DNA of 64,000 nt from Hyalangium gracile (GTDB lineage Bacteria; Myxococcota; Myxococcia; Myxococcales; Myxococcaceae), in NCBI RefSeq assembly GCF_020103725.1, contig NZ_JAHXBG010000029.1:1-64000 (forward strand), in the 5' to 3' direction. A program made the position numbers and the translations under genes. The notes under the pieces are model-generated. The model had not been told where the DNA came from, did no database searches, and was given only the letters and a program-made list of their open reading frames with translations. Positions 1 through 64,000 of the stretch are shown here, piece by piece (position 1 is the stretch's first letter; every line of letters starts with the position of its first letter).

Positions 1-466
1 CCCCGTCCCGCCCCGCCCCCCCCGCCCCCGCCGCCCTACCCGTACTGCCCCGTACTGCCCGCCCCCGCCGCCCTACCCGTACCGCCCCGTACTGCCCGAC
101 CCCGCCGCCCTGCCCCGTACTGCCCGACCCCGCCGCCCTACCCGTACTGCCCGACCCCGCCGCCCTACCCGTACTGCCCCGTACTGCCCCGTCCTGCCCC
201 GACCCCACCGCCCTGCCCCGTCCTGCCCCGACCCCGCCGCCCTGCCCCGTACTGCTCGACCCACCCTGTCCTGCCCCGTACTGCCCGACCCCACCGCCCG
301 ACCCCGTACAGCCCCGCACCACCCGACCCGCCACCCCTGCACCACCGGTACTGCCCCCTGCCCCCCGACCCGCCCAACCTCACCGTCCCGCCCGTCCTGC
401 CCGCCCCGCCCAACCGTCCCGCCCAACCCCACCAACCCGCCCTGCCTTACCGCCCCGTGCTGCCCA
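1..466. repeat. degenerate C-rich tandem repeat
   Basis: The plus strand is almost only C, G and T-C steps, built from imperfect short units such as GTACTGCCCCG, GACCCCGCCGCC and CTACCC in varying order; it thins out to the right. Several reading frames on the minus strand stay open only because the repeat lacks stop triplets; their Gly/Arg-rich translations look like repeat artefacts, so no gene is called. The G-rich strand has many runs of three to five G and could form G-quadruplexes. The repeat touches the window edge, so its full size is unknown. Confidence 0.8.
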
Positions 467-704
467 CGCCTTGGTCCTTAGCATCCCGCGTGCCGTCCCC
501 TCTGCCCGCCTCATTTCCTCGTAGTTTCGAGGATTTAGGCGGCATGGCACCTCAGGACAGGGGACCGTCGGAACCCGGGCTCTGAAAAAACTTCCAGACC
601 CGTCCAGGGGCACTGGAAACAGGGCAGAAAACACCGCCAGAACCGCAACCAGGCTGCTTGCTCTGGTCGCCGCAACGGCAGCCGGGCGCGCTAGAACTCG
701 CCCC
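467..704. other. intergenic spacer
   Basis: No open frame with coding character is seen. It holds one small hairpin at 585-618 (listed separately) and leads to the ATG at 705. No clear promoter boxes are recognised. Confidence 0.5.
585..618 (-). terminator. possible leftward terminator hairpin
   Basis: On the minus strand a TTCCAG/CTGGAA inverted repeat (arms at 613-618 and 592-597) is followed by G and six T. This has the form of an intrinsic terminator for leftward transcription, but no minus-strand gene is seen just upstream, so it could belong to an unannotated transcript or be chance. Confidence 0.35.
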
Positions 705-1175
705 ATGTCCAGTCTCCCGCCCTGCGGGCTGTACCGAACCCGGCGAGCCCTCGGCTCCTCGATCCCCGAGGGACGCCTCGTCTACTTCCACAACCACGGG
801 GATCCCGGCCCGGGCCTCTACCTGCCCAGCGGCTGGAGTGTGAACCGCGCGCGCTGGCACTCACACGGCACCACCCTCCCGGATCCGCAGTGGGCCCAGC
901 ACCTCGAGCCGCTCCTGGCCGAGGGCCTCTACCGCGTCCGAGCCGTCTTCACCTGCTGCGAGAAGCGCTGCCAGACCTTCGCGGAGGATCAGCTGGTCCA
1001 GCTCGGCTACAACGGCATGGCCGAGCCCATCCTCTTCATCCCCGAGTGGACCTCGACGGGGCTCTCCTTCCCGACGCAGGGCACCCTCGTGGACCGCGAG
1101 CGGCTGAGCCAGCTCGTCCCCCTGAAGGTGGCCGAGTCCCAGGAGCCGTCCGCGGACCGCGCCTTCCTCCACTGA
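705..1175 (+). CDS. conserved hypothetical protein, 156 aa
   Basis: A soluble 156-residue protein with no signal peptide or membrane segment. I do not recognise the family. It has a cysteine cluster (FTCCEKRCQTF, residues about 87-97) that could bind metal or form disulfides, and a HNHGDPGPGLYLP stretch near residue 30. GC-rich third codon positions run through the frame. It ends 69 bases before the lipoprotein gene on the same strand and may be co-transcribed with it. Confidence 0.65.
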   Translation: MSSLPPCGLYRTRRALGSSIPEGRLVYFHNHGDPGPGLYLPSGWSVNRARWHSHGTTLPDPQWAQHLEPLLAEGLYRVRAVFTCCEKRCQTFAEDQLVQLGYNGMAEPILFIPEWTSTGLSFPTQGTLVDRERLSQLVPLKVAESQEPSADRAFLH

Positions 1176-1244
1176 ACTGGACGCCTGACCCGAGCCGTGA
1201 CCGCCCCGACGGCCGAGAGGTCTGTCGGAGCAGAGAGATCCCCC

Positions 1245-4200
1245 ATGCGCCTGCACCTCATCGCAGCCTTGCTCGTCCTCGCCGGGTGCTCTCGCACCAC
1301 CGAGGGCCCCACTCCCAGCATCACCGGCACCATCAACCCCCGTCAGCGCAACACCGCTCCGGCGCGCATGTGCAACGCGCAGGGAGACGAGCGGGGCTGG
1401 CGCCTGGAGCTGCTCGGCGAGCGCTTCACGCCCGTGCCCCAGGACGTGCTCACCGACACGCCGACGGTCGGCATGCCCGAGGTGACGCTGAAGGGCCCCG
1501 TCACGTTGACGCTCGACCGGGACCGCGTCTCCTATCGGGACTCGACGCTGCTCCTGCTGGACATCCCCACCCGGGACACCACGCCTCCCGCGGAGCTGCC
1601 CGAGGGCACGTATGCGGTGTCGGTGAGGAATCTCGGGGGCGGCACGGCCGAGCTGGCCGACCAGCTCATCGTCGTCCCGCCGCCCGTGGTGACGCGGGTG
1701 ACGGCGCCCCAGGGCTTCACCTTCGTGGCTCCCAGCCCGCTGGTCATCGAGGGCACCGGCTTCCAGCCGAACACCTTCCCGGCGATGCGGCTGACGCGCG
1801 CCGGCTTCCCGGACGTGGAGCTCTTCACGACGACCGTGGAGTCCCCCACGCGCCTGCTCACGGAGCTGCCTGAAGGCACGCCCGAGGGCACCTACGACCT
1901 GGAGCTCACCAACCCCGAGGGCTGCTCCTTCACGCTGCCTGGGGCCCTCACCATCACCTATTCGCAGCTGGGCCTGCTCACCATCGAGCCGCGCTTCGGG
2001 TGGCAGCGGCGCAACCAGGCCATCACGATCCACAACGCGCCCACGGGCGACCAGCGCGCCTTCGCGGGAGGCTCGCCCGAGGCGTTCCTGGTGGCCCCGC
2101 TGAAGACGGCGCCCTCGGAGATGGTGGATATCCCGCTGAACCGGGTGGCGTTCGTCTCGTCCACCATCATCACCGCGGTGGTGCCCACGTGCTCGGGCAA
2201 CGAGGCCCTGCCGCTGACGGCGGCGGACTGCCCGACCGGCATCGTTCCTGGCGGGCCCTATGCCCTCAAGGTGGCGGACACGAGCGGCGCGGTGGGGAGC
2301 GTGCCTGCCGCCAGCGGCTTCACCGTGCTGCGGAGCGAGCCGCCCGTCATCGACTCCATCTCGCCGTCGGCCATCGACACGCGCGGCCTGGATGCCACCA
2401 CGCCGCTGGTGGTGACCGGGAGGAGCTTCGGGACGGGCGCGAAGGTCCAGTTGCTGAAGCAGCTCGCCACGGGGAATGTGCTCGCGTGTGAGCTGCCCGC
2501 CACCGGCACCGCGAGCGCCACGAGCCTGAGCGCGCGGGTGCCCCCCCTCATCGCCGCCGCGCAGTGTGCCGAGTTCACGACCACGGGCACCCAGGTGGCC
2601 GCCACGGCGGACCTGCAGCTCACCGCGGGGCTCTTCGTGGTGCGGGTACAGAACACGGCGGATCCGGCGTACGCGAACTACTCGGGCCTCATCGTCACCA
2701 ACCCGGCGGCCAACCCGACGCCGGGGCCTGCCCTCCAGACGCGGCTCGCCACGGCACGCGCGGACTTCCCGCTCGTGCTGGCCACGGATGAGCTGGGGCA
2801 GCCCTTCCTGTACGCGCTCGGGGGCACCGACGGCACCAACACCCTGGCCTCCGTGGAGGTCGCCCCGGTGACGCTCTTCGGGGATGTCGGCGGCACCTGC
2901 ACGGGCCCCACGTGCACCTTCCACACGCTGGAGCGCACACCGCTGGGCGTGGGGACCGAAGGAGAGACGCCGGAGCCACGCCGGGGACTCACCGCCGTGG
3001 TGCGCACCGTGCCGAACGACACCTCCTACGTCTTCGTCCTGGGAGGAGTGCGCTCCGACGGCACGGCGCTCTCCACGGTGGAGCGCGCGCAGGTGCTGAA
3101 GCTCTCCGACGCCCCGGCGCTCACCCCGCCCGAGCGGCTCACCCAGGAAGGGACCGCGCTGCCCCCCGGCACCTGGTACTACCGCGTGTCCGCCGTCCTC
3201 GGCGCGAGCGATCCGGAGAACCCGAACGGCGAGACGCTGCCCTCGGACGAGCACCCGGTGAAGTCGAACGCGGCGCTCAACGTGGCTCGCCTCACGTGGA
3301 CGTGCGTTCCCGGCGCGGTGAAGTACCGCGTCTATCGGACCGCCACCGTCAACGAGACCTCGGGGGCCGAGCGGTTGCTGGAGGAAATCCCGGCCCCGAC
3401 GACTCCCGCGTGCACGGGCTCCCCCCTGCCGCAGGTGAGCTACACGGACACGGGCTCGAAGGCGCCCGCCGCCAATGCGCCCCGGCCCCTGCCGCCGGGA
3501 GCCCTGGGGCGATGGGTGCGCACGAACATGCCCCAGCTCACGGTGGAGCGAGGCAATGCCGCGGCGCGAGTGGCAGGCGACAGCGTGTACGTGTCTGGCG
3601 GCTTCTGCTCGACGGCGGGAGGCAACTGCCCGTCGTCCGCTGGAGCCCTCCTCTCCAGCGTGGAGCGCGCGACGTTCAACGGCCCGCAACTGGGAGCCTT
3701 CGCGGTGGCCGGAAACATGACGCGAGCCCGCCAGCGACACTCGCTCGCCTTCGCGGACGCCTCCACCGCGCCGGGCTCCTTCACTCCGGCCGCACCGGAC
3801 AACGCGCAGGATGCGTGGCTGCTGGCAGTGGGGGGAGACGCGGGTGGAGCGCCTCTGTCGGGCACCGGCATCATCGAGGTGGCGCAGGTGCGCAACAGCG
3901 GCGGCCCCATCGCCACGCCCGCCTTCAGCGCGGCCACCTACAACACCGCCGGAACGCATGGAGGATGGGCGGAGGTCATCGCCAACTACCTCTTCCAGGC
4001 GGGAAGCACGGGTGGGACCGGGTTCAAGCTCAACTCCGGCTTCGTCTGCCCTGGCAACGGGAACGATCCGGGCAAGTGCCTCGCGGCGACCAGCTTCGAC
4101 GGCACGCTGGGTAGCTCCGCGATCAACGCCTACCAGCAGGGAGGCCCGCGCTATCTGGCGGGCAGCACGCTGTTCCGGGCCTTCATCTACGCCGCGGGTG

Positions 4201-4259
4201 GCTTCCCCAATGACGCGGGGGGCACACCGACCAACACCCTCGAGCGCATCATCTATTAG
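1245..4259 (+). CDS. large kelch/IPT-domain lipoprotein
   Basis: A 1004-residue surface lipoprotein. The ATG at 1245 gives a clean lipoprotein signal (MRLHLIAALLVLAGCS, lipobox LAGC); the in-frame GTG at 1197 would bury it, so 1245 is chosen. The N-terminal half has IPT/TIG-like immunoglobulin folds (VIEGTGFQPN near residue 170 and LVVTGRSFG near 390). The C-terminal half has kelch-like blades with signatures YALGG, FVLGG, YVSGG and LLAVGG. A fibronectin-like insert (GTWYYRVSAV) lies around residue 640. Kelch/IPT lipoproteins are common in myxobacteria and are thought to mediate surface binding; the ligand here is unknown. The beta-barrel gene starts 14 bases downstream, so they are probably one operon. 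Confidence 0.8.
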   Translation: MRLHLIAALLVLAGCSRTTEGPTPSITGTINPRQRNTAPARMCNAQGDERGWRLELLGERFTPVPQDVLTDTPTVGMPEVTLKGPVTLTLDRDRVSYRDSTLLLLDIPTRDTTPPAELPEGTYAVSVRNLGGGTAELADQLIVVPPPVVTRVTAPQGFTFVAPSPLVIEGTGFQPNTFPAMRLTRAGFPDVELFTTTVESPTRLLTELPEGTPEGTYDLELTNPEGCSFTLPGALTITYSQLGLLTIEPRFGWQRRNQAITIHNAPTGDQRAFAGGSPEAFLVAPLKTAPSEMVDIPLNRVAFVSSTIITAVVPTCSGNEALPLTAADCPTGIVPGGPYALKVADTSGAVGSVPAASGFTVLRSEPPVIDSISPSAIDTRGLDATTPLVVTGRSFGTGAKVQLLKQLATGNVLACELPATGTASATSLSARVPPLIAAAQCAEFTTTGTQVAATADLQLTAGLFVVRVQNTADPAYANYSGLIVTNPAANPTPGPALQTRLATARADFPLVLATDELGQPFLYALGGTDGTNTLASVEVAPVTLFGDVGGTCTGPTCTFHTLERTPLGVGTEGETPEPRRGLTAVVRTVPNDTSYVFVLGGVRSDGTALSTVERAQVLKLSDAPALTPPERLTQEGTALPPGTWYYRVSAVLGASDPENPNGETLPSDEHPVKSNAALNVARLTWTCVPGAVKYRVYRTATVNETSGAERLLEEIPAPTTPACTGSPLPQVSYTDTGSKAPAANAPRPLPPGALGRWVRTNMPQLTVERGNAAARVAGDSVYVSGGFCSTAGGNCPSSAGALLSSVERATFNGPQLGAFAVAGNMTRARQRHSLAFADASTAPGSFTPAAPDNAQDAWLLAVGGDAGGAPLSGTGIIEVAQVRNSGGPIATPAFSAATYNTAGTHGGWAEVIANYLFQAGSTGGTGFKLNSGFVCPGNGNDPGKCLAATSFDGTLGSSAINAYQQGGPRYLAGSTLFRAFIYAAGGFPNDAGGTPTNTLERIIY

Positions 4260-4273
4260 GGAGCCACCTCGCC

Positions 4274-4876
4274 ATGACTGCCCTTCCTGTCCTCGCGCTC
4301 CTCGTCCTCGCCCAGGCCCCGGCCCCCGCCGAGCCTGCCTCCGAGGGAGATAGCATCCTGCTGGCGCCCAAGGTCGGCTTCTTCAAGAGCACCACTCCGC
4401 TCTCGGGAGCGCCCTTCTTCGCCGTGGAGGTGGGCTACCTCACGCCGCTGCTCGACCGGCGGCTGGCCATCGTGCTGGAGGGCAACATCCACCAGTCCGA
4501 CGTGTCCGGGACGCTCAGCGATCCGCTGCTCACCCGAGGGGATGAGAACTACCGGCTCACCGAGCGCGAGATGGCCCTGCTGCTCTCGGCGGTGTACCGC
4601 TTCGAGGGGGCGCTCGGCTCGCTCACCCCGTACGCGGGGCTGGGCCCGGGCCTCTACCTGCACCAGGCCACCGCGCAGGGCTTCGGCGGAACGACGGTGG
4701 AGAAGGAAGGCACGCTCGGCTTCCAGCTCCTCGGAGGCGCCGAGCTGCGCCTGGGCCCGGGCGGCCTCTTCCTGGAGGCGCACTACCACTTCACGCAGGT
4801 GGACTTCCTCTCCACGGGCAACGTGAACGTGGGCGGGTTCCTCGCCGCGAGCCTGGGCTATCGCCTGCGGCTGTGA
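4274..4876 (+). CDS. small outer-membrane beta-barrel protein
   Basis: 200 residues with a short signal peptide (MTALPVLALLVLAQAPA). It has alternating hydrophobic/polar strands, Gly/Tyr-rich turns and a final aromatic-rich strand ending YRLRL, typical of OmpA-like or PF13505-type small beta-barrels. It directly follows the kelch lipoprotein gene, so the two may act together at the cell surface. The specific function is unknown. It is convergent with the anti-sigma gene, with 15 bases between stop codons. Confidence 0.7.
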   Translation: MTALPVLALLVLAQAPAPAEPASEGDSILLAPKVGFFKSTTPLSGAPFFAVEVGYLTPLLDRRLAIVLEGNIHQSDVSGTLSDPLLTRGDENYRLTEREMALLLSAVYRFEGALGSLTPYAGLGPGLYLHQATAQGFGGTTVEKEGTLGFQLLGGAELRLGPGGLFLEAHYHFTQVDFLSTGNVNVGGFLAASLGYRLRL

Positions 4877-4891
4877 GCCCGCGGACGGCGC

Positions 4892-5638
4892 TCACCTGGC
4901 CGGAGTGAGCGTCACCGCCGACTCGCCCAGCGTCTGTCCCTTCTCATCGACGAAGCGGGCCCGCACCTCCAGGGGCCCGGCCAGCCAGCCGCCCTGCACC
5001 GGCGTGCTGTACGAGAGCGGAACGTCCACGCCCGGCGTCACCGGCGCGGCCTCGCCCTCGCGAGGGAAGAACTGGAGCACCTCGCCCGAGGGAGACTTCG
5101 CCGCCACCGACAGCCGCGCCCCCGCCGGAGCCGTGTAGCTGAACTGCACCGCCGAGCCCTCGGGGCATGCCAGCCTGCCGCCCGGCTGAGCCTCGCCCTG
5201 CACCTTCCCCTCGGGAGACACACAGAAGGCGCGCACGCCGAACGCGCTCTCCCCCGAGCCACTGCGCGCCTGCCACTCACCGTCCGCCGGCGCCACGTTC
5301 CGCCCTCGCGGGAGCACCACGAACATCGCCACCGCGGCCACCGCCACCGCCGGGAGCGCGACCTTCCACCAGTCCCAGAAGGAGCGACGCTCCGGAGCCG
5401 CGGCCCGCTCCGCGGCCTGCACCCGCGCCATGAGCCGGGCCTCGAGCAGCGCCTCGCGCCCCCGCGGCAGCACGCGCTTCTCCAGGGAGGACTCCACCCG
5501 CGAGAGCCGCTCATACGCGTCGCGGCACTCCGTGCAGGTGCGTGCGTGCTCGCTCAGCCGGGCGTGGCCCTCGGCATCCAGCTCCCCGAGGAACAGCGCC
5601 TCGAGCGCGGCCTTCGCTTCCAGGTTCTTGCACGTCAT
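4892..5638 (-). CDS. zf-HC2-type anti-sigma factor
   Basis: A 248-residue anti-sigma factor predicted to hold the neighbouring sigma factor at the membrane. The N-terminus carries the zinc-finger-like motif H-x3-C-x2-C (EHARTCTECRDAY, residues about 31-43). A single membrane segment lies near residue 92-110 (VALPAVAVAAVAMFVVLP), followed by a beta-rich periplasmic domain that could be the sensor. The ATG overlaps the sigma gene stop by four bases (ATGA), which implies translational coupling and a sigma/anti-sigma partnership. Confidence 0.85.
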   Translation of the reverse strand: MTCKNLEAKAALEALFLGELDAEGHARLSEHARTCTECRDAYERLSRVESSLEKRVLPRGREALLEARLMARVQAAERAAAPERRSFWDWWKVALPAVAVAAVAMFVVLPRGRNVAPADGEWQARSGSGESAFGVRAFCVSPEGKVQGEAQPGGRLACPEGSAVQFSYTAPAGARLSVAAKSPSGEVLQFFPREGEAAPVTPGVDVPLSYSTPVQGGWLAGPLEVRARFVDEKGQTLGESAVTLTPAR

Positions 5639-6330
5639 TCGTCGCCCCTCCCCTTCAGGAAACCCCAGCCCTTCGCCTGGATGCCCTGCAGGTAGCCATG
5701 CGTCTGCAGAAAGCCGAGCAACCGCTGCTTGAGGCCCTTCTCCCGCCGCCGCACCTGGATGCGGGTGAGCCCCACGCGCTCGGCCGCGCTCTCCTGCGCC
5801 AGTCCCTCGGTGAAGCGCAGCTCGAACAGCTGAAGCTCCTCCGGCGTGAGGCCGCCCTTGAACTCTCGCAGGAGCGCCTCCACCTCCTGGTCCTCGAGCC
5901 GCTGCTCCAGGCTCTCTCCACTGGTGGAGGCGTGGCCCAATTCCCAGTCCAGCGTGGTGCCCTCATCCTGCGGCCCCAGCCCCGCCACCACCTCGCGCGT
6001 GCGGGACTGCTCGAGCACCACGTTGCGCGCGATGCCCATGAGGAACTGTGCGTAGGGGCGCACGCCGTCGTACGCCAGGCGCGTCCGGGGTTCGAAGGCT
6101 CGTGCGAATGTCTCCAGCACGGTGTTCTCCACCTCGAGCGCGCCCTGCAGGTGGGCAAAGCCGCGCCCACGAAAGGCCACCGCCCGCAGCGCGCGAGCCA
6201 GCGGCTCGGCGTGCGCGCGATACACCTCTCCCAACACCTCCGGTGCGCCTTCCCGGAAGCGCCGCAATCGCTCCTGGTCCCACTCCCACGCCATCCCAGC
6301 CACATAGCAGCGGCGTTCAGCCGCCGTCAC
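5635..6330 (-). CDS. ECF-like RNA polymerase sigma factor
   Basis: 231 residues with sigma-70 region 2 (about 40-110, including YAQFLMGIARNVVLEQSRTR) and region 4 (about 150-220, LTPEELQLFELRFTEGLAQESAAERVGLTR as a helix-turn-helix). No region 3 or 1.1 is visible, as in ECF sigma factors. The GTG at 6330 is the first start; an ATG at 6294 gives a protein 12 residues shorter and cannot be excluded. It is co-transcribed with the anti-sigma gene and divergent from the caspase-domain operon, which is a likely regulatory target. Confidence 0.85.
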   Translation of the reverse strand: MTAAERRCYVAGMAWEWDQERLRRFREGAPEVLGEVYRAHAEPLARALRAVAFRGRGFAHLQGALEVENTVLETFARAFEPRTRLAYDGVRPYAQFLMGIARNVVLEQSRTREVVAGLGPQDEGTTLDWELGHASTSGESLEQRLEDQEVEALLREFKGGLTPEELQLFELRFTEGLAQESAAERVGLTRIQVRRREKGLKQRLLGFLQTHGYLQGIQAKGWGFLKGRGDE

Positions 6331-6370
6331 TCTCCCCTTGTCACTCGTGACCCCGGGTGGATCGCGTCAC

Positions 6371-6402
6371 TGCAAAATGGCAGTCTAAAAGCCACTTTTT
6401 GC
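6371..6402. promoter_or_regulatory. imperfect inverted repeat between sigma and caspase genes
   Basis: In the 91-base divergent gap the A/T-rich arms GCAAAATGGC (6372-6381) and GCCACTTTTTGC (6391-6402) form an imperfect palindrome with a 9-base spacer. This stands out in otherwise GC-rich DNA. It could be an operator, or a 5' hairpin in the caspase mRNA. The assignment rests on position and symmetry only. Confidence 0.35.
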
Positions 6403-6421
6403 GCTCCGAGCACACGACCCC

Positions 6422-7702
6422 ATGTCCCTGCCCCGCGCTTCCCTTCCCCTGAGCCTCTGGTCCCTGCTGCTGGGCCTGGGGCTCGCGCTGCCCTGGCAAG
6501 CCCAGGCGGCCACGCCCGAGCGCGTCTCCTACGCGCTGATCATCGCCAACAACGCCAGCCTGGACCCGAAGCAGGCCGCGCTGCGGTACGCGGACGATGA
6601 CGGGGCGCGCTACTACGAGTTCTTCGCGCCGCAGGCGAAGGAGACGGTGCTGCTGAGCGTGCTCGACGCGGAGACGCAGGCGCGCCACCCCGGCCTGGCC
6701 GCGCGCACCCAGCCGCCCACGCGCGCCACGCTGAAGGAGTCCCTGACGCGCCTGTCGAGCCAGATGAAGCAGGACCGGGAGGCGGGCAGGCAGCCGGTGC
6801 TCTACTTCATCTTCACGGGCCACGGGCAGCGCGGAGCCGCGGGCGAGGGCACGGTGAGCCTGCTGGACGGGCCCTTCACCCGGACCGACCTCTACTCGCA
6901 GGTCATCACCCCCAGCCCGGCCAGCTTCATCCACCTCATCGTGGATGCGTGTGACTCGTACTTCTTCGTCAACGCGCGAGGCGGGCTGCCCATCGGCCCG
7001 GCGCAGACGGCGGCGGTGACGCAGCACCTGGCCTCGCGCGAGCTGGATCGCTTCCCGCAGGTGGGCGTGGTGCTGTCCACCTCCAGCGCGCAGGAGAGCC
7101 ACGAGTGGAGCGCCATCTCCGCGGGCGTCTTCAGCCACCAGGTGCGCTCGGCGCTGGCGGGCGCGGCGGACGTGAACGGCGACGGCCGGGTGGAGTACTC
7201 GGAGCTCACCGCCTTCATCGCCGCCGCGAGCCAGGGCATCGAGGACGTGCGCGGCCGGCTGGACATCTTCGCGCGGCCGCCCCCGCTGGACCGGAGCGCT
7301 CCGCTGAGCGACCTGGGCCGCAGCTCGGGCCTGGGTTACCTGCTGGTGCCGGAGGGGACGAGCGGACGCATGTGGGTGGAGGACACCCGGGGCGTGCGCG
7401 TGGCGGACTTCCACAAGGAGCGTGAGCGCCCCATGGTGGTGGCCCTGCCGCCGGACCGCAGCTACTTCCTGCGCTCGGCGGGCCGGGAGACACGCCTGAC
7501 GATGAGCCGCGCCGGAGCCGTGGTGGACGCTGGCGCCCTCTCCTGGAGCGCCTCGGCGGTGGCCAGCCGTGGGCCCGTGGAGGAGGCCTTCCGCGACAAG
7601 CTCTTCAGCGTGGCGTTCGGCCCGCGCTTCTACAGCGGCTACGTGGCGAGCCAGGGGGAGACACCGGTCGCCATGAATGACGGGCCCGACCTCTCGCCGT
7701 GA
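6422..7702 (+). CDS. secreted caspase-fold (C14-like) peptidase
   Basis: 426 residues starting with a Sec signal peptide (about 1-29, ending QAQAA). The caspase-like domain covers about 35-275. The catalytic dyad is visible as His134 in FTGHGQRG and Cys177 in VDACDS, in the order and spacing of the C14/metacaspase clan. An EF-hand-like stretch DVNGDGRVEYSEL lies near residue 240 and might bind calcium. The C-terminal 130 residues are beta-rich with no recognised domain. It starts an operon with the next two genes (overlapping ends) and is divergent from the sigma/anti-sigma pair. It is probably a regulated protease of the envelope; the substrate is unknown. Confidence 0.82.
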   Translation: MSLPRASLPLSLWSLLLGLGLALPWQAQAATPERVSYALIIANNASLDPKQAALRYADDDGARYYEFFAPQAKETVLLSVLDAETQARHPGLAARTQPPTRATLKESLTRLSSQMKQDREAGRQPVLYFIFTGHGQRGAAGEGTVSLLDGPFTRTDLYSQVITPSPASFIHLIVDACDSYFFVNARGGLPIGPAQTAAVTQHLASRELDRFPQVGVVLSTSSAQESHEWSAISAGVFSHQVRSALAGAADVNGDGRVEYSELTAFIAAASQGIEDVRGRLDIFARPPPLDRSAPLSDLGRSSGLGYLLVPEGTSGRMWVEDTRGVRVADFHKERERPMVVALPPDRSYFLRSAGRETRLTMSRAGAVVDAGALSWSASAVASRGPVEEAFRDKLFSVAFGPRFYSGYVASQGETPVAMNDGPDLSP

Positions 7703-8445
7703 TGCTCCTGCCCCTGGCGCTGATGCTGAGCCTCGGCGCGACCCCGCCAGGGCTTCCATGTGAGGGGGAGCGGCTGGTGCTGCTGCCCTTCGACACGGTG
7801 GCGCTGCCGCGGGCCGAGGCCCGGCGCACGGAGGAGGCCGTCCGACGCGCCGTGGCGAAGATGGCGGGCGTGTGCCTGGAGTCGCGCAAGGAGACGGTGG
7901 AGCGGCTGCTCGCGCAGGCGGGCCAGCAGGAGGTGTGCACGGAGGCCACCTGCCGCGCGGCGGAGGTGAAGTCGCTCGGCGCCCGGTGGCTCGTCCGCGG
8001 ACGGGTGCTGGGGCTGGGAGGCGAGCGCACCGTGGCGCTGGTGCTGGTGGCGGCCGACGGACAGGAGACGCGGAGCACCTTCCAGGTCCCGGAGCGGGAT
8101 GCAGGCATGGAGCAGGCCGCCCAGAAGGCCTTCGAGCCCCTCTGGAGGGTGAAGACACGGCGGACGGAGGAGAAGAAGCTGCGCCCCTGGCCGGTGGTGC
8201 TCATGGGCACGGGCGTGGCGGCGCTGGCGGCGGGCGTGGGCTTCGGCATGGCGGCGCGATCCACGGAGCGCCGCTTCTCTCAAGGAGATGGGGGATGCGC
8301 GGGTGAGGGCGAGGAGTTCCGCCGCTGCTTCGCGGACGGGCTGCGCCGCGGGGAGCGTCAGAGCAAGCTCGCCACGGGGCTGACGGGGGCCGGGGCCGTG
8401 CTGGGCGCGGGAGGCGCCATTCTCTTCGTGTGGGAGCTGCCATGA
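7702..8445 (+). CDS. signal-peptide membrane protein of the caspase operon
   Basis: About 247 residues. The ATG at 7702 overlaps the caspase stop codon (TGATG). It has an N-terminal signal sequence, then an alpha/beta domain (LVLLPFDTVALPRAE, about residue 25) resembling the family that senses or measures via a TolB-N-like fold, with Cys residues in VCTEATC. Two hydrophobic segments lie near the C-terminus (about 173-192 and 228-245). I do not recognise a named family with confidence. The strict overlap on both sides says it works with the caspase protein. Confidence 0.65.
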   Translation: MLLPLALMLSLGATPPGLPCEGERLVLLPFDTVALPRAEARRTEEAVRRAVAKMAGVCLESRKETVERLLAQAGQQEVCTEATCRAAEVKSLGARWLVRGRVLGLGGERTVALVLVAADGQETRSTFQVPERDAGMEQAAQKAFEPLWRVKTRRTEEKKLRPWPVVLMGTGVAALAAGVGFGMAARSTERRFSQGDGGCAGEGEEFRRCFADGLRRGERQSKLATGLTGAGAVLGAGGAILFVWELP

Positions 8446-9560
8446 ACTCGCGTCTGGCCATGCTGGGATTGGGCCTGCTGTGCGCGGCGGGACTGGTCTC
8501 CTCCTGCCGCTTCGACCCGGATCTCAACCGCTTCGCGACCTGCGCCGAGAACGACATGTGCGCTCCGGGCTTCACGTGTCTCAAGGAGGCCGGGCGCTGC
8601 CTGCCCGACTGTGGCGCGTTGGGCCCCTGCCCCATCGAGGAGCCTCCCCTCCCGCTGCCGGATGCGGGGCCGGACGAGGACGGCGGCGTGGATGGGGGCG
8701 TGGATGGGGGAACCGACTCGGGGGTCGACGCAGGCACGGATGGGGGCGTGGACGCAGGCCCCCTCACCCTGGTGACGGCGAAGCTCCCGCTAGGAGTCGA
8801 GGATATCCCCTACTCGGCGCCGCTGGAGGTGCGGGGGGGCACGCCGCCGTACCAGTTCCGGTCCACGAAAGAGCTGCCCGCCTGGCTCTCGTTCGATGGT
8901 GGAGTCCTCTCGGGCAAGCCGCTGCAGGTCGGCACCTACAGCGTGGCCGTCGAGGTCTCGGACTCGAGCGACCCCTCCGTCCAGCGCAGCGCGACCTATG
9001 ACGTGCGGGTGCGCCCCCAGCTGCGAGTCGCGGGCCCGGGGACCCTCGTGGACGGCTACCAGAACACCGCCTACATCGAGACGATCACCGCCACCGGAGG
9101 AATCGGGAACTACTCCTTCTCGATCGCTGGCGGCAACTCCCACCCGGATCTCCGGCTGGGGAACACTGGGAATGTGACGGGCACGCCCGGCCCCACCGGC
9201 ACCTACGTCTTCCGTGTCCAGGTGAAGGACTCGGATCCCGAGGAGCCGCAGGTGGTGGAGCGAGAGCTGAAGCTCGCCATCAAGTCACCGCCGCTGGTGC
9301 TGACGACGGTGGTCTCCACCCAGTCCCTGCCCGACGGGCGCGTGGGGACTCCCTATGAGTACGTGCTGAGGACGAACCCCAGCGCCAACGGCACCTGGAC
9401 CATCAAGGAAGGCGCGCTGCCCGGCGGAATCCGGCTCGATGCCAATCCGCCGACGCTCTCGGGGACGCCCAACGAACGAGGCACGTTCCCCGTGAAGTTC
9501 CAGGTGACGGAAGGCCTGCTGCTGAACGTCGAGGTCCCCCTGGAGATCAGGGTCTACTGA
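8442..9560 (+). CDS. lipoprotein with putative Ig-like repeats
   Basis: 372 residues from the ATG at 8442, which overlaps the previous stop by four bases (ATGA). The lipobox-type signal is LVSSC near residue 21. A Cys-rich stretch (CAENDMCAPGFTC...C, about 32-60) is typical of myxobacterial lipoproteins. An Asp/Gly-rich linker (GVDGGVDGGTDSGVDAG) follows, then three repeats resembling He_PIG/cadherin-like Ig domains (GTPPYQFRSTKELPAWLSFDG type). It is probably a surface binding protein in the caspase operon. Confidence 0.75.
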   Translation: MNSRLAMLGLGLLCAAGLVSSCRFDPDLNRFATCAENDMCAPGFTCLKEAGRCLPDCGALGPCPIEEPPLPLPDAGPDEDGGVDGGVDGGTDSGVDAGTDGGVDAGPLTLVTAKLPLGVEDIPYSAPLEVRGGTPPYQFRSTKELPAWLSFDGGVLSGKPLQVGTYSVAVEVSDSSDPSVQRSATYDVRVRPQLRVAGPGTLVDGYQNTAYIETITATGGIGNYSFSIAGGNSHPDLRLGNTGNVTGTPGPTGTYVFRVQVKDSDPEEPQVVERELKLAIKSPPLVLTTVVSTQSLPDGRVGTPYEYVLRTNPSANGTWTIKEGALPGGIRLDANPPTLSGTPNERGTFPVKFQVTEGLLLNVEVPLEIRVY

Positions 9561-9579
9561 CCGCGGACCGGTACGCCGC

Positions 9580-9993
9580 TCAGGCCTGCCCCACGGGCGG
9601 ACGGAAGACGCGCAGCAGGTGCTGGGCGAGCACCTCCTCCAGGGACTCCTTGAGCGCGCAGAGCACCTGGTGCAGGCCCTCGGCGGACTCGGGGACGCTG
9701 CGCAGATCGCGCACGCGCTCGTGCGAGCCGTCGAAGACACGCAGGCTCCCTGGCACCAGCGCGATGACGGCCTGGCCGGGGTGGCGCTTGCGCAGCAGGG
9801 CGAGGAAGAGGGGGTGGTCCTCGTCGGGTCGGCGCAGGTCCACCACGACGACGGCCGGAGGCGTGGAGGCAATGGAGGAGAGCGCGGCGTCCGCATCCTC
9901 GGCAGCACGGACCTTCACCTCGGGCTCCGCGAGGAACCGCTGGAGCAGATCGCGCGAGGCGCGGTGTGGGCTGACGACGAGGACGTGACGCAT
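9580..9993 (-). CDS. receiver-like protein
   Basis: 137 residues from the ATG at 9993 (MRHVLVVSPHRASRDLL); an upstream in-frame start adds 13 unlikely residues. It looks like a single REC domain. The presumed phospho-acceptor Asp is in VVVVDLRRPDED, but the usual acidic pair after beta-1 is replaced (VVSPHRASRD), so phosphorylation may be weak or absent. The C-terminus is an added helical region. It sits 47 bases downstream of rmuC on the same strand and may share its transcript. Confidence 0.7.
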   Translation of the reverse strand: MRHVLVVSPHRASRDLLQRFLAEPEVKVRAAEDADAALSSIASTPPAVVVVDLRRPDEDHPLFLALLRKRHPGQAVIALVPGSLRVFDGSHERVRDLRSVPESAEGLHQVLCALKESLEEVLAQHLLRVFRPPVGQA

Positions 9994-10040
9994 GGAGGGA
10001 AGCAGGTAACCGCAGCCCCAGGCTCCGGGCAAGCCCGGGT

Positions 10041-11486
10041 TCAGCTTTCGGGCAGTCCTGCCTGCTCGGCGAGGAGAGGGTCCAGCTCGGGGGCGCGCAG
10101 CGAGCGGGTTCCGGAATTCAGCGTGGGGAGGCCGGGCAGGTCCTCTCCGGCCGCGGCGCCCAGCTCCTTGAAGCGCCGGGCGCCGGGGAGCACGCGCACC
10201 TCCAGCGAGCCCACGGTGGTGTTGTAGGCGTCCACGGCGCGGTCCAGGTTCTTGCCCAGCTCCGCGAAGTGCCGGGCGAGTGTCCGAATCCGGTCATACA
10301 GCGTGCGCCCCAGCTCGCGGATCTCCTGGGCATTGCGAGCCACGTTCTCCTGGCGCCAGCCGTAGGCCACCGCGCGCAGCAGGGCGATGAGGGTGGTAGG
10401 GGTGGAGAGGATGACCTGGCGCTCCACGCCGGCCTCGATGAGGGCGGGGTCCTGCTCCAGGGCGGCGCTGAAGAACGTCTCGCCGGGCAGGAACATCACC
10501 ACGAACTCGGGGGCGGAGGGGAACTGCTCCCAGTAGGCCTTGTCGCCCAGGGCCTTGAGGTGGGCGCGAGTCTGGGCCGCGTGCTCTCGCAGCTTCGCCA
10601 GACGCGTGGCGTCATCGCGGGCCTCCAGCGCCTCGAGGTACGCCTGGAGCGGCGCCTTGGAGTCGACGACGACGCTCTTCCCACCGGGCAGGCGCACCAC
10701 GAGGTCCGGCCGCAGGCGCCCGCGCTCGCTGGTGACGGTCTCCTGCTGGACGAAGTCGCAGCACTCCACCATGCCGGCCATCTCCACCACGCGCCGCAGC
10801 TGGATCTCCCCCCACCGGCCACGCACGGTGGGAGCGCGCAGGGCGCCCACGAGGCTGGCCGTCTCGGCGCGCAGGGCCTCCTGGGTGGAGGCGAGCGCCT
10901 GGAGCTGCTGCGCGAGCCCGCCATAGGCCTGGGCGCGGGCCTGCTCGAGCTGGCCCACCTGGACATCCACCTTCTCGAGGGACTCGCGCAGGGGCTTCAC
11001 CAGCTCCTCGATCTTCCGCTCGCGCTGGGCCAGGTCGGTGCGAGCGCCCTCCTGGAAGCGCGAGAGCTGGAGCTGGGCCAGCTCGAGGAAGGACTGGCTG
11101 TTCATCCGCAGCGCGTCCGCGGAGAGCGCCTTGAAGGACTGGGCCAGCTCATCCCGAGCGTCGGTGAGCAGCTCCAGCTTCTCCTCCATGGCCCTGCGCT
11201 CCTCGGTCCTGGCGGCCATGAGCGAGGACAGCCGCACCTCCAGCTCGGAGCAGGACTCCTGGAGCTGGCGGGCGCGCAGGCGCTCGGCGTCCAGGGCGCG
11301 GCGCAGCTCCTGGACTTCCGCCTCACGGCCTCGGAGGCGCTCGGCGAGGGTGGCACGCTCGGCCTCCCCCTCCATCCGGACCAGCCGGGTTGCGTGATTC
11401 AGGCGCCCCTGGAGGAGCAGCCACGTCAGGCCGACACCGAGCAGGCAGCCGACGACCAGCAGAGCGAGGGGAAGAACGAGGGCCAT
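10041..11486 (-). CDS. rmuC: DNA recombination protein RmuC
   Basis: 481 residues. An N-terminal membrane anchor ([21 protein letters not shown]) is followed by a long coiled coil (about 35-200). The RmuC nuclease-like domain covers about 210-410, with signatures [37 protein letters not shown] and [25 protein letters not shown]. RmuC proteins limit DNA inversions and have a predicted restriction-endonuclease-like fold (family knowledge). Length and motif order are normal. Confidence 0.93.
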
Positions 11487-11588
11487 AGAGGGCCTGGGCC
11501 GTTAGCACACCGGTCTGACATGCCCCTGTTCCACCCTTGGAGGGAGTGGCGCCGGGGCGTGGAAAAGGCTACTCACCAGGTTCTACGG

Positions 11589-12968
11589 ATGGCGACGGAG
11601 CTCCACTTCGACTGCGGCACGCTGGTTGCGCCCACGCTCCCGGATGATGCCCGGTTGCGGGCGCTCTTCCAGAAAGACGCCCGTACAGGGGTATATCGGG
11701 CGGCGGCCTGGCGCTACCGGGAGGCGGTGCTGCGGCTGCGGGAGCTGGGCGAGCCGTACGAGGACCGGGCGCGGCGCTTCGAGCCGGTGGACCTGAAGCT
11801 GACGGTCCCCATCGAGCCCTTCCCGCACCAGCGCGAGGCGCTCGAGGCCTGGCGGCAGGCGGGCAGCCGGGGGGTGGTGGAGTTGCCGACGGGCTCGGGC
11901 AAGACGCTGCTGGCGGTGCTGGCCATCGCGCACCTGAAGCGGCCCACGCTGGTGGTGGTGCCGACGCTGGACCTGATGGCGCAGTGGCAGCAGGTGCTGG
12001 AGAAGCACCTGGGGGTGAAGGTGGGGCTGCTGGGCGGAGGGGTGATGGACCGGCAGCCGCTGACGGTGACGACGTACGACTCGGCGACGGCGCAGACGGA
12101 GTTCCACGGCAACTGCTTCGGCCTGCTCATCTGTGACGAGTGCCACCACCTGCCAGCGCCGAGCTACCGCTTCATCGCGGAGGGCTCGCTGGCGCCGTAC
12201 CGGCTGGGGCTGTCGGCGACGCTGGAGCGCACGGACGGAGGCGAGCGCGTCTGCGAGGAGCTGCTGGGCCCCCGGGTGTACCACGTGGACATCCGCGAGC
12301 TGCAGGGGCGCTACCTGGCGCCGTACGAGGTGCAGCGCATCGAGGTGCCGCTGAGCCCCGAGGAGAAGGCAAGGTACGACGAGGCGCGCGCTCTCTACAT
12401 CGGCTTCCTGAGGAAGAACGGCATCTCCCTGGCGGCGCCGGAGGGCTTCGCGAGGTTCCTGGCGCAGAGCCAGCGCAGCGACGAGGGCCGCGCGGCCTAC
12501 CGGGGCTACCGCGAGCAGAAGCGCATCGCGCTGACGTCCTCGGCGAAGATGGACGTGCTCTGGCACATCCTCATGAAGCACCGGGAGGACCGGGTGCTGG
12601 TCTTCACGGAGGACAACGAGACGGTGTTCACGCTGGCGCGGCGCCTGCTGCTGCCGGCCATCACGCACCACACGACGGTGCCCGAGCGCAAGGCCCTGCT
12701 CACCGCCTTCGCGAGCGGAGAGCTGCCGGTGCTGCTCACCTCGAAGGTGCTCAACGAGGGCGTGGACGTACCGGACGCGCGCGTGGGGGTGGTGCTCAGC
12801 GGCAGCGGCAGTGTGCGCGAGCACGTGCAGCGGCTGGGACGCATCCTCCGCCAGCGGCCGGGAAAGCGCGCGCTCCTGTACGAAGTGTGCTCGGCGCAGA
12901 CGGCGGAGAGCGGCATCAGCGAGCGGCGCAGGCAGCACCGGGCCTACCAGGAGAGCGAGCCGTGCTGA
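11589..12968 (+). CDS. XPB-type SF2 DNA helicase
   Basis: 459 residues from the ATG at 11589; the frame stays open far upstream but only as antisense of rmuC. SF2 motifs: Walker A PTGSGKT (about residue 100), DECHH box (about 182), SATLERTDGG (motif III), and motif VI QRLGRILRQRPGK near the end. An N-terminal damage-recognition-like region precedes the helicase core, as in short prokaryotic XPB proteins. In XPB homologues the helicase opens DNA around lesions. The next gene is a DUF790/Bax1 protein with a 7-base overlap, matching the archaeal XPB-Bax1 repair pair. Confidence 0.88.
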   Translation: MATELHFDCGTLVAPTLPDDARLRALFQKDARTGVYRAAAWRYREAVLRLRELGEPYEDRARRFEPVDLKLTVPIEPFPHQREALEAWRQAGSRGVVELPTGSGKTLLAVLAIAHLKRPTLVVVPTLDLMAQWQQVLEKHLGVKVGLLGGGVMDRQPLTVTTYDSATAQTEFHGNCFGLLICDECHHLPAPSYRFIAEGSLAPYRLGLSATLERTDGGERVCEELLGPRVYHVDIRELQGRYLAPYEVQRIEVPLSPEEKARYDEARALYIGFLRKNGISLAAPEGFARFLAQSQRSDEGRAAYRGYREQKRIALTSSAKMDVLWHILMKHREDRVLVFTEDNETVFTLARRLLLPAITHHTTVPERKALLTAFASGELPVLLTSKVLNEGVDVPDARVGVVLSGSGSVREHVQRLGRILRQRPGKRALLYEVCSAQTAESGISERRRQHRAYQESEPC

Positions 12969-14176
12969 CCCGGGACCTGCTGCTCTTCCGAGTCCGGGAG
13001 GGAAGGCTGCGCCCCTCCTTCATCAAGCGGGACGATGCGGAGCTGCTGGCGCTGGCCCGGGAGCTCATCGCCGAGGTGGACGGAGCGAAGGGCCAGACGC
13101 GGGACGACGTGGAGGAGACGCTCTCGCTCAGGGCCGGCGCCTTCACCCGTCCCCGCGTGGCGAGAGGGCTGGTGAAGCTGCTGCTGGACCGGGCGCAGTT
13201 CGACGAGGCCGTGGAAGGCGTGGCGCAGACACGCTGGGAGCGCTTCCAGCTCGCCGCGCGGGTGCTGCGCGAGCTGCCCCCGGACGCATCCGTGGAGGCG
13301 TACGAGGCCCGGCTCGCGGAGGCATTGCCGGCGCCGCTGCCCGACATCCGCGAGGCGCTCTATGCGGACCTGCCAGGTCACCGTCGCCTGCTGGGCTGGG
13401 AGGTCCTCACGCCACCCGACCTGCTGGATCGCTACAACCTGGCGCTGGCGCAGGGCCCGCTGCTCGGAGCAAGACGCCTCACCCTGCGCGCGCGGTCACC
13501 GGAACTGCTGCGCGTGAGGAAGCTGCTGCGCTGGCTGAAGTTCTGCCGGCTGGTGGCGGAGGTGCGTCGAGACGGTGAGGACTGGGCCCTGGAAGTCGAA
13601 GGTCCAGGGGCACTGCTCTCGTTGCAGAAGAAGTACGGGCTGCAGCTGGCGAGCTTCCTCTCGGTGGTGCCGGTGCTGGAGCGCTGGGAGCTGATGGCGG
13701 AGGTAGAGGCGAGCGCCCGCAAGCGGGCCACGCTGGTGCTGGACCACCGGGATCCGCTGGTGTCGCTGCTGCCGGCGGCGCTCGGCCACATTCCGCCCGA
13801 GGTGGCCACGCTGGCGGAGGGCTTCGAGGACGCGGAGTGGGAGCTGGACCTCACGCCGCTGCCGCGCCACATGGGAGCCGCCGGGCTGTGCGTGCCGGAC
13901 CTCACCTTCCGCCACCGGAAGAAGCGGCGCGAGGTGGCGCTGGAGCTCTTCCACGCGTGGCATGCGGGGCCACTGGAGCGAAGGCTCCGGGAGCTGCGCT
14001 CCAGACCGGACCCGGGGCTGCTACTGGGAGTGGACCGGGCGCTGGCACGGGGCGAGGAGCGGGAGGCGCTGGAGGCCCACCCTCAGGTGGTGCTCTTCAA
14101 CGGATTCCCCTCCGCGCGGCGACTGCGCGAGCGTCTGACCCGGCTCGTCGAGGAGCCAGGGCCGGCAGGAGCCTGA
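12962..14176 (+). CDS. DUF790/Bax1-like nuclease, XPB partner
   Basis: 404 residues. The GTG at 12962 gives the characteristic N-terminus LTRDLLLFRVREGRLRPSFI and overlaps the helicase stop by seven bases. The C-terminal part has a PD-(D/E)xK-like nuclease core: PDLTFRH (Asp about 312) then REVALELFHAWH (Glu about 327) as the presumed metal ligands, followed by a later FNGF. In archaea Bax1 is a structure-specific nuclease that binds and stimulates XPB (family knowledge). The translational coupling here argues for the same complex in this bacterium. Confidence 0.85.
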   Translation: MLTRDLLLFRVREGRLRPSFIKRDDAELLALARELIAEVDGAKGQTRDDVEETLSLRAGAFTRPRVARGLVKLLLDRAQFDEAVEGVAQTRWERFQLAARVLRELPPDASVEAYEARLAEALPAPLPDIREALYADLPGHRRLLGWEVLTPPDLLDRYNLALAQGPLLGARRLTLRARSPELLRVRKLLRWLKFCRLVAEVRRDGEDWALEVEGPGALLSLQKKYGLQLASFLSVVPVLERWELMAEVEASARKRATLVLDHRDPLVSLLPAALGHIPPEVATLAEGFEDAEWELDLTPLPRHMGAAGLCVPDLTFRHRKKRREVALELFHAWHAGPLERRLRELRSRPDPGLLLGVDRALARGEEREALEAHPQVVLFNGFPSARRLRERLTRLVEEPGPAGA

Positions 14177-14194
14177 GCCGACCCCGGAGGGAGG

Positions 14195-14575
14195 TCAGCC
14201 GTTGTTGCCGCCCCGACTGGGGCGGAAGTTGGCGGCCAGGACACTGAGCAGCCGGATGGAGCTGCGGTCCAGCTGGCGGGCGCGCCGCATGAGCCGGCGC
14301 AGCTCGGAGGGCTCTCCATGGTCCGAGGGCGGCTCGGCGACCCACTTCACGTCCTGGGAGGGCTTGAGGCCGAGCGCCTCGTCCGCGGAGATGGAGAGCA
14401 CGACGCACAGCCGGCGAAAGGTCTGGATGCTCGGGAGCATGTGGCCGCGCTCGAGACGACCATAGACTTCGCTCGCAATGCCAATGCGCTCGGCGACGTC
14501 GGCCTGCGTGAGATTGAGGCGCTGTCGGGCGAGGCGTGCTGCCCCTCCGAGCCTGGAGGCGAGGGTCTTTTCCAT
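14195..14575 (-). CDS. XRE-family transcriptional regulator
   Basis: 126 residues from the ATG at 14575; an upstream TTG would add 19 weak residues. The helix-turn-helix is at about 15-65 (LNLTQADVAERIGIASEVYGRLERGHMLPSIQTFRRLCVVL), a textbook Cro/CI-type HTH. The tail (about 75-126) is Arg-rich with no recognised domain. A palindrome sits just upstream of the start (14583-14595) and may be its own operator. It is convergent with the nuclease gene and divergent from the receiver-like gene at 14701. Confidence 0.85.
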   Translation of the reverse strand: MEKTLASRLGGAARLARQRLNLTQADVAERIGIASEVYGRLERGHMLPSIQTFRRLCVVLSISADEALGLKPSQDVKWVAEPPSDHGEPSELRRLMRRARQLDRSSIRLLSVLAANFRPSRGGNNG

Positions 14576-14582
14576 GTTCGTT

Positions 14583-14595
14583 AACCCAACGGGTT
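14583..14595. promoter_or_regulatory. palindrome next to the XRE start
   Basis: AACCC-AAC-GGGTT is a perfect 5-bp inverted repeat eight bases upstream of the regulator ATG, in the divergent gap. Placement suits an autoregulatory operator for a Cro/CI-type protein. Only one copy is seen. Confidence 0.45.
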
Positions 14596-14700
14596 CGCCT
14601 ATGTCGATATGACTTGCAGGGTTGGCTTCCAAGAACTCGGCGGGTAGGCTTCATTCAATCTGACCAGGTGAGTCACATTGCCCGGGGAGGTGTGATCGGT

Positions 14701-15105
14701 ATGGTGCGAACGAAGCTGCCCTCGTTTCTCTTCGTGGATCAGGACCCGCAGTGGCTGGCGGCGCTGCGCAGGGCCAGTAGAGACCTGCCAGGTCCCAAGC
14801 ACTTCGCGCGCAGCGCGGAGGAGGCCATGGACCTCTTGCGGGCCCACGAGCCCGCGGTGGTGGTCAGCGGCTACGGCCTGCCCGAGGAGGACGGGCTGAG
14901 CCTGCTGGAGCGGATGAAGGAGGAGGACCCGCGCGTCGCCTGCGTGCTCCACACGGCCCATCCGCCCCGGCTGCTGCCGGGCACGCGAGGCATCGCGCTG
15001 GTGGAGAAGGGCACGGCGCCGGGGATGCTGCAGGCGGTGCTGAACGCGCTCTGGGTGGCGCTCACGGGAAGGTCGCCCACATCCGTCCAGCGCTATCTGA
15101 TGTGA
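14701..15105 (+). CDS. degenerate receiver (pseudo-response regulator)
   Basis: 134 residues, a stand-alone REC domain. The acidic pocket is present (FVDQDPQW, about 10-17) and the conserved Lys is in ALVEKGTAP (about 100-108). The phospho-acceptor position after beta-3 reads VVVSGYGLPEEDG: where active receivers have Asp before Y-x-M-P, there is Gly. It is therefore likely phosphorylation-independent. It has no output domain. It lies divergent to the XRE gene and convergent to the thioesterase gene. Confidence 0.78.
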   Translation: MVRTKLPSFLFVDQDPQWLAALRRASRDLPGPKHFARSAEEAMDLLRAHEPAVVVSGYGLPEEDGLSLLERMKEEDPRVACVLHTAHPPRLLPGTRGIALVEKGTAPGMLQAVLNALWVALTGRSPTSVQRYLM

Positions 15106-15117
15106 GGACCCGACGTA

Positions 15118-15906
15118 TCAGGTTGGAGCGGGAAACCAGCGGCTCAGGGTCCGCTCCACGGCCTCGCGCAGCACGTCCGCGGCGGAGTGGATGAAGAAGT
15201 GACCGCCGGGGATGATCTGAAGCGAGAAGTCCTGGGTGGTGTAGTCGCGCCACGTCTGCAGGGACTCGGGGGTGGGCTGCCGGTCCTCCGTGCCTCCCCA
15301 GACGGCCATGGGCACGGAGAGCGGGGCCTCCTCGGGGTGGACGAACGTGTCCAGCATCTCGAAGTCGGCGCGCACCATGGGCAGCAGCAGCTCCATGAGC
15401 TCCCGGTTGGCGAGCACCTGAGGGGGAGCGGCGCCATAGCGGCGGAGCTCCCCGATGAGGCCCTCGTCCGACAGGGTGTAGGTATTGCGGGGCCGCCACA
15501 GCTTGGGCGGCAGGCCGGCGGCCATCATCACCCCTCGCGGAGAGGGAGCGCCCGAGCGCCGCAGCCAGTACGACAGCATGAGGGAGATGACGGTGCCCAG
15601 GCTGTAGCCGAAGAAGGCGAACGGCCGGTCCAGCAGGGGCAGCATGACGGGGCCGAGCGTGTCGACGAGCGCGGAGACCCTCCGGAAGGGAGGCTCATGG
15701 AAGCGCGTCTCGCGCCCGGGGTACTGGACGGCGATCACCTCCACGGAGGGGCCGAGGCTCGCCCAGCGATGGAGGACGGAGGCGGAGCCCCCGGCGAACG
15801 GGAAGCAGAACAGGCGCAGCCGAGCTCCAGGTTGGGGCTTCCAATACGGGAACCACGCCTTGGTGGCCGCGCTGGTCGGCCCCGTCCCGCCGTGTGCGAC
15901 CGTCAT
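15118..15906 (-). CDS. type II thioesterase (NRPS/PKS proofreading)
   Basis: 262 residues from the ATG at 15906, which overlaps the MbtH gene stop by four bases. It is an alpha/beta hydrolase of the GrsT/SrfAD family: [11 protein letters not shown] (about 34-44), nucleophile elbow GYSLG (Ser about 100), GGTEDRQP (acid) and GGHFFIHS (His). Such enzymes clear misprimed or stalled carrier proteins. The coupled MbtH gene indicates an NRPS role. No NRPS is adjacent; the nearest one starts about 34 kb away at 50510 and itself lacks a thioesterase. Confidence 0.9.
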
Positions 15907-16121
15907 GACTTGGACTTCTGCTCCTCCATGCGCTTGCGAAGACTCAGCGGGCGCATGTCCGTCCAGACCTCCTTGATATAGGCGAGGCACTCGTCCTTGG
16001 TGCCCTGCTTACCGGCATCCTTCCAGCCCAGGGCGTTCTCACGGTCCGCGGGCCAGATGGAGTACTGCTCCTCGTGGTTGATGACCACCTTGTACTGCGT
16101 CTTGTCGTCCTCGCCGCTCAT
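15903..16121 (-). CDS. MbtH-like NRPS chaperone
   Basis: 72 residues with the family signature: [10 protein letters not shown] (about 15-24), [18 protein letters not shown], and [10 protein letters not shown] near the C-terminus. MbtH proteins bind adenylation domains and are needed for their folding or activity. A GGAGG ribosome site lies just upstream of the ATG. It is first in a two-gene unit with the thioesterase. It may serve an A domain encoded elsewhere, including the one in the 50510-60370 gene. Confidence 0.95.
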
Positions 16122-16234
16122 GGTTGCCTCCGCGGGCCTGATATCGCCAGCCGGCGCATTCTACAGATCTCGGGTCGGGATCCGACATCGATCCTGCATG
16201 GCCGGTGGGTCCGGGAGGCCAGGAAGCCGAGCCG

Positions 16235-17335
16235 TCACAGCAGGTTCATATAGGCGATGATGTCCTGCTTGTCCTGGGGGCTGAGGAGGATGCCGCGCGG
16301 AGCGAGGACGGCGGTGTAGTGGTCCAGCACGTCGCCCAGCGTCTTGGCCACGTTGTCGTGGAAGTAGGGCGCCGTGTTCTTGATGTTCCGCAGCGAGCCC
16401 ATCTTGAAGAAGTTGAAGTCCTCGAGGCGGCCGGTGATGAGGAAGCGGCCGGGATCGGGCGAGACGCGAACCTCGGACAGCCCATCCGGGCGCCGGATGA
16501 GGAACGTCTGGAGCGGATACAAGGCGAGGTTGGTCTCCGAGACGAACGCGTTGGAGAAGCGGGAGCCGGGAGGCTGACCGAGGAGGTTCCGAGGCCCCGT
16601 CTCGTTGAGCAGGGGACCGCTGTGGCACTGGCCGCAGGCGCCGTCGGGCTGGAAGAAGGCGCGGCCCCGCTTCTCGGACTCGGTGTTGCCCTCGGGGAGC
16701 GCCGGAGCCACACCCGTGTCCGCGTAGTCCCGCATGGCCTGGGAGGAGAACAGCTGCTGCTCGAAGGAGGCGATCTGCGCCAGCTCCCCGGAGGTGGGCG
16801 TCCGCCTGGCCTGGGCGTGCCCCATGATGGCGCTGTGGGCCTGACTGGTGAGGGTGGGCTCGCGGCCATCGGCCATCAGCACGGGATCCAGCGCGGGGGT
16901 GTCGAGGGTGCTCGGGATGCCTCGAGCCACGGTGACCTGGGAGGCGAAGGGGTTGAGCAGCAGCCGGGTGTTCGAGGGCAGCGGGAGCGACACGAGGATG
17001 GTCGCGTCCTTGAGCAGCCGGAGGTAGGTCAGGCCCGTGACGCCATCATCGCTGTCGAGGGCGCGGAACATGGGATCGTTCCGGTTGCTCGCGTAGCGCG
17101 ACTGGAGCTCCGCCGGAGAGACGGTGCCGGTGGCCAGGCTGTGGCACGTCTCGCAGGTGCGCCCGTTGCCGCCGAAGGTCTCCTGCCGGAAGAGGGCCTC
17201 CCCAGGGGTGGAGAGGCGGGTCCGGGACGCTCCCACCTCCGCCGCGTCGGTGGGGGCCAGGCCTCCGCAGCCCGTGGTGAACAGCAAGGTGGCCAGCACG
17301 GCCTGCCGGATCCGCTTCGTCGCGCTCTGTGCCAT
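16235..17335 (-). CDS. di-haem cytochrome c lipoprotein (MauG/CcpA-like)
   Basis: 366 residues. Lipoprotein signal LLFTTGCGG (about 17-25). Two haem c sites, CETCH (about 61-65) and CGQCH (about 235-239), as in the cytochrome c peroxidase/MauG family. Family members reduce H2O2 or oxidise a protein substrate in the periplasm. The two-domain layout and length fit, although I cannot place the axial Met or His ligands with certainty. It stands alone, 113 bases upstream of mbtH in the reverse direction. Confidence 0.85.
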   Translation of the reverse strand: MAQSATKRIRQAVLATLLFTTGCGGLAPTDAAEVGASRTRLSTPGEALFRQETFGGNGRTCETCHSLATGTVSPAELQSRYASNRNDPMFRALDSDDGVTGLTYLRLLKDATILVSLPLPSNTRLLLNPFASQVTVARGIPSTLDTPALDPVLMADGREPTLTSQAHSAIMGHAQARRTPTSGELAQIASFEQQLFSSQAMRDYADTGVAPALPEGNTESEKRGRAFFQPDGACGQCHSGPLLNETGPRNLLGQPPGSRFSNAFVSETNLALYPLQTFLIRRPDGLSEVRVSPDPGRFLITGRLEDFNFFKMGSLRNIKNTAPYFHDNVAKTLGDVLDHYTAVLAPRGILLSPQDKQDIIAYMNLL

Positions 17336-17464
17336 CGCACGTCTCTCTGAAATGAGTGTCTGAACTCATTTGCGTCGAGACGGTGAAATTGGATCTTTGC
17401 GCGAATTCTGATGTTCCGTGGGTTCCCGGGTCAGCGGCGCCCCACCCGGATAATTGCCCCAGGC

Positions 17465-17857
17465 CTACTCGGAGGGAGCCTCGGGCGGACTGATAGCGCC
17501 GCCGGGCTGGGCCATGCCGGAGGCGAGCCGGAGCAGCTGGGTCCACCATGGCTCCTCGGCGACACGGGCCTCCTGACCGTCGCGATCCCGGACGATCATC
17601 CCGTCCGGAGCGACGACGGAGAAACGGGGCCGGGTGCCGAGCGCCACGATGAGCGCCTCCATGGTGGTCTCGTCCTCGTGAGAGAAGGCCAGAGGGCCCA
17701 CGGGGTGGCTGTGGGAGATCTCCGCGAGCTGCGCGCGGCGGCTCCAGATGGCCTCCCACCGGGCCCGCGAGTCGGGGAGCGAGACGGGGCTGGTGGACGC
17801 ATCGCTCCAGAGGATGCGCCCTTCGCCATCGATGAGGAAGCAGACCTCGCGTCGCAT
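17465..17857 (-). CDS. JAMM/MPN-motif protein of the Ro-like locus
   Basis: 130 residues from the ATG at 17857, which has GAGG eight bases upstream; the ATG at 17875 (six residues longer) has no ribosome site. It carries H-S-H-P-x6-S-x2-D (SHSHPVGPLAFSHEDE), the H-x-H-x7-S-x2-D metal-binding pattern of JAMM/MPN proteases, with an upstream Glu available in several positions. Prokaryotic JAB proteins cleave isopeptide or peptide bonds, often in ubiquitin-like systems. No E1, E2 or ubiquitin-like gene is seen here. It is the last gene of the TROVE-protein operon. Active-site Glu and fold are not proven. Confidence 0.6.
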   Translation of the reverse strand: MRREVCFLIDGEGRILWSDASTSPVSLPDSRARWEAIWSRRAQLAEISHSHPVGPLAFSHEDETTMEALIVALGTRPRFSVVAPDGMIVRDRDGQEARVAEEPWWTQLLRLASGMAQPGGAISPPEAPSE

Positions 17858-17867
17858 CTCGGAGCCC

Positions 17868-18908
17868 TCACGCATGCCGGAGGATGACGAGGCGGTCCGT
17901 ATCGATCGCTTCCTTGATGACCGACGGCAGGCTCTCGAGCGTCACGAGGTTGTCGCTGGGTGGGTGACCCAGGCAGATGCCGGAGTCCACCACCTGGAGC
18001 GTGGCCATGTTGACCACGGAGATGAAGCGCTCGTCCATGAAGGTGAAGATGACCTCCAGGTTGTCACGGCCTAGCACGCGGGCGCTGCGCATCCTCGCCC
18101 CGGCGGCCTCCAGGGCCAGCTCGGCGCGAGCCATCGCATCCTCCTCCCAGACGCGCCGCTGTCGCCCTCCCCTCTGCGCCTGCGCCCCGGGCTGGGCCTG
18201 GGGCGGGCGCTGGGCCTGAGCCTGGACGTGCTGGCGCGCTCGCTCCACCACCTCCTCGCGCCTTCGCTGCTCATCCTGGCGCATGCGCAGCTCCCGCATC
18301 TCGCGCTCGGCCAGAGCCCGCTCGTCGGCGAGAGCCCTCAGGACCCGCTCGGCCTCGGGGCGCCCCTGCTCGGCGACAGTCCCCAGATGGGGGCGCAGCT
18401 CCGCGGGCGCCGCGGGGATGCGGAGCCGGCGTGACACCCCCTCCAGCAGGGCAAAGGCGAAGGCCGAGCGCAGCGTGGCGGGCACACCCTTGACCTGGGC
18501 CAGCGAGGCCTCCTCCTCGAGCGCCCGCCGCGCCGCCTCCTCCGCCTCGCTCTCGAAGTCGAGCGAGTCGAAGAGCAGCTCACCGGAGTGCCAGCGCCGG
18601 GTCCTGCAGGGCGTGAGCCGGGCAGGCTCCTCCTCGGGGAGGAAGTGCACGCGCTCCGCGATGGAGCCCTCGCGCACGAGCCGCTCCCCCACGAGGTGCC
18701 CGCGCACGGAGGGCAGCGCCTCCAGGGCCTCGGGCTCGGCGGGCCCCAGGGCGGTCGCGTCACGGCCCTTGATGCGGAACCGGTACCAGCCGGGTGTAGC
18801 GGGCTCGGTGGCGAGCCGCAGGCGACGGTCCGCGGCGTGGAGGAAGGCGCCGCCGAAGTACGGCAGCACCCGCTCCTCTTCCTTGCCCAGGAACTTCCGG
18901 TAGTCCAC
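17868..18908 (-). CDS. unrecognised coiled-coil protein of the Ro-like operon
   Basis: 346 residues from a GTG at 18908 with GGAGG six bases upstream. I do not recognise the family. The N-terminal 130 residues are beta-rich. A charged coiled coil follows (about 180-250, EMRELRMRQDEQRRREEVVERAR) with a Gln/Pro/Arg linker (RPPQAQPGAQAQRGGR). A C-terminal alpha/beta domain (about 255-346) contains VLGRDNLEVIFTFMDERFISVVNMATLQVVDSGICLGHPP. It lies nine bases after the TROVE gene and next to the JAMM gene, so a shared role in RNA handling is inferred from context. Confidence 0.65.
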   Translation of the reverse strand: MDYRKFLGKEEERVLPYFGGAFLHAADRRLRLATEPATPGWYRFRIKGRDATALGPAEPEALEALPSVRGHLVGERLVREGSIAERVHFLPEEEPARLTPCRTRRWHSGELLFDSLDFESEAEEAARRALEEEASLAQVKGVPATLRSAFAFALLEGVSRRLRIPAAPAELRPHLGTVAEQGRPEAERVLRALADERALAEREMRELRMRQDEQRRREEVVERARQHVQAQAQRPPQAQPGAQAQRGGRQRRVWEEDAMARAELALEAAGARMRSARVLGRDNLEVIFTFMDERFISVVNMATLQVVDSGICLGHPPSDNLVTLESLPSVIKEAIDTDRLVILRHA

Positions 18909-18917
18909 GCCTGCCTC

Positions 18918-20720
18918 CTACGCGGTAGCGCTCTTCACGATGGCTCCCGTCGGCGTGAGCTGGAGCAGCGGCGTGCGCATCACGCGCTCGACCCAGCCCG
19001 ACTGCGGCGCGCCACCGGCGGCCACCGGCGCGTCCAGGAGCGCCTTGAGCACCCGCGGCACCTGATAGGGATCATTGAAGCTGTCCACGGACACCTCGCT
19101 GAAGGGCACCTTGAGCTGGTTGGCGGCGCTCTTCACCGTGCTGCCGCGCGCATGGGACACCGAGACGAGCATCGCCAGCGCCGAGACGGCGTACCCGCAG
19201 TCCCGGAAGGCGCGAGCGAACTGGTCACCCGCCTCGCCCGCCTCGTCGCCCACCACGATGGTCACCAGACGCGCCGTGGGAGGGAACGTGACGCCGGCCT
19301 GGTGCAGCGCGCGCACCGCCGCCGCGTGCATGGTGCCGCCGCTGGCCTTGATGTCCTTGAGCATGTGCTGGACGGCGGTGCGCGACGGCGCCTTGGGACG
19401 AAGCACCGTGCCCACGGTGTCGAAGGTGGCGATGTGCAGCTTGTCCATCGGGAAGCCGGCGAGGATGCGCGTGAGCGCCTCCTTGGACTGCTCGATGGCG
19501 CCTTCCATGGAGCCTGACTTGTCGATGAGGAACATGACCCGCACATCCGCCTCCGTCGTTGCCTCGGCGACGGCCTTGCGCGCGGCGTTGTCGGCGGCCT
19601 CCTCCAGCTTCTCTCGTAGCTCCTTGTTGCGGACGTTCTTCGCCACGTTCAGCGCCCGCTGGTCCGTGGACTCGGCCACCGCCTTCTCCCAACGAGCCCG
19701 GATCTCCGGCTCGGCCATCAGCCCCAGCTCCTCCAGCGTGGGCGTCAGCATCCGGATGTCCCGGTCGGACAGCGAGGGAAGCAGCGCCACCATGATGGCG
19801 GGCGTGAGCCCCACGTCCTTGGGCAGCCGGCCCACCACCTCCTTGTAAGTGAGCTTCTGCGACTCGATGGCCTCGCAGATCTCAGCCTCGGAGAGCCCGT
19901 CGAAGCGCTCGCTCTTGGCCAGCTTCAGGTTGGTGAGCCCCACGCTACGGTGTCCGCCCGCCGCCTGCTTCTGCTTCCAGCCGAGGATCTCGAAGAACGC
20001 CTGCGACTCGGGCTTGTACCCGGCCTTGCGCGCGATCTTCTTGATGGTCTCCTTGAAGCCTGCCTTCACCAGGCCGGTGAGCATGGCCGGGTTCTTCTCG
20101 CGGATCGCCAGCCACCGGGTGGCCGCTCGCTTCCAGCGCCCGAGCGGCGGCTTCTTCGAGCCCGGGTCGGCGAAGCCCGCCTTGCGGTTGAGCGCGGCGA
20201 TCTCCGGCGTCTCCAGCAGCTCGGCCACGCGAAGCACGGCCTTGGGCGTGAGCATGCGCGTGGACTTCTTCTCGTAGTGCAGCAGCATCGCCTCGCCGAT
20301 GGAGCGGAAGTCATCGTCGTGGAAGGCGACGGAGCCGTCCTCCTCGCGCACCGGCTGCCCGGAGCGGCTCTGCACCAGCATCAGCGCGGCGCAGGCGACC
20401 TTGAGGTCGCGCCACTCCGTCTGGGTGAGCGCGTAGGAAGAGAAGTGCGCCATCAGGTCCTGGTTGAGCTGGTAGATCTCCAGCAGGCGCCGGTAGAGGT
20501 TGACGGCAGCCGGGACGAAGAGGCCGGGAGGCACACGCACCGCGTTGGCGGGCACGGCGACGCCGCGCTTCCTGGGAGCAGGCTGCCAGACGTTGCGGAC
20601 GCTGAGGCCGGGGCGGTTGTGCCACAGGTGCGCCGAGGAGCTCAGAACCAGATCGAGCAGCTTCTCGGCGGGGCCCAGCTGGGCCTCGGGCAGCAGCGGT
20701 GGGTTGCGCGGGGTGTTCAT
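18918..20720 (-). CDS. Ro60/Rsr-like TROVE and VWA protein
   Basis: 600 residues from the ATG at 20720, with GGAGGG eight bases upstream; a farther start adds 21 improbable residues. The N-terminal two thirds is helical and resembles TROVE HEAT-like repeats (TWRD-like segments, LTPKAVLRVAELLETPEIAAL, GLTNLKLAKSERFDGLSEAEICEAI). The C-terminus is a von Willebrand A domain with MIDAS motif FLIDKSGSM (about 400) and SGGTMHAA/VVGDEAGE downstream. This is the Ro60/Rsr architecture: a ring that binds misfolded RNA and Y RNAs. Two Y-RNA-like genes lie just upstream on the same strand, which strongly supports the assignment. Confidence 0.8.
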   Translation of the reverse strand: MNTPRNPPLLPEAQLGPAEKLLDLVLSSSAHLWHNRPGLSVRNVWQPAPRKRGVAVPANAVRVPPGLFVPAAVNLYRRLLEIYQLNQDLMAHFSSYALTQTEWRDLKVACAALMLVQSRSGQPVREEDGSVAFHDDDFRSIGEAMLLHYEKKSTRMLTPKAVLRVAELLETPEIAALNRKAGFADPGSKKPPLGRWKRAATRWLAIREKNPAMLTGLVKAGFKETIKKIARKAGYKPESQAFFEILGWKQKQAAGGHRSVGLTNLKLAKSERFDGLSEAEICEAIESQKLTYKEVVGRLPKDVGLTPAIMVALLPSLSDRDIRMLTPTLEELGLMAEPEIRARWEKAVAESTDQRALNVAKNVRNKELREKLEEAADNAARKAVAEATTEADVRVMFLIDKSGSMEGAIEQSKEALTRILAGFPMDKLHIATFDTVGTVLRPKAPSRTAVQHMLKDIKASGGTMHAAAVRALHQAGVTFPPTARLVTIVVGDEAGEAGDQFARAFRDCGYAVSALAMLVSVSHARGSTVKSAANQLKVPFSEVSVDSFNDPYQVPRVLKALLDAPVAAGGAPQSGWVERVMRTPLLQLTPTGAIVKSATA

Positions 20721-20797
20721 GGGAATCCCTCCGAGAGGGAGTCTCCTCGAACACGGCCTGTCGCGCGAACCTTTCCGCAGCAACGGGTGATGGAAGG

Positions 20798-20945
20798 AAG
20801 GAAGCGCCCGAGTGAAGAAGCCCTGTTTTCAGACTCGCGCTCTAACCTCTGAGCTATCTCCCGATGGAGTCGGGAGAGCCGGATTCGAACCGGCGACTTC
20901 GAGTTCCCAGTGCTTGTATGGCCTCTTCGGCCGGACGCGGATTCG
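20798..20945 (-). ncRNA. YrlA-like Y RNA, copy 1 (tRNA mimic)
   Basis: About 148 nt; ends are approximate. In minus-strand order it has a 5' outer stem with hairpin (20912-20932, GGCCGAAGAGGCCATACAAG core), a T arm GCCGG-TTCGAAT-CCGGC (20878-20894), a closed 7-bp acceptor stem TCTCCCG/CGGGAGA with loop ACTCCAT (20857-20877), then T8-A9 and a D arm (20839-20854), then a 3' strand (20805-20822) that closes the outer stem. T arm, acceptor and D arm are thus in circularly permuted order, as in bacterial YrlA RNAs. The anticodon-arm region (CTGAAAA) is present but pairs poorly. It shares its outer module with copy 2. Confidence 0.75.
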
Positions 20946-20956
20946 TCAGAAGAAGA

Positions 20957-21100
20957 TTGAAACGCCCGAGTGGGGAAGCCGATTGACGTCTCGAGTCGAA
21001 ATCGAGTGCCTATCCATTAGGCTATCCCGTCATATGGTGACGGGAGTTGGAGTCGAACCAACATGAGGGCTTGTATGGCCTCTCCGGCCGGGCGCTTCAA
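20957..21100 (-). ncRNA. YrlA-like Y RNA, copy 2 (permuted tRNA-Arg mimic)
   Basis: About 144 nt. A 12-bp outer stem pairs 21089-21100 with 20957-20968 (one G-U). Next come a hairpin with the shared GGCCATACAAGC (21069-21089), a T arm GTTGG-TTCGACT-CCAAC (21046-21062), then TCCCGTC-A-CCA-TAT-GACGGGA (21025-21045). The last element is a 7-bp acceptor stem whose 3' half carries a discriminator A and an encoded CCA before the 5' half begins. Then TA, a D arm (21008-21022), one base and an anticodon-like arm CTCGA-TTTCGAC-TCGAG (20990-21006) with UCG, an Arg anticodon. All parts are in permuted order. Confidence 0.8.
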
Positions 21101-21254
21101 AAGCGTTCGCGAGCAGCGCGGCGTGTCGCCATCACCGTCTCGCCTATGCCTGGAAGGACGCGAGGCCCGCGGCGCGCCTGACACGGCATTTTCGGGGGGA
21201 TTTTCCAGGGCGTCCGTGCCGCCCAGACCCGCCGGGTAGTAGGATACCCGCCCC
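21101..21254. other. divergent promoter region of the Y RNA/Ro locus and kinase
   Basis: Between the Y RNAs (leftward) and the kinase gene (rightward). It must hold at least the Y RNA promoter, but no convincing -35/-10 pair is seen by eye. Confidence 0.4.
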
Positions 21255-23612
21255 ATGTCTCTGGAAACGGGTGAACAGTTCGGCCGCTATGCGCTGGAGT
21301 CCCAGCTGAGTCGGGGCGGCATGGCCGAGACCTGGCGCGCCCGGCTGCTGGGCGAGGCCGGCGTCACCAAGCCCGTGCTCATCAAGAAGGTGCTGCCCGA
21401 GTTCGCCACCGACGAGGCCTTCATCGCCATGTTCATCAGCGAGGCGCGCATCTCCGCCACGCTGTCTCACGGCAACATCGCCCAGGTCTACGACTTCGGC
21501 CGGGTGGGCGGGGACTACTTCCTGGCCATGGAGTACGTGGACGGGCAGCCGCTCCACCGCATCACCAAGCGCGCGCGCCGCTCGGGCCTGGGCACCCTTC
21601 CCGCCCCCATCGCCACCTTCATCGCCTTGGAGATGTGCCGGGGCCTGCACTACGCCCACACCCGTAAGGATGCCACCGGCCAGCCCCTGGGCATCGTCCA
21701 CCGCGACATCGCCCCGGACAACGTGCTCGTCAGCTACGAGGGCCAGGTCAAGATCGTCGACTTCGGCATCGCCAAGGCGCGCCAGCTGCGCGGGTTCGAC
21801 ACCGAGCCGGGGATCGTGAAGGGCAAGTACCTCTACTTCTCTCCCGAGCAGGCCCGGGGCGAGCAGGTGGATGCGCGCACGGACGTGTGGGCCACGGGCA
21901 TCGTCCTCTACGACATGCTCTGTGGCCGGATGCCCGTGGTGGATCCTCCGTACGTGGCGGTCCCCAAGCTGGCCCGGGGTGAGTTCCCCCGCCCCTCCGT
22001 GCTGAACCCCTCCCTGCCAGCGGAGCTGGACGCCATCGTGATGCGTGCGCTGTCCATCCATCGCGACGAGCGCTACGAGTCCAGCAACGCCTTCGGAGAC
22101 GCGCTGGCGGAGTTCCTCTACAGCACGACGCCACGCTTCTCCGCGCTGTCGCTCTCCCACTTCGTCCAGGAGCTCTTCCGAGAGGATCTGCTCAGCACGG
22201 GCCACGAGGTACAGGTGCCCCAGTCGTTCCGGGAGCAGCTGGCCCAGTGGAAGGGGCAGCTCGCCACGTCCCCTTCTTCGCCTGGGCTGTCCCCCACGGT
22301 TGCCCCGGGCACTCCTACTCCGTCCCCGGCTCCGCTGCCCGCCCAGCCCTCGCGCCTGGCGCACTACCTGGGCGTGGGGCTCGGTGCGGCGCTCGCGGGA
22401 GCCATCCTCGCCGTCGCCTTCATCAAGGCCACGCTGCCCGCGATGGTCGATGCGCCCGCGCCTCCTCCCACCGTGCCGCCTTCGCCCCAGGTTGCCGTCG
22501 CACCTCCGCCGGTGGAGCCGGCACCGCAGCCGCCTCCCGAAGACACGGCTCCACCGGAGGCCACACCCGAGCCCGCCTCAACTCCAGAGCCTGAAGCGCC
22601 CCATGTTCGCGCCTCGGCCTCATACCCGGTCGAAGCCATCCGGCTCGATGCGCGGCAGGACGTGATCAACATCGGCGACGTCGCGCAGAAGCTCTCGCTG
22701 GAGCCGGGAGCCACCTACCGCATCTCCGAGCCCAAGCCTCCCCACGGCAGGGCCCCTCTGTTCTTCTGGCTGTCGGGCGCGGAGCTGCGCGCGAAGGATG
22801 GCGTGGGCGTCCTCTCCCAGCGGCCCGTGCAGGTGAAGGGCGCCCAGGAGCTCAAGGTCTTCCTGCTCGGCCCGCTCCACGCCGAGTCCCGCCCTCGCGA
22901 AGTGCTCGTGGAGAACGTCCAGGCGAAGACCCGCCAGCGGCTCGCGGTCAGGCCCGACACGACAGCCAGCCTGGAGCGGGCCTTCGAGCTCAAGAACCTG
23001 GACCCGACCTCCACCTATGAGCTGACCCTGGTTCCGCTCGAGAACGGTGCCTTCACCCGGGGAGCCACGGGCGGTGCGCTGGAGCAGATCGGCTGCGTCG
23101 GGCTCGCCGCGAGCGGGGAGAGCCCGGGAGGCAAGGAACCGGTGCCGCCCCAGGACCAGCAGTTCCTCCTGACGACGCAGTCGAGCCTGAACCTCTCGAA
23201 GGCCAGCAGCCTGCTCTGCGGCTTCATCGATGATGACCCCGCCGACAACCAGGGTGAGTTCCAGATCCGCATCGTCCAGTCGGGCGCGGGCCTGGAGTGG
23301 ACCAGCCCCTCGCCCTATGCCCTGGCGTTTCCCAAGGCCGGAGAGGTCAAACGCGTCTTCGAGCAGGCCCTGCGCCTCTTCCAGAAGAAGCAGTACGACG
23401 GAGCAGCGATCTTCGCCGAGCGGTGCATCTCCCTCGATTCGCAGGACGCGGACTGTCACCTGCTCGCCGGTGCCACGTACGCGTCGATCCCTGGCCGGGG
23501 CGACAAGGCCACCAGCCACTACAAGACCTTCCTGACCCTGGCTCCGACCCACTCACTCGCCGCCTCGGTCAAGCGAGACCTGGTAAAGCTCGAGCAACAG
23601 AGCAGCCCATAG
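21255..23612 (+). CDS. membrane Ser/Thr protein kinase
   Basis: 785 residues. The N-terminal Hanks-type kinase domain covers about 12-290: Gly loop LSRGGMAETW, catalytic HRDIAPDN (about 149), DFGIA, and SPEQARG in place of APE. A Pro-rich linker follows, then one membrane segment (about 375-397, YLGVGLGAALAGAILAVAFI) and a second Pro-rich stretch. The C-terminal 330 residues are likely outside the cytoplasm and end in TPR-like helices (QALRLFQKKQYDGAAIFAERCISL). This is the common myxobacterial receptor-kinase layout. A hairpin follows the stop codon. Confidence 0.9.
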   Translation: MSLETGEQFGRYALESQLSRGGMAETWRARLLGEAGVTKPVLIKKVLPEFATDEAFIAMFISEARISATLSHGNIAQVYDFGRVGGDYFLAMEYVDGQPLHRITKRARRSGLGTLPAPIATFIALEMCRGLHYAHTRKDATGQPLGIVHRDIAPDNVLVSYEGQVKIVDFGIAKARQLRGFDTEPGIVKGKYLYFSPEQARGEQVDARTDVWATGIVLYDMLCGRMPVVDPPYVAVPKLARGEFPRPSVLNPSLPAELDAIVMRALSIHRDERYESSNAFGDALAEFLYSTTPRFSALSLSHFVQELFREDLLSTGHEVQVPQSFREQLAQWKGQLATSPSSPGLSPTVAPGTPTPSPAPLPAQPSRLAHYLGVGLGAALAGAILAVAFIKATLPAMVDAPAPPPTVPPSPQVAVAPPPVEPAPQPPPEDTAPPEATPEPASTPEPEAPHVRASASYPVEAIRLDARQDVINIGDVAQKLSLEPGATYRISEPKPPHGRAPLFFWLSGAELRAKDGVGVLSQRPVQVKGAQELKVFLLGPLHAESRPREVLVENVQAKTRQRLAVRPDTTASLERAFELKNLDPTSTYELTLVPLENGAFTRGATGGALEQIGCVGLAASGESPGGKEPVPPQDQQFLLTTQSSLNLSKASSLLCGFIDDDPADNQGEFQIRIVQSGAGLEWTSPSPYALAFPKAGEVKRVFEQALRLFQKKQYDGAAIFAERCISLDSQDADCHLLAGATYASIPGRGDKATSHYKTFLTLAPTHSLAASVKRDLVKLEQQSSP

Positions 23613-23627
23613 CTCCATCTTGCGCAT

Positions 23628-23645
23628 GAGGGAGTTTGCTCCCTC
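23628..23645 (+). terminator. hairpin after the kinase gene
   Basis: A perfect 7-bp stem GAGGGAG/CTCCCTC with a TTTG loop, 16 bases after the stop. There is no U-run, so termination strength is uncertain. Confidence 0.5.
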
Positions 23646-23757
23646 GCGGATGTGTTACGGAGGGATGGCTCGCCGAGCAGACCATGGAAGCGCCGGGATT
23701 CACTCGGCGGCGCCCTGCCTGCAGCGGTGACCTCGGTGGCGTGAGAGCGGGTGGACG

Positions 23758-24594
23758 TTGTCGCAAGCGACGAAGGCGAAGTTCCTGGAATCAGGGCGGT
23801 TTCACCAGCAGCTCAAGGCAAGGGTCGAGGATGTCGTGGGAGGCTCCTCCTATGTGTGGGGCTGGAAGCACAACATCTTCCACCACAGCCACCCCAACGT
23901 GACCGGGCTCGATGAGGACATCGACATCCAGCCCCTGTGCCGGCTCGCTCCGGGCCAGCGCTCCTCTGGCGCCCACCGCTTCCAGCACTTCTACATCTGG
24001 GTGCTCTACGGGCTCCTCCCTCTGAAGTGGCACTTCATCGATGACTTCAGGAACCTGATCTCCGGCCGGATCGGACAGCAGAAGATGCCGCGCCCCACCG
24101 GGTGGAAGCTGGCTGGCGTGCTCGGCGGAAAGGTCCTGTTCATCGGCTGGGCCCTGGTGGTGCCGGCGCTCTTCCATCCCCTCTGGCAGGTCGCGCTCGG
24201 CTATGCGCTGACGTCGTTCGTCCTCGGGGTGACGCTCTCCACCGTGTTCCAGCTCGCGCACTGCGTGGAGGAGGCGGAGTTCCGCGAGGTGCCGCGAGAC
24301 AGCCTCACCTTCCCTCGCGAGTGGGCGGTGCACCAGGTGGAGACGACGGTCGACTTCGCGCGGGGCAACTCGCTGCTCAGCTGGTATCTGGGTGGGCTCA
24401 ACTTCCAGGTGGAGCACCACCTCTTCCCGCGCGTGAGCCACCTGCACTACCCTGCGCTCTCGCGCATCGTCGAGCAGACCTGTCGGGAGCACGGCGTCCG
24501 CTACCGCTCACAGCGAGGCCTGGGTGCGGCGCTGAGGAGCCATGTTCGTTGGCTCAAGCGCATGGGGCAGCCTGTCCTCGGAGGTGCGACATGA
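23758..24594 (+). pseudogene. fatty-acid desaturase with internal deletion
   Basis: 278 residues from a TTG start; typical front-end/linoleoyl-CoA-type desaturases are about 350-390. The second and third His boxes are intact, KHNIFHHSH (about 38-46) and QVEHH (about 224-228), and GLNFQVEHHLFPRVSHLHYP is family-typical. The N-terminus (KFLESGRFHQQLKARVEDV) matches the usual start, but it joins directly to GGSSYVWGWKHN. About 90-100 residues that normally hold the first membrane segments and the first His box (HDGGH-type) are missing, in frame. The di-iron site would lack ligands, so it is probably inactive unless the box is supplied otherwise. Confidence 0.7.
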
Positions 24595-24971
24595 GTGATG
24601 AAAACGTTGAGAAGGTTCGGTTCGGGCGTGCGCAGAAGTTCAGGCTCTCCCCGAAGGGCATCGAGGCCAAGGAGGCGTATACGCTCATGGTCAAGGAGGC
24701 CCAGTCAGGCTCGGGACGTGCCCAGTTCGACGCGGCCCGGACGGGATGGGGGACCCCCCGTGGACTGTCTCCCGAGGATGGGCTCTTCCTCGTGGAGTTT
24801 GGCGAGGGAGATCGAACGATCCCCGAGGCCGTGCGCAACCTCGATGGCTGCGGCACCACCGCCAAGGAGGTCAAGGTGGCTGTCGAGCGGCTTCTCGCAT
24901 GCGGAATGATCGAGCCAGTGCCCGCTCCGTCCCCCGCTCCCGTCGCGCCCTCCTCTCGCCGGTACTGGTAG
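24591..24971 (+). CDS. hypothetical protein following the desaturase
   Basis: 126 residues. The ATG overlaps the desaturase stop by four bases (ATGA). I do not recognise the family. The sequence is charged and soluble. Its C-terminal half (about 60-105) reads like a small helical or winged-helix segment (IPEAVRNLDGCGTTAKEVKVAVERLLACGMIEP), before a Pro-rich tail. Translational coupling suggests it once worked with the desaturase, for example as a regulator. Confidence 0.6.
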   Translation: MSDENVEKVRFGRAQKFRLSPKGIEAKEAYTLMVKEAQSGSGRAQFDAARTGWGTPRGLSPEDGLFLVEFGEGDRTIPEAVRNLDGCGTTAKEVKVAVERLLACGMIEPVPAPSPAPVAPSSRRYW

Positions 24972-25225
24972 CCCTCGCGACGGCTCGGGCACTTTGAGTT
25001 GCCTCCGAGCTCGGCACGGGTTTACTCTTCCAATCGGCGCTTCACGGCGTCGTCCATGATCTCCGTTCGCTAACCCACGCTTTCAGTGACCTCCCCCTTC
25101 GCTCCGGCGCCCTGCCGTGGCGTGTTGTGGGCTGTCGTCCGACTGCGTGGGCCTCGACCGAACCCCTGCTGCGAGTTGCCTGGCTGTTCCGCCCGTCGTT
25201 TCGGGCCTGCGCTCTGGAGATCTGG

Positions 25226-25771
25226 ATGAAAAAGCTCAAGTACCACCTTGCATCCACCGTTGACGGCTTCATCGCCACCGAGAACCACACCATCGAAGCC
25301 TTCATGCAGGACCGGCTCGTGAAGGAGAGCGAGCACGTCGCCGACTACATGGCCTCATTCGCGACGTATGACACGGTCTTGATGGGCCGCCGGACCTATG
25401 AGTTCGGCCTGAAGCTGGGAGTGACGGACCCCTACCCGGCCATGGAGACCTATGTCTTCTCGCGCTCGATGAAGGAGAGCCCGAACCCGCGCGTCAAGGT
25501 GCTCTCCGATGACCCCGCGGGAGTGGTCCGCCGCCTGAAGGAGCGAGAGGGCAGGGACATCTTCCTCTGCGGAGGAGGCGAGCTCGCGTCGCTGCTCTTC
25601 GCCGCGGGGCTCGTCGACGAGGTGCTGATCAAGCTGAACCCGCTGCTCCTGGGCTCGGGAATCCCGCTCTCTCCCAAGCTCCAGAACTTCGTCGACCTCG
25701 AGCTGCTGTCCACCAAGGTCTACAAGAATGGAGTCGTGCTCCTGCGCTACTCCGTCATGAAGCGGCAGTGA
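25226..25771 (+). CDS. dihydrofolate-reductase/RibD-C family protein
   Basis: 181 residues from the ATG at 25226, preceded by GGAG. The fold signatures of the RibD C-terminal/DHFR-like family are clear: YHLASTVDGFIA (about 5-16), TVLMGRRTYE (about 51-60), IFLCGGGELASLLFAAGLVDEV and LLLGSGIPL. Family members are NADPH-dependent reductases; many stand-alone ones have no known substrate. It is convergent with the next gene and shares a strong terminator hairpin. Confidence 0.87.
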   Translation: MKKLKYHLASTVDGFIATENHTIEAFMQDRLVKESEHVADYMASFATYDTVLMGRRTYEFGLKLGVTDPYPAMETYVFSRSMKESPNPRVKVLSDDPAGVVRRLKEREGRDIFLCGGGELASLLFAAGLVDEVLIKLNPLLLGSGIPLSPKLQNFVDLELLSTKVYKNGVVLLRYSVMKRQ

Positions 25772-25785
25772 GCCCCTGACCGAGT

Positions 25786-25826
25786 GGCCCTGGAGTCCTC
25801 GATGAGTTCCACGAGGCTCCAGGGCC
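25786..25826. terminator. bidirectional terminator hairpin
   Basis: A perfect 10-bp inverted repeat GGCCCTGGAG (25786-25795) with CTCCAGGGCC (25817-25826), extended inside by CCTCG/CGAGG. It lies in the 74-base gap between convergent stop codons, as expected for a shared terminator. Confidence 0.75.
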
Positions 25827-25845
25827 CTGCCTCGTGAGCCGTAGC

Positions 25846-27099
25846 TCAGGCGGGCGAGAGCAGGCGGGAGAAGGCTCGCGCGGCGTCCGCATCGCTGATG
25901 TCCCCGAGCGCCGGCCCTACCTGAAGCTCCGTCTCGACGACTCCGGGCACGCGCGTCTGGATGAAGCCGTTCGCCACCCAGATCCCCTGCTCGCTCGCGA
26001 TGCGGTCCCGCTGCTGCCTGAGCGCCATCGCATCTCCCCGAAGGAAGACGCGGAACAGATTGGTCTGCACCGGCCTGGGGAGCACCGTGAGCCGCGTGTC
26101 GCTGGCGATGGCCTCGGACAGGGACTTCGCTCGCTGGACGTAGCCGGGAATGCGGGCCAGCACCTCATCCAGCCGCATCGCCGCGGACGCCGCGTAGGGC
26201 AGCATGTGGAAGATGTTCCCGCCGTGCCGATGCCGCCAGGTGCGCGCCTCATTGATGAAGTCACGCCCGCCAACCAGCATCGCGCCGCCCATCGCCCCCA
26301 CCATCTTGTAGAAGGACACGTAGACGGAGTCGAAGCCCCGACAGATGTCCGCGTAGGAGCGCCCATAGAAGGGCTGGCTCTCCCAGAGCCGGGCACCATC
26401 CATGTGCAGCTTCACTCCGCGCTCACGGCAGGTGCGCTTGAGCTCCTCGAGCTGCTCCCACGTCTGCAGCTGCCCACCCAACCAGCGCACCGGCAGCTCC
26501 ACGCTGACCGTGCCCAGTCGATCGGGCGCCTCCCGCACGTCACTGGCCAGCACCGGCCGGGTCCATGGCGAGACATGGACCGCGCGCAGCCCGTGCAGCA
26601 CCTCGTAGCTGTCGCTCTCGTGAAGCACGTGATGGGAGGAGGGATGCAGCCCCACGTTCCGGTTGCCGCTGGCGTCCGCATACATCCGCAGCACGATGAG
26701 CTGGGCCATCGTGCCGGTGGGCATGAAGCACCCATCCTCGAAACCGAGCAGCCCCGCCACCTTGCGCTCGAAGGACTGGACGAGCTCTCCGTTGCCGTAC
26801 ACGTCCGCCGACGCGCCCTGCTTCTTGACCCACTCGCCGATGCGGATCAGCTCGGCGCCATCGTCCTCAGGAGCTCCCATCGGGAGAAAGACGCGGCAGC
26901 TTCGCCGCAGGCGCGCCACCTGCTCTGCTCGGGAGCTCGCGGCGGCGCCTGGGGCCCCTGCCCCGTCGGCCGCGCCCGCCTTCGGAGGTGGAGGGCTCCT
27001 GGGCGCCGCGGCCCTCCCCGTGCCTGGCAGGAGCGACGTGCCAGCCAGCAGGCCCGAGAGGGCGAGAAACTCGCCCCGACTGAAATTCCGATGGGTCAT
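25846..27099 (-). CDS. exported threonine-aldolase-like PLP enzyme
   Basis: 417 residues from the ATG at 27099. An N-terminal export signal reads THRNFSRGEFLALSGLLAGTSLLPGTGRAAA. It is Tat-like in position and h-region but has only one Arg in the motif, so the route is uncertain. The fold type I PLP core (about 90-417) resembles low-specificity threonine aldolase/beta-eliminating lyases: DVYGNGELVQSFE, CFMPTGTMAQ, KLHMDGARLWES, and VSFYKMVGAMGGAML with the PLP-binding Lys. The usual reaction is glycine plus aldehyde from threonine. Export of such an enzyme is unusual. Confidence 0.82.
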   Translation of the reverse strand: MTHRNFSRGEFLALSGLLAGTSLLPGTGRAAAPRSPPPPKAGAADGAGAPGAAASSRAEQVARLRRSCRVFLPMGAPEDDGAELIRIGEWVKKQGASADVYGNGELVQSFERKVAGLLGFEDGCFMPTGTMAQLIVLRMYADASGNRNVGLHPSSHHVLHESDSYEVLHGLRAVHVSPWTRPVLASDVREAPDRLGTVSVELPVRWLGGQLQTWEQLEELKRTCRERGVKLHMDGARLWESQPFYGRSYADICRGFDSVYVSFYKMVGAMGGAMLVGGRDFINEARTWRHRHGGNIFHMLPYAASAAMRLDEVLARIPGYVQRAKSLSEAIASDTRLTVLPRPVQTNLFRVFLRGDAMALRQQRDRIASEQGIWVANGFIQTRVPGVVETELQVGPALGDISDADAARAFSRLLSPA

Positions 27100-27209
27100 C
27101 GATGATCCTTCCACAAAGCCGAGCGTGGCATGATGTAGGGACTCTATCTGGGAGAAGTCGCCGGGAGCGGCAGCGGCTGAGGCCGGTGGTGGATGGAGTC
27201 GGAGAAAGC

Positions 27210-27827
27210 ATGCACGGTGACTACGAGCAGCGGTTCCTTACCGCCTTGATGGGCGAGGTCGGTCGCATCATCCCGTTCCAGTCGGTGAAGACGATCGGCA
27301 ACATCTCCAACACGGGGGGCAAGCAGCACCACCTGGCGGTGTATGTCCAGCTCCAGGAGCAGATCTTCTTCGCGACGACGGCCGGGGTGAGTGCGCTGCC
27401 CGTGCCCCCCGGCACGGGTGAGGGCATCGACTACTTCGAGCTGTGCGCCTTCACCCGCGGCCACTCGCCGAACGTCCTGTGGCGCTTGTCGAACATCGCC
27501 AACTACATGCTGGGGGCCATGTCGCCCATGTTCTACGGCTCGCCGGAGCAGGCCCTGGCCGCGGCCTCCGCGCCCGCGGGCTCGAATCCAGGGGCGACGT
27601 TCCGCCCGCTCGAGACCATTCGGGGTGGAGACGAGCGGCTCCTACTGGTGCCTCGCGTGCGGGTGAAGGTACCCCAGGGCCCTACCGTGCAGGTGATAGA
27701 GCCCATGCTGTTGACGGATGCGGACTGGCAGGAAATCGGGCAAGCGGACATCGACGGCCGTCTCCAGTGGCTCTCGAAGCTGGGCCTGCGCTCGATGGAC
27801 CGGTGGACCCCCATCCTGAGCGGGTGA
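27210..27827 (+). CDS. hypothetical protein, 205 aa
   Basis: The ATG at 27210 with GGAG seven bases upstream is chosen over an upstream in-frame start. I do not recognise the family. It is a globular alpha/beta protein: ISNTGGKQHHLAVYVQ (about 32-47), IDYFELCAFTRGHSPNVLWRLSNIANYML (about 74-102) and VIEPMLLTDADWQEIG near the end. The middle has a faint resemblance to suppressor-of-fused-type domains, too weak to name it. It is divergent from the aldolase-like gene. Confidence 0.6.
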   Translation: MHGDYEQRFLTALMGEVGRIIPFQSVKTIGNISNTGGKQHHLAVYVQLQEQIFFATTAGVSALPVPPGTGEGIDYFELCAFTRGHSPNVLWRLSNIANYMLGAMSPMFYGSPEQALAAASAPAGSNPGATFRPLETIRGGDERLLLVPRVRVKVPQGPTVQVIEPMLLTDADWQEIGQADIDGRLQWLSKLGLRSMDRWTPILSG

Positions 27828-28063
27828 CGTGCCCTCCTGACAGGTGATGCCAGAGAGCGAGGAGCCGAGCGAGGGGGTCCTGGTACACCCGCGCTCTGGC
27901 TCGGCTTCCCCTTCGGGCAACCGACATTCTTGTCTCTGAGTATCTGGATTGCAGGGCCTGTCTACAGCAACCTGTGAGCCACACCCTGTGTGTTTCATGT
28001 GTTGACGCGACGAGGGTCCTCGCCTGCGCCAGCGCAAGGCGCCCTTCTGCGAGCACGCTCACC

Positions 28064-31000
28064 ATGCTGAACATTCCAGGTTACCGAATGCTGGGCACGA
28101 TTCGAGGGACGGGCTCGAACGTGCTGTTCCAGGCAGTGCGCGAGGCCGACGGCCTGCCCGTCATCATCAAGACGCCGATGACCCCCTCTCCCGGGGACCG
28201 CGACCGCGAGCGCTACCGGCGCGAGTTCGGCGTCCTGCAGCGGCTGCAAGACGTGCGCGGCGTCGCCCGGCCCTATGCCTGTGAGCGGATCCACGAGCGG
28301 CCCGTGCTGCTGCTGGAGCGGGTGCAGGGCGAGTCCCTCTCCGAGTCCGTGGGCCAGCCGTTCGAGCTCCCCCGCTTCCTTCGCCTGGCCATCTCGCTGG
28401 CCTCCACGCTGGCGGAGGTCCACAGCCGCAACGTCATCCACAAGGACATCAAGCCCTCCAACATCATCCTCGAGCCCTCGGGCGAGGCGCGCCTCATCGA
28501 CTTCGGCGTCGCCACGCTCCAGAAGGTGGAGCACCTGGACGCGGCGCCAGGCCACATGATCGAAGGCACGCTGGCGTACATGTCGCCCGAGCAGACCGGG
28601 CGCATGAACCGGGCGGTGGACTACCGCACCGACTTCTACTCGCTGGGCGTCACGCTGTACGAGCTGCTCGCGGGGAAGCGGCCCTTCCAGGGCCGGGACG
28701 CGCTGGAGTGGTTCCACGCGCACATGGCGCAGACCCCCACGCCGCCACACGAGCTCAACCCGCAGGTGCCACCGGCGCTGTCCGCCATCGTGATGAAGCT
28801 GTTGGCCAAGACCGCCGAGGAGCGCTACCAGAGCGCCGAGGGGTTGAAGGCTGACCTGGAGCGGTGCCGTGAGGCGCCAGAGCAGGACTCACGGGCGGTG
28901 TTCACCCTGGGTGAGCACGACACGCCCAACCGGTTCCAGCTGCAGCAGCGGCTCTACGGGCGCGAGTCGCAGGTCGCGGCCCTGCTCCAGGGCTTCGAGC
29001 GCGTCGTCCAGACCGCCCGGCCCGAGCTGTTCCTGGTGAGCGGCTACTCGGGCATCGGAAAGTCGTCGGTGGTGCACGAGCTGCACAAGCCGGTGGTGCA
29101 GCGGCGCAGCTTCTTCCTCCACGGCAAGTTCGACCAGCTCCAGCGAGACATTCCCTACGCCACCATCGCCCAGGCCCTCCGTGGACTGGTGCAGCAGCTG
29201 CTGGCGGGCAGCGATGAGGAGATCGCCCGGTGGCGCGAGCGGCTGAACCAGGCGTGGGAGGGCCAGGGCCAGCTCCTGGTGGACCTGGTGCCTCAGCTGC
29301 AGGTGGTGTCCGGCCCGCAGCCGCCCGTCCCGGAGATGTCTCCCAACGAGGCGCAGCACCGCTTCCATCGCGTGGTGCGGCAGTTCCTGGGCGTCTTCGC
29401 CACGCCCGAGCACCCCATGGTGGTGTTCCTGGATGATCTGCAGTGGGCGGACCTGTCCAGCCTGCGGCTCATCCAGCAGCTCCTCTCCCAGCCGGAGACG
29501 CCTCCGGTGCTGTGGATCGGCGCCTACCGGGACAACGAGGTGAGCCCCGCGCACCCGCTGGCCCCCGTGCTGGAGGCGGTGCGCAAGGCCGGCGCGCGCA
29601 TCACGGACATCCGGCTGGAGCCCCTGACCCTGGCGCAGACGGAGCAGCTGGTGGGCGATGCGCTCGTGGGGGCAGGCCCGGAGGTGGTGCGCCCCCTCGC
29701 GGCGCTGGTGCACGAAAAGACCGGCGGCAACCCCTTCTTCCTGCTCCAGCTGATGACGACGCTGCACCAGGACGGTCTGCTGGTGCGCGAGGCGGCAGGC
29801 TGGCGGTGGAACGCCGAGGGTGTCCGCGCCAAGGACTACTCGGACAACGTCGTGGACTTCATGCTCCACAAGCTGCGCCAGTTCCCCTCCGCCACGCAGG
29901 ACCTGCTGCGGCTGGCGGCCTGCGTGGGCAACGTCTTCTCGCTCCCGCTGCTGGGCACCCTCGTGGGCCTGGGAGAGGCGATGGAGGTGGAGCAGGGGCT
30001 GGAGCCCGCGCTCATGGAGGGCATGCTGGTACGCACTGGCTCGGAGCAGTACCGCTTCCTGCACGACCGCATCCAGCAGGCCGCCCACTCCCTCAGCTCC
30101 GAAACCGAGCGCAAGGAGGTCCACCTGCGCATCGGCCGGCTGCTGCTCCAGACCCTGTCCCCGGAGCAGCTGCGCGAGAACCTCTTCGACGTGGTGAGCC
30201 AGCTCAACACCGGGGTGGAGCTGATGCGGGACCCCGAGGAGCGTCACTCCCTCGCGCGGCTGAACGCGCAGGCCGGCGCGAAGGCCGAGGCCGCGGTGGC
30301 GCACCGTCCCGCTATCGCCTACCTCACGACGGCCTTCGGCCTCATTCCCGGCGCCCCCTGGGAGACGGACTACCCGCTCGCCTTCCAGGTGAAGCTGGCC
30401 CAGGCCCGGTGCGAGATGCAGACCGGCAACATCGCCCAGCTGCGGCGCCTGGCCGAGGAGCTCCACACCCAGGCACGGACCCGCGCGGACAAGACGGCCG
30501 CCCACTGCATGCTGAGCGACGCCTGCATGCTCATGGGCGAGGTACAGACCTCCATCGGGCACATGATGGAGTGCCTGGCCCAGCTGGGCATCCCCCTGTC
30601 GCCCCACCCCTCCCACGAGGAGGCGGCCGCGGCCCATGCCGAGACGTGGGCGCTGATGGGTGGGCGCTCCATCGAGAGCCTCATCGACCTGCCACCCATG
30701 ACCGATCCGGACGTGAAGGTGACGATGAGCGCCCTGGCCTCGCTGTACGGCAAGGCCTACTTCACCGACAAGCAGCTGCTCACCATCGCCATGAGCAAGA
30801 TGGTGGCGCTGTCCCTTCGCCACGGCTTCACCGCGGACGCCGTCGTCGGCTTCGGCTGGTTCGGAATGCTCACGGCGCTGACCTTCAAGCGGTACCGGGA
30901 AGGCTACGCCTTCAGCCAGCTCGCCATGGCGTTCGTCGAGCGGTACAACCTGGCCGCGCACCGGGCCGCCGCGCTGCTGACCCTGCAGTGCATCAGCTAC

Positions 31001-33358
31001 TGGAGGCGCCCTCTTCCCGAGGTGCAGGAGCTGGTCCTCAACGGCTTCCAGCATGCGCTCCAGGCGGGCGAGTTCTACATCGCCGGCTACTGCATCAGCA
31101 CGAGCATCTGGAACCGCCTCGCAATGGGGCACAACCTGGATGACATCTCCCAGGAAATCGGGACGCGCGAGGAGTTCCTTCGCAAGACCGGCGTCCAGGA
31201 TCCCCAGAACCTGCTCCTGTTCTTCCAGCGCTTCGCGCAGCAGATGCGCGGGCGCACGCCCTCATTCGACACGTTGAGCGGGGATGGGTTCGACGAGAAG
31301 GAGGTCGAGGCCGGGCTGAGCACCCGCTACATCACCAGCACCCAGTGCTGGTACTGGCTCACCAAGCTCCAGGCTCGCTTCCTGTGTGGCTCCTACAAGG
31401 AGGCGTTCGAGGCGGCGGAGCGAGCCTCGGAGATCATGTGGTCCCTGACGGGCGCCATCTCCGTGAGGGAGCTCCACCTCTACCGTGCCCTCAGCCTGGC
31501 CGCGCTCTTCCAGGAGGCCACGCCCGAGGAGCAGCAGCGCTCCCTGGAGGCCATCCGGAGCCACCAGCGGCAGCTCGCGGAGTGGGCCGAGCAGTGCCCG
31601 GAGACGTTCCACGCTCCGGAGCGGATGGTGTCCGCGGAGCTGGCTCGCCTGATGGATCGGCCGGATGAAGCGACGCGCGCGTACGAGCAGGCCATCCGCA
31701 CGGCGAGGCAGAACGGCGCCACCCACCAACTGGGGCTGGCCAGCGAGCTGGCGGCGGACTTCTGGCGCGCGAGGGAGGCTCCCATCGTCGCCCATGCCTT
31801 CGCGCGCGAGGCCCATGCGGCGTACCAACAGTGGGGAGCCACGGGCAAGGTCCACCACCTGGAGGCGCAGTGGCCGAACCTCGCCCCCACGCGGGACGCC
31901 GAAGCGGTCCATGACACCAGCAGCACGGACTCGACCCGCATCGACGCGCTCACGGTGGTGAAGGCCCAGCAGGCCATCTCCGGCGAGATCGAGCTGGAGC
32001 GGCTGGTCACCACGCTGATACGCGCGGCCATCGAGAACGCGGGCGCCCAGCGGGGTGCGCTCCTGCTGCCGCGAGGGGACACGCTGACGGTGGTGGCCAT
32101 CTCGGGGACCTCAGCCGGCAGCGTGACCATCCCGACGTCGGGCGAGGCCACGGCCCACGCGCTGCCGTGGACGCTGCTGTCCTATGTCCGGCGCACGCGC
32201 GAGCACGTCCTCATCGGCGATGCCTCCAAGCCCCACGCGTTCTCGTCCGATGAGTACCTGGCGCACAGCGGGGCGCGGTCCGTGCTGTGCCTGCCCCTGA
32301 TGCGGCAGGAGCAGTTCAGCGGCGTGCTGTACCTGGAGAACAAGCTGGCCACCAACGCGTTCAGCCCCAGGCGGCTGGCGCTGCTGGGGCACATCGCGTC
32401 GCAGGCGGCCATCTCCATCGAGAACGCGCGGCTGTACGCGGACGTGCGCAACGCCAAGGCGGAGCTGCGGCGCGCCAACGACGAGCTGGAGCAGCGGGTG
32501 GAGGAGCGCACCCGGGAGCTGAAGGAGGCCCAGGCGCGGCTGGTGGACACGGCGCGAGAGGTGGGCATGTCGGAGGTGGCCTCGAACGTGCTGCACAACG
32601 TGGGCAACGTGCTCACCAGCGCCGTCATCAACCTGGAGATGATGCAGCGGGCCGTGGGCTCCTCTCGGGTGGGCCGGCTGAAGCAGGCCACGAGCCTGGT
32701 GCTGGAGAACCGAGAGGACCTGAGCCGGTTCCTGACCCGCGGCGCGCGCGGTGGGAACCTGCCGGAGTACCTGTCCGCGCTGGCCGACGAGCTGCTGGGC
32801 GAGCAGACACGCCTGATGGAGGACCTGGACGCGATGGGGCGACACATCGAGCACATCCGCGCCATCGTTCAGGTGCAGCAGGCGTACGCCCGGACCTCGC
32901 TGATGCCGGAGGAGTGCGACCTGGGCCAGCTCATCCAGGACGCGCTGCGCATCCAGATGGCGGCGCTCGAGCGGCACGGGGTGACCGTGCGCCGCGAGCT
33001 GGCGGCGGTGCCCAGGCTCAAGCTGGACAAGCACAAGGTGCTGCAGATCCTCATCAACCTCATCACCAACGCGAAGTACGCCCTGGACGTGGTGCCCGAG
33101 GGGCAGCGCGACATGACCGTGAGGCTGGGGGTGGAGGGCGAGTGGGTGCGCATCCAGGTGATGGACAACGGGATGGGCATCGCCCCCGAGGTGAAGGGCA
33201 AGCTGTTCGAGCACGGCTTCACCACGCGCAAGGAGGGACACGGCTTCGGCCTGCATGCCAGCGCGCTGGCGGCCCAGCTGATGGGGGGCCGGCTGAGTCT
33301 GGAGAGCGAGGGGCCTGGCAAGGGGGCCCTGGCCACGCTGGAGCTCCCGCTCGCCTGA
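28064..33358 (+). CDS. Ser/Thr kinase, ATPase, GAF and histidine kinase fusion
   Basis: 1764 residues from the ATG at 28064 (MLNIPGYRML). Domains: Hanks kinase (about 5-275, HKDIKPSN near 126, DFGVA); AAA/NACHT-like ATPase (about 300-600, GYSGIGKSS near 327, VFLDDLQWAD) with a long helical TPR-like region (about 650-1270); GAF (about 1295-1455); coiled coil; histidine-kinase region (about 1490-1764, SNVLHNVGNVL near 1510, HATPase boxes DNGMGIAPEVK and HGFGLH). This three-part design is a known myxobacterial/cyanobacterial sensor class. The H-box is atypical. No membrane segments are seen, so it senses in the cytoplasm. Confidence 0.9.
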   Translation: MLNIPGYRMLGTIRGTGSNVLFQAVREADGLPVIIKTPMTPSPGDRDRERYRREFGVLQRLQDVRGVARPYACERIHERPVLLLERVQGESLSESVGQPFELPRFLRLAISLASTLAEVHSRNVIHKDIKPSNIILEPSGEARLIDFGVATLQKVEHLDAAPGHMIEGTLAYMSPEQTGRMNRAVDYRTDFYSLGVTLYELLAGKRPFQGRDALEWFHAHMAQTPTPPHELNPQVPPALSAIVMKLLAKTAEERYQSAEGLKADLERCREAPEQDSRAVFTLGEHDTPNRFQLQQRLYGRESQVAALLQGFERVVQTARPELFLVSGYSGIGKSSVVHELHKPVVQRRSFFLHGKFDQLQRDIPYATIAQALRGLVQQLLAGSDEEIARWRERLNQAWEGQGQLLVDLVPQLQVVSGPQPPVPEMSPNEAQHRFHRVVRQFLGVFATPEHPMVVFLDDLQWADLSSLRLIQQLLSQPETPPVLWIGAYRDNEVSPAHPLAPVLEAVRKAGARITDIRLEPLTLAQTEQLVGDALVGAGPEVVRPLAALVHEKTGGNPFFLLQLMTTLHQDGLLVREAAGWRWNAEGVRAKDYSDNVVDFMLHKLRQFPSATQDLLRLAACVGNVFSLPLLGTLVGLGEAMEVEQGLEPALMEGMLVRTGSEQYRFLHDRIQQAAHSLSSETERKEVHLRIGRLLLQTLSPEQLRENLFDVVSQLNTGVELMRDPEERHSLARLNAQAGAKAEAAVAHRPAIAYLTTAFGLIPGAPWETDYPLAFQVKLAQARCEMQTGNIAQLRRLAEELHTQARTRADKTAAHCMLSDACMLMGEVQTSIGHMMECLAQLGIPLSPHPSHEEAAAAHAETWALMGGRSIESLIDLPPMTDPDVKVTMSALASLYGKAYFTDKQLLTIAMSKMVALSLRHGFTADAVVGFGWFGMLTALTFKRYREGYAFSQLAMAFVERYNLAAHRAAALLTLQCISYWRRPLPEVQELVLNGFQHALQAGEFYIAGYCISTSIWNRLAMGHNLDDISQEIGTREEFLRKTGVQDPQNLLLFFQRFAQQMRGRTPSFDTLSGDGFDEKEVEAGLSTRYITSTQCWYWLTKLQARFLCGSYKEAFEAAERASEIMWSLTGAISVRELHLYRALSLAALFQEATPEEQQRSLEAIRSHQRQLAEWAEQCPETFHAPERMVSAELARLMDRPDEATRAYEQAIRTARQNGATHQLGLASELAADFWRAREAPIVAHAFAREAHAAYQQWGATGKVHHLEAQWPNLAPTRDAEAVHDTSSTDSTRIDALTVVKAQQAISGEIELERLVTTLIRAAIENAGAQRGALLLPRGDTLTVVAISGTSAGSVTIPTSGEATAHALPWTLLSYVRRTREHVLIGDASKPHAFSSDEYLAHSGARSVLCLPLMRQEQFSGVLYLENKLATNAFSPRRLALLGHIASQAAISIENARLYADVRNAKAELRRANDELEQRVEERTRELKEAQARLVDTAREVGMSEVASNVLHNVGNVLTSAVINLEMMQRAVGSSRVGRLKQATSLVLENREDLSRFLTRGARGGNLPEYLSALADELLGEQTRLMEDLDAMGRHIEHIRAIVQVQQAYARTSLMPEECDLGQLIQDALRIQMAALERHGVTVRRELAAVPRLKLDKHKVLQILINLITNAKYALDVVPEGQRDMTVRLGVEGEWVRIQVMDNGMGIAPEVKGKLFEHGFTTRKEGHGFGLHASALAAQLMGGRLSLESEGPGKGALATLELPLA

Positions 33359-33405
33359 ACGCCCCAGGGGCTACAACCGCCCGCGCGGACCGTCGCGCGG
33401 AGGGT

Positions 33406-34872
33406 ATGCTCGCGCCCGCTGAACGCGCACCAGGTCGAACCTTGCAGCCCCCCTCTCCCACAGCCCCTGACGAGTCCAGCCCACCGCTCTGGCGCTGGGC
33501 GGTGCTGTGCACGCTGGCGGCCATCCCCAGCATCCTGGCGGTGGCGCAGCTCGGGCGCGTCCACCCGGACGAGGTGTACCAGGTGCTGGAGCCCGCCTGG
33601 TACCGCGCCCATGGCTACGGCGTGCTGTCCTGGGAGTGGAAGGAGGGCATCCGCAACTGGGCCATCCCCGGACTGTTCTCGTGGATCCTGCGGCTGTGCC
33701 ACGCGCTCGGCATCGAGCATCCGCTGGGGTACCGGGCGGTGCTGGAGCTGCCCCAGTACGCCCTGCATCTGGCGGCGCTGGCCGCCGTGGAGCGGTGGTC
33801 CCGCCGGAGCCTGCCCGTGTACGGGGCCTGGCTCGCCACCTCGCTGGTCGCCAGCTACCGTCCGGTGCTCGAGTACGCCGGGCGCACGCTCAGCGAGTCC
33901 TTCTCCGCCGCCTTCCTGGTGCTGGCCTTCGAGCGGCTCGCCGCCTCCGATGCCGAAGAGTCGCCGGAGCGTCGGTTCCGGCGGGGCGCGGTGGCGGGCG
34001 CGCTGCTGGGCCTGGCGGTCGTCTCCCGGTATGGCTCGATGGTCTTCGTCGTCGCCACCCTGGGCTGGCTGCTGTGGGGACGCCAGTGGCGAGTCCTGAG
34101 CGGCTGGGTGGCGGGAGGCTCGGTGGTCGCCGCGGGACTGGCGGTGCTCGACTGGCTCACCTGGGGCAAGCCGCTCCACTCCCTGCTGGCCTATACCGCG
34201 TTCAACGCCTCCCATCAGGCGGCGGTCATCTTCGGCTCCGAGCCTCCTGGCTACTACCTGCCCATCTGGCTGAAGGTGCTGCCGCTGTGGAGCTGGCTCG
34301 GCCTGTGGGGCGTGCTCCGCCGTCACCGCGGCGCCCTGCCGCTCCTGGGGAGCACGGCGCTCTACCTGCTGGCCATCAGCGTCACGCCGCACAAGGAGGA
34401 TCGTTTCCTCTACCCGGCCACGGTGCTCTGGACGGTGGCGACGGCTCCCGCGGCGGTGGCCCTGCTCCTGTCGCTCCGGAGCCCTCGTGTCCAGGCAGCC
34501 GCCGGGCTGGGGGCTCTGGTGCTGTCGTTGGCCACCCCGCTGCGGCTCGAGCCTCCGCGCAAGAAGGACCACTTCCAGGCCATCGTGCGCGCCACCCGCG
34601 CTCCAGAAGCTCGGGGCCTCCTCTACATCAACGAGGTCCCCAACGAGACCGTGTGGGGCGCCGGGGGCTACTTCTACATCGGCAAGAACATCCCCTGGCT
34701 CACCTCGGACCGCCCCGAGGACGCGAACTTCCAGGCCGCCATGCGCGACCCCACCTACAACCGCGTGGTGACGTTCCGGAGCAGGGGCGTGCCCGAGCTG
34801 GAGCGGCACGGCTTCTCCGTCGTGGAGCGCATCGGCCGGGCCACGGTGCTCGCGCGCGACTCGGCCCGGTGA
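33406..34872 (+). CDS. GT22-like (ALG9/PIG-B-type) mannosyltransferase
   Basis: 488 residues from the ATG at 33406. About nine hydrophobic segments form a GT-C membrane glycosyltransferase. Family markers are HPDEVYQVLEPAWYRAHG (acidic catalytic loop, about 55-72), SWEWKEGIRNW, and TPHKEDRFLYP (about 328), matching the HKE-x-RF motif of GT22 enzymes that transfer mannose from a dolichol/polyprenyl-phosphate donor. A soluble C-terminal domain follows. GT22 proteins are mostly eukaryotic; bacterial versions occur in some groups. It directly follows the sensor kinase gene (47 bases). Confidence 0.8.
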   Translation: MLAPAERAPGRTLQPPSPTAPDESSPPLWRWAVLCTLAAIPSILAVAQLGRVHPDEVYQVLEPAWYRAHGYGVLSWEWKEGIRNWAIPGLFSWILRLCHALGIEHPLGYRAVLELPQYALHLAALAAVERWSRRSLPVYGAWLATSLVASYRPVLEYAGRTLSESFSAAFLVLAFERLAASDAEESPERRFRRGAVAGALLGLAVVSRYGSMVFVVATLGWLLWGRQWRVLSGWVAGGSVVAAGLAVLDWLTWGKPLHSLLAYTAFNASHQAAVIFGSEPPGYYLPIWLKVLPLWSWLGLWGVLRRHRGALPLLGSTALYLLAISVTPHKEDRFLYPATVLWTVATAPAAVALLLSLRSPRVQAAAGLGALVLSLATPLRLEPPRKKDHFQAIVRATRAPEARGLLYINEVPNETVWGAGGYFYIGKNIPWLTSDRPEDANFQAAMRDPTYNRVVTFRSRGVPELERHGFSVVERIGRATVLARDSAR

Positions 34873-34916
34873 GGGCCTCCTGCTTCCGGGTGCGGTTCTT
34901 TCCCCTTCCCGGCCGA

Positions 34917-34941
34917 GATAATGATAATGCGAAACGTTATC
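34917..34941 (+). promoter_or_regulatory. Fur-box-like iron operator
   Basis: GATAATGATAAT-GCGAAACG-TTATC, 18 bases before the ATG of the siderophore-interacting protein. The first 12 bases match the classical Fur box GATAATGATAATCATTATC exactly and the last five match its end, with extra spacing between. It lies upstream of an iron-related gene in GC-rich DNA, which makes chance unlikely. AAGGAG follows as the ribosome site. Confidence 0.7.
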
Positions 34942-34958
34942 AAGAAGGAGACCCATTG

Positions 34959-35768
34959 ATGACTGAGTCCGAGCGCGCGTTCCGTCGAGGCCCTTTCCCC
35001 ATCCGGTTCCGGCTCCTCCAGGTCCGCCGAACCACCCGCGTCAGTCCCCAGATGATGCGCGTGACGCTGGGGGGAGAAGAGCTGGCCGGCTTCCACAGCG
35101 AGGGGGCCGATGATCATGTGCGGCTGCTCTTCCCGGAGCCAGGAGCGCTCAAGCCCGTCATCCCCATCGTGGGCCCCCACGGCCTGAGCGTCCCCGAGGG
35201 CCAGAAGCGTCCCGTGGCCCGCGACTACACGCCTCGGCGGTACGATGCCGCCGCGGGCGAGCTGGACATCGACTTCGTGCTGCACGGCACGGGCCCTGGC
35301 GCCACCTGGGCCAGCAAGGCACGCGTGGGGGACTTCATCGCCGTGGGCGGCCCCCGTGGCTCGTTCATCGTCACCAACGACTTCGACTGGTACCTGTTCG
35401 CGGGGGACGAGACGGCGCTTCCCGCCATCGGCCGGAGGCTCGAGGAGCTCCCCGCCGGAGCGCGCGCCATCGCGTTCATCGAGGTAGCCGGCGCCGCGGA
35501 GGAGCAGCGGTTCGACACCCGGGCGAACGTGCAGGTGACCTGGCTGCACCGCAACGGAGCGGCGCCCGGCACCACCGACCTGCTGGAGAAGGCCATCCGT
35601 GGACTGGAGTTCCCACCGGGGGACTTCTTCGCGTGGGCGGCGGGCGAGGCGACCACGCTTCGCCCCATCCGCGAGCTGTTCCAGCAGCGCGTGGCGAACA
35701 AGAGCTGGGTCCGGGTGAACGGCTACTGGAAGCGGGGGATCGCCGACCACGACGAGCCCCACGACTGA
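34959..35768 (+). CDS. siderophore-interacting protein (ferric-chelate reductase)
   Basis: 269 residues from the ATG at 34959, preceded by AAGGAG. A ViuB/SIP flavoprotein: FAD-binding RDYTPRRYD (about 88-96), PRGSFIVTNDFDWYLFAGDETALPAI (about 127-152), and C-terminal FFAWAAGEATTLRPIRELF (about 225-243). It should reduce ferric-siderophore iron in the cytoplasm with NAD(P)H. The Fur-box-like site just upstream predicts iron repression. Confidence 0.92.
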   Translation: MTESERAFRRGPFPIRFRLLQVRRTTRVSPQMMRVTLGGEELAGFHSEGADDHVRLLFPEPGALKPVIPIVGPHGLSVPEGQKRPVARDYTPRRYDAAAGELDIDFVLHGTGPGATWASKARVGDFIAVGGPRGSFIVTNDFDWYLFAGDETALPAIGRRLEELPAGARAIAFIEVAGAAEEQRFDTRANVQVTWLHRNGAAPGTTDLLEKAIRGLEFPPGDFFAWAAGEATTLRPIRELFQQRVANKSWVRVNGYWKRGIADHDEPHD

Positions 35769-35888
35769 GCTTGGCATCCGCATGGCGCGCGGCGACGCGC
35801 CCTTCCAGGTTTTGGTGGCAGCCTCGGCCTCCTCGGTCTTAAAGGGGGTGCGAACTTCCATGGCCCCCGGGGCCAGGAGCGTGATCGC

Positions 35889-37193
35889 ATGATTCCGAGG
35901 CAAGGCCGGCTGGGACTCAGGATTCTCGTGGCACTGGGCGTGGGCCTGCTCACCGCTTGTGGTGGGCCCAGGCTCGCGCAGAAGCTCGAGCCGCTGAGCG
36001 GCACCCTGCAGCAGCAGGTCGACGAGCAGTACACCCCGGGCGTGGTCGTGCTGGTCCGACAGGCGGACCGTGATGACACCTACCTGAAGGCCGTGGGCAA
36101 GCTGGACCTCGAGCAGGGGACGCCGTTGCCCGAGGATGCGCTGTTCCGCATCGCCTCGATGACCAAGCCCGTCACCAGCGTCGCCGCGATGCTCCTGGTG
36201 GAGCAGGGCGCGATGGGCCTGGACGATCCCATCTCCAAGTACCTGCCCGAGTGGCGGAACCCCGTGGTGCTGGGCGAGCCCGATCCCTCCAGCCCCGGAG
36301 GCTACAAGACGAAGCCCGCGCAGACGCCCATCACCGTGCGGCACCTGCTGACCCACACCTCGGGCCTCTCGTATCGCTTCAAGCAGGATGCGCTCACTGC
36401 GCTCTACGTCCAGGCGGGCATCACCGACGGCTTCGAGCACACCTCCCGGACGCCCGCGGAGCAGTCTCGGGCCCTGGCCGCGCTGCCGCTCCTGCACGAG
36501 CCGGGCACGGCCTACGCCTACGGGCTCAGCACGGATGTGCTCGGCCATCTCATCGAGACCGTCTCCGGACAGCCGCTCGACCGATTCTTCGAGGAGCGCA
36601 TCTTCAAGCCCCTGGGGATGAAGGACACCGGGTTCTTCGTGCCTCTGGAGAAGCTCTCGCGCCTGGTGACGCTGTACCGGCGCACCCCGGCGGGCACGCT
36701 GGAGAAGGTGCCCGTGACCGGGCAGAACGTGACGGAGGGCCCCATCTCCTACGCGCCGGACTTCCACTACGCCGGGAGCAAGACGTACCGCTCGGGCGGC
36801 GCGGGGCTCGTGTCGACGGCACCCGACTATGCTCGCTTCCTGCTGATGCTCGCCAACGGCGGCGAGTACGAGGGCGTGCGGCTGCTGAAGAAGGAGACCG
36901 TGGACCTCATGACGAGCAATCAGATCGGCAACCTGCGGGCGGAGTTCGTCTCGGTGGGCTTCGGGCTCGGGTTCGGCGTGCAGGGTGATCCGACGCGCAC
37001 GAAGGACCTGGGCCCGGTGGGGTCCTACTTCTGGTCCGGCATCTTCAACACGACGTTCTGGGTCGATCCGCAGGCGAAGCTGATCGGCATCGTGCTGACG
37101 CAGGCCTGGGCGCTCGACTCCCCGGCGACCGACGCCATCCGCACCCGGATCCAATCCACGCTACAGCAGCCCACCGAGGAGGCTACCCGCTGA
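35889..37193 (+). CDS. beta-lactamase-family serine hydrolase lipoprotein
   Basis: 434 residues. Lipoprotein signal LGVGLLTACGG (about 16-26). It belongs to the class C/esterase-like family: SMTK (Ser90, Lys93), Tyr about 211 in YAYGLSTDVLG, and a late GG motif. GMKDTGFFV and HTSGLSYRF are family signatures. Members are D-Ala-D-Ala carboxypeptidases, esterases or beta-lactamases; the substrate cannot be read from the sequence. Its end overlaps the convergent P450 gene by 11 bases. Confidence 0.87.
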   Translation: MIPRQGRLGLRILVALGVGLLTACGGPRLAQKLEPLSGTLQQQVDEQYTPGVVVLVRQADRDDTYLKAVGKLDLEQGTPLPEDALFRIASMTKPVTSVAAMLLVEQGAMGLDDPISKYLPEWRNPVVLGEPDPSSPGGYKTKPAQTPITVRHLLTHTSGLSYRFKQDALTALYVQAGITDGFEHTSRTPAEQSRALAALPLLHEPGTAYAYGLSTDVLGHLIETVSGQPLDRFFEERIFKPLGMKDTGFFVPLEKLSRLVTLYRRTPAGTLEKVPVTGQNVTEGPISYAPDFHYAGSKTYRSGGAGLVSTAPDYARFLLMLANGGEYEGVRLLKKETVDLMTSNQIGNLRAEFVSVGFGLGFGVQGDPTRTKDLGPVGSYFWSGIFNTTFWVDPQAKLIGIVLTQAWALDSPATDAIRTRIQSTLQQPTEEATR

Positions 37194-38583
37194 CGGCCGC
37201 GGAGCGCCGCTCGAGGTGCATCGGCAGGCCGCCGCCGGGGCGCAAGGTGATGAGCGGCTCGGGCACGAGCGTGTAGTCCGGGGCCAGGCGCGGACGGAAG
37301 CGCTGGGCCACCGTGGCGACGATGAGCTGGGCCTCCATGAGGGCGAAGCTGTTGCCGATGCACTGGCGAGGCCCACCGCTGAACGGGAAGTAGGCGTAGC
37401 GCGGGCGCTGGGCGGCCCGCTCCGGCTCGAAGCGCTCCGGGAGGAACTCCTCGGGCTGCTCCCATATCTCCGGGTGGCGATGGGTCACCCACGGGCTCAG
37501 GTCCACGGAGGAGCCCCCGGGGATGTGGAAGCCGCAGACGACGTCGTCCCTCACCACCTTGCGGCTGAAGACGTAGGCGGGCGGGTAGAGCCGCAGCGCC
37601 TCATCCACCACCATGCGGGTGTAGGTGAGCCGGGGAACATCCTCCACCGTCGGCAGCCGTCCCCCGAGCACCGCGTCCAGCTCCTCGTGCAGGCGCGCCT
37701 CCACCCTCGGGTGCTTCGCCAGCAGGGCCCAGATCCACCCGAGCGTCGTGGCGGTCGTCTCGTGTCCGGCGACCAGCATGGTGAGGATCTCGTCGCGCAG
37801 CTGCTGATCGTCCATCCGCGCTCCGGTCTCCTCGTCGCGCGCGAGCATGAGCATGGACAGCAGGTCGCCGGTGTCCCCCTTCTTCCGGCGACGCTCGGAG
37901 ATGATGCGGAACACCGTCTCATCGAGCTCGCGCCGGGCGACGCGGAACGCGCGATCCTCTCCGAAGGGCAGCACCGGAGGCAGCACCCGGAAGGAGCGGA
38001 AGCGGGTGGTGACCTGCTCGCTGAGCTCGGTGAAGGCCCGACTCACCGTCTCGGCCTGCGGGCCCAGGTCCGTGCCGAACAGCGCCTCGCCCACGATGCG
38101 GAACGTCAGCCGCATCATCTCGGCCATCATCCCGAGCGGCTCGCCTCGCACGGCGTGCGGCTCCCAGCTCTCGAGCATGAAGGTGGTGGCTCGGACCATC
38201 TGCCCCGCCATGGCCGCGATGCGCTGGCGGTGGAAGGCGGGCTGGGCCAGGCGCCGCTGCCGGAGCCAGAACGTGCCCTGACTCGTCAGCAGTCCGTTCC
38301 CCACCACCCAGCGGGCCGTCGTGTAGGACAGGTGGTCCTTGGTGTAGTTGGCCACGTTGTCCTGGAGCACCTGCCGCACGCCATCCGGATGGCTCACCAG
38401 GAAGGAGGTGAGCGGGCCGAGCCGGTAGCGGGCCACATCTCCATGACGGCGCGCGGTCTCCAGCAGGAAGCCGAGCACGTCACGCCGCACCTCGGGCAGG
38501 ACACCGGACAGCAGGTGCCCGCTCGGGCCGGTGGCGCTCCGGGGAGCGCTCGGGGACGGAGTGCGCATGGTGGGCAGGTCCAT
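37183..38583 (-). CDS. cytochrome P450
   Basis: 466 residues, full P450 length with no membrane anchor. I-helix AGHETT (about 276-281), ExxR in DEALRLYPP (about 338), PERF and haem loop FSGGPRQCIG (Cys408). It is a soluble bacterial CYP of the CYP102/CYP110-like clade by motif style. The substrate is unknown; the neighbours give no pathway. No ferredoxin gene is adjacent, so redox partners are elsewhere. Confidence 0.93.
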   Translation of the reverse strand: MDLPTMRTPSPSAPRSATGPSGHLLSGVLPEVRRDVLGFLLETARRHGDVARYRLGPLTSFLVSHPDGVRQVLQDNVANYTKDHLSYTTARWVVGNGLLTSQGTFWLRQRRLAQPAFHRQRIAAMAGQMVRATTFMLESWEPHAVRGEPLGMMAEMMRLTFRIVGEALFGTDLGPQAETVSRAFTELSEQVTTRFRSFRVLPPVLPFGEDRAFRVARRELDETVFRIISERRRKKGDTGDLLSMLMLARDEETGARMDDQQLRDEILTMLVAGHETTATTLGWIWALLAKHPRVEARLHEELDAVLGGRLPTVEDVPRLTYTRMVVDEALRLYPPAYVFSRKVVRDDVVCGFHIPGGSSVDLSPWVTHRHPEIWEQPEEFLPERFEPERAAQRPRYAYFPFSGGPRQCIGNSFALMEAQLIVATVAQRFRPRLAPDYTLVPEPLITLRPGGGLPMHLERRSAAVSG

Positions 38584-38840
38584 GAGCGGATGATACCGCC
38601 GAAACCGCCCCTCCAGCCTCAGCGCTCCGAGCCCTTCCGCATCCCTGCGGACGCACCTCGAAGGCCTGGGGAAATTCCGCGCGAAATTCGGGCTGCGACA
38701 ATTCGGGGGGAACCTCGTCTTCCGAGCACGGGCACGAACCGCCCTCCTGGTCCCGAGAGGGCCAACCCCACGCGGCTGGCGGGATTCCCCCGCGCGGCCG
38801 AGGCGTGCCCTTCGCTCCGTTCGGGACTCGAGGAGAAGTC

Positions 38841-40469
38841 ATGCTTGAAGTGTATCGATGGCGAGTGAGCGCCGTCCGATGCGCCATGGCCTTTGCATTC
38901 GCCATGGCCTTCGTGGCGCTACCTGGAACAGCAGAGGCGCAGTCCTGCGCCGGGACGTGCTCGGGCGCGGCTCCGGGCGGCTCTTGTTACTGTGACCCGA
39001 GCTGCGTGCAGTACGGCGACTGCTGCGGCGACTACCAGACGTACTGCGGCAGCACCGGCCCCACCTGTCAGACGCAGTGCAACTCCGGCAGCGACTGCGG
39101 CTTCGCGTGCTCCGTGGGCAACGGCACCACGAGCTGGTGCGGCCACTACAGCTGCTACCTCCCGGAGCAGGACTCGATCGGCCCGTGCGCGGAGGCCTGC
39201 GACTACACCTCGTCCTGCCGAGCGGTCTGCACCACGGCGACTGGCGCCAGCTCCACTTGCAGCGCGTACACCTGCGCCAGCAGCACGCGGCCTTCCTTCA
39301 ACACCACGCCCTCCACCTCCGACCCTTGCACGCAGAGCGGCTCGGGCCTGACGTGGAACGTGACGTGCGCGAAGGAGACCAGCGTGCAGCGGCTGGGCAA
39401 CACCGCGCTCGGCATGGACGGCTGGGGCTACTACTCCTCGCGGCTGGCCATCGACACGGCGACGGCCCAGGCTGGCGTCAAGGCACGCTTCTACGTCGCC
39501 AACAAGGAGATCGGCTCCGCCACCAACCCCACGCTGGACGCCTACGCCCTGGTGCGCCCCATCGCCACCAACTGCAAGGACGGGCAGACGGGCCTCTACC
39601 TGCGCTTCAACGGCTCCATCGTCTGGAAGAAGACGATCGACAAGACGTGCATGACGGTGCCCACCCGGCTGACGCAGCTGCCGGGCCAGACGTGCGCGGA
39701 GGTGAACCTCTACACCGCCGGGAGCACCACCCCGGTCGTCATCTATGATCAGCAGATTCCGGGCGCGAAGATCAGCTTCCGCTACAGCGTCCACGGCATC
39801 GGCGCGAACATCTCCGCGGAGGCTCGGGCGAAGGTCCAGTACACGAGCAACTTCAAGCTCACCACGCGAGAGGCCACCGGCAAGCTGACGCCCGAGGCCA
39901 TCGGCAGCATCGCTGGCTCTGGCGGTGTGAGCATCTCCGCCTTCGGTGTCGGCGCGGAGATCGGCATCCGGGCCCAGACGGCCATCGTCGACTACGTGCT
40001 GCCCAACACGCTGGAGCTCACCACGCCGGCCAACACCCACCAGCTGGCCTTCCACTACAACATGGCCTACCAGCGCAAGCCCAACACCTGGACGCTGAAG
40101 GCCTACCTGAAGGTCTTCTTCTGGCTGGGCTCCAAGACGTGGACGCACAAGCTGGGCGGCGGCACGTGGGGCGGGGACAGCGCGCCGACGACGCTCATCG
40201 ACCGCTACTGGAACACCGGCTTCGACGGCCTGAACCCGCTGCTCTGCACGCAGCACGAGCAGAACTACAAGAACACCTGGCCCAGCTGCGGTGACGGCAT
40301 CTGCAACGGGGCGGAGACGGCCTGCGGCTGCATGAGCGACTGCGGTCCCTGCAACAGCTTCCCCACCTGCGGTGACGGCATCTGCGAGCCAGAGGAGTCC
40401 TGCTTCATGGACTGCGGCAGCGGGTGCCCGGACCCGATGCAGATCTCCTGCGTCGTGGACCCGCTGTAA
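38841..40469 (+). CDS. secreted Cys-rich protein with somatomedin-B-like domain
   Basis: 542 residues from the ATG at 38841 (AGGAGA upstream). Signal peptide about 1-33. A somatomedin-B-like knot follows (CAGTCSG...CYCDPSC...DCCGDYQTYC, about 36-68), spaced as in the eukaryotic domain (CxC, DCC, DYxxxC), then a second Cys-rich region. The central part is beta-rich with no recognised fold. The C-terminus has two CGDGIC repeats followed by Asp/Glu, as often in myxobacterial secreted proteins. It pairs with the next gene (36-base gap). Confidence 0.75.
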   Translation: MLEVYRWRVSAVRCAMAFAFAMAFVALPGTAEAQSCAGTCSGAAPGGSCYCDPSCVQYGDCCGDYQTYCGSTGPTCQTQCNSGSDCGFACSVGNGTTSWCGHYSCYLPEQDSIGPCAEACDYTSSCRAVCTTATGASSTCSAYTCASSTRPSFNTTPSTSDPCTQSGSGLTWNVTCAKETSVQRLGNTALGMDGWGYYSSRLAIDTATAQAGVKARFYVANKEIGSATNPTLDAYALVRPIATNCKDGQTGLYLRFNGSIVWKKTIDKTCMTVPTRLTQLPGQTCAEVNLYTAGSTTPVVIYDQQIPGAKISFRYSVHGIGANISAEARAKVQYTSNFKLTTREATGKLTPEAIGSIAGSGGVSISAFGVGAEIGIRAQTAIVDYVLPNTLELTTPANTHQLAFHYNMAYQRKPNTWTLKAYLKVFFWLGSKTWTHKLGGGTWGGDSAPTTLIDRYWNTGFDGLNPLLCTQHEQNYKNTWPSCGDGICNGAETACGCMSDCGPCNSFPTCGDGICEPEESCFMDCGSGCPDPMQISCVVDPL

Positions 40470-40505
40470 TCCCCTGACCTCAACCCACGGACACCCTCCA
40501 TTCCC

Positions 40506-42539
40506 ATGAATGCCACTCCTCTGAAGAAGCACTGGAAGCGGATCGCCTCGGTGATGATGGCCGCGGCGGCCCTCCTGGCGGCCGTTGGACTGTCGTTGTG
40601 GCGGCCGGCGGCGGAACCCTCCCCCGTCTCGGCGGCCACGCCCGACCTGCAAGAGCCTCCCGAGCCCCCCTCCCCGGCCGCGGCCGTGGAAGGGGCTCGC
40701 ACGGCCACCCGGGCGGTGTACCGCCTGGAGCAGACCGTCCACTTCACCCTGGACATCTCCAAGATGCTGGCCGGCATGGATCCCGGCACGCGCGCGGAGG
40801 TGACGGCCAACCAGCCCCGGACAGAGGTGGTGTCTCAGCTCAAGGGAATGGTGGAGTGGCAGCGGGTGCAGGGCGGAGAGGGCACCTGGGTGCGGGTGCG
40901 CTGGAAGGACACCGGCACCCAGGTGAGCTACCCCGGCAGCGGGCTGTCCGCTGCCGAGCAGGCTCAGCTCAGCGAGCAGGCCGTGAAGCAGTTCGACGGG
41001 GCAGAGGCGTACGTGCAGCTCGACGTGCGCAACCGCGTGGCCCAGGTGCGCGTGGGCTCCGGGCTGGCGCCCCAGGCCTATCCCCAGCTCCTCAATGTGC
41101 TGGAGAAGCTGGCGGTGACGGTGCCCGCGCGGCCCCCGGCGGAGTGGAACGCGGAGGAGCAGGACTCCTTCGGCCGCTACAACGGCGCCTACAGCGTGGA
41201 GGCGCAGAGCGGGCAGGAGCTGCTCTTCTCCAAGAAGAAGCGCTACCAGCAGCTCACCACCGTGGGCTCCAGCCCGGACGGTGAGCAGAGCCTGCAGGAG
41301 AAGCACGTGCAGAACCTGGGCAAGGCGCGCATCCGGTTCAACCTGGAGGAGCGCCGACTGCTGTCGGCCGAGGGCCGCTTCCGCACGTCCATCCGCCACT
41401 CGCTCATGGACGCGGACATCGACGAGACGTACTCCCTGCAGCCCGCGCCGCTGGAGTCCCTGGCCTCCGTGGCTCCGCCCGCCGCCGCCGAGCTGGGCGC
41501 GCTGCTGGCCAGCCTGGTGGAGCTCAACCCGCGCGTGGCGCTGCAGCAGACCCAGGCCCCGGTGGCGGTCCGCCCCGGCCTGGTGAACCTGGACCCGAAG
41601 CAGCTCGTCCGCAAGCTCACCGACACCCTGGAAGCCCTGCGGCGCCTGGAGAACTTCGACCCGCAGAGCGAGCAGGCTCGGCCGCTGATGGAGGACCTGG
41701 CCACGCTCTTCGCCACGGATCCGGAGCTGGCCCGGCGGACGCTCCGCCCCGCGCTTTCGAGCACCGAGAAGCCAGTGGGAGGCGACGTGCTGTCGGCGGT
41801 GGTGAGCGAGGCGCTGCGCCATGGGCCCGCGGGCCAGGGGCTTGCCGCGGATCTGCTGACCACCCCGGGGCTCCCGGAGGAGGGCTACGCCGCGGCGCTG
41901 GCCGGGATGGGCACTCGCGAGGACCTGGAGCAGCCGGGCCGCGACACGCTGATGCGGGTCCTGCGCCAGGAATTGTCCTCGGTGCCTCCCGACGTGGGCG
42001 CCAACGGGCCGCTGCTGGCCGGCTTCCAGGGAGCGGTGGCCCAGAAGCGCGACGGAGACTACGAGGAGTGGTTCACCGCGCTGGTCGACGAGCTGGCCAA
42101 GAGCCCCGTCCCCGAGCGCCAGGAGATGCTGCTGCTGGGCCTGGGCAACATGAGCGACGCTCGGCTGATGGCCATCGCCGAGCCCTACCTCACCAGCCCG
42201 CACGGCCATGTCCGACTGGCGGCCGCCACGGCGCTGCGCAACGTGCCGGACCCACGAGCCATGGGGCGCATCTTCACCGTCTTCCTGTCCGACCCGAGCA
42301 CGGAGGTGCGGCTGGCGGTGGTGGACCTCTTCAACGAGCTGGCCCCGCTGAACGCGGTGCTCACGCAGGCGCTCCAGTCCATGTCCGCGCAGGAAGACGC
42401 GGCCGTGCGAAAGAAGACGCTGGCGGTGCTGGGCTTCCGCAGCCAGTCGCGCGAGTTCATCTCGCAGTTCCTGAGCGACCCGGACCCCAATGTCCGTGAG
42501 CTCGCCCAGCTCTACCTGCAGCAGCTTCAGCAGCTGTAG
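40506..42539 (+). CDS. membrane-anchored HEAT-repeat protein
   Basis: 677 residues. One N-terminal membrane segment (about 12-33) and a Pro-rich linker. The middle region (about 60-330) is beta-rich and resembles the N-terminal lipid-binding part of vitellogenin-like proteins only loosely. The C-terminal half (about 350-677) has helical HEAT-type repeats (VRLAAATALRNVPDPRAMGRIF, VRLAVVDLFNELAPLN, VRKKTLAVLGFRS, VRELAQLYLQQL). It is likely a periplasmic scaffold working with the upstream secreted protein. Confidence 0.72.
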   Translation: MNATPLKKHWKRIASVMMAAAALLAAVGLSLWRPAAEPSPVSAATPDLQEPPEPPSPAAAVEGARTATRAVYRLEQTVHFTLDISKMLAGMDPGTRAEVTANQPRTEVVSQLKGMVEWQRVQGGEGTWVRVRWKDTGTQVSYPGSGLSAAEQAQLSEQAVKQFDGAEAYVQLDVRNRVAQVRVGSGLAPQAYPQLLNVLEKLAVTVPARPPAEWNAEEQDSFGRYNGAYSVEAQSGQELLFSKKKRYQQLTTVGSSPDGEQSLQEKHVQNLGKARIRFNLEERRLLSAEGRFRTSIRHSLMDADIDETYSLQPAPLESLASVAPPAAAELGALLASLVELNPRVALQQTQAPVAVRPGLVNLDPKQLVRKLTDTLEALRRLENFDPQSEQARPLMEDLATLFATDPELARRTLRPALSSTEKPVGGDVLSAVVSEALRHGPAGQGLAADLLTTPGLPEEGYAAALAGMGTREDLEQPGRDTLMRVLRQELSSVPPDVGANGPLLAGFQGAVAQKRDGDYEEWFTALVDELAKSPVPERQEMLLLGLGNMSDARLMAIAEPYLTSPHGHVRLAAATALRNVPDPRAMGRIFTVFLSDPSTEVRLAVVDLFNELAPLNAVLTQALQSMSAQEDAAVRKKTLAVLGFRSQSREFISQFLSDPDPNVRELAQLYLQQLQQL

Positions 42540-42548
42540 GCACGCGTT

Positions 42549-42578
42549 GGCGCCCCTGCGTGCCCTGGCGGGGGCGCC
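42549..42578. terminator. bidirectional terminator hairpin
   Basis: GGCGCCCCTG (42549-42558) pairs with CGGGGGCGCC (42569-42578), a 10-bp stem with one G-U pair, in the 51-base gap between convergent stop codons. Confidence 0.7.
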
Positions 42579-42590
42579 TTCACGCGGCCC

Positions 42591-42965
42591 TCAGCCTCGC
42601 TTTGCCCACCACTCTTCGAGCGGCATCGAGACGAGCTCCACCTGAGAGAGCTCGTCGCGAGAGGGGAGCGGCGCACCGGGCCAGAGCGTCTGGTACGCGT
42701 ATTCGATGATCGCTCGGACTTCCTCGGCATCGAACGGATAGCGGCCGCCGCCCCAGCTCTCATGGTCGATGCCGGGAGTGCTCAGGAGATAGCCGAGCCC
42801 GAGCCGCAGGAACTCCATGTCTCCATGCCGGACGGCCTTCTGCCGCATGATCATCACGTCATCGTGGTACCCGGAGAGATCATCCGGCGGCGAGTCATGG
42901 TCGTTGAAGAACCCGACCGTGACGTTGTCGAGGTAGTAGTCCAGCATGGATCTGGGAATCCGCAT
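42591..42965 (-). CDS. probable Rhs toxin immunity protein
   Basis: 124 residues from the ATG at 42965, with AAGGAG upstream. It starts 20 bases after the Rhs gene stop on the same strand, the standard place for an immunity gene. It is small, acidic and soluble (FFNDHDSPPDDLSGYHDDV, YPFDAEEVRAIIEYAYQTLW), a typical nuclease-inhibitor profile. No named family is recognised. The role is inferred from position and composition. Confidence 0.7.
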   Translation of the reverse strand: MRIPRSMLDYYLDNVTVGFFNDHDSPPDDLSGYHDDVMIMRQKAVRHGDMEFLRLGLGYLLSTPGIDHESWGGGRYPFDAEEVRAIIEYAYQTLWPGAPLPSRDELSQVELVSMPLEEWWAKRG

Positions 42966-42985
42966 GGAGCGGCGCTCCTTCCGCG

Positions 42986-45900
42986 TCAGGGACCGTAGGT
43001 CTTGGTCACGTTGTCCCACTTCGCGCCATCGGGGAAGTGCTGCTTCACGTCCCATCTGTTGGTGGCCGGGTTCCACTCGACGGAGGTCTTCGTGCCCGTG
43101 ATTCCACTCACGGGATCCGTGTTGGAGTAGATGTTGTGCTTCTTGCCCGTGGCCGGATCGGTGATCTTCGTCTTCGTGCCCGAGCCGACGAAGCCCTCGT
43201 CGATCGGGCGCTTGTGGTCGAGGTTGATGCTGTGCTTCGTGGGCTCACCAGGGCCGGGGGGCCTCTCGAGGCTGATGCCCTCCCGCTTCTCGATGGCACG
43301 GAGCGCGTCGTCTCGGGTCTTCAGCCAGTCGTCGTAGCTCGAGAACCGTGTCGAGGCCGGGGCCGAGCTGTACTTCCCATCAGGCGCGATGCCCGTCTTG
43401 AGCCGCCGCTCCAGGAGCGCATCCGTCACGTCTGGCCCGTGCCGGTCGAGGCTGTGCCCGCTGTCGAGCCGTTCGAGCTCCTCGGCCAGCTTCTTGGATC
43501 GCAGCTTGCGGGGATCCGGCGGCTCGATGGGAGGCTTGCGGTCCGGCTTCGGCATCCGCTTGTTCTCTTCGATGAGCTTCTTCCGCCGTCGGCGCCGGGG
43601 ATCGATACGATCGAGGATGTCGTCGAGGAGGTTCCTGCGACGCCTGACGGGCACGGGCGGATCGAGCTGCTTCAGGCGCCGGGCCCGACGTGCGGCCGAC
43701 AGCTTGCCCAGCGGACCGGTGACGCCAGCGGCGAGGATCCAGAGCCAGTCCTCCCAGGTCAGGCACTCGAGCCGCTTGCGCTCCAGGAGCAGCTTCCAGA
43801 GGAGCTCGCTGCCGGCGCCGAGCAGGGCGGACTCGAGGTAGGGCAGAAACAGGAGCAGGGCCAGCGTTCCGCTGGGATCGATGTGGTTGATGGGGTCGCC
43901 ATCCGCGTACGCGTAGAGGTTCGTACTGCCCCCATGGAAGAGGAGCGGATCCTTCGAGATCCAGCGACCGAGCGCCGGGTCGTAGTCTCGCGCGCCGAAG
44001 TGGACCCACCCCGTGTCCCGGTCATGAATCCCGCCAGCGAACCCGAAGGGCTGCAGTGACGGGCCCTCGTCACGCGTGAGCCGACCCCACGCGTCGTAGT
44101 CCAGCCGGCCCGCGAGATCTCCCGTGTCCGCGTCCAGGATGAGACGAGGGCTGCCGATCAGGTCGGAGATGATCCGGTACTGGCGCCCGCCCCTGATGAA
44201 CCCGTCTGGCACGTGGGGACGTGAGCCGTAGAAGAACCGGGAGACGACGGCCCCCGAGCCATCCAGCTCGGCGATGACCCGGTCCAGCTCGTCATAGAGG
44301 AACCCCTGCGTCAGCTTCCCGTCGACCCGCTTGCCCAGCCTCCGGCCCTCCGGGTCGATGACGTACTCGACCCGACGGCCTCCCAGGCCCGTGACCGAGG
44401 CCAGCTCGCCCTCCGCGGTAAAGGTGAAGCGCTCTTCCTGGGTGCCGCGCGCACGCGCCAGCAGCTCGCCCTCGGGAGAGTGCTCGAACCGGAGCTCTCC
44501 TGAGGAGAGGATGCGATCCTGCTCGTCGTACCGCGCCTCGACGCGAAGCCCTCCCTCCTCCCATGCCGTGCGGTTTCCGTTGGCGTCGTAGGTGAAGGTC
44601 GTCACGGCGCCATCGCGCTCGACTCGGGCCAGGCGCCCCGCCTCGTCATAGGCGAACGAGGTGCGGCGCTGCGCTCCACCTTCGTGCTCGAGCTGCTCGA
44701 GCACCCGCCCCAGGGCGTCCCGCTTCACCTCGAGGGCGAAGAACTCCTGTAGGTCGCGGGACACGCGGTACCGCACCACCCTGCCGCGGGCATCATGCTC
44801 GAAAGCGTCGGAGATGCGCTGGAACCCCGAGCCAGCCAGCCGGCCCAGCCCCTTCCAGTTCAGCTGCAAGCCTCCGACAGCGGTAGGGAGCCCCTCCTCG
44901 TAGCGGAAGTGGAGCACGTGCTCGTCATTGACTCGCTGCTCCCGTACGTGGAGGTCCTCGCCGTAGCGTGAAGACACCCTGCCAGCTACGGCGCCCGTCC
45001 AGCGCCGCGCCGTCGGAAGGAAGCCGTCGTGCTCGTAGGTGACCGCGTCTCCTCCGGGCCCGGTGATGGCGGAGACACGCCCCACGGCGTCATAGGCATA
45101 GCGAACCTCTCCGCCCGCGGGGCCCACGGCTGCAAGGCGTCCCTGCTCGTCATGGCTGAGCACGAGAGTCCTGCCACCTCCCCGATCGATGGAGGTGAGC
45201 CGACCCGAGGCATCGAAGCCCCAGCGGAGCACGGAAGCCTGTGCCGCCGCTGCTGGCGGCTGGTACTCGCTGACGATTCCTCGCTCCGTGTACGAGAAGT
45301 GATGAGGAGGGCGACCAGGGGGCACGATCGCCGTGAGGAGACCGTGCCCGTCATACGCGTAGGAGACGGTCGCGCCGTCGGGGAGCTGTTCCCGAACCTG
45401 CCTGCCCCGCTCGTCATATTCGTATCGGGTGACGCGTGACAGCGGATCGACGGCCTCCACGAGCTGGTCCCTGGCGTCGTACGCGAAGCGAGCCTGGCCC
45501 ACTTCGTCCGTGACGCTGGCAAGGCGGCCGCGCTCGTCATACGCGATCCGGGTCGGGCTCTCTCCCTCGGGGAGGAGCTCGATGACACGGCCGCGCTCAT
45601 CGAGGCGGAGTCCCGAGGCATGCTCCTCGCTGGTCTTCACCTGGAGCGTGCGGGTATCAGCGGCATACTCGATGGTTCGAGTCTGCCCTCCGAGCGTGAG
45701 CGTCTCGAGGACGCGTGTCACGCGGAGCAGGTGCTTGGGGTCGCGCTGCGCGCTGCGACTGACCCCCAGCCTCACACTGACTCCTCCAGGCGTGGTGAGG
45801 GTGACCTTCCCTCCCGGAGGCCCCGCCGCGCCGAGCACTGGGTCCGCAACGGCCAGGATCTCGAGCGTGGTGCCATCCGGCAGGCGTGTGCTCTGGGCGC

Positions 45901-48900
45901 CATCGCCGCCGCGGGCGGACTCGAGGCGCAGCCCGGAGGGAAGCACCGTGATCCGCCGCTGCCCGCCATCGGGCATCGCCTCGGTGGTGTACTCCGTGCA
46001 GTGTGCGTCCCGCTGGAGTGAGACCGAGCGGGTGCCTCCCTCGCCGCGCTGCACCAGGGCGATGCGCGCCCCCTCGCTCGTACGCTCCTGGGAGAGTCGG
46101 CCTTCCCCGTCATACGAGAAGAGGGACTCACCGCCGTCCGGGGTGACGAAGCGCGTGAGCAACCCTCTCGAGTCGTACCCCAGCACATGGTAGTCCCCGT
46201 GGGGATCCACCGTGAAGGCGAGCCGGCCCGCCTCATCGAGCGCGAGCCGCGTCCGGTCACCGTAGGGTCCGATGATCGCTGCCGGGCTCCCGTCCGGCCC
46301 TCGCTCGATTCGAGTCGTGCGGCCGTCGCTCTCCACCACGGAAGACAGGCCCCCTCGCTCGTCATGCTCGAAGCGCACGAGGACATGGCCGGTCAGCGTG
46401 TCCACAGTCCGGAGGTGTTTGCCCGTGCCGTCGAAGACGTAGAGGTGGTCGCCTGTCTCATCGGGGATGACCTGCTCGAAGAAGCCGGCAACACCTCCGG
46501 CGCGGATGACGCGGACGCGGTGCCACTCCGGCTCGGTGTAGTAGATGCCACCGTCGGGCCCCAGGAGCATGTCACTGGCCTCCAGGAAGCTCGTGAGCAC
46601 CGGCACCTCCTCACGCGCGATGAAGTCGTAGGCGTCCACGTCCGGCGGAAGGGACTCGGGCACGTTGCCCGCGATCGTCTGGATGATTCCATCCGGCGTG
46701 ATGCACCGGATGCGCTGCCCCTCGGCGATGTAGATGGAGCCGTCCCTGGCCAGGACGACGCTCGTGGGAAAAGCCAACCCCGCCTCGACTGCCTGCCCCC
46801 CGTCACCACGCGAGCCTTGCGTGTCAGTCCCCGCTACCCGGGTGACGACCCCGTCGGGAGTGATCTTCCGGACGCGATGCTGATGAGGCTCCGCGAAGTA
46901 GAGACTGCCGTCGGGGCCAAAGGCGAGCGAGTGCGGGGAGACGTTCTCACGGATGACGGCTCCAGGATGGGAGCCCGCGAAGGTGGTGATGACGCCATCT
47001 GGCTGGATACGCCGGATGGCAAACAGCTCCGTGACGTAGAGGCTGCCGTCCGGACCGAAGGTGATGCTGTCGGGGCTGTCGAGAACGGCCTCGGTGGCGG
47101 GCCCGCCATCTCCGATCGACCCCTCGTAGGGTCTCTCGACGAAGCGCCCCGCGAAGTGCGTGATGGTTCCATCCGGGCCTACCCGTCGGATGACGTCATG
47201 GAAGCCATCCACGATGTAGAGCGCCCCATCCGGCCCGAGCTCGAGATCCGCGAGCGAACCGAACCGAGCGAGCAGTGCAGGGCCTCCATCGCCCTCCGGC
47301 CTCCTGGCCATCTGGCGCCCATTCTCGGAGTGCTCCGGTTCGACGACTCCAGCGAAGCGCTCGATGGAGCCATCCGGAGAGATTCGCCGGATGATATTGT
47401 TTCCGCTATCGATGAAATAGATCGTCCCGTCCGGGGCGATGGTGAGCTTGGAGGGGCCATTCAGGTGCGCTCGGCGAGCCGGCCCGCCATCGCCGCCATA
47501 TCCCTCGGCCCCCGCGCCTCCGCCCTGTCCCGCCACCGTCACGACGCTGGGCTTCCGGCTCCCGATGCGCCGCTGCGAGCCATCACCCAGGTGCAGCACC
47601 CCATGCACCGAGTCGTAGCGGTGGTGATTGCTCAGCGTCCACCCGCAGAGTCCCACTGCTCGCGCATCGAAGCGGCCAATCCAGCCCGTCCATTCCTTCC
47701 ACAGCGTCTCGTCGATCCGGGTGTCGCGGATCCGCTTCGCCTCCGCCGTGGAAAGCCCGAAGTTCTGCTCGAGATTCGGAGGCGCGAGATACGAGGAGGG
47801 ATAGACGTAACCGATGCGCACGGAGAGCGGCCGGACGGGGGGCTTTCGCTGCTCCTCGGGCAGGGTGACGCGGTGGACGAGGTGGGGGGTGGGGGGATAC
47901 TCGAACCGCTCGTGGCGCGAGCCCTGAACGACGTCCAGGACGATCTTCTTCAGGCTGGCAGGAAGCCTGTCCCGACTCAGGGGGATCTCGCGAATGAAGT
48001 CGTTCTCTCGAGGGATGCGGTCACTGCGGTAGTGCAGGGATAGCTCCGTTCCGACCAGAGGGATCCGCTCACCGAGCGCGCAGTTATGACAGTCGATGAT
48101 CGAGCCGGACTGCTCGCACGGATCATCCTCGGTCTCATCCTCCTTCGGGTCGTCGGCGTCGCAGGGGGCCGCATCCTCTGGGAGCTTGCGCGGCCAGTTG
48201 CAGTCGATGGTGCTGAAGTGCTGGAGCTCGACACGCCACAGGCTCTGTCCAGGAGCGTAGGCAGCGGCGAGAGTGCTGCGCTCCTCGTCATCGATGCCGA
48301 GCGCGGAGAGCGCCGAGGCAGACGCCGGGCCCTTGCCGTCGCAGTCGATGCTGGCAAGCCCCCCGGAGGCCCCCAGCACCTGGATGACACGCCCATTCCG
48401 CATGGGCAGCCAGGCACGGCGGACGCGATCGTAGTTGCCCACCGGCACGTGGCTGCCGACGGGAAAGCCCAGGAAGTTCTCGACGTAGAAGCGCACCGGC
48501 TTGTCGAAGTGCACGTCCGTCGAGGGCGGAACCTCGTCGGCGCTGAACTCGATGGCGTAGGTATAGGCGGTGCCTGGGGGGAGCTCCGCGGGCATGGCCT
48601 GAGGCCCCTGGCCACCCACGGTGTACTCCGTGGCACGAACGTGGAGCCCTGAGTGGTGTATCCGCCGACCATCTGCTCCCGTGCTCGTCGCCGAGGTCCC
48701 TGGAGGAAAGAGCAGCGTCGCCCGGCGGGAGCCGTGCTCATCGCGCACCTGGCTCGCGCGTGCGAGCTGGGCGGTCGTGGCTGCCGCGCCCACCGCGATC
48801 TTCGTGACGACCGTGTCACGCGCGCTGAGGACGACGTCGGGGGCCGAGTGCTCGCTCTGCCAGGCGGACGAGATGCGGCGGTGGAGGGGGAAGTGGCCCG

Positions 48901-50347
48901 CCTTCTCGTAGGTCAGCTCGAGCGCGCCGCCTCCATTGGCGACGAGGGTGAACCGCCCCTCGGTGTCCGTATAGGCGTAGGCCCGCTCTGGTCCCTGGGC
49001 TACCGAGACTCGCGCACCTTCGAGCGGCGCTCCGTCACGCGTACGCACCCTTCCCACGACGGTGATCTTGCGGCGTGGCTCCACGGGGGTCTGGGCCTGG
49101 GCCGCGAAGACGTGGACGTCGCGCGAAGCGGACCGCGCGGTGCCCGAAGCCGGTTTCGAGCTGAGCGTGACTGTGAAGCTCCCGGGAGCGGCGTAGGTAT
49201 GGCGGGCCGAGTCGCCCTCGGCCCGTGTTCCGTCGCCAAAGTCCCACTGGTGGGAAGTGCCTGTCTCGGCTGAAGAAGGCACCTGGACCGCGACCTCCAG
49301 CGGGGCATCACCCGCGGTGGCGGAGATCGAGAACGCGGAGCCCTGCGGAGCGGGAACGGGCTCGACGTGAGGCGGCGGCTCGATGGGCGGCGGTGGCTCG
49401 GCGGGAGGCTGAGGCTCGGCGGGAGGTGCTGGCTCGACGGGTGGGCTGGGCGTGACGGGAGGCGGAAGGGGTTCAACAGGGGATGGCTGGGGCTCGGCTG
49501 GCGGCTGGGGGCCCGCTGGCGGCTGGGGCTGCGCGGGAGCAGGCGCGGTGACCGTCACGGAGCGGGTCGCGCTGCCCTTCGCGCCCCCGTCATCGAGCAC
49601 GGTCAGCCTAATCCGATAGGTCCCAGGCACCGCATACGGGTGCTTGAGCCTGGGCGACCTGGTGATGGCCTCTTCTCCGTCACCGAAGCGCCACTTGTAG
49701 CGGACGACCTGTCCGTCCGGGTCCGAGGAGGCGGAGGCGTCCACCACCACCTCGAGGGAGCCCTGCTGCGGGATGACGTCGAAGCGGGCGGAGGGCTTCT
49801 GATTGGGTGGGAGCGGGGAGGCCGACACGCGCTTCGCGCGGCGGCTCTCGCCAGAGCTGTTGAAGACGGTGACGGCGTAATAATAGGTGCTCTCGTCGTC
49901 GAGGTTCTCATGGATGAACGGCGAGGAGACGTTCTCGACCTTCTCGGGCGAGGAGAACCGCGCGTCCGTGGACCAGTAGAGGTGGTAGCCGTGAGCCCCT
50001 GGCACGGACTGCCAGCTCACCTCGATGGCCGAGAGCCGGGGCGTTGCACTCAAGCCCCGAGGCGCGCGAGGACGCTCATCGGCTGGGGGGTTGCCGGGTG
50101 AAGGCTCGGGAAGTGGCGCAGGGGGTGGCACCGCGGGGCTGGCAGGCAGTTGAGCGCTCTGGTTTCGTCGCAAGGTCCAGATGCCAGCGATCAGCAGGAG
50201 GAGCACTCCGGGTGCCCAATCCTCGTCGGCGATGAGGATCCCGCCGAGGACGACGAGCCAGCCCCTGATGATGATCGAGATCAGACGGCCACAGCCCATG
50301 GACTGCTTCGACTCGGACGGAGGGGTGGGAGCGCTTTGCGACGCCAT
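42986..50347 (-). CDS. teneurin-like Rhs polymorphic toxin
   Basis: 2453 residues. Domains: N-terminal membrane segments (about 18-58); fibronectin-III (about 93-185); PKD (about 190-270); Pro-rich linker; second PKD (about 337-415); carboxypeptidase-regulatory-like (about 425-500); Rhs entry (IDCHNCALGERIPLVGTELSLHYRS, about 750); NHL-like beta-propeller repeats (about 940-1310, GPDGSLYVTE type); YD repeats (about 1320-2080); RHS core YDPALGRWISKDPLLF (about 2122). The C-terminus (about 2150-2453) is variable, with GHSLDRHGPDVTDALLERR near 2297 resembling CdiA-CT/RNase-A-like (BECR-type) toxins. The immunity gene follows. Confidence 0.88.
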   Translation of the reverse strand: MASQSAPTPPSESKQSMGCGRLISIIIRGWLVVLGGILIADEDWAPGVLLLLIAGIWTLRRNQSAQLPASPAVPPPAPLPEPSPGNPPADERPRAPRGLSATPRLSAIEVSWQSVPGAHGYHLYWSTDARFSSPEKVENVSSPFIHENLDDESTYYYAVTVFNSSGESRRAKRVSASPLPPNQKPSARFDVIPQQGSLEVVVDASASSDPDGQVVRYKWRFGDGEEAITRSPRLKHPYAVPGTYRIRLTVLDDGGAKGSATRSVTVTAPAPAQPQPPAGPQPPAEPQPSPVEPLPPPVTPSPPVEPAPPAEPQPPAEPPPPIEPPPHVEPVPAPQGSAFSISATAGDAPLEVAVQVPSSAETGTSHQWDFGDGTRAEGDSARHTYAAPGSFTVTLSSKPASGTARSASRDVHVFAAQAQTPVEPRRKITVVGRVRTRDGAPLEGARVSVAQGPERAYAYTDTEGRFTLVANGGGALELTYEKAGHFPLHRRISSAWQSEHSAPDVVLSARDTVVTKIAVGAAATTAQLARASQVRDEHGSRRATLLFPPGTSATSTGADGRRIHHSGLHVRATEYTVGGQGPQAMPAELPPGTAYTYAIEFSADEVPPSTDVHFDKPVRFYVENFLGFPVGSHVPVGNYDRVRRAWLPMRNGRVIQVLGASGGLASIDCDGKGPASASALSALGIDDEERSTLAAAYAPGQSLWRVELQHFSTIDCNWPRKLPEDAAPCDADDPKEDETEDDPCEQSGSIIDCHNCALGERIPLVGTELSLHYRSDRIPRENDFIREIPLSRDRLPASLKKIVLDVVQGSRHERFEYPPTPHLVHRVTLPEEQRKPPVRPLSVRIGYVYPSSYLAPPNLEQNFGLSTAEAKRIRDTRIDETLWKEWTGWIGRFDARAVGLCGWTLSNHHRYDSVHGVLHLGDGSQRRIGSRKPSVVTVAGQGGGAGAEGYGGDGGPARRAHLNGPSKLTIAPDGTIYFIDSGNNIIRRISPDGSIERFAGVVEPEHSENGRQMARRPEGDGGPALLARFGSLADLELGPDGALYIVDGFHDVIRRVGPDGTITHFAGRFVERPYEGSIGDGGPATEAVLDSPDSITFGPDGSLYVTELFAIRRIQPDGVITTFAGSHPGAVIRENVSPHSLAFGPDGSLYFAEPHQHRVRKITPDGVVTRVAGTDTQGSRGDGGQAVEAGLAFPTSVVLARDGSIYIAEGQRIRCITPDGIIQTIAGNVPESLPPDVDAYDFIAREEVPVLTSFLEASDMLLGPDGGIYYTEPEWHRVRVIRAGGVAGFFEQVIPDETGDHLYVFDGTGKHLRTVDTLTGHVLVRFEHDERGGLSSVVESDGRTTRIERGPDGSPAAIIGPYGDRTRLALDEAGRLAFTVDPHGDYHVLGYDSRGLLTRFVTPDGGESLFSYDGEGRLSQERTSEGARIALVQRGEGGTRSVSLQRDAHCTEYTTEAMPDGGQRRITVLPSGLRLESARGGDGAQSTRLPDGTTLEILAVADPVLGAAGPPGGKVTLTTPGGVSVRLGVSRSAQRDPKHLLRVTRVLETLTLGGQTRTIEYAADTRTLQVKTSEEHASGLRLDERGRVIELLPEGESPTRIAYDERGRLASVTDEVGQARFAYDARDQLVEAVDPLSRVTRYEYDERGRQVREQLPDGATVSYAYDGHGLLTAIVPPGRPPHHFSYTERGIVSEYQPPAAAAQASVLRWGFDASGRLTSIDRGGGRTLVLSHDEQGRLAAVGPAGGEVRYAYDAVGRVSAITGPGGDAVTYEHDGFLPTARRWTGAVAGRVSSRYGEDLHVREQRVNDEHVLHFRYEEGLPTAVGGLQLNWKGLGRLAGSGFQRISDAFEHDARGRVVRYRVSRDLQEFFALEVKRDALGRVLEQLEHEGGAQRRTSFAYDEAGRLARVERDGAVTTFTYDANGNRTAWEEGGLRVEARYDEQDRILSSGELRFEHSPEGELLARARGTQEERFTFTAEGELASVTGLGGRRVEYVIDPEGRRLGKRVDGKLTQGFLYDELDRVIAELDGSGAVVSRFFYGSRPHVPDGFIRGGRQYRIISDLIGSPRLILDADTGDLAGRLDYDAWGRLTRDEGPSLQPFGFAGGIHDRDTGWVHFGARDYDPALGRWISKDPLLFHGGSTNLYAYADGDPINHIDPSGTLALLLFLPYLESALLGAGSELLWKLLLERKRLECLTWEDWLWILAAGVTGPLGKLSAARRARRLKQLDPPVPVRRRRNLLDDILDRIDPRRRRRKKLIEENKRMPKPDRKPPIEPPDPRKLRSKKLAEELERLDSGHSLDRHGPDVTDALLERRLKTGIAPDGKYSSAPASTRFSSYDDWLKTRDDALRAIEKREGISLERPPGPGEPTKHSINLDHKRPIDEGFVGSGTKTKITDPATGKKHNIYSNTDPVSGITGTKTSVEWNPATNRWDVKQHFPDGAKWDNVTKTYGP

Positions 50348-50509
50348 CCCGCGAGCATACCGCCGACCTGTCGCACCAGCGTCACATTGGCCCGTGACTC
50401 CCCCAGGTAAGACGAGCAGATCCAGGCGTGCGACCGGGAAGGCGACGCTCTACAATGGCGTCGTGAACCACGAGCAGCAGGACCTCCTCTAGAGTCGGGC
50501 CCAGGGCGC

Positions 50510-53500
50510 ATGAGTGACCATCACGATCCCGCCCGGGACGCGGCCACGCTCGTCGACCTGCTGCGCGAGCGCGCTCGACGGGAGCCAGACTTCCCGCTGT
50601 ACACGTTCCTCGCGGACGGAGAGGAGCAGGAGGAGCTGCTGACCTGCGCGGGGCTGGACCACCGCGCTCGGATGATCGCGGCCGGGCTGAGCCAGCTGGC
50701 TCCCGGCGAGCGCGTCCTGCTCCTCTATCCTCCCGGGCTCGACTACATCGCCGCGTTCTTCGGCTGCCTCTACGCGGGCGTCGTCGCGGTGCCCGTCTAC
50801 CCGCCGCGACACGACCGCTCGCTGGCGCGGCTCCAGGCCATCGCCCTCGACGCACAGGCCACCGCCGGCCTCATCCGGACCGAGCACCTGGAGCTGCTCC
50901 GGCAGTTCTTCCCGCTCGCCCCCGAGCTGGAGAAGCTGACGTGGATCGCCACCGACACGCTGGACGAGCGCGCCGCGAGGGCGTGGACGCCGCCCTCGCT
51001 CACCGGGGCTGAGCGGGCGTTCTTCCAGTACACCTCCGGCTCCACCAGCCTTCCCAAGGGGGTGATGCTCTCGCACCGCAACCTCCTGCGGAACCTGGAA
51101 GCGATCCGGATCCGCTTCCGGCAGTCGCGCTCCAGCCGGGTGGTGACCTGGCTGCCGCCCTACCACGACATGGGGCTGATCGGCGGCCTGCTCCAGCCGC
51201 TCTACACGGGCTATCCGGCCGTACTGATGTCGCCCGCGGACTTCCTGCAGCAGCCGCTCCGGTGGCTCCGGACAATCTCCCGCTACGACGCCACCACCAG
51301 TGGCGGTCCCGACTTCGCCTACGCGCTGTGCGTGCGCAAGGCCCGTCCCGAGCTGTGCGAGGGGCTGGACCTGAGCTCCTGGCGCGTGGCGTTCAACGGA
51401 GCCGAACCCATCCGCCCGGAGACGCTCGAGAGCTTCGCGCGGACCTTCGAACCGTTCGGGTTCCGCCGCGAGTCTTTCCTCCTCTGCTACGGGCTGGCCG
51501 AGGCGACCCTGCTGGTGACCGGCAGCGAGGTGGGACGACCGCCTCGAGTGGAGACGTTCGATGGAGCCTCGCTCCAGCGGGGCCAGGCCGTTGCGGTCGA
51601 GACGGCGCGCTCGGACGCCCATGCGCTGGTGAGCTCCGGCCGTAACGCGCTGGATGGCCGGGTGGTCATCGTGGATCCCGAGCAGGGCACGCCCCTGCCC
51701 GACGGGACGATTGGCGAGATCTGGGTCTCCGGCTCGAGCGTCGCGGACGGGTACTGGAACCGGCCGGACACCACCGCGCAGACGTTCCAGGCCTCCTTGC
51801 GCGGCTCGGGCGAGGGCCCCTTCCTGCGCACCGGCGACCTGGGCTTCCTGCGGGATGAAGAGCTCTTCGTGACCGGGCGGGCCAAGGACCTGCTCATCAT
51901 CCGCGGCCTGAACCACTACCCCCAGGACATCGAGCGCACGGTCGAGCGGAGCCATCCCGCCATCAGGCCCGGCTCCGGCGCCGCGTTCTCGGTGGAAGCG
52001 GACGGCGAAGAGCGACTCGTCATCGTGTACGAGGTGTCGGCCAGGCACGTGAGCAACGGCCTCGACGAGGTCATCGAGGCGATCCGCCGGGATGTCTCGC
52101 GGCAGCACGAGCTGATCGTGTACGCCGTGGAGCTGCTCGAGCCCGGCACCGTGCCCAAGACGTCGAGCGGCAAGATCCAGCGCCATGCCTGCCGCGCCGG
52201 GTTCCTCGCGGGAGAGCTGCAGCCCCTGGCGCGCTTCACGCTGTCCGGGGAGCCCTCCGCGGAGTCCGGCACTGAAACGGCGTGGGTGCCTCCCTCTCCG
52301 CTGGCTCGAGAGGTCCTGGAGGAAGTGACGCGCGTCCTGGGCCACCCCGTCCGAGGCGCCAGCGAGCCCGTGATGCTCGACTCGCTCTCGAGCGTGGAGC
52401 TCCAGCACAGGCTCCAGGCGCGCTGGAAGGTGACCGTGCCGCTCGCGCGCCTGCTGAGCGGGCCCAGCATGGAGGCGCTGGTCTCCGAGGTCGAGACGGC
52501 ACTCGCGGCCGGGGGGAGCCTCGCGACGACGGCCGAGGCGACGAGCCCCGCCACCGGTGATTTTCCTCTCTCCCACGGCCAGCGGGCGCTGTGGTTCCTG
52601 CACCAGCTCGCGCCTGGCAGCGCCGCCTACCACATCGCAGCCGCGCTTCGCGTGCTGGAGCCGGTCGACTCGGATGCATTCCGGCGCGCGGTGCTACGGC
52701 TCATCGAGCGTCACCCTGCCCTGCGCACCACCTTCCACGCGACGGGCGGCGAGCCACTCCAGCGGATCCACCCTGACGGCACGCTCGATCTGGAGCTGAG
52801 AGAGACAGCCGGGTGGAGCACGGAGGCGCTCCAGCAGGCGATGCGGGATGAGGCCCTGAAGCCCTTCGATCTCGAGCGCGGGCCGCTGCTGCGAGTGCGG
52901 CTCTACCGGCGAGACGGGAGCGAGCACGCGCTGCTCGTGGTGGTGCATCACCTGGTGGCGGATCTCTGGTCCCTGGGGCAGCTGGCCCGCGAACTGTCCG
53001 TGGCGTACCCGGCGGCGGTGCGAGGCACACGCGCGGAGCTGCCCGAAGCGAGCGCCTCCTATGTGGACTTCGTCCGCTGGCAGCGGGGACTCCTCGAGGG
53101 GCCGACCGGCGCCGGCCTGTGGGAGTACTGGAGTCAGCAGCTTGCGGGCCCCGCTCCGGTGCTCGACCACCTGGAGGACCATCCCCGTCCATCCGTGCAG
53201 ACCTATCGTGGCGGTCGGCGGGAGCGACTCCTCGCCCCGGAGCTCACCGCCCGGCTGAAGCAGCTCGGCGCCCAGGAGGGGACCACCGTCTTCGCCGCGC
53301 TGCTGGCGGGCTATGCCACGCTGCTGCACCGGCACAATGGACAGCGGGAGCTCTGGGTCGGGACGCCGACCGCGGGACGGGACCGTGTGGAGCAGGCGGG
53401 GACCATCGGCTACTTCGTGAACCCCGTGGTGCTCCGGCTGGAGCTGACGGCGGACCTCCCCTTCCGCGCCCTGGTGGCGGAGGTGGGTCGGACCATCCGC

Positions 53501-56500
53501 GAAGCCCTGGAGCACGCGGCCCTGCCGCTGAGCGTCCTCGTCGAACGGTTGGCCCCGGCACGGGATGCGAGCCGCTCTCCCCTCTTCCAGACGATGTTCG
53601 CGCTCCAGCAGCTCCCGCTTCGAGGAGATGAAGGCCTGGCGGCGCTCGCCCTGGGCGTGGGCGGCGCTCGGCTGGCCCTCGGCGGGCTGGCCATGGAGTC
53701 CATCGAGCTGGACCTGGGCACCTCCCAGTTCGATCTCAGCCTCTCCGTCGCCGAGGTCGACGGGCGGTTCCGCGTGACGCTGGAGTACAACGAGGACCTG
53801 TTCGAGCCCGACACCGCCGAGAGGCTGCTGCGCCGCTACGAGGCCCTCCTGGTGGGCGCGCTCGCCAGGCCTGAGGCCCCGCTGGCCGCAGTGCCCATCG
53901 ACTCGGCGGCGGACCTGGCGCGACTGCTGGAGTGGGGACGGCCCGTGGAGGCTCCGCGTCCGGCCTGTGTCCACGCCTGGATCGAGGAACAGGCGCGACG
54001 AGCCCCCGGCGCGATCGCGGTCTCGTGCGAGGCGGGCACACTCACGTATGCGGAGCTGGACGCACGCGCCAACGCGCTCGCCTGGCGGCTGCACACGCTC
54101 GGCGTCGGGCCGGACGTCCCGGTGCTCCTCTATCTGGAGCGCTCCCTCGAGCAGATCATCGCGGTGCTCGGAGTCCTCAAGGCTGGAGGGGCCTACATCC
54201 CCCTCGATCCCGAGTTCAACGCGGCGCGACTGAACGATGTGCTCACCGACGCGAGGAGCCGGGTGGCCGTCACCGCGGCCGCCGACGGTCCGCTCTTCGC
54301 TCACCGCGACGTGACGGTGGTGACGGTGGGTGGCGCGAAGGAGACCCGGAGCGAGCCGCCGCCCACCGCGGTCCGCCCGGAGCACCTCGCCTACGTCGTC
54401 TACACGTCGGGCTCCACGGGCAAGCCCAAGGGCGTGATGATCCCCCATCGCGCGCTGGCCAGCCTGATCCACTCGGAGCGGGCGCTCCTCGGCGTCACCC
54501 CGACAGACCGGGTCCTCCAGTTCAACTCGCTCAGCTTCGACACCAGCGTGGAGGAGATCTTCCTCACGCTCGCCTCGGGCGCGACGCTCGTCCTTCGGGA
54601 CGCGGCCATGCTCGCGACGGTGGAGGCGTTCCTCGAGGGCTGTCGGCGGTGGGAGATCTCGGTGCTGGATCTGCCCACGGCGTTCTGGCACACGCTCACG
54701 GACGCGCTGGAGGAGCGAGACCTCACGCTGCCTGCGTCGATCCGGATGGTGATCATCGGAGGCGATCGGGCACGCGCGGAGCGGGTCCGGCAGTGGCACC
54801 GCCGCGTCCCCCCTTCCATTTGGCTCGTCAACACCTATGGGCCCACCGAGACGACGGTATCCTCCACTTCCTTCGAGCTCCTCGCGGAGACCTCCCGGAA
54901 GCTGGAGGATGTGCCCATCGGTCGGCCACTCCGAACGATGGGAGCCTACGTGCTCGACGGGCGGATGGAGCCCGTGCCCACGGGTGGAGTGGGTGAGCTC
55001 TGGCTGGCGGGAGAGGGGCTGGCGCGCGGGTACCTCGGGGAGCCCGCGCTGACCGCGGAGCGCTTCGTGCCCAACCCGCACGCGGCCACGCCCGGCGGGC
55101 GCCTCTACCGCACCGGAGACCTGGCACGCGTCCGCGCCGACGGAGTGCTCGAGTTCCTGGGACGCGCCGACGCGCAGGTGAAGGTCCGAGGCTTCCGCGT
55201 CGAGCTCGGGGAGCTCGAGGCCGCCCTGCGAGCCCGCGACGGAGTCCGCGACGCCCTGGTGCTGCTGCGCCCCGGTGCGTCCGGGAGCGCGGAGGGAGAG
55301 CTGGTCGCCTACGTGGTGGCCCCGCCCGAGGTGACTGCCTCGGAGCTGCGTGCGCACATGGCCGCGCGGCTGCCTCCTTATATGGTGCCCGCCCACTTCG
55401 TGCGGCTCGAGGCGTTCCCCTACAACGCCTCCGGCAAGGTGAACCGGCGGGCGCTCCCGGAGCCCGATGCCCCTGTCACGGGCAGGGCGCCGCGAACGGC
55501 GGCGGAAGAGCTGCTGGCGGGCATCTGGGCAAGCGTGCTGGGGCTCGGCGGTGTCGGCGTCGACCAGGGGTTCTTCGAGCTGGGCGGGCACTCGCTGCTG
55601 GCCATGCAGGTCATCTCGCGAATCCGCGACGCCTTTGGTGTGGAGCTGCCGGTCCGGGCGTTGTTCGAGGACGGCACGGTGGCAGCGCTTGCCGCTCGTC
55701 TCGAGCAGGCCCGCGCGGGAGCACGGCCTGCCACGCTCCCTCCGCTCGTCCCGGTCGAGCGTGGCGCGCCCCTTCCCCTCTCCTTCGCTCAGCAACGCCT
55801 CTGGCTGCTGGCCCAGCTGGAGCCCGGGAGCGCCGCCTACAATGAGCCAGGGGTGCTCCGCCTCACGGGCCCGCTCGATCTGTCTGCCCTCTCGGGAGCC
55901 CTGGCCGATCTGCTCCGCCGACACGAGCTCCTGCGCACCCGCTTCATCGAGCGTGCCGGCGAGCCCGTCCAGCTCATCGAGTCGGACAGCGCGGTGGCGC
56001 TCCCGCTAGAGGATCTGCGCTCGCTCTCGCCCTCGTCTCGGGAGGCGCGCGCGGCGGAGCTCATCCACGAAGAGGCGGCGCGACCGTTCCCGATGGACCG
56101 AGCGCCGCTGCTCCGTATGCGGCTGCTCCGCCTCGGCGACGAGGAACATCGGCTGGTGGCGGTCCTGCACCACATCGTCTGCGATGCGTGGTCGCTCGGC
56201 ATCCTCTTCCGCGATCTGGCCGCGCTGTACCAGGCCCGGAGGGACGGACGCGCGGCATCGCTCCCGGCGCTGGGGGTGCAGTACGCCGACTTCGCGGTGT
56301 GGCAGCGCCGGTGGCTCCAGGGCGAGGTGCTGGAGCGACAGCTCGCGTACTGGCGAAGGGCTCTGGACGGTGCCCCGGCGGAGCTGGAGCTTCCCCTCGC
56401 GCGGGGCTCCAGGACCGCCGAGCCGGGCCCGTCCGGCACCGTGCACAGCGCGCTCTCTCGGCCGCTGACCACCTCGCTCGAGGCACTCTGCCGCCGCGAG

Positions 56501-59500
56501 GGCGCAACGCCGTTCATGGCGCTGCTCGCCACGTTCCAGGCGCTGCTCCACCGCTACACCGGGGCAAGGGATCTCGTCGTGGGCACGCCCGTGGCCCACC
56601 GGACCCACGCCGCGCTCGAAGAGCTGGTGGGCTTCTTCGTCAACACGCTGGTGCTGCGGACGCAGGTGGCGGAGGGAAGCTCGTTCCGGCAGCTCCTGGC
56701 TCGCGTCCGAGAGGGGGCCTTGAGCGCCTTCTCGCACCAGGATCTGCCTTTCGAGAAGCTGGTGGAGTCCCTGCGGCTGGCGCGCACCTCCAGCCGCCCC
56801 CCGTTCCTGCAGTTCATGTTCTCGTTCCAGAACGCGCCCAGGACGGAGCTTGCCCTCGCGGGGCTGCGGGCCACCTTGGATGAGCCCCCTCCCGCGCATG
56901 CGAAGTTCGACCTGTTCCTGGAGATCTCCCGGCGCGGAGACGAGTGGCTCAGCCACTGGCAGTTCGACTCCACGCTGCTCGACGCGGCGGCGGTCAGCCG
57001 CATGGCCGAGCACTTCGAGCGACTGCTCTCGGGCGCGCTGGCGCAGCCTGACGCTCCCCTCGCTCGGCTTCCCCTGCTCACGGAAGCCGAGCAGGCCCTC
57101 ATCACGACCGCCAATGACACCGGACGTGGCGTTCCGCGCGACGCGTCGATCTCCCGGCGTTTCGAGGCGCAGGTCGATCAAACCCCCGACGCCACCGCGA
57201 TTGAACGCGACGGGCAGTCCCTGACGTATCGAGAGCTGGACCGGAGCGCCAACCGGCTCGCGCACTACCTGCGGGGCCTCGGCGTCGGGCCCGCAATGCC
57301 GGTGGGCCTATGTGTCCACCGCTCGTTCGAGCTGATCATCGGGATGCTCGGCATCCTGAAGGCGGGCGGAGCGTACCTGCCCCTGGATCCCAGCGATCCG
57401 CCCGAGCGCCTGTCGCTGATGCTCGCGGACGCGGGCGCACGCTGGGTGCTCACCGAGACCGCCCTTCAGGCGGCGCTGGAAGGTGCCGGCGCGGAACGGC
57501 TGCCGCTCGATACGCTCCGGGCCTCCCTCGCGGAGCAGTCGGACGAACGACTTGCGGATGGGCCCCAGGCGGAGGACCTCGCCTATGTCATGTACACGTC
57601 TGGCTCCACCGGCCAGCCGAAGGGCGTCTGCGTGCCACACCGGGCGGTACTCCGCCTCGTCACCCAGCCCAACTACATCGCGCTGAAGGCGGACGACGCC
57701 TTCCTCCAGCTCGCACCTCCATCCTTCGACGCGGCGACCCTGGAGATCTGGGGGCCGCTCCTCAACGGAGGCCGACTGGTGCTCTTCCCCGGCCAAGGCG
57801 CGGCGGCGCTCGAGTCGCTGGGACCCGTGGTGGCGCGACACCGCGTCACCAGCCTGTGGCTGACCGCCGGGCTCTTCCACGGCGTCGTGGATCGGGATCT
57901 CGAGGCGCTCGGCGGGGTGAGACAGCTGCTCGCGGGCGGTGACGTGCTGTCGCCCGAGCACGTGCGCCGTGTGCTCGAGCGGCACCCGACGCTCCTGGTC
58001 AACGGCTACGGGCCCACCGAGAACACCACGTTCACCTGCTGCCACCCGATGGCTACTCCCGCGCAGGTGGAGGCGCCGGTCCCCATCGGCGCGCCCATCA
58101 CCGGCACCCGCGTCTACGTGCTCGACGCGGCGCTCGAGCCCGTCCCCATCGGCGTTCCTGGAGAGCTGTACTGCGCGGGGGACGGACTGGCCCACGGGTA
58201 CCTCGGGCGGCCGGAGCTCACCGCCGAGCGCTTCCTGCCCGATCCGTTCAGCCGTGAGCCCGGCACGCGCATGTACCGAACGGGAGATCGGGCCCGCTGG
58301 CGCGCCGACGGACGCCTCGACTTCCTCGGACGCGTCGATCAGCAGGTGAAGATCCGCGGGTTCCGCATCGAGCCGGGAGAGGTGGAGGCGGCGCTGCTGG
58401 CCCACCCCTCGGTACGCGAGGCCTCGGTGGTGGCGGTGGGAGATCGCGCCGACACCCGGCGGCTGGTGGCGCACGTCGTCCTCCGGGATGCGTCCTCTGT
58501 CACTCCCAGCGAGCTGCGCACCTTCCTCGCGAAGCGACTGCCCGAGCACCTGGTCCCAGGCGCGGTGGCGCTCCACGAGGCGCTGCCCCTGACTCCGAAT
58601 GGAAAGGTCGACCGTCGCGCGCTGGCCGCGGGACTGCTCCCGGAGAGCGCGGCGACACCCGAGGCGCTCACGCCCCGCACGAGCACCGAGGCGACGCTGG
58701 CGGCAATCTGGTCCGCGCTGCTCGGCATCTCCCGCGTCGGCCTGCACGAGAACTTCTTCGCCCTGGGTGGCCACTCGCTGATGGCCATGCGCCTCCTCTC
58801 CCGGGTTCGCGAGGCCACGGGCGTCGAGCTGGGGCTGAAGACGATCTTCGAGGCCGGCAGCATCGCCGCGCTGGCGGAGCGAATCGATGCGGCGAAGGCG
58901 TCGGCGTCGGCCGCCAGACGTCCCCTCGCCCCGGTGCCCCGCCACGGGCCGATGCCGCTGTCCTTCTCCCAGCAGCGACTCTGGTTCATCGCGCAGCTCG
59001 ATCCGGAGAGCGCGGCGTACCACATCCCGGGAGCCCTGCACCTGACTGGCGAGGTCGACGTGCGGACGCTCGAGCGGTGCTTCAACACCCTCATCGAGCG
59101 CCATGAGGTGCTTCGCACCGCCTTCGTGCTGCAGGACGGAACCCCGGTCCAGCACATCGCGCCGCGGCTCACCCTCCACATCCCCGTCGAGGATCTCCGT
59201 GGGCTGCCGCTCCCGGCGAGGCAGGCCCGCGTCCGTGAGCTGGAGCGACAGGAGGCGGAGCGCCCGTTCGCGCTCGATGCTCCTCCGCTGCTGCGGGTCC
59301 GGCTCCTCCGGCTGGAGGAGCGGGAGCACCGGCTCCTGCTGACGCTGCACCACATCGTCGCGGACGGCTGGTCACTGGGCGTCCTCTTCCGCGAGGTCAC
59401 CGCCCTGTACGAGGCCTTCGCCGCCGGCCGCGAGCCCACCCTGCCGCCCCTGCCCATCCAGTACGCCGACTTCGCGTGGTGGCAGCGGGAGTGGCTCCAG

Positions 59501-60370
59501 GACCCGCTGCTCGAGGGCCAGCTCCAGTACTGGCGCCAGCACCTCACGGGAGCGCCGCCGCGCATCCGGCTGCCCTTCGATCGCCCGCCGCCGGAGTTCC
59601 CGAGCCACCGGGGCAGGCTGGTCGTGAGCCGGATCGATGCGTCCCGGACCGCCGCCCTCGAGGCATACGGAAAGAGCGCGGGCGCGACCCTGTTCATGAC
59701 CACCCTGGCGGCCTTCTACGCGCTGCTTCACCGCCTCACGGGCGAGGGGGACCTCGTCGTCGGGACACCGACCGCCAACCGCACGCACCCCTTCACCGAG
59801 GACCTGATCGGCTTCTTCGTGAACACGCTCGCGCTCAGGTGCCAGGTGCGCGGCGACATGAGCTTCGCACAGCTGCTGGAGCAGGTGCGGACCCTCACGC
59901 TCGCGGCGCACGACAACCAGGACGTGCCATTCGACCGAGTGGTCAACGAGCTCGGGCTCGAGCGCTCGCTGAGCCACAACCCGGTGTTCCAGGTCCTGTT
60001 CGCCTTCCAGAACGCTCCCCTGTCGGCGCTGCGGCTGAAGGATCTGACCCTGAGCGAGGTGGAGCCGAACTTCGATCAGGTGAAGTTCGACCTCGTGGTG
60101 ATCCTCCAGGAGCACGGCGGGGAGCTGACCGTCACCTGGAGCTACGCCGCCGACCTCTTCGACGAGGCCACCATCATGCGAATGCACCAGCAGTATGCAG
60201 GTCTGCTGGGAGAGCTCGTCTCCGGCACGGCGGCCCGCGTGAGCCCTCCGGCGCCCACCCCCGCGCGACAGGCCGAGCCCCAGACGGCGCGGCGGACGTC
60301 GGACTTCGCCAGGCTGCGCACCATCAAACCCAAGCCGCTTACCCCGCCCCGCGACGGCGAGGAGAGCTGA
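50510..60370 (+). CDS. FAAL-NRPS lipopeptide synthetase
   Basis: 3286 residues. Order: FAAL (about 1-575, YTSGSTSLPKG), ACP (about 590-665, LDSLSS), C (about 684-1130, HHLVADLWS near 811), A1 (about 1153-1660), PCP (GGHSL near 1691), C (HHIVCDAWS near 1887), A2 (about 2213-2720), PCP (GGHSL near 2750), C (HHIVADGWS near 2947) to the end. No thioesterase or reductase is present. It should start with a free fatty acid and add two amino acids. A2 code by eye is D-A-L-W-L-G-G-T-F, one residue from the valine code. A1 code is D-T-E-D-I-G-T-V-S, an acidic pocket. The 162-base gap upstream is shared with the divergent Rhs gene. Confidence 0.93.
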   Translation: MSDHHDPARDAATLVDLLRERARREPDFPLYTFLADGEEQEELLTCAGLDHRARMIAAGLSQLAPGERVLLLYPPGLDYIAAFFGCLYAGVVAVPVYPPRHDRSLARLQAIALDAQATAGLIRTEHLELLRQFFPLAPELEKLTWIATDTLDERAARAWTPPSLTGAERAFFQYTSGSTSLPKGVMLSHRNLLRNLEAIRIRFRQSRSSRVVTWLPPYHDMGLIGGLLQPLYTGYPAVLMSPADFLQQPLRWLRTISRYDATTSGGPDFAYALCVRKARPELCEGLDLSSWRVAFNGAEPIRPETLESFARTFEPFGFRRESFLLCYGLAEATLLVTGSEVGRPPRVETFDGASLQRGQAVAVETARSDAHALVSSGRNALDGRVVIVDPEQGTPLPDGTIGEIWVSGSSVADGYWNRPDTTAQTFQASLRGSGEGPFLRTGDLGFLRDEELFVTGRAKDLLIIRGLNHYPQDIERTVERSHPAIRPGSGAAFSVEADGEERLVIVYEVSARHVSNGLDEVIEAIRRDVSRQHELIVYAVELLEPGTVPKTSSGKIQRHACRAGFLAGELQPLARFTLSGEPSAESGTETAWVPPSPLAREVLEEVTRVLGHPVRGASEPVMLDSLSSVELQHRLQARWKVTVPLARLLSGPSMEALVSEVETALAAGGSLATTAEATSPATGDFPLSHGQRALWFLHQLAPGSAAYHIAAALRVLEPVDSDAFRRAVLRLIERHPALRTTFHATGGEPLQRIHPDGTLDLELRETAGWSTEALQQAMRDEALKPFDLERGPLLRVRLYRRDGSEHALLVVVHHLVADLWSLGQLARELSVAYPAAVRGTRAELPEASASYVDFVRWQRGLLEGPTGAGLWEYWSQQLAGPAPVLDHLEDHPRPSVQTYRGGRRERLLAPELTARLKQLGAQEGTTVFAALLAGYATLLHRHNGQRELWVGTPTAGRDRVEQAGTIGYFVNPVVLRLELTADLPFRALVAEVGRTIREALEHAALPLSVLVERLAPARDASRSPLFQTMFALQQLPLRGDEGLAALALGVGGARLALGGLAMESIELDLGTSQFDLSLSVAEVDGRFRVTLEYNEDLFEPDTAERLLRRYEALLVGALARPEAPLAAVPIDSAADLARLLEWGRPVEAPRPACVHAWIEEQARRAPGAIAVSCEAGTLTYAELDARANALAWRLHTLGVGPDVPVLLYLERSLEQIIAVLGVLKAGGAYIPLDPEFNAARLNDVLTDARSRVAVTAAADGPLFAHRDVTVVTVGGAKETRSEPPPTAVRPEHLAYVVYTSGSTGKPKGVMIPHRALASLIHSERALLGVTPTDRVLQFNSLSFDTSVEEIFLTLASGATLVLRDAAMLATVEAFLEGCRRWEISVLDLPTAFWHTLTDALEERDLTLPASIRMVIIGGDRARAERVRQWHRRVPPSIWLVNTYGPTETTVSSTSFELLAETSRKLEDVPIGRPLRTMGAYVLDGRMEPVPTGGVGELWLAGEGLARGYLGEPALTAERFVPNPHAATPGGRLYRTGDLARVRADGVLEFLGRADAQVKVRGFRVELGELEAALRARDGVRDALVLLRPGASGSAEGELVAYVVAPPEVTASELRAHMAARLPPYMVPAHFVRLEAFPYNASGKVNRRALPEPDAPVTGRAPRTAAEELLAGIWASVLGLGGVGVDQGFFELGGHSLLAMQVISRIRDAFGVELPVRALFEDGTVAALAARLEQARAGARPATLPPLVPVERGAPLPLSFAQQRLWLLAQLEPGSAAYNEPGVLRLTGPLDLSALSGALADLLRRHELLRTRFIERAGEPVQLIESDSAVALPLEDLRSLSPSSREARAAELIHEEAARPFPMDRAPLLRMRLLRLGDEEHRLVAVLHHIVCDAWSLGILFRDLAALYQARRDGRAASLPALGVQYADFAVWQRRWLQGEVLERQLAYWRRALDGAPAELELPLARGSRTAEPGPSGTVHSALSRPLTTSLEALCRREGATPFMALLATFQALLHRYTGARDLVVGTPVAHRTHAALEELVGFFVNTLVLRTQVAEGSSFRQLLARVREGALSAFSHQDLPFEKLVESLRLARTSSRPPFLQFMFSFQNAPRTELALAGLRATLDEPPPAHAKFDLFLEISRRGDEWLSHWQFDSTLLDAAAVSRMAEHFERLLSGALAQPDAPLARLPLLTEAEQALITTANDTGRGVPRDASISRRFEAQVDQTPDATAIERDGQSLTYRELDRSANRLAHYLRGLGVGPAMPVGLCVHRSFELIIGMLGILKAGGAYLPLDPSDPPERLSLMLADAGARWVLTETALQAALEGAGAERLPLDTLRASLAEQSDERLADGPQAEDLAYVMYTSGSTGQPKGVCVPHRAVLRLVTQPNYIALKADDAFLQLAPPSFDAATLEIWGPLLNGGRLVLFPGQGAAALESLGPVVARHRVTSLWLTAGLFHGVVDRDLEALGGVRQLLAGGDVLSPEHVRRVLERHPTLLVNGYGPTENTTFTCCHPMATPAQVEAPVPIGAPITGTRVYVLDAALEPVPIGVPGELYCAGDGLAHGYLGRPELTAERFLPDPFSREPGTRMYRTGDRARWRADGRLDFLGRVDQQVKIRGFRIEPGEVEAALLAHPSVREASVVAVGDRADTRRLVAHVVLRDASSVTPSELRTFLAKRLPEHLVPGAVALHEALPLTPNGKVDRRALAAGLLPESAATPEALTPRTSTEATLAAIWSALLGISRVGLHENFFALGGHSLMAMRLLSRVREATGVELGLKTIFEAGSIAALAERIDAAKASASAARRPLAPVPRHGPMPLSFSQQRLWFIAQLDPESAAYHIPGALHLTGEVDVRTLERCFNTLIERHEVLRTAFVLQDGTPVQHIAPRLTLHIPVEDLRGLPLPARQARVRELERQEAERPFALDAPPLLRVRLLRLEEREHRLLLTLHHIVADGWSLGVLFREVTALYEAFAAGREPTLPPLPIQYADFAWWQREWLQDPLLEGQLQYWRQHLTGAPPRIRLPFDRPPPEFPSHRGRLVVSRIDASRTAALEAYGKSAGATLFMTTLAAFYALLHRLTGEGDLVVGTPTANRTHPFTEDLIGFFVNTLALRCQVRGDMSFAQLLEQVRTLTLAAHDNQDVPFDRVVNELGLERSLSHNPVFQVLFAFQNAPLSALRLKDLTLSEVEPNFDQVKFDLVVILQEHGGELTVTWSYAADLFDEATIMRMHQQYAGLLGELVSGTAARVSPPAPTPARQAEPQTARRTSDFARLRTIKPKPLTPPRDGEES

Positions 60371-60393
60371 ATGCGCTCGGATCGAGGTGACCG

Positions 60394-61425
60394 ATGACCG
60401 TGACCTATGACCCTGGCCCGCACATCGAGGGCGACGGCTGGCTCACGCTGCACCGCAACGAGAACCTGTTCGCCGACCGCGCCCTGCTCGAGGAGATGGC
60501 GCGGCAGGCGCTGGCGAAGGTGACGCTCTCCGCGTACCCCCACCCGACCTCGCTCCTGCTGCGAGAGAAGCTCGCCGAGCTGTACGGCGTCGACGCGGCG
60601 AACGTCTTCGTCGGGAATGGCTCCGACGAGGTTCTCTCCGAGCTGCTGCGCTACCTGCGGACGTCCTACGAGGCCATGTGGCTCCAGGACGTCGGCTACG
60701 CCATCCATGGGCTCCTGGCGGCCCGCCTGGGCTATCGGAGCGAGACGCTGCCCGGGAGCACCTTCTCCAGCGGCCGGGTGGAGCCGCCCCCAGGGCCGAG
60801 CCTGTCCGTGGTGGATTCACCCAACGCCATCACCGGCCATGCCCTCCGCTCGGAGGAGCTGTTCTCACTGGCCCAGGCTCCTGGCTCGTTCCTGCTCTGG
60901 GACAACGCCTACGGTGAGATCGCGGGCGAAGAGCTGCCTCGACAGGTGCGCGCCAACGTCGTCACGGTCCGCAGCTTCTCCAAGTTCTACGCGCTGGCGG
61001 GAGCACGGGTCGGCTACTGCGTCTGCGACCGAGCCCTGGCAGCGGAGCTGCTCCAGCGCAAGGACGCCTTCAACGTCGGCGCCTTCCCGCAGGCGGTGGC
61101 GCTCGAGGCGCTCGCGCGTCGCGAGCACTTCGTGCGGTTCGCCCGGCAGCTCGCGGACTCCCGGGCCCGGCTGGTCACCGAGCTGCAGGCGCTCGGCTTC
61201 GAGGTACGCCCACCTCGCGGCAACTTCGTCCTGGCCCGGCACCCGGAGCACGAAGCCACCACGCTGCAGCAGGGGCTGGCAGAACGACGGATCGCCGTGC
61301 GCCGCTTCCCGAAGGAGGCCGTGCGGAACCACCTCCGGATCACCGTGCCGCCCGCCGCGAGCATGGACCGCCTGCTCGAGGCGCTTCAGGGCGTGTTGAA
61401 GGGTACCGCTCGCCCCGCGACGTAG
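60394..61425 (+). CDS. HisC-like PLP aminotransferase
   Basis: 343 residues, 23 bases after the NRPS gene and with GAGGTGA upstream. A fold type I aminotransferase close to histidinol-phosphate aminotransferase: HRNENLF (about 20), YPHPTSLLLREKLAELYGV, VGNGSDEVL, WDNAYGEI, and SFSKFYALAGARVGY with the PLP Lys. No other his genes are near, so it probably makes or modifies a building block (an amine or amino acid) for the lipopeptide. It may generate the amine used by the terminal C domain. Confidence 0.85.
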   Translation: MTVTYDPGPHIEGDGWLTLHRNENLFADRALLEEMARQALAKVTLSAYPHPTSLLLREKLAELYGVDAANVFVGNGSDEVLSELLRYLRTSYEAMWLQDVGYAIHGLLAARLGYRSETLPGSTFSSGRVEPPPGPSLSVVDSPNAITGHALRSEELFSLAQAPGSFLLWDNAYGEIAGEELPRQVRANVVTVRSFSKFYALAGARVGYCVCDRALAAELLQRKDAFNVGAFPQAVALEALARREHFVRFARQLADSRARLVTELQALGFEVRPPRGNFVLARHPEHEATTLQQGLAERRIAVRRFPKEAVRNHLRITVPPAASMDRLLEALQGVLKGTARPAT

Positions 61426-61441
61426 CCCGCCCCCGCGCTGG

Positions 61442-62377
61442 TCAAGCGTGCAGCGGGAACGGGAGCTGACCGAGCGGAGTCTTCAGGGACACGGAGGTGA
61501 GCCGGCCCTGCTCGCGGTGGAGGACCAGCAGGATCGACGGGGGCACACCGAACATCCGGAACTCGTCGTTGCCCATGGGCTCGAGCCCGATGAGGTCGGT
61601 GCCGTTGATGGCCATCACCAGCCGTCCGCCGGAGACACGGACCTCACCGTCGAAGTCCCGCTTCAGGCCCCACTCCAGCGGCAGGTTCTCGGCCAGGGGC
61701 GTGTCTCCCAGGGAGCCGGAGAGCGTGAAGCGGCAGGCGTACGAGGGCAGCTCCGCCGCGCCCAGCGCGATGGGCTCGCGGTGCCTGGCCACTCCGGGCT
61801 GCCGTGAGATGAACTCCGGCGGGAACAGGCTCACGATGAAGTCGTTGACGCACACGTCGGCGATGAGGTGGACGCGCGGCGCCTGTCCCCGGTTGTAGAC
61901 ATGGTGGACTAGGCTGAAGTCGCCGTACCAGAGCTCGCCGGGCTTCCAGTGGCAGTGCTCCTCGCCGACGACGAACTCCACGTCCGGGTTCGTGGTGATC
62001 GGGATGTGGAGCCGGATGAGCCCCTTGTCGAAGCCCAGGAACCAGTCGCTGTGAGCGTGGATCCCACCGTTCGGCCACATCACCGAGATGCGCACGCTGT
62101 GCTTCGGACACGGCAGCGAGTCCAGCACGTGCTTGAAGTACGGGGCGACGCGCGTGAGCTCCGTCTCCTGGAAGCCGACCAGGGCGGGCTGACCCGGAGA
62201 GGCATCATCCCATCGGCCGCCAATCGAGTGGAGGCTGGCTCCGCCCCAGCGCGCGTGGATGGGAGGATCGCTGTACGTGGGCTCCTCGCGGATCTGGAAC
62301 CGGGAGATCTGCTCCAAGGCCTGAAGCAACTTCGCGGGTTCGTAGGTGAGGGGCAGCTTCGCCGTGACCTGCGCCAT
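61442..62377 (-). CDS. aspartyl/asparaginyl beta-hydroxylase-like protein
   Basis: 311 residues from the ATG at 62377, before an upstream frame with poor coding character. Fe(II)/2-oxoglutarate fold: HSDWFLGFDKGLIRLHIPI (about 106-124; His and Asp ligands), VHHVYNRGQAPRVHLIADV (about 157-175; distal His and 2OG Arg). These match the Asp/Asn hydroxylase family. In NRPS clusters such enzymes beta-hydroxylate Asp, Asn or other residues. It is convergent with the aminotransferase gene and divergent from the radical SAM gene. Confidence 0.87.
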   Translation of the reverse strand: MAQVTAKLPLTYEPAKLLQALEQISRFQIREEPTYSDPPIHARWGGASLHSIGGRWDDASPGQPALVGFQETELTRVAPYFKHVLDSLPCPKHSVRISVMWPNGGIHAHSDWFLGFDKGLIRLHIPITTNPDVEFVVGEEHCHWKPGELWYGDFSLVHHVYNRGQAPRVHLIADVCVNDFIVSLFPPEFISRQPGVARHREPIALGAAELPSYACRFTLSGSLGDTPLAENLPLEWGLKRDFDGEVRVSGGRLVMAINGTDLIGLEPMGNDEFRMFGVPPSILLVLHREQGRLTSVSLKTPLGQLPFPLHA

Positions 62378-62538
62378 GCCTGACCTCGTTTCAAGAAGAA
62401 AGCTCGAGACGGCGCACGGTACCAAGGCCGCGCGTCCCGTTGAAGGCGCTCCGAGATCATGCCAGGATTCCGCCCGCAAACTTCCTGGGGGCCGGCCCAC
62501 CATCCGGGCAGCCCTCTGGCTGCCCACGGATTCGATTC

Positions 62539-64000
62539 ATGTCGGAGTCATCGCGTCTCGACTGCGTCGTCGTCGGATACAACGAGACTCCCTTCGACGA
62601 GTACGAGTCCACGCTCCGTCGCTACGGCGAGGACTCCGAGGCCTACCGGGACCTCAAGTTCAGCTTCGTCGAGGTGGGCGAGAGCAAGCTGACCTACGCC
62701 GATCTGCTGAACCGCGTGTACCGGGAATCCCTGGGACCGGCGACACCGCACCGGGACTTCCTGTCGGGGGATATCCCCAGTCTGGCGGCCGTCTACCTGA
62801 CGAGCTTCCTGAGGCGCAGGGGCTTCCAGGCCTGCTACATCAACCTGTTCCAGTATGAGAAGGAGCAACTGGCCAGGCTCCTCGCGCGCAACCCGCGCTG
62901 CATCGCGCTCACCACCACGCTCTACGTCCTGAACGAGCCGGTGATCGAGATGGTGAAGTTCATCCGCCAGCACAACCCGGACGTCCGGATCATCGTGGGC
63001 GGCCCGCTCATCGCCAACCACTTCCGGCGCCACCAGGGGGACGAGCTGGCCACGGTGCTCGACGAGCTGGGGGCCGATCTCTACGTGGTGGAGGGCCAGG
63101 GCGAGCTGACCCTGTCGCGAATCGTGGAGCGCCTCCGGGACGGGGGAGAGCTGTCCGAGATCCCCAACCTCGTCTACGTCGACGACCGGGGTCCGGTGCG
63201 CGCCGGGCGCTACCGCATCACTCCCCGGGTGGAGGAGAACAACCCGCTCGACGAGAACATCATCGACTGGAACGCGCTGGGAGATGCTCCGCTCGGGCCC
63301 ACGCTCCAGACGCGCACGGCACGGAGCTGCGCCTACAGCTGCTCGTTCTGCGCCTACCCGATGCGGGCGGGAAACCTGACGCTTGGGGGCCTGGAGGCGG
63401 TGGGGCGGGAGCTGGACGCGATGGCCGCGCAGGGCGCGCGCAACGTCGTCTTCATCGACGACACCTTCAATGTGCCGCTCAAGCGCTTCAAGGAGCTGTG
63501 CCGGCTGATGATCGAGCGCCGGTACGGGTTCAACTGGTTCTCCTACTTCCGGTGCAGCAACGCGGACGAGGAGGCCGTCGAGCTGGCTGCACGCAGCGGC
63601 TGCCGGGGCGTGTTCCTGGGGATCGAGTCGGGCTCGCCGAGGATCCTGACGAACATGAACAAGGCGGCCAGCGTGGAGAAGTACATCCACGGGATGAAGT
63701 GGCTGCATGACCACGGCATCCTGACCTTCGCCTCGTTCATCATCGGCTTCCCGGGCGAGACGGACGAGACCGTGGAGGAGACGATCGAGTTCATCCAGCG
63801 CACCCGCCCCGACTACTACCGAGCGCAGCTCTGGTACTGCGAGCCCGGGACGCCCATCGACGCCAAGAGGCAGCAGTACGGCATCTCCGGCCAGGGCTTC
63901 AGCTGGCGCCATGCCACCATGGAGAGCCTGGAAGCGATGGACCACATCGACCGGATGTTCCTCACGATCGAGAACTCGACGTGGCTGCCCCAGTGGTCGT
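62539..64000 (+). CDS. B12-binding radical SAM enzyme (PhpK-like), truncated by window end
   Basis: At least 487 residues, cut by the window edge. The N-terminal half looks like a cobalamin-binding fold (SLAAVYLTSFLRRRGFQACY, TTTLYVLNEPVIEMVKFIRQHNPDVRIIVGGP). The radical SAM cluster motif is CAYSCSFC (about 270), with VFIDDTFNVP and GIESGSPRILTNMNK following. This layout matches cobalamin-dependent radical SAM methyltransferases/cyclases; the PhpK family is the closest I can name. It would methylate or otherwise modify the lipopeptide or a precursor. The 161-base gap upstream is a divergent promoter. Confidence 0.88.
   Translation, partial: MSESSRLDCVVVGYNETPFDEYESTLRRYGEDSEAYRDLKFSFVEVGESKLTYADLLNRVYRESLGPATPHRDFLSGDIPSLAAVYLTSFLRRRGFQACYINLFQYEKEQLARLLARNPRCIALTTTLYVLNEPVIEMVKFIRQHNPDVRIIVGGPLIANHFRRHQGDELATVLDELGADLYVVEGQGELTLSRIVERLRDGGELSEIPNLVYVDDRGPVRAGRYRITPRVEENNPLDENIIDWNALGDAPLGPTLQTRTARSCAYSCSFCAYPMRAGNLTLGGLEAVGRELDAMAAQGARNVVFIDDTFNVPLKRFKELCRLMIERRYGFNWFSYFRCSNADEEAVELAARSGCRGVFLGIESGSPRILTNMNKAASVEKYIHGMKWLHDHGILTFASFIIGFPGETDETVEETIEFIQRTRPDYYRAQLWYCEPGTPIDAKRQQYGISGQGFSWRHATMESLEAMDHIDRMFLTIENSTWLPQWS

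What the first reader, a model, noticed from the sequence alone, without database searches (positions are those of the whole stretch)
20798..21100. Two tandem tRNA-mimicking Y RNAs next to a Ro60-like gene
Seen: two minus-strand units about 12 bases apart share a GGCC-hairpin-GGCCATACAAGC element and a 3' GGCTTC...CACTCGGGCG strand. Between these, each has T arm, closed acceptor stem, T8-A9 and D arm in permuted order. Known: bacterial YrlA Y RNAs have a Ro-binding stem plus a tRNA-like module of this permuted form and sit near rsr. Inference: these are YrlA RNAs bound by the 18918-20720 protein. I know of no description in myxobacteria of two different copies side by side.
Basis: partly seen in the sequence, partly recalled or inferred. 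Interest (0 to 1): 0.85.

Follow-up and report, generated by a model that had tools for sequence, protein, structure and literature searches.

The report
Y RNAs carrying fast-changing tRNA anticodons
Next to a Ro60-like gene in a myxobacterium lie two small RNAs that imitate a transfer RNA with its parts in rotated order; one carries a complete anticodon arm, and across related bacteria the anticodons of this RNA family change faster than neutral DNA while the stem that holds them stays fixed, which suggests they act as bait or decoys for enzymes that attack tRNAs.

Summary
Two structured RNAs lie at 21097-20960 and 20940-20802 (-), upstream of a gene whose model matches Ro60/Rsr structures end to end. 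Both are Ro-type Y RNAs with tRNA-like modules in permuted order. Copy 2 has the classical YrlA layout, opened where a tRNA has its anticodon loop. In 25 relatives all five anticodon-stem pairs show two-sided changes and 99% of cells pair. Most rsr-bearing Myxococcaceae carry several such RNAs. The 108 with an anticodon arm have 71 different loops that keep tRNA rules (Y32, U33, G36-G37), while positions 34-36 change 2-5 times faster than neutral proxies (P about 0.002, 0.002, 0.0002). A shared promoter (GTCAGG-N15/16-CGTC) precedes Y RNA units, an ECF sigma gene and an RtcB RNA ligase. I read this as a tRNA-damage regulon in which Ro holds a diversifying set of anticodon-bearing tRNA mimics, most likely decoys or bait for anticodon nucleases. 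Structure, family and promoter are shown by sequence; transcription, Ro binding and decoy action are inferred. Tandem Y RNAs are not new (Salmonella yrlBA).

The parts
20960..21097 (-). Y RNA copy 1 (type T1): Ro-type stem enclosing a complete permuted tRNA cloverleaf opened in the variable loop
20990..21006 (-). anticodon arm of copy 1: CTCGA-TTTCGAC-TCGAG, anticodon UCG at 20999-20997
   Evidence: ARAGORN calls tRNA-Arg(tcg) once the sequence is rotated; stem covaries at 5 of 5 pairs
21046..21062 (-). T arm of copy 1 (GTTGG-TTCGACT-CCAAC)
21025..21045 (-). closed acceptor arm of copy 1: TCCCGTC - ACCATAT - GACGGGA
21008..21022 (-). D arm of copy 1 (GCCTAATGGATAGGC), preceded by U8-A9 at 21024-21023
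21077..21097 (-). 5' strand of the Ro-type stem of copy 1 (outer 21097-21088, inner 21085-21077)
   Evidence: helix 1; local GGCC hairpin not supported
20960..20980 (-). 3' strand of the Ro-type stem of copy 1 (inner 20980-20972, outer 20969-20960)
20802..20940 (-). Y RNA copy 2 (type T2): classical YrlA layout, opened at the anticodon position (closing strands CTCG 20903-20900 and CGAG 20837-20834)
   Evidence: Rfam YrlA full-length 35 bits
20878..20894 (-). T arm of copy 2
20839..20854 (-). D arm of copy 2 (GCTCAGAGGTTAGAGC)
21157..21182 (-). promoter-like element GTCAGG-N16-CGTC, 59 nt before copy 1; the only match on either strand of the window
18918..20720 (-). Ro60/Rsr-like protein (600 aa; helical N-terminal part plus C-terminal VWA domain)
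   Evidence: Pfam VWA_2; Foldseek top nine matches all Ro60/Rsr
17868..18908 (-). orf346, conserved partner directly downstream of rsr, function unknown

Best explanation
What it is: two Ro-type Y RNAs upstream of a Ro60-like gene, preceded by a promoter element shared with an RtcB RNA ligase and an ECF sigma gene elsewhere in the genome. Copy 2 is a YrlA-type tRNA mimic. Copy 1 is a whole tRNA cloverleaf in permuted order, with a real anticodon arm and a sealed acceptor end. How it works (proposed): on tRNA damage the ECF sigma factor switches on a regulon of Y RNAs, rsr-orf346, RtcB and perhaps replacement tRNAs. The Y RNA stem docks on the Ro ring and displays a tRNA-like body that cannot be charged as it stands. 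Copy-1-type RNAs show an anticodon loop to anticodon-reading enzymes, most likely anticodon nucleases from competitors, phages or toxin-antitoxin modules, and so serve as decoy, sensor or bait. Because the attackers' anticodon specificity shifts, the anticodon diversifies while stem and body stay fixed. Shown by sequence: structure, co-occurrence, promoter element, anticodon hypervariability. Inferred: transcription, sigma-factor control, Ro binding, nuclease binding, decoy role.
For: Permuted cloverleaf: ARAGORN of 149 relatives tRNA after rotation, 1 unrotated (a tRNA-array hit), 0 shuffled. Covariation: 0 of 500 shuffles; anticodon stem 5/5 pairs with two-sided changes. tRNA rules in the loop: position 32 pyrimidine 96%, U33 82%, G36-G37 linkage Fisher P 5e-6 over 71 distinct loops, while 34-36 have 1.73-1.95 bits of entropy. 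Faster than neutral: steps per site 4.3, 5.0 and 4.0 at the anticodon against 0.8-2.6 at 4-fold and flanking sites, P 0.002, 0.002, 0.0002; pairwise 0.57 against 0.19. Family M: only one other column is as variable as the anticodon, four of five stem pairs invariant. Co-occurrence with rsr 74/1/2/68. Promoter element at 28 of 30 RtcB orthologues, 13 of 14 T1 and 37 of 42 M Y RNAs, and divergently at the ECF sigma gene. This RtcB was found only in rsr-bearing genomes. A competitive-inhibitor role for the YrlA tRNA-like domain was proposed in PMC7790460.
Against: No transcript, binding or nuclease data. No dedicated anticodon nuclease was found beside these genes. Copy 2 and several short Y RNAs have no anticodon arm, so decoy action cannot be the sole role. 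The loops are not enriched for exact copies of this genome's tRNA loops (7 found, 9.3 expected, P 0.88). In Salmonella, YrlA itself was not cut by the RecA-dependent tRNA nuclease (PMC7790460). The neutral proxies are imperfect: high-GC codon bias lowers 4-fold divergence, the upstream flank holds the promoter, and the trees were built from the same neutral sites, which lowers their step counts.
Confidence: 0.5

Rival explanations
1. Ordinary Y RNAs that tether Ro to an effector such as PNPase. The anticodon arm is only a structural prop and its loop drifts without selection.
For: Known role of Rsr and Y RNA in Deinococcus (summarised in PMC7790460 and PMC8394870). Short Y RNAs without tRNA features also precede rsr (L012, L021, L022, L261, L275).
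Against: Drift would not keep U33 and the G36-G37 linkage, nor make the anticodon change faster than flanking and 4-fold sites.
Confidence: 0.27
2. Latent tRNAs: cutting the acceptor loop, as RNase P and 3' processing would, turns copy 1 into a tRNA with the Ro-type stem as a giant nicked variable arm that could be charged and used in translation.
For: Copy 1 encodes A-CCA after the acceptor strand, as do 6 of 14 T1 RNAs in all. Rotated sequences pass ARAGORN.
Against: NCCA is absent from P, S and C types and rare in M (3 of 41). The acceptor arm is sealed by a short loop in most. Anticodons change between close species while the body stays constant, so body identity elements cannot follow.
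Confidence: 0.08
3. The loop is a short antisense guide that base-pairs with changing mRNA or phage targets.
For: Fast change restricted to a presented loop.
Against: The loop keeps tRNA rules at 32, 33 and 37, which guides do not need; only three bases vary freely.
Confidence: 0.05
4. Anticodon turnover reflects gene conversion or a mutational hotspot involving the genome's own tRNA genes, not selection.
For: tRNA genes offer donors; Y RNA anticodons within one genome usually differ.
Against: The anticodon stem does not change with the loop, and exact matches to this genome's tRNA loops are not enriched.
Confidence: 0.1

Closest known systems
YrlA (Rfam RF02553; Salmonella, PDB 6CU1)
   Same: Long 5'/3' stem plus T arm, closed acceptor and D arm in permuted order; near rsr. 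Copy 2 fits.
   Different: Described as D, T and acceptor arms only (PMC8394870), and the Rfam consensus has no hairpin between D arm and closing stem. Copy 1 adds a full anticodon arm and is opened in the variable loop.
Salmonella rsr-yrlBA-rtcBA RNA-repair operon (PMC7790460)
   Same: Two tandem Y RNAs, a Ro protein and an RtcB ligase under common control; response to tRNA damage there.
   Different: There one operon under RtcR and sigma54; here dispersed units sharing an ECF-type promoter element. Anticodon arms not described there.
Circularly permuted tRNA genes (algae, Thermofilum; PMC3978253, PMC3218864)
   Same: 3' half precedes 5' half with an intervening acceptor loop.
   Different: Those become working tRNAs. 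Here the ends form a long Ro-type stem, the acceptor is sealed, and CCA is not conserved.
Phage tRNAs with altered anticodon loops (PMC10264068)
   Same: Anticodon-loop change read as a response to anticodon nucleases.
   Different: Functional tRNAs evading cleavage, not sealed mimics in a Ro complex.

Membership tests
YrlA (RF02553) | permuted T arm, closed acceptor, D arm module | tested here: met
   both copies
YrlA (RF02553) | module opened at the anticodon position, no anticodon arm | tested here: not met
   met by copy 2; not met by copy 1, which has a covarying anticodon arm. Copy 1 is therefore not filed as YrlA.
YrlA (RF02553) | score above Rfam gathering threshold (69 bits) | tested here: not met
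   35.0 and 20.7 bits
Bacterial Ro-associated Y RNA | long stem formed by the 5' and 3' ends | tested here: met
   19 pairs, 90.9% of cells paired, 5 with two-sided changes
Bacterial Ro-associated Y RNA | genomic association with a Ro/Rsr gene | tested here: met
   74 genomes both, 1 rsr only, 2 RNA only, 68 neither
Bacterial Ro-associated Y RNA | physical binding to Rsr | not testable with these tools
   needs pull-down or CLIP
Ro60/Rsr (TROVE) | helical ring plus VWA fold | tested here: met
   top nine Foldseek hits are Ro60/Rsr, 1yvp E 9.3e-7, 2nvo E 4.6e-6 over 509-582 columns; model confidence is low, pLDDT 63.5, TM 0.33-0.41
Ro60/Rsr (TROVE) | match to the Pfam TROVE profile | tested here: not met
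   only VWA profiles match; hence called Ro60/Rsr-like
Functional permuted tRNA gene | conserved CCA and processing to a charged tRNA | tested here: not met
   CCA not conserved; charging not testable

The most novel reading that the evidence does not exclude
Myxobacteria keep a repertoire of Ro-docked tRNA mimics whose anticodons diversify under selection: an RNA decoy or sensor panel against anticodon nucleases, inside an ECF-sigma-controlled tRNA-damage regulon with RtcB. tRNA bodies are plugged into the Y RNA stem opened at the anticodon loop, the variable loop or, in distant relatives, the acceptor end.
Probability: 0.4. Interest if true: 0.92.

Novelty: new variant of a known kind. Interest (0 to 1): 0.8.

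Why it matters
Why bacterial Y RNAs imitate tRNAs has no settled answer. An imitation that keeps an anticodon arm and changes the anticodon faster than neutral DNA points to an enzyme that reads anticodons, and the promoter element shared with RtcB ties Ro to tRNA damage. It makes the question testable in the laboratory organism Myxococcus xanthus, whose species and genus carry the same loci. It also warns annotators: some distant relatives carry tRNA-like inserts in normal order that ARAGORN calls as tRNA genes.

Tried and rejected
A YrlA hit at G000:C3:144805 proved to be neighbouring genes of a 27-tRNA array. The local GGCC hairpin has no covariation. Exact copying of the genome's own tRNA loops is not supported. 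The strict promoter pattern is not enriched genome-wide (6 and 3 hits against 11 and 4 for the reversed pattern); it is meaningful only by position. Within-genome anticodons rarely coincide (1 of 78 pairs, 3.5 expected), but this is too weak to claim avoidance. No Ro relative was found in viral contigs with this query. The key papers on YrlA (Chen 2014, Wang 2018, Sim and Wolin 2018) are not held, so absence of earlier reports of an anticodon arm rests on a review, the Rfam model and ten text searches. PADLOC hits of the kinase at 21255-23612 to PD-T4-6 and mad6 most likely reflect the common kinase fold.

Full report
WHAT WAS CHECKED. On the minus strand two units lie at 21097-20960 (copy 1) and 20940-20802 (copy 2), 19 nt apart, followed by the gene at 20720-18918. 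Copy 1 folds far better than shuffles (z -6.0), copy 2 better (z -2.8). Rfam YrlA matches copy 2 end to end at 35.0 bits (E 6.2e-5) and copy 1 partly at 20.7 bits, both below the gathering score. ARAGORN finds no tRNA in the window.

ANATOMY. Both copies have a long Ro-type stem with the conserved strand NNACAAGC beside it. Copy 2 encloses T arm, closed acceptor and D arm and is closed by CTCG/CGAG, the two halves of what would be an anticodon stem: the classical YrlA layout. Copy 1 encloses T arm, acceptor closed by ACCATAT, U8-A9, D arm and then a hairpin CTCGA-TTTCGAC-TCGAG. This is a full cloverleaf opened in the variable loop. Rotated in silico, ARAGORN reads it as tRNA-Arg(tcg) with all four arms.

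RELATIVES. The neighbouring protein has relatives (71-90% identical) in 75 of 145 genomes of the order. Public records name the genera as Hyalangium (same genus as the window), Archangium, Myxococcus, Pyxidicoccus, Corallococcus, Citreicoccus and others, with more distant relatives in Labilithrix, Nannocystaceae and two proteobacterial MAGs. Upstream of these genes the same stem strands recur around varied inserts. On 25 full-cloverleaf relatives, 89% of cells pair, 22 of 40 pairs show two-sided changes, and no shuffle of 500 does as well; sliding the partner by one column drops pairing to 46-49%. The anticodon stem has two-sided changes at all five pairs and 99.2% of cells paired. A covariance model finds five copies in the window's genome, namely the two here, two flanking a phosphatase gene upstream of a second rsr on contig C3, and a weaker one on C9, and copies in 76 of 145 genomes of the order. 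In the phylum set the only further genome with a match has one weak hit. rsr and Y RNA occur together: 74 both, 1 and 2 alone, 68 neither. Rotated, 119 of 149 are called tRNA by ARAGORN; unrotated 1 (a tRNA-array sequence), shuffled 0. The rotation was guided by T and acceptor stems, so this is partly circular for those two arms, not for the D and anticodon arms.

THE TANDEM PAIR is an old unit: a copy-1-type RNA (T arm GTTGG...CCAAC, anticodon stem CTCGA/TCGAG) about 20 nt before a copy-2-type RNA recurs in Archangium and Myxococcus relatives, usually away from rsr. In the window's genome and in G083 it sits directly before an extra rsr copy.

THE ANTICODON. Of 163 distinct matches, 108 have an anticodon arm at the expected place, with 71 different loops. 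Over the distinct loops, position 32 is a pyrimidine in 96% and position 33 is U in 82%. G37 follows G36 as in real tRNAs (P 5e-6). Positions 34-36 are near maximal entropy; 35 anticodons are seen. In family M (44 sequences) only one other column is as variable as the anticodon, and four of five stem pairs never vary. In three sets with a tree from flanks and coding sites, the anticodon changed 4.0-5.0 times per site against 0.8-2.6 for neutral proxies (P 0.002, 0.002, 0.0002); nine genomes of one set have nine different anticodons. Pairwise distances, which need no tree, agree: 0.57 against 0.19 at 4-fold sites and 0.19-0.27 in flanks. Weak points: few genomes, codon bias at 4-fold sites, a promoter inside the upstream flank, and trees fitted to the neutral sites. 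The loops are not exact copies of the genome's own tRNA loops.

PROTEINS. The 600-aa protein has only VWA profile matches, and sequence profiles find no Ro structure, but a model (pLDDT 63.5) puts Ro60 and Deinococcus Rsr at the nine best places of the PDB over the whole length. orf346 follows it by 12-60 nt in most loci, down to 39% identity, has no family match and a confident model without a PDB match. In Myxococcus and in the second locus of this genome a Pnkp/PrpE-like phosphatase lies between two Y RNAs before rsr.

PROMOTER AND REGULON. A two-part element GTCAGG-N15/16-CGTC was seen by eye before family M and then tested elsewhere: it precedes 13 of 14 T1, 37 of 42 M and 10 of 14 S RNAs, and none of the 24 P RNAs, which lie inside the operon; 87 of 158 in all against 0.04 in base shuffles. 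It occurs once in the 64-kb window, 59 nt before copy 1. The same element precedes 28 of 30 orthologues of one RtcB ligase (0.02 in shuffles); in this genome it is 8 nt before the RtcB start. This RtcB was found only in rsr-bearing genomes. Divergent copies lie between the Y RNA and an ECF-type sigma gene in three genomes (66-81% identical). One copy lies 300 nt before a 27-tRNA array of this genome. Genome-wide the pattern is no commoner than its reverse, so its meaning rests on position. Spacing and form resemble ECF sigma promoters (general knowledge); control by this sigma factor is inferred.

INTERPRETATION. A Ro protein, tRNA mimics and an RNA ligase behind one promoter element point to tRNA damage, as in the Salmonella rsr-yrlBA-rtcBA operon, which responds to cleaved tRNAs (PMC7790460). 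The simplest reader of that sort is an anticodon nuclease, and the authors of PMC7790460 already proposed competitive inhibition for YrlA. Phage tRNAs show anticodon-loop change to escape such nucleases (PMC10264068). The step from pattern to decoy is inference.

KNOWN AND NEW. Known: Ro-Y RNA complexes, permuted tRNA mimicry, tandem Y RNAs, linkage to RtcB. New as far as could be checked: Y RNAs with a complete anticodon arm, opened in the variable loop; hypervariable anticodons; the ECF-type promoter element shared with RtcB; and in two distant relatives tRNA-like inserts in normal order (L274 Arg GCG, L268 Ile TAT). The main papers on YrlA could not be read.

Noticed in passing
window 17868-18908 (-): orf346, a family without any Pfam, NCBIfam or PADLOC match, directly downstream of rsr in nearly all loci including distant relatives; confident model, no PDB fold match.
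   Followed up: partly
L274 about 2854-2927; L268 about 2223-2295: In distant relatives a Y RNA stem encloses a tRNA-like body in normal, non-permuted order with an anticodon arm (Arg GCG with a 3' A-CCA; Ile TAT); ARAGORN calls these as tRNA genes.
   Followed up: partly
L004 12094-15268 (G000 contig C3): A 27-gene tRNA array about 5 kb downstream of the second rsr, with a match to the Y RNA promoter element 300 nt before it.
   Followed up: partly
L012, L021, L022, L069, L261, L275: Y RNAs with the same Ro-type stem but only one or two short hairpins in place of the tRNA-like body.
   Followed up: no
L269 1863-2932; L227 8445-9084; L273 2257-2736: Arrays of three to six tandem Y RNAs upstream of rsr; the first in L273 has the anticodon CTA, which would read UAG.
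   Followed up: no
L227 8445-8598 (-) (same as L033 3364-3517): Y RNA with a long variable arm as in class II tRNAs (Leu, Ser).
   Followed up: no
G000 contigs C1, C3, C4, C16: About five RtcB ligase genes in one genome (two of them reported as two hits each); the C4 gene carries the Y RNA promoter element.
   Followed up: partly
window 12140-14176 (+): DUF790/Bax1-type endonuclease gene.
   Followed up: no
window 21321-23612 (+): Ser/Thr protein kinase gene divergent from the Y RNA unit; not seen beside rsr in the few other loci annotated.
   Followed up: no
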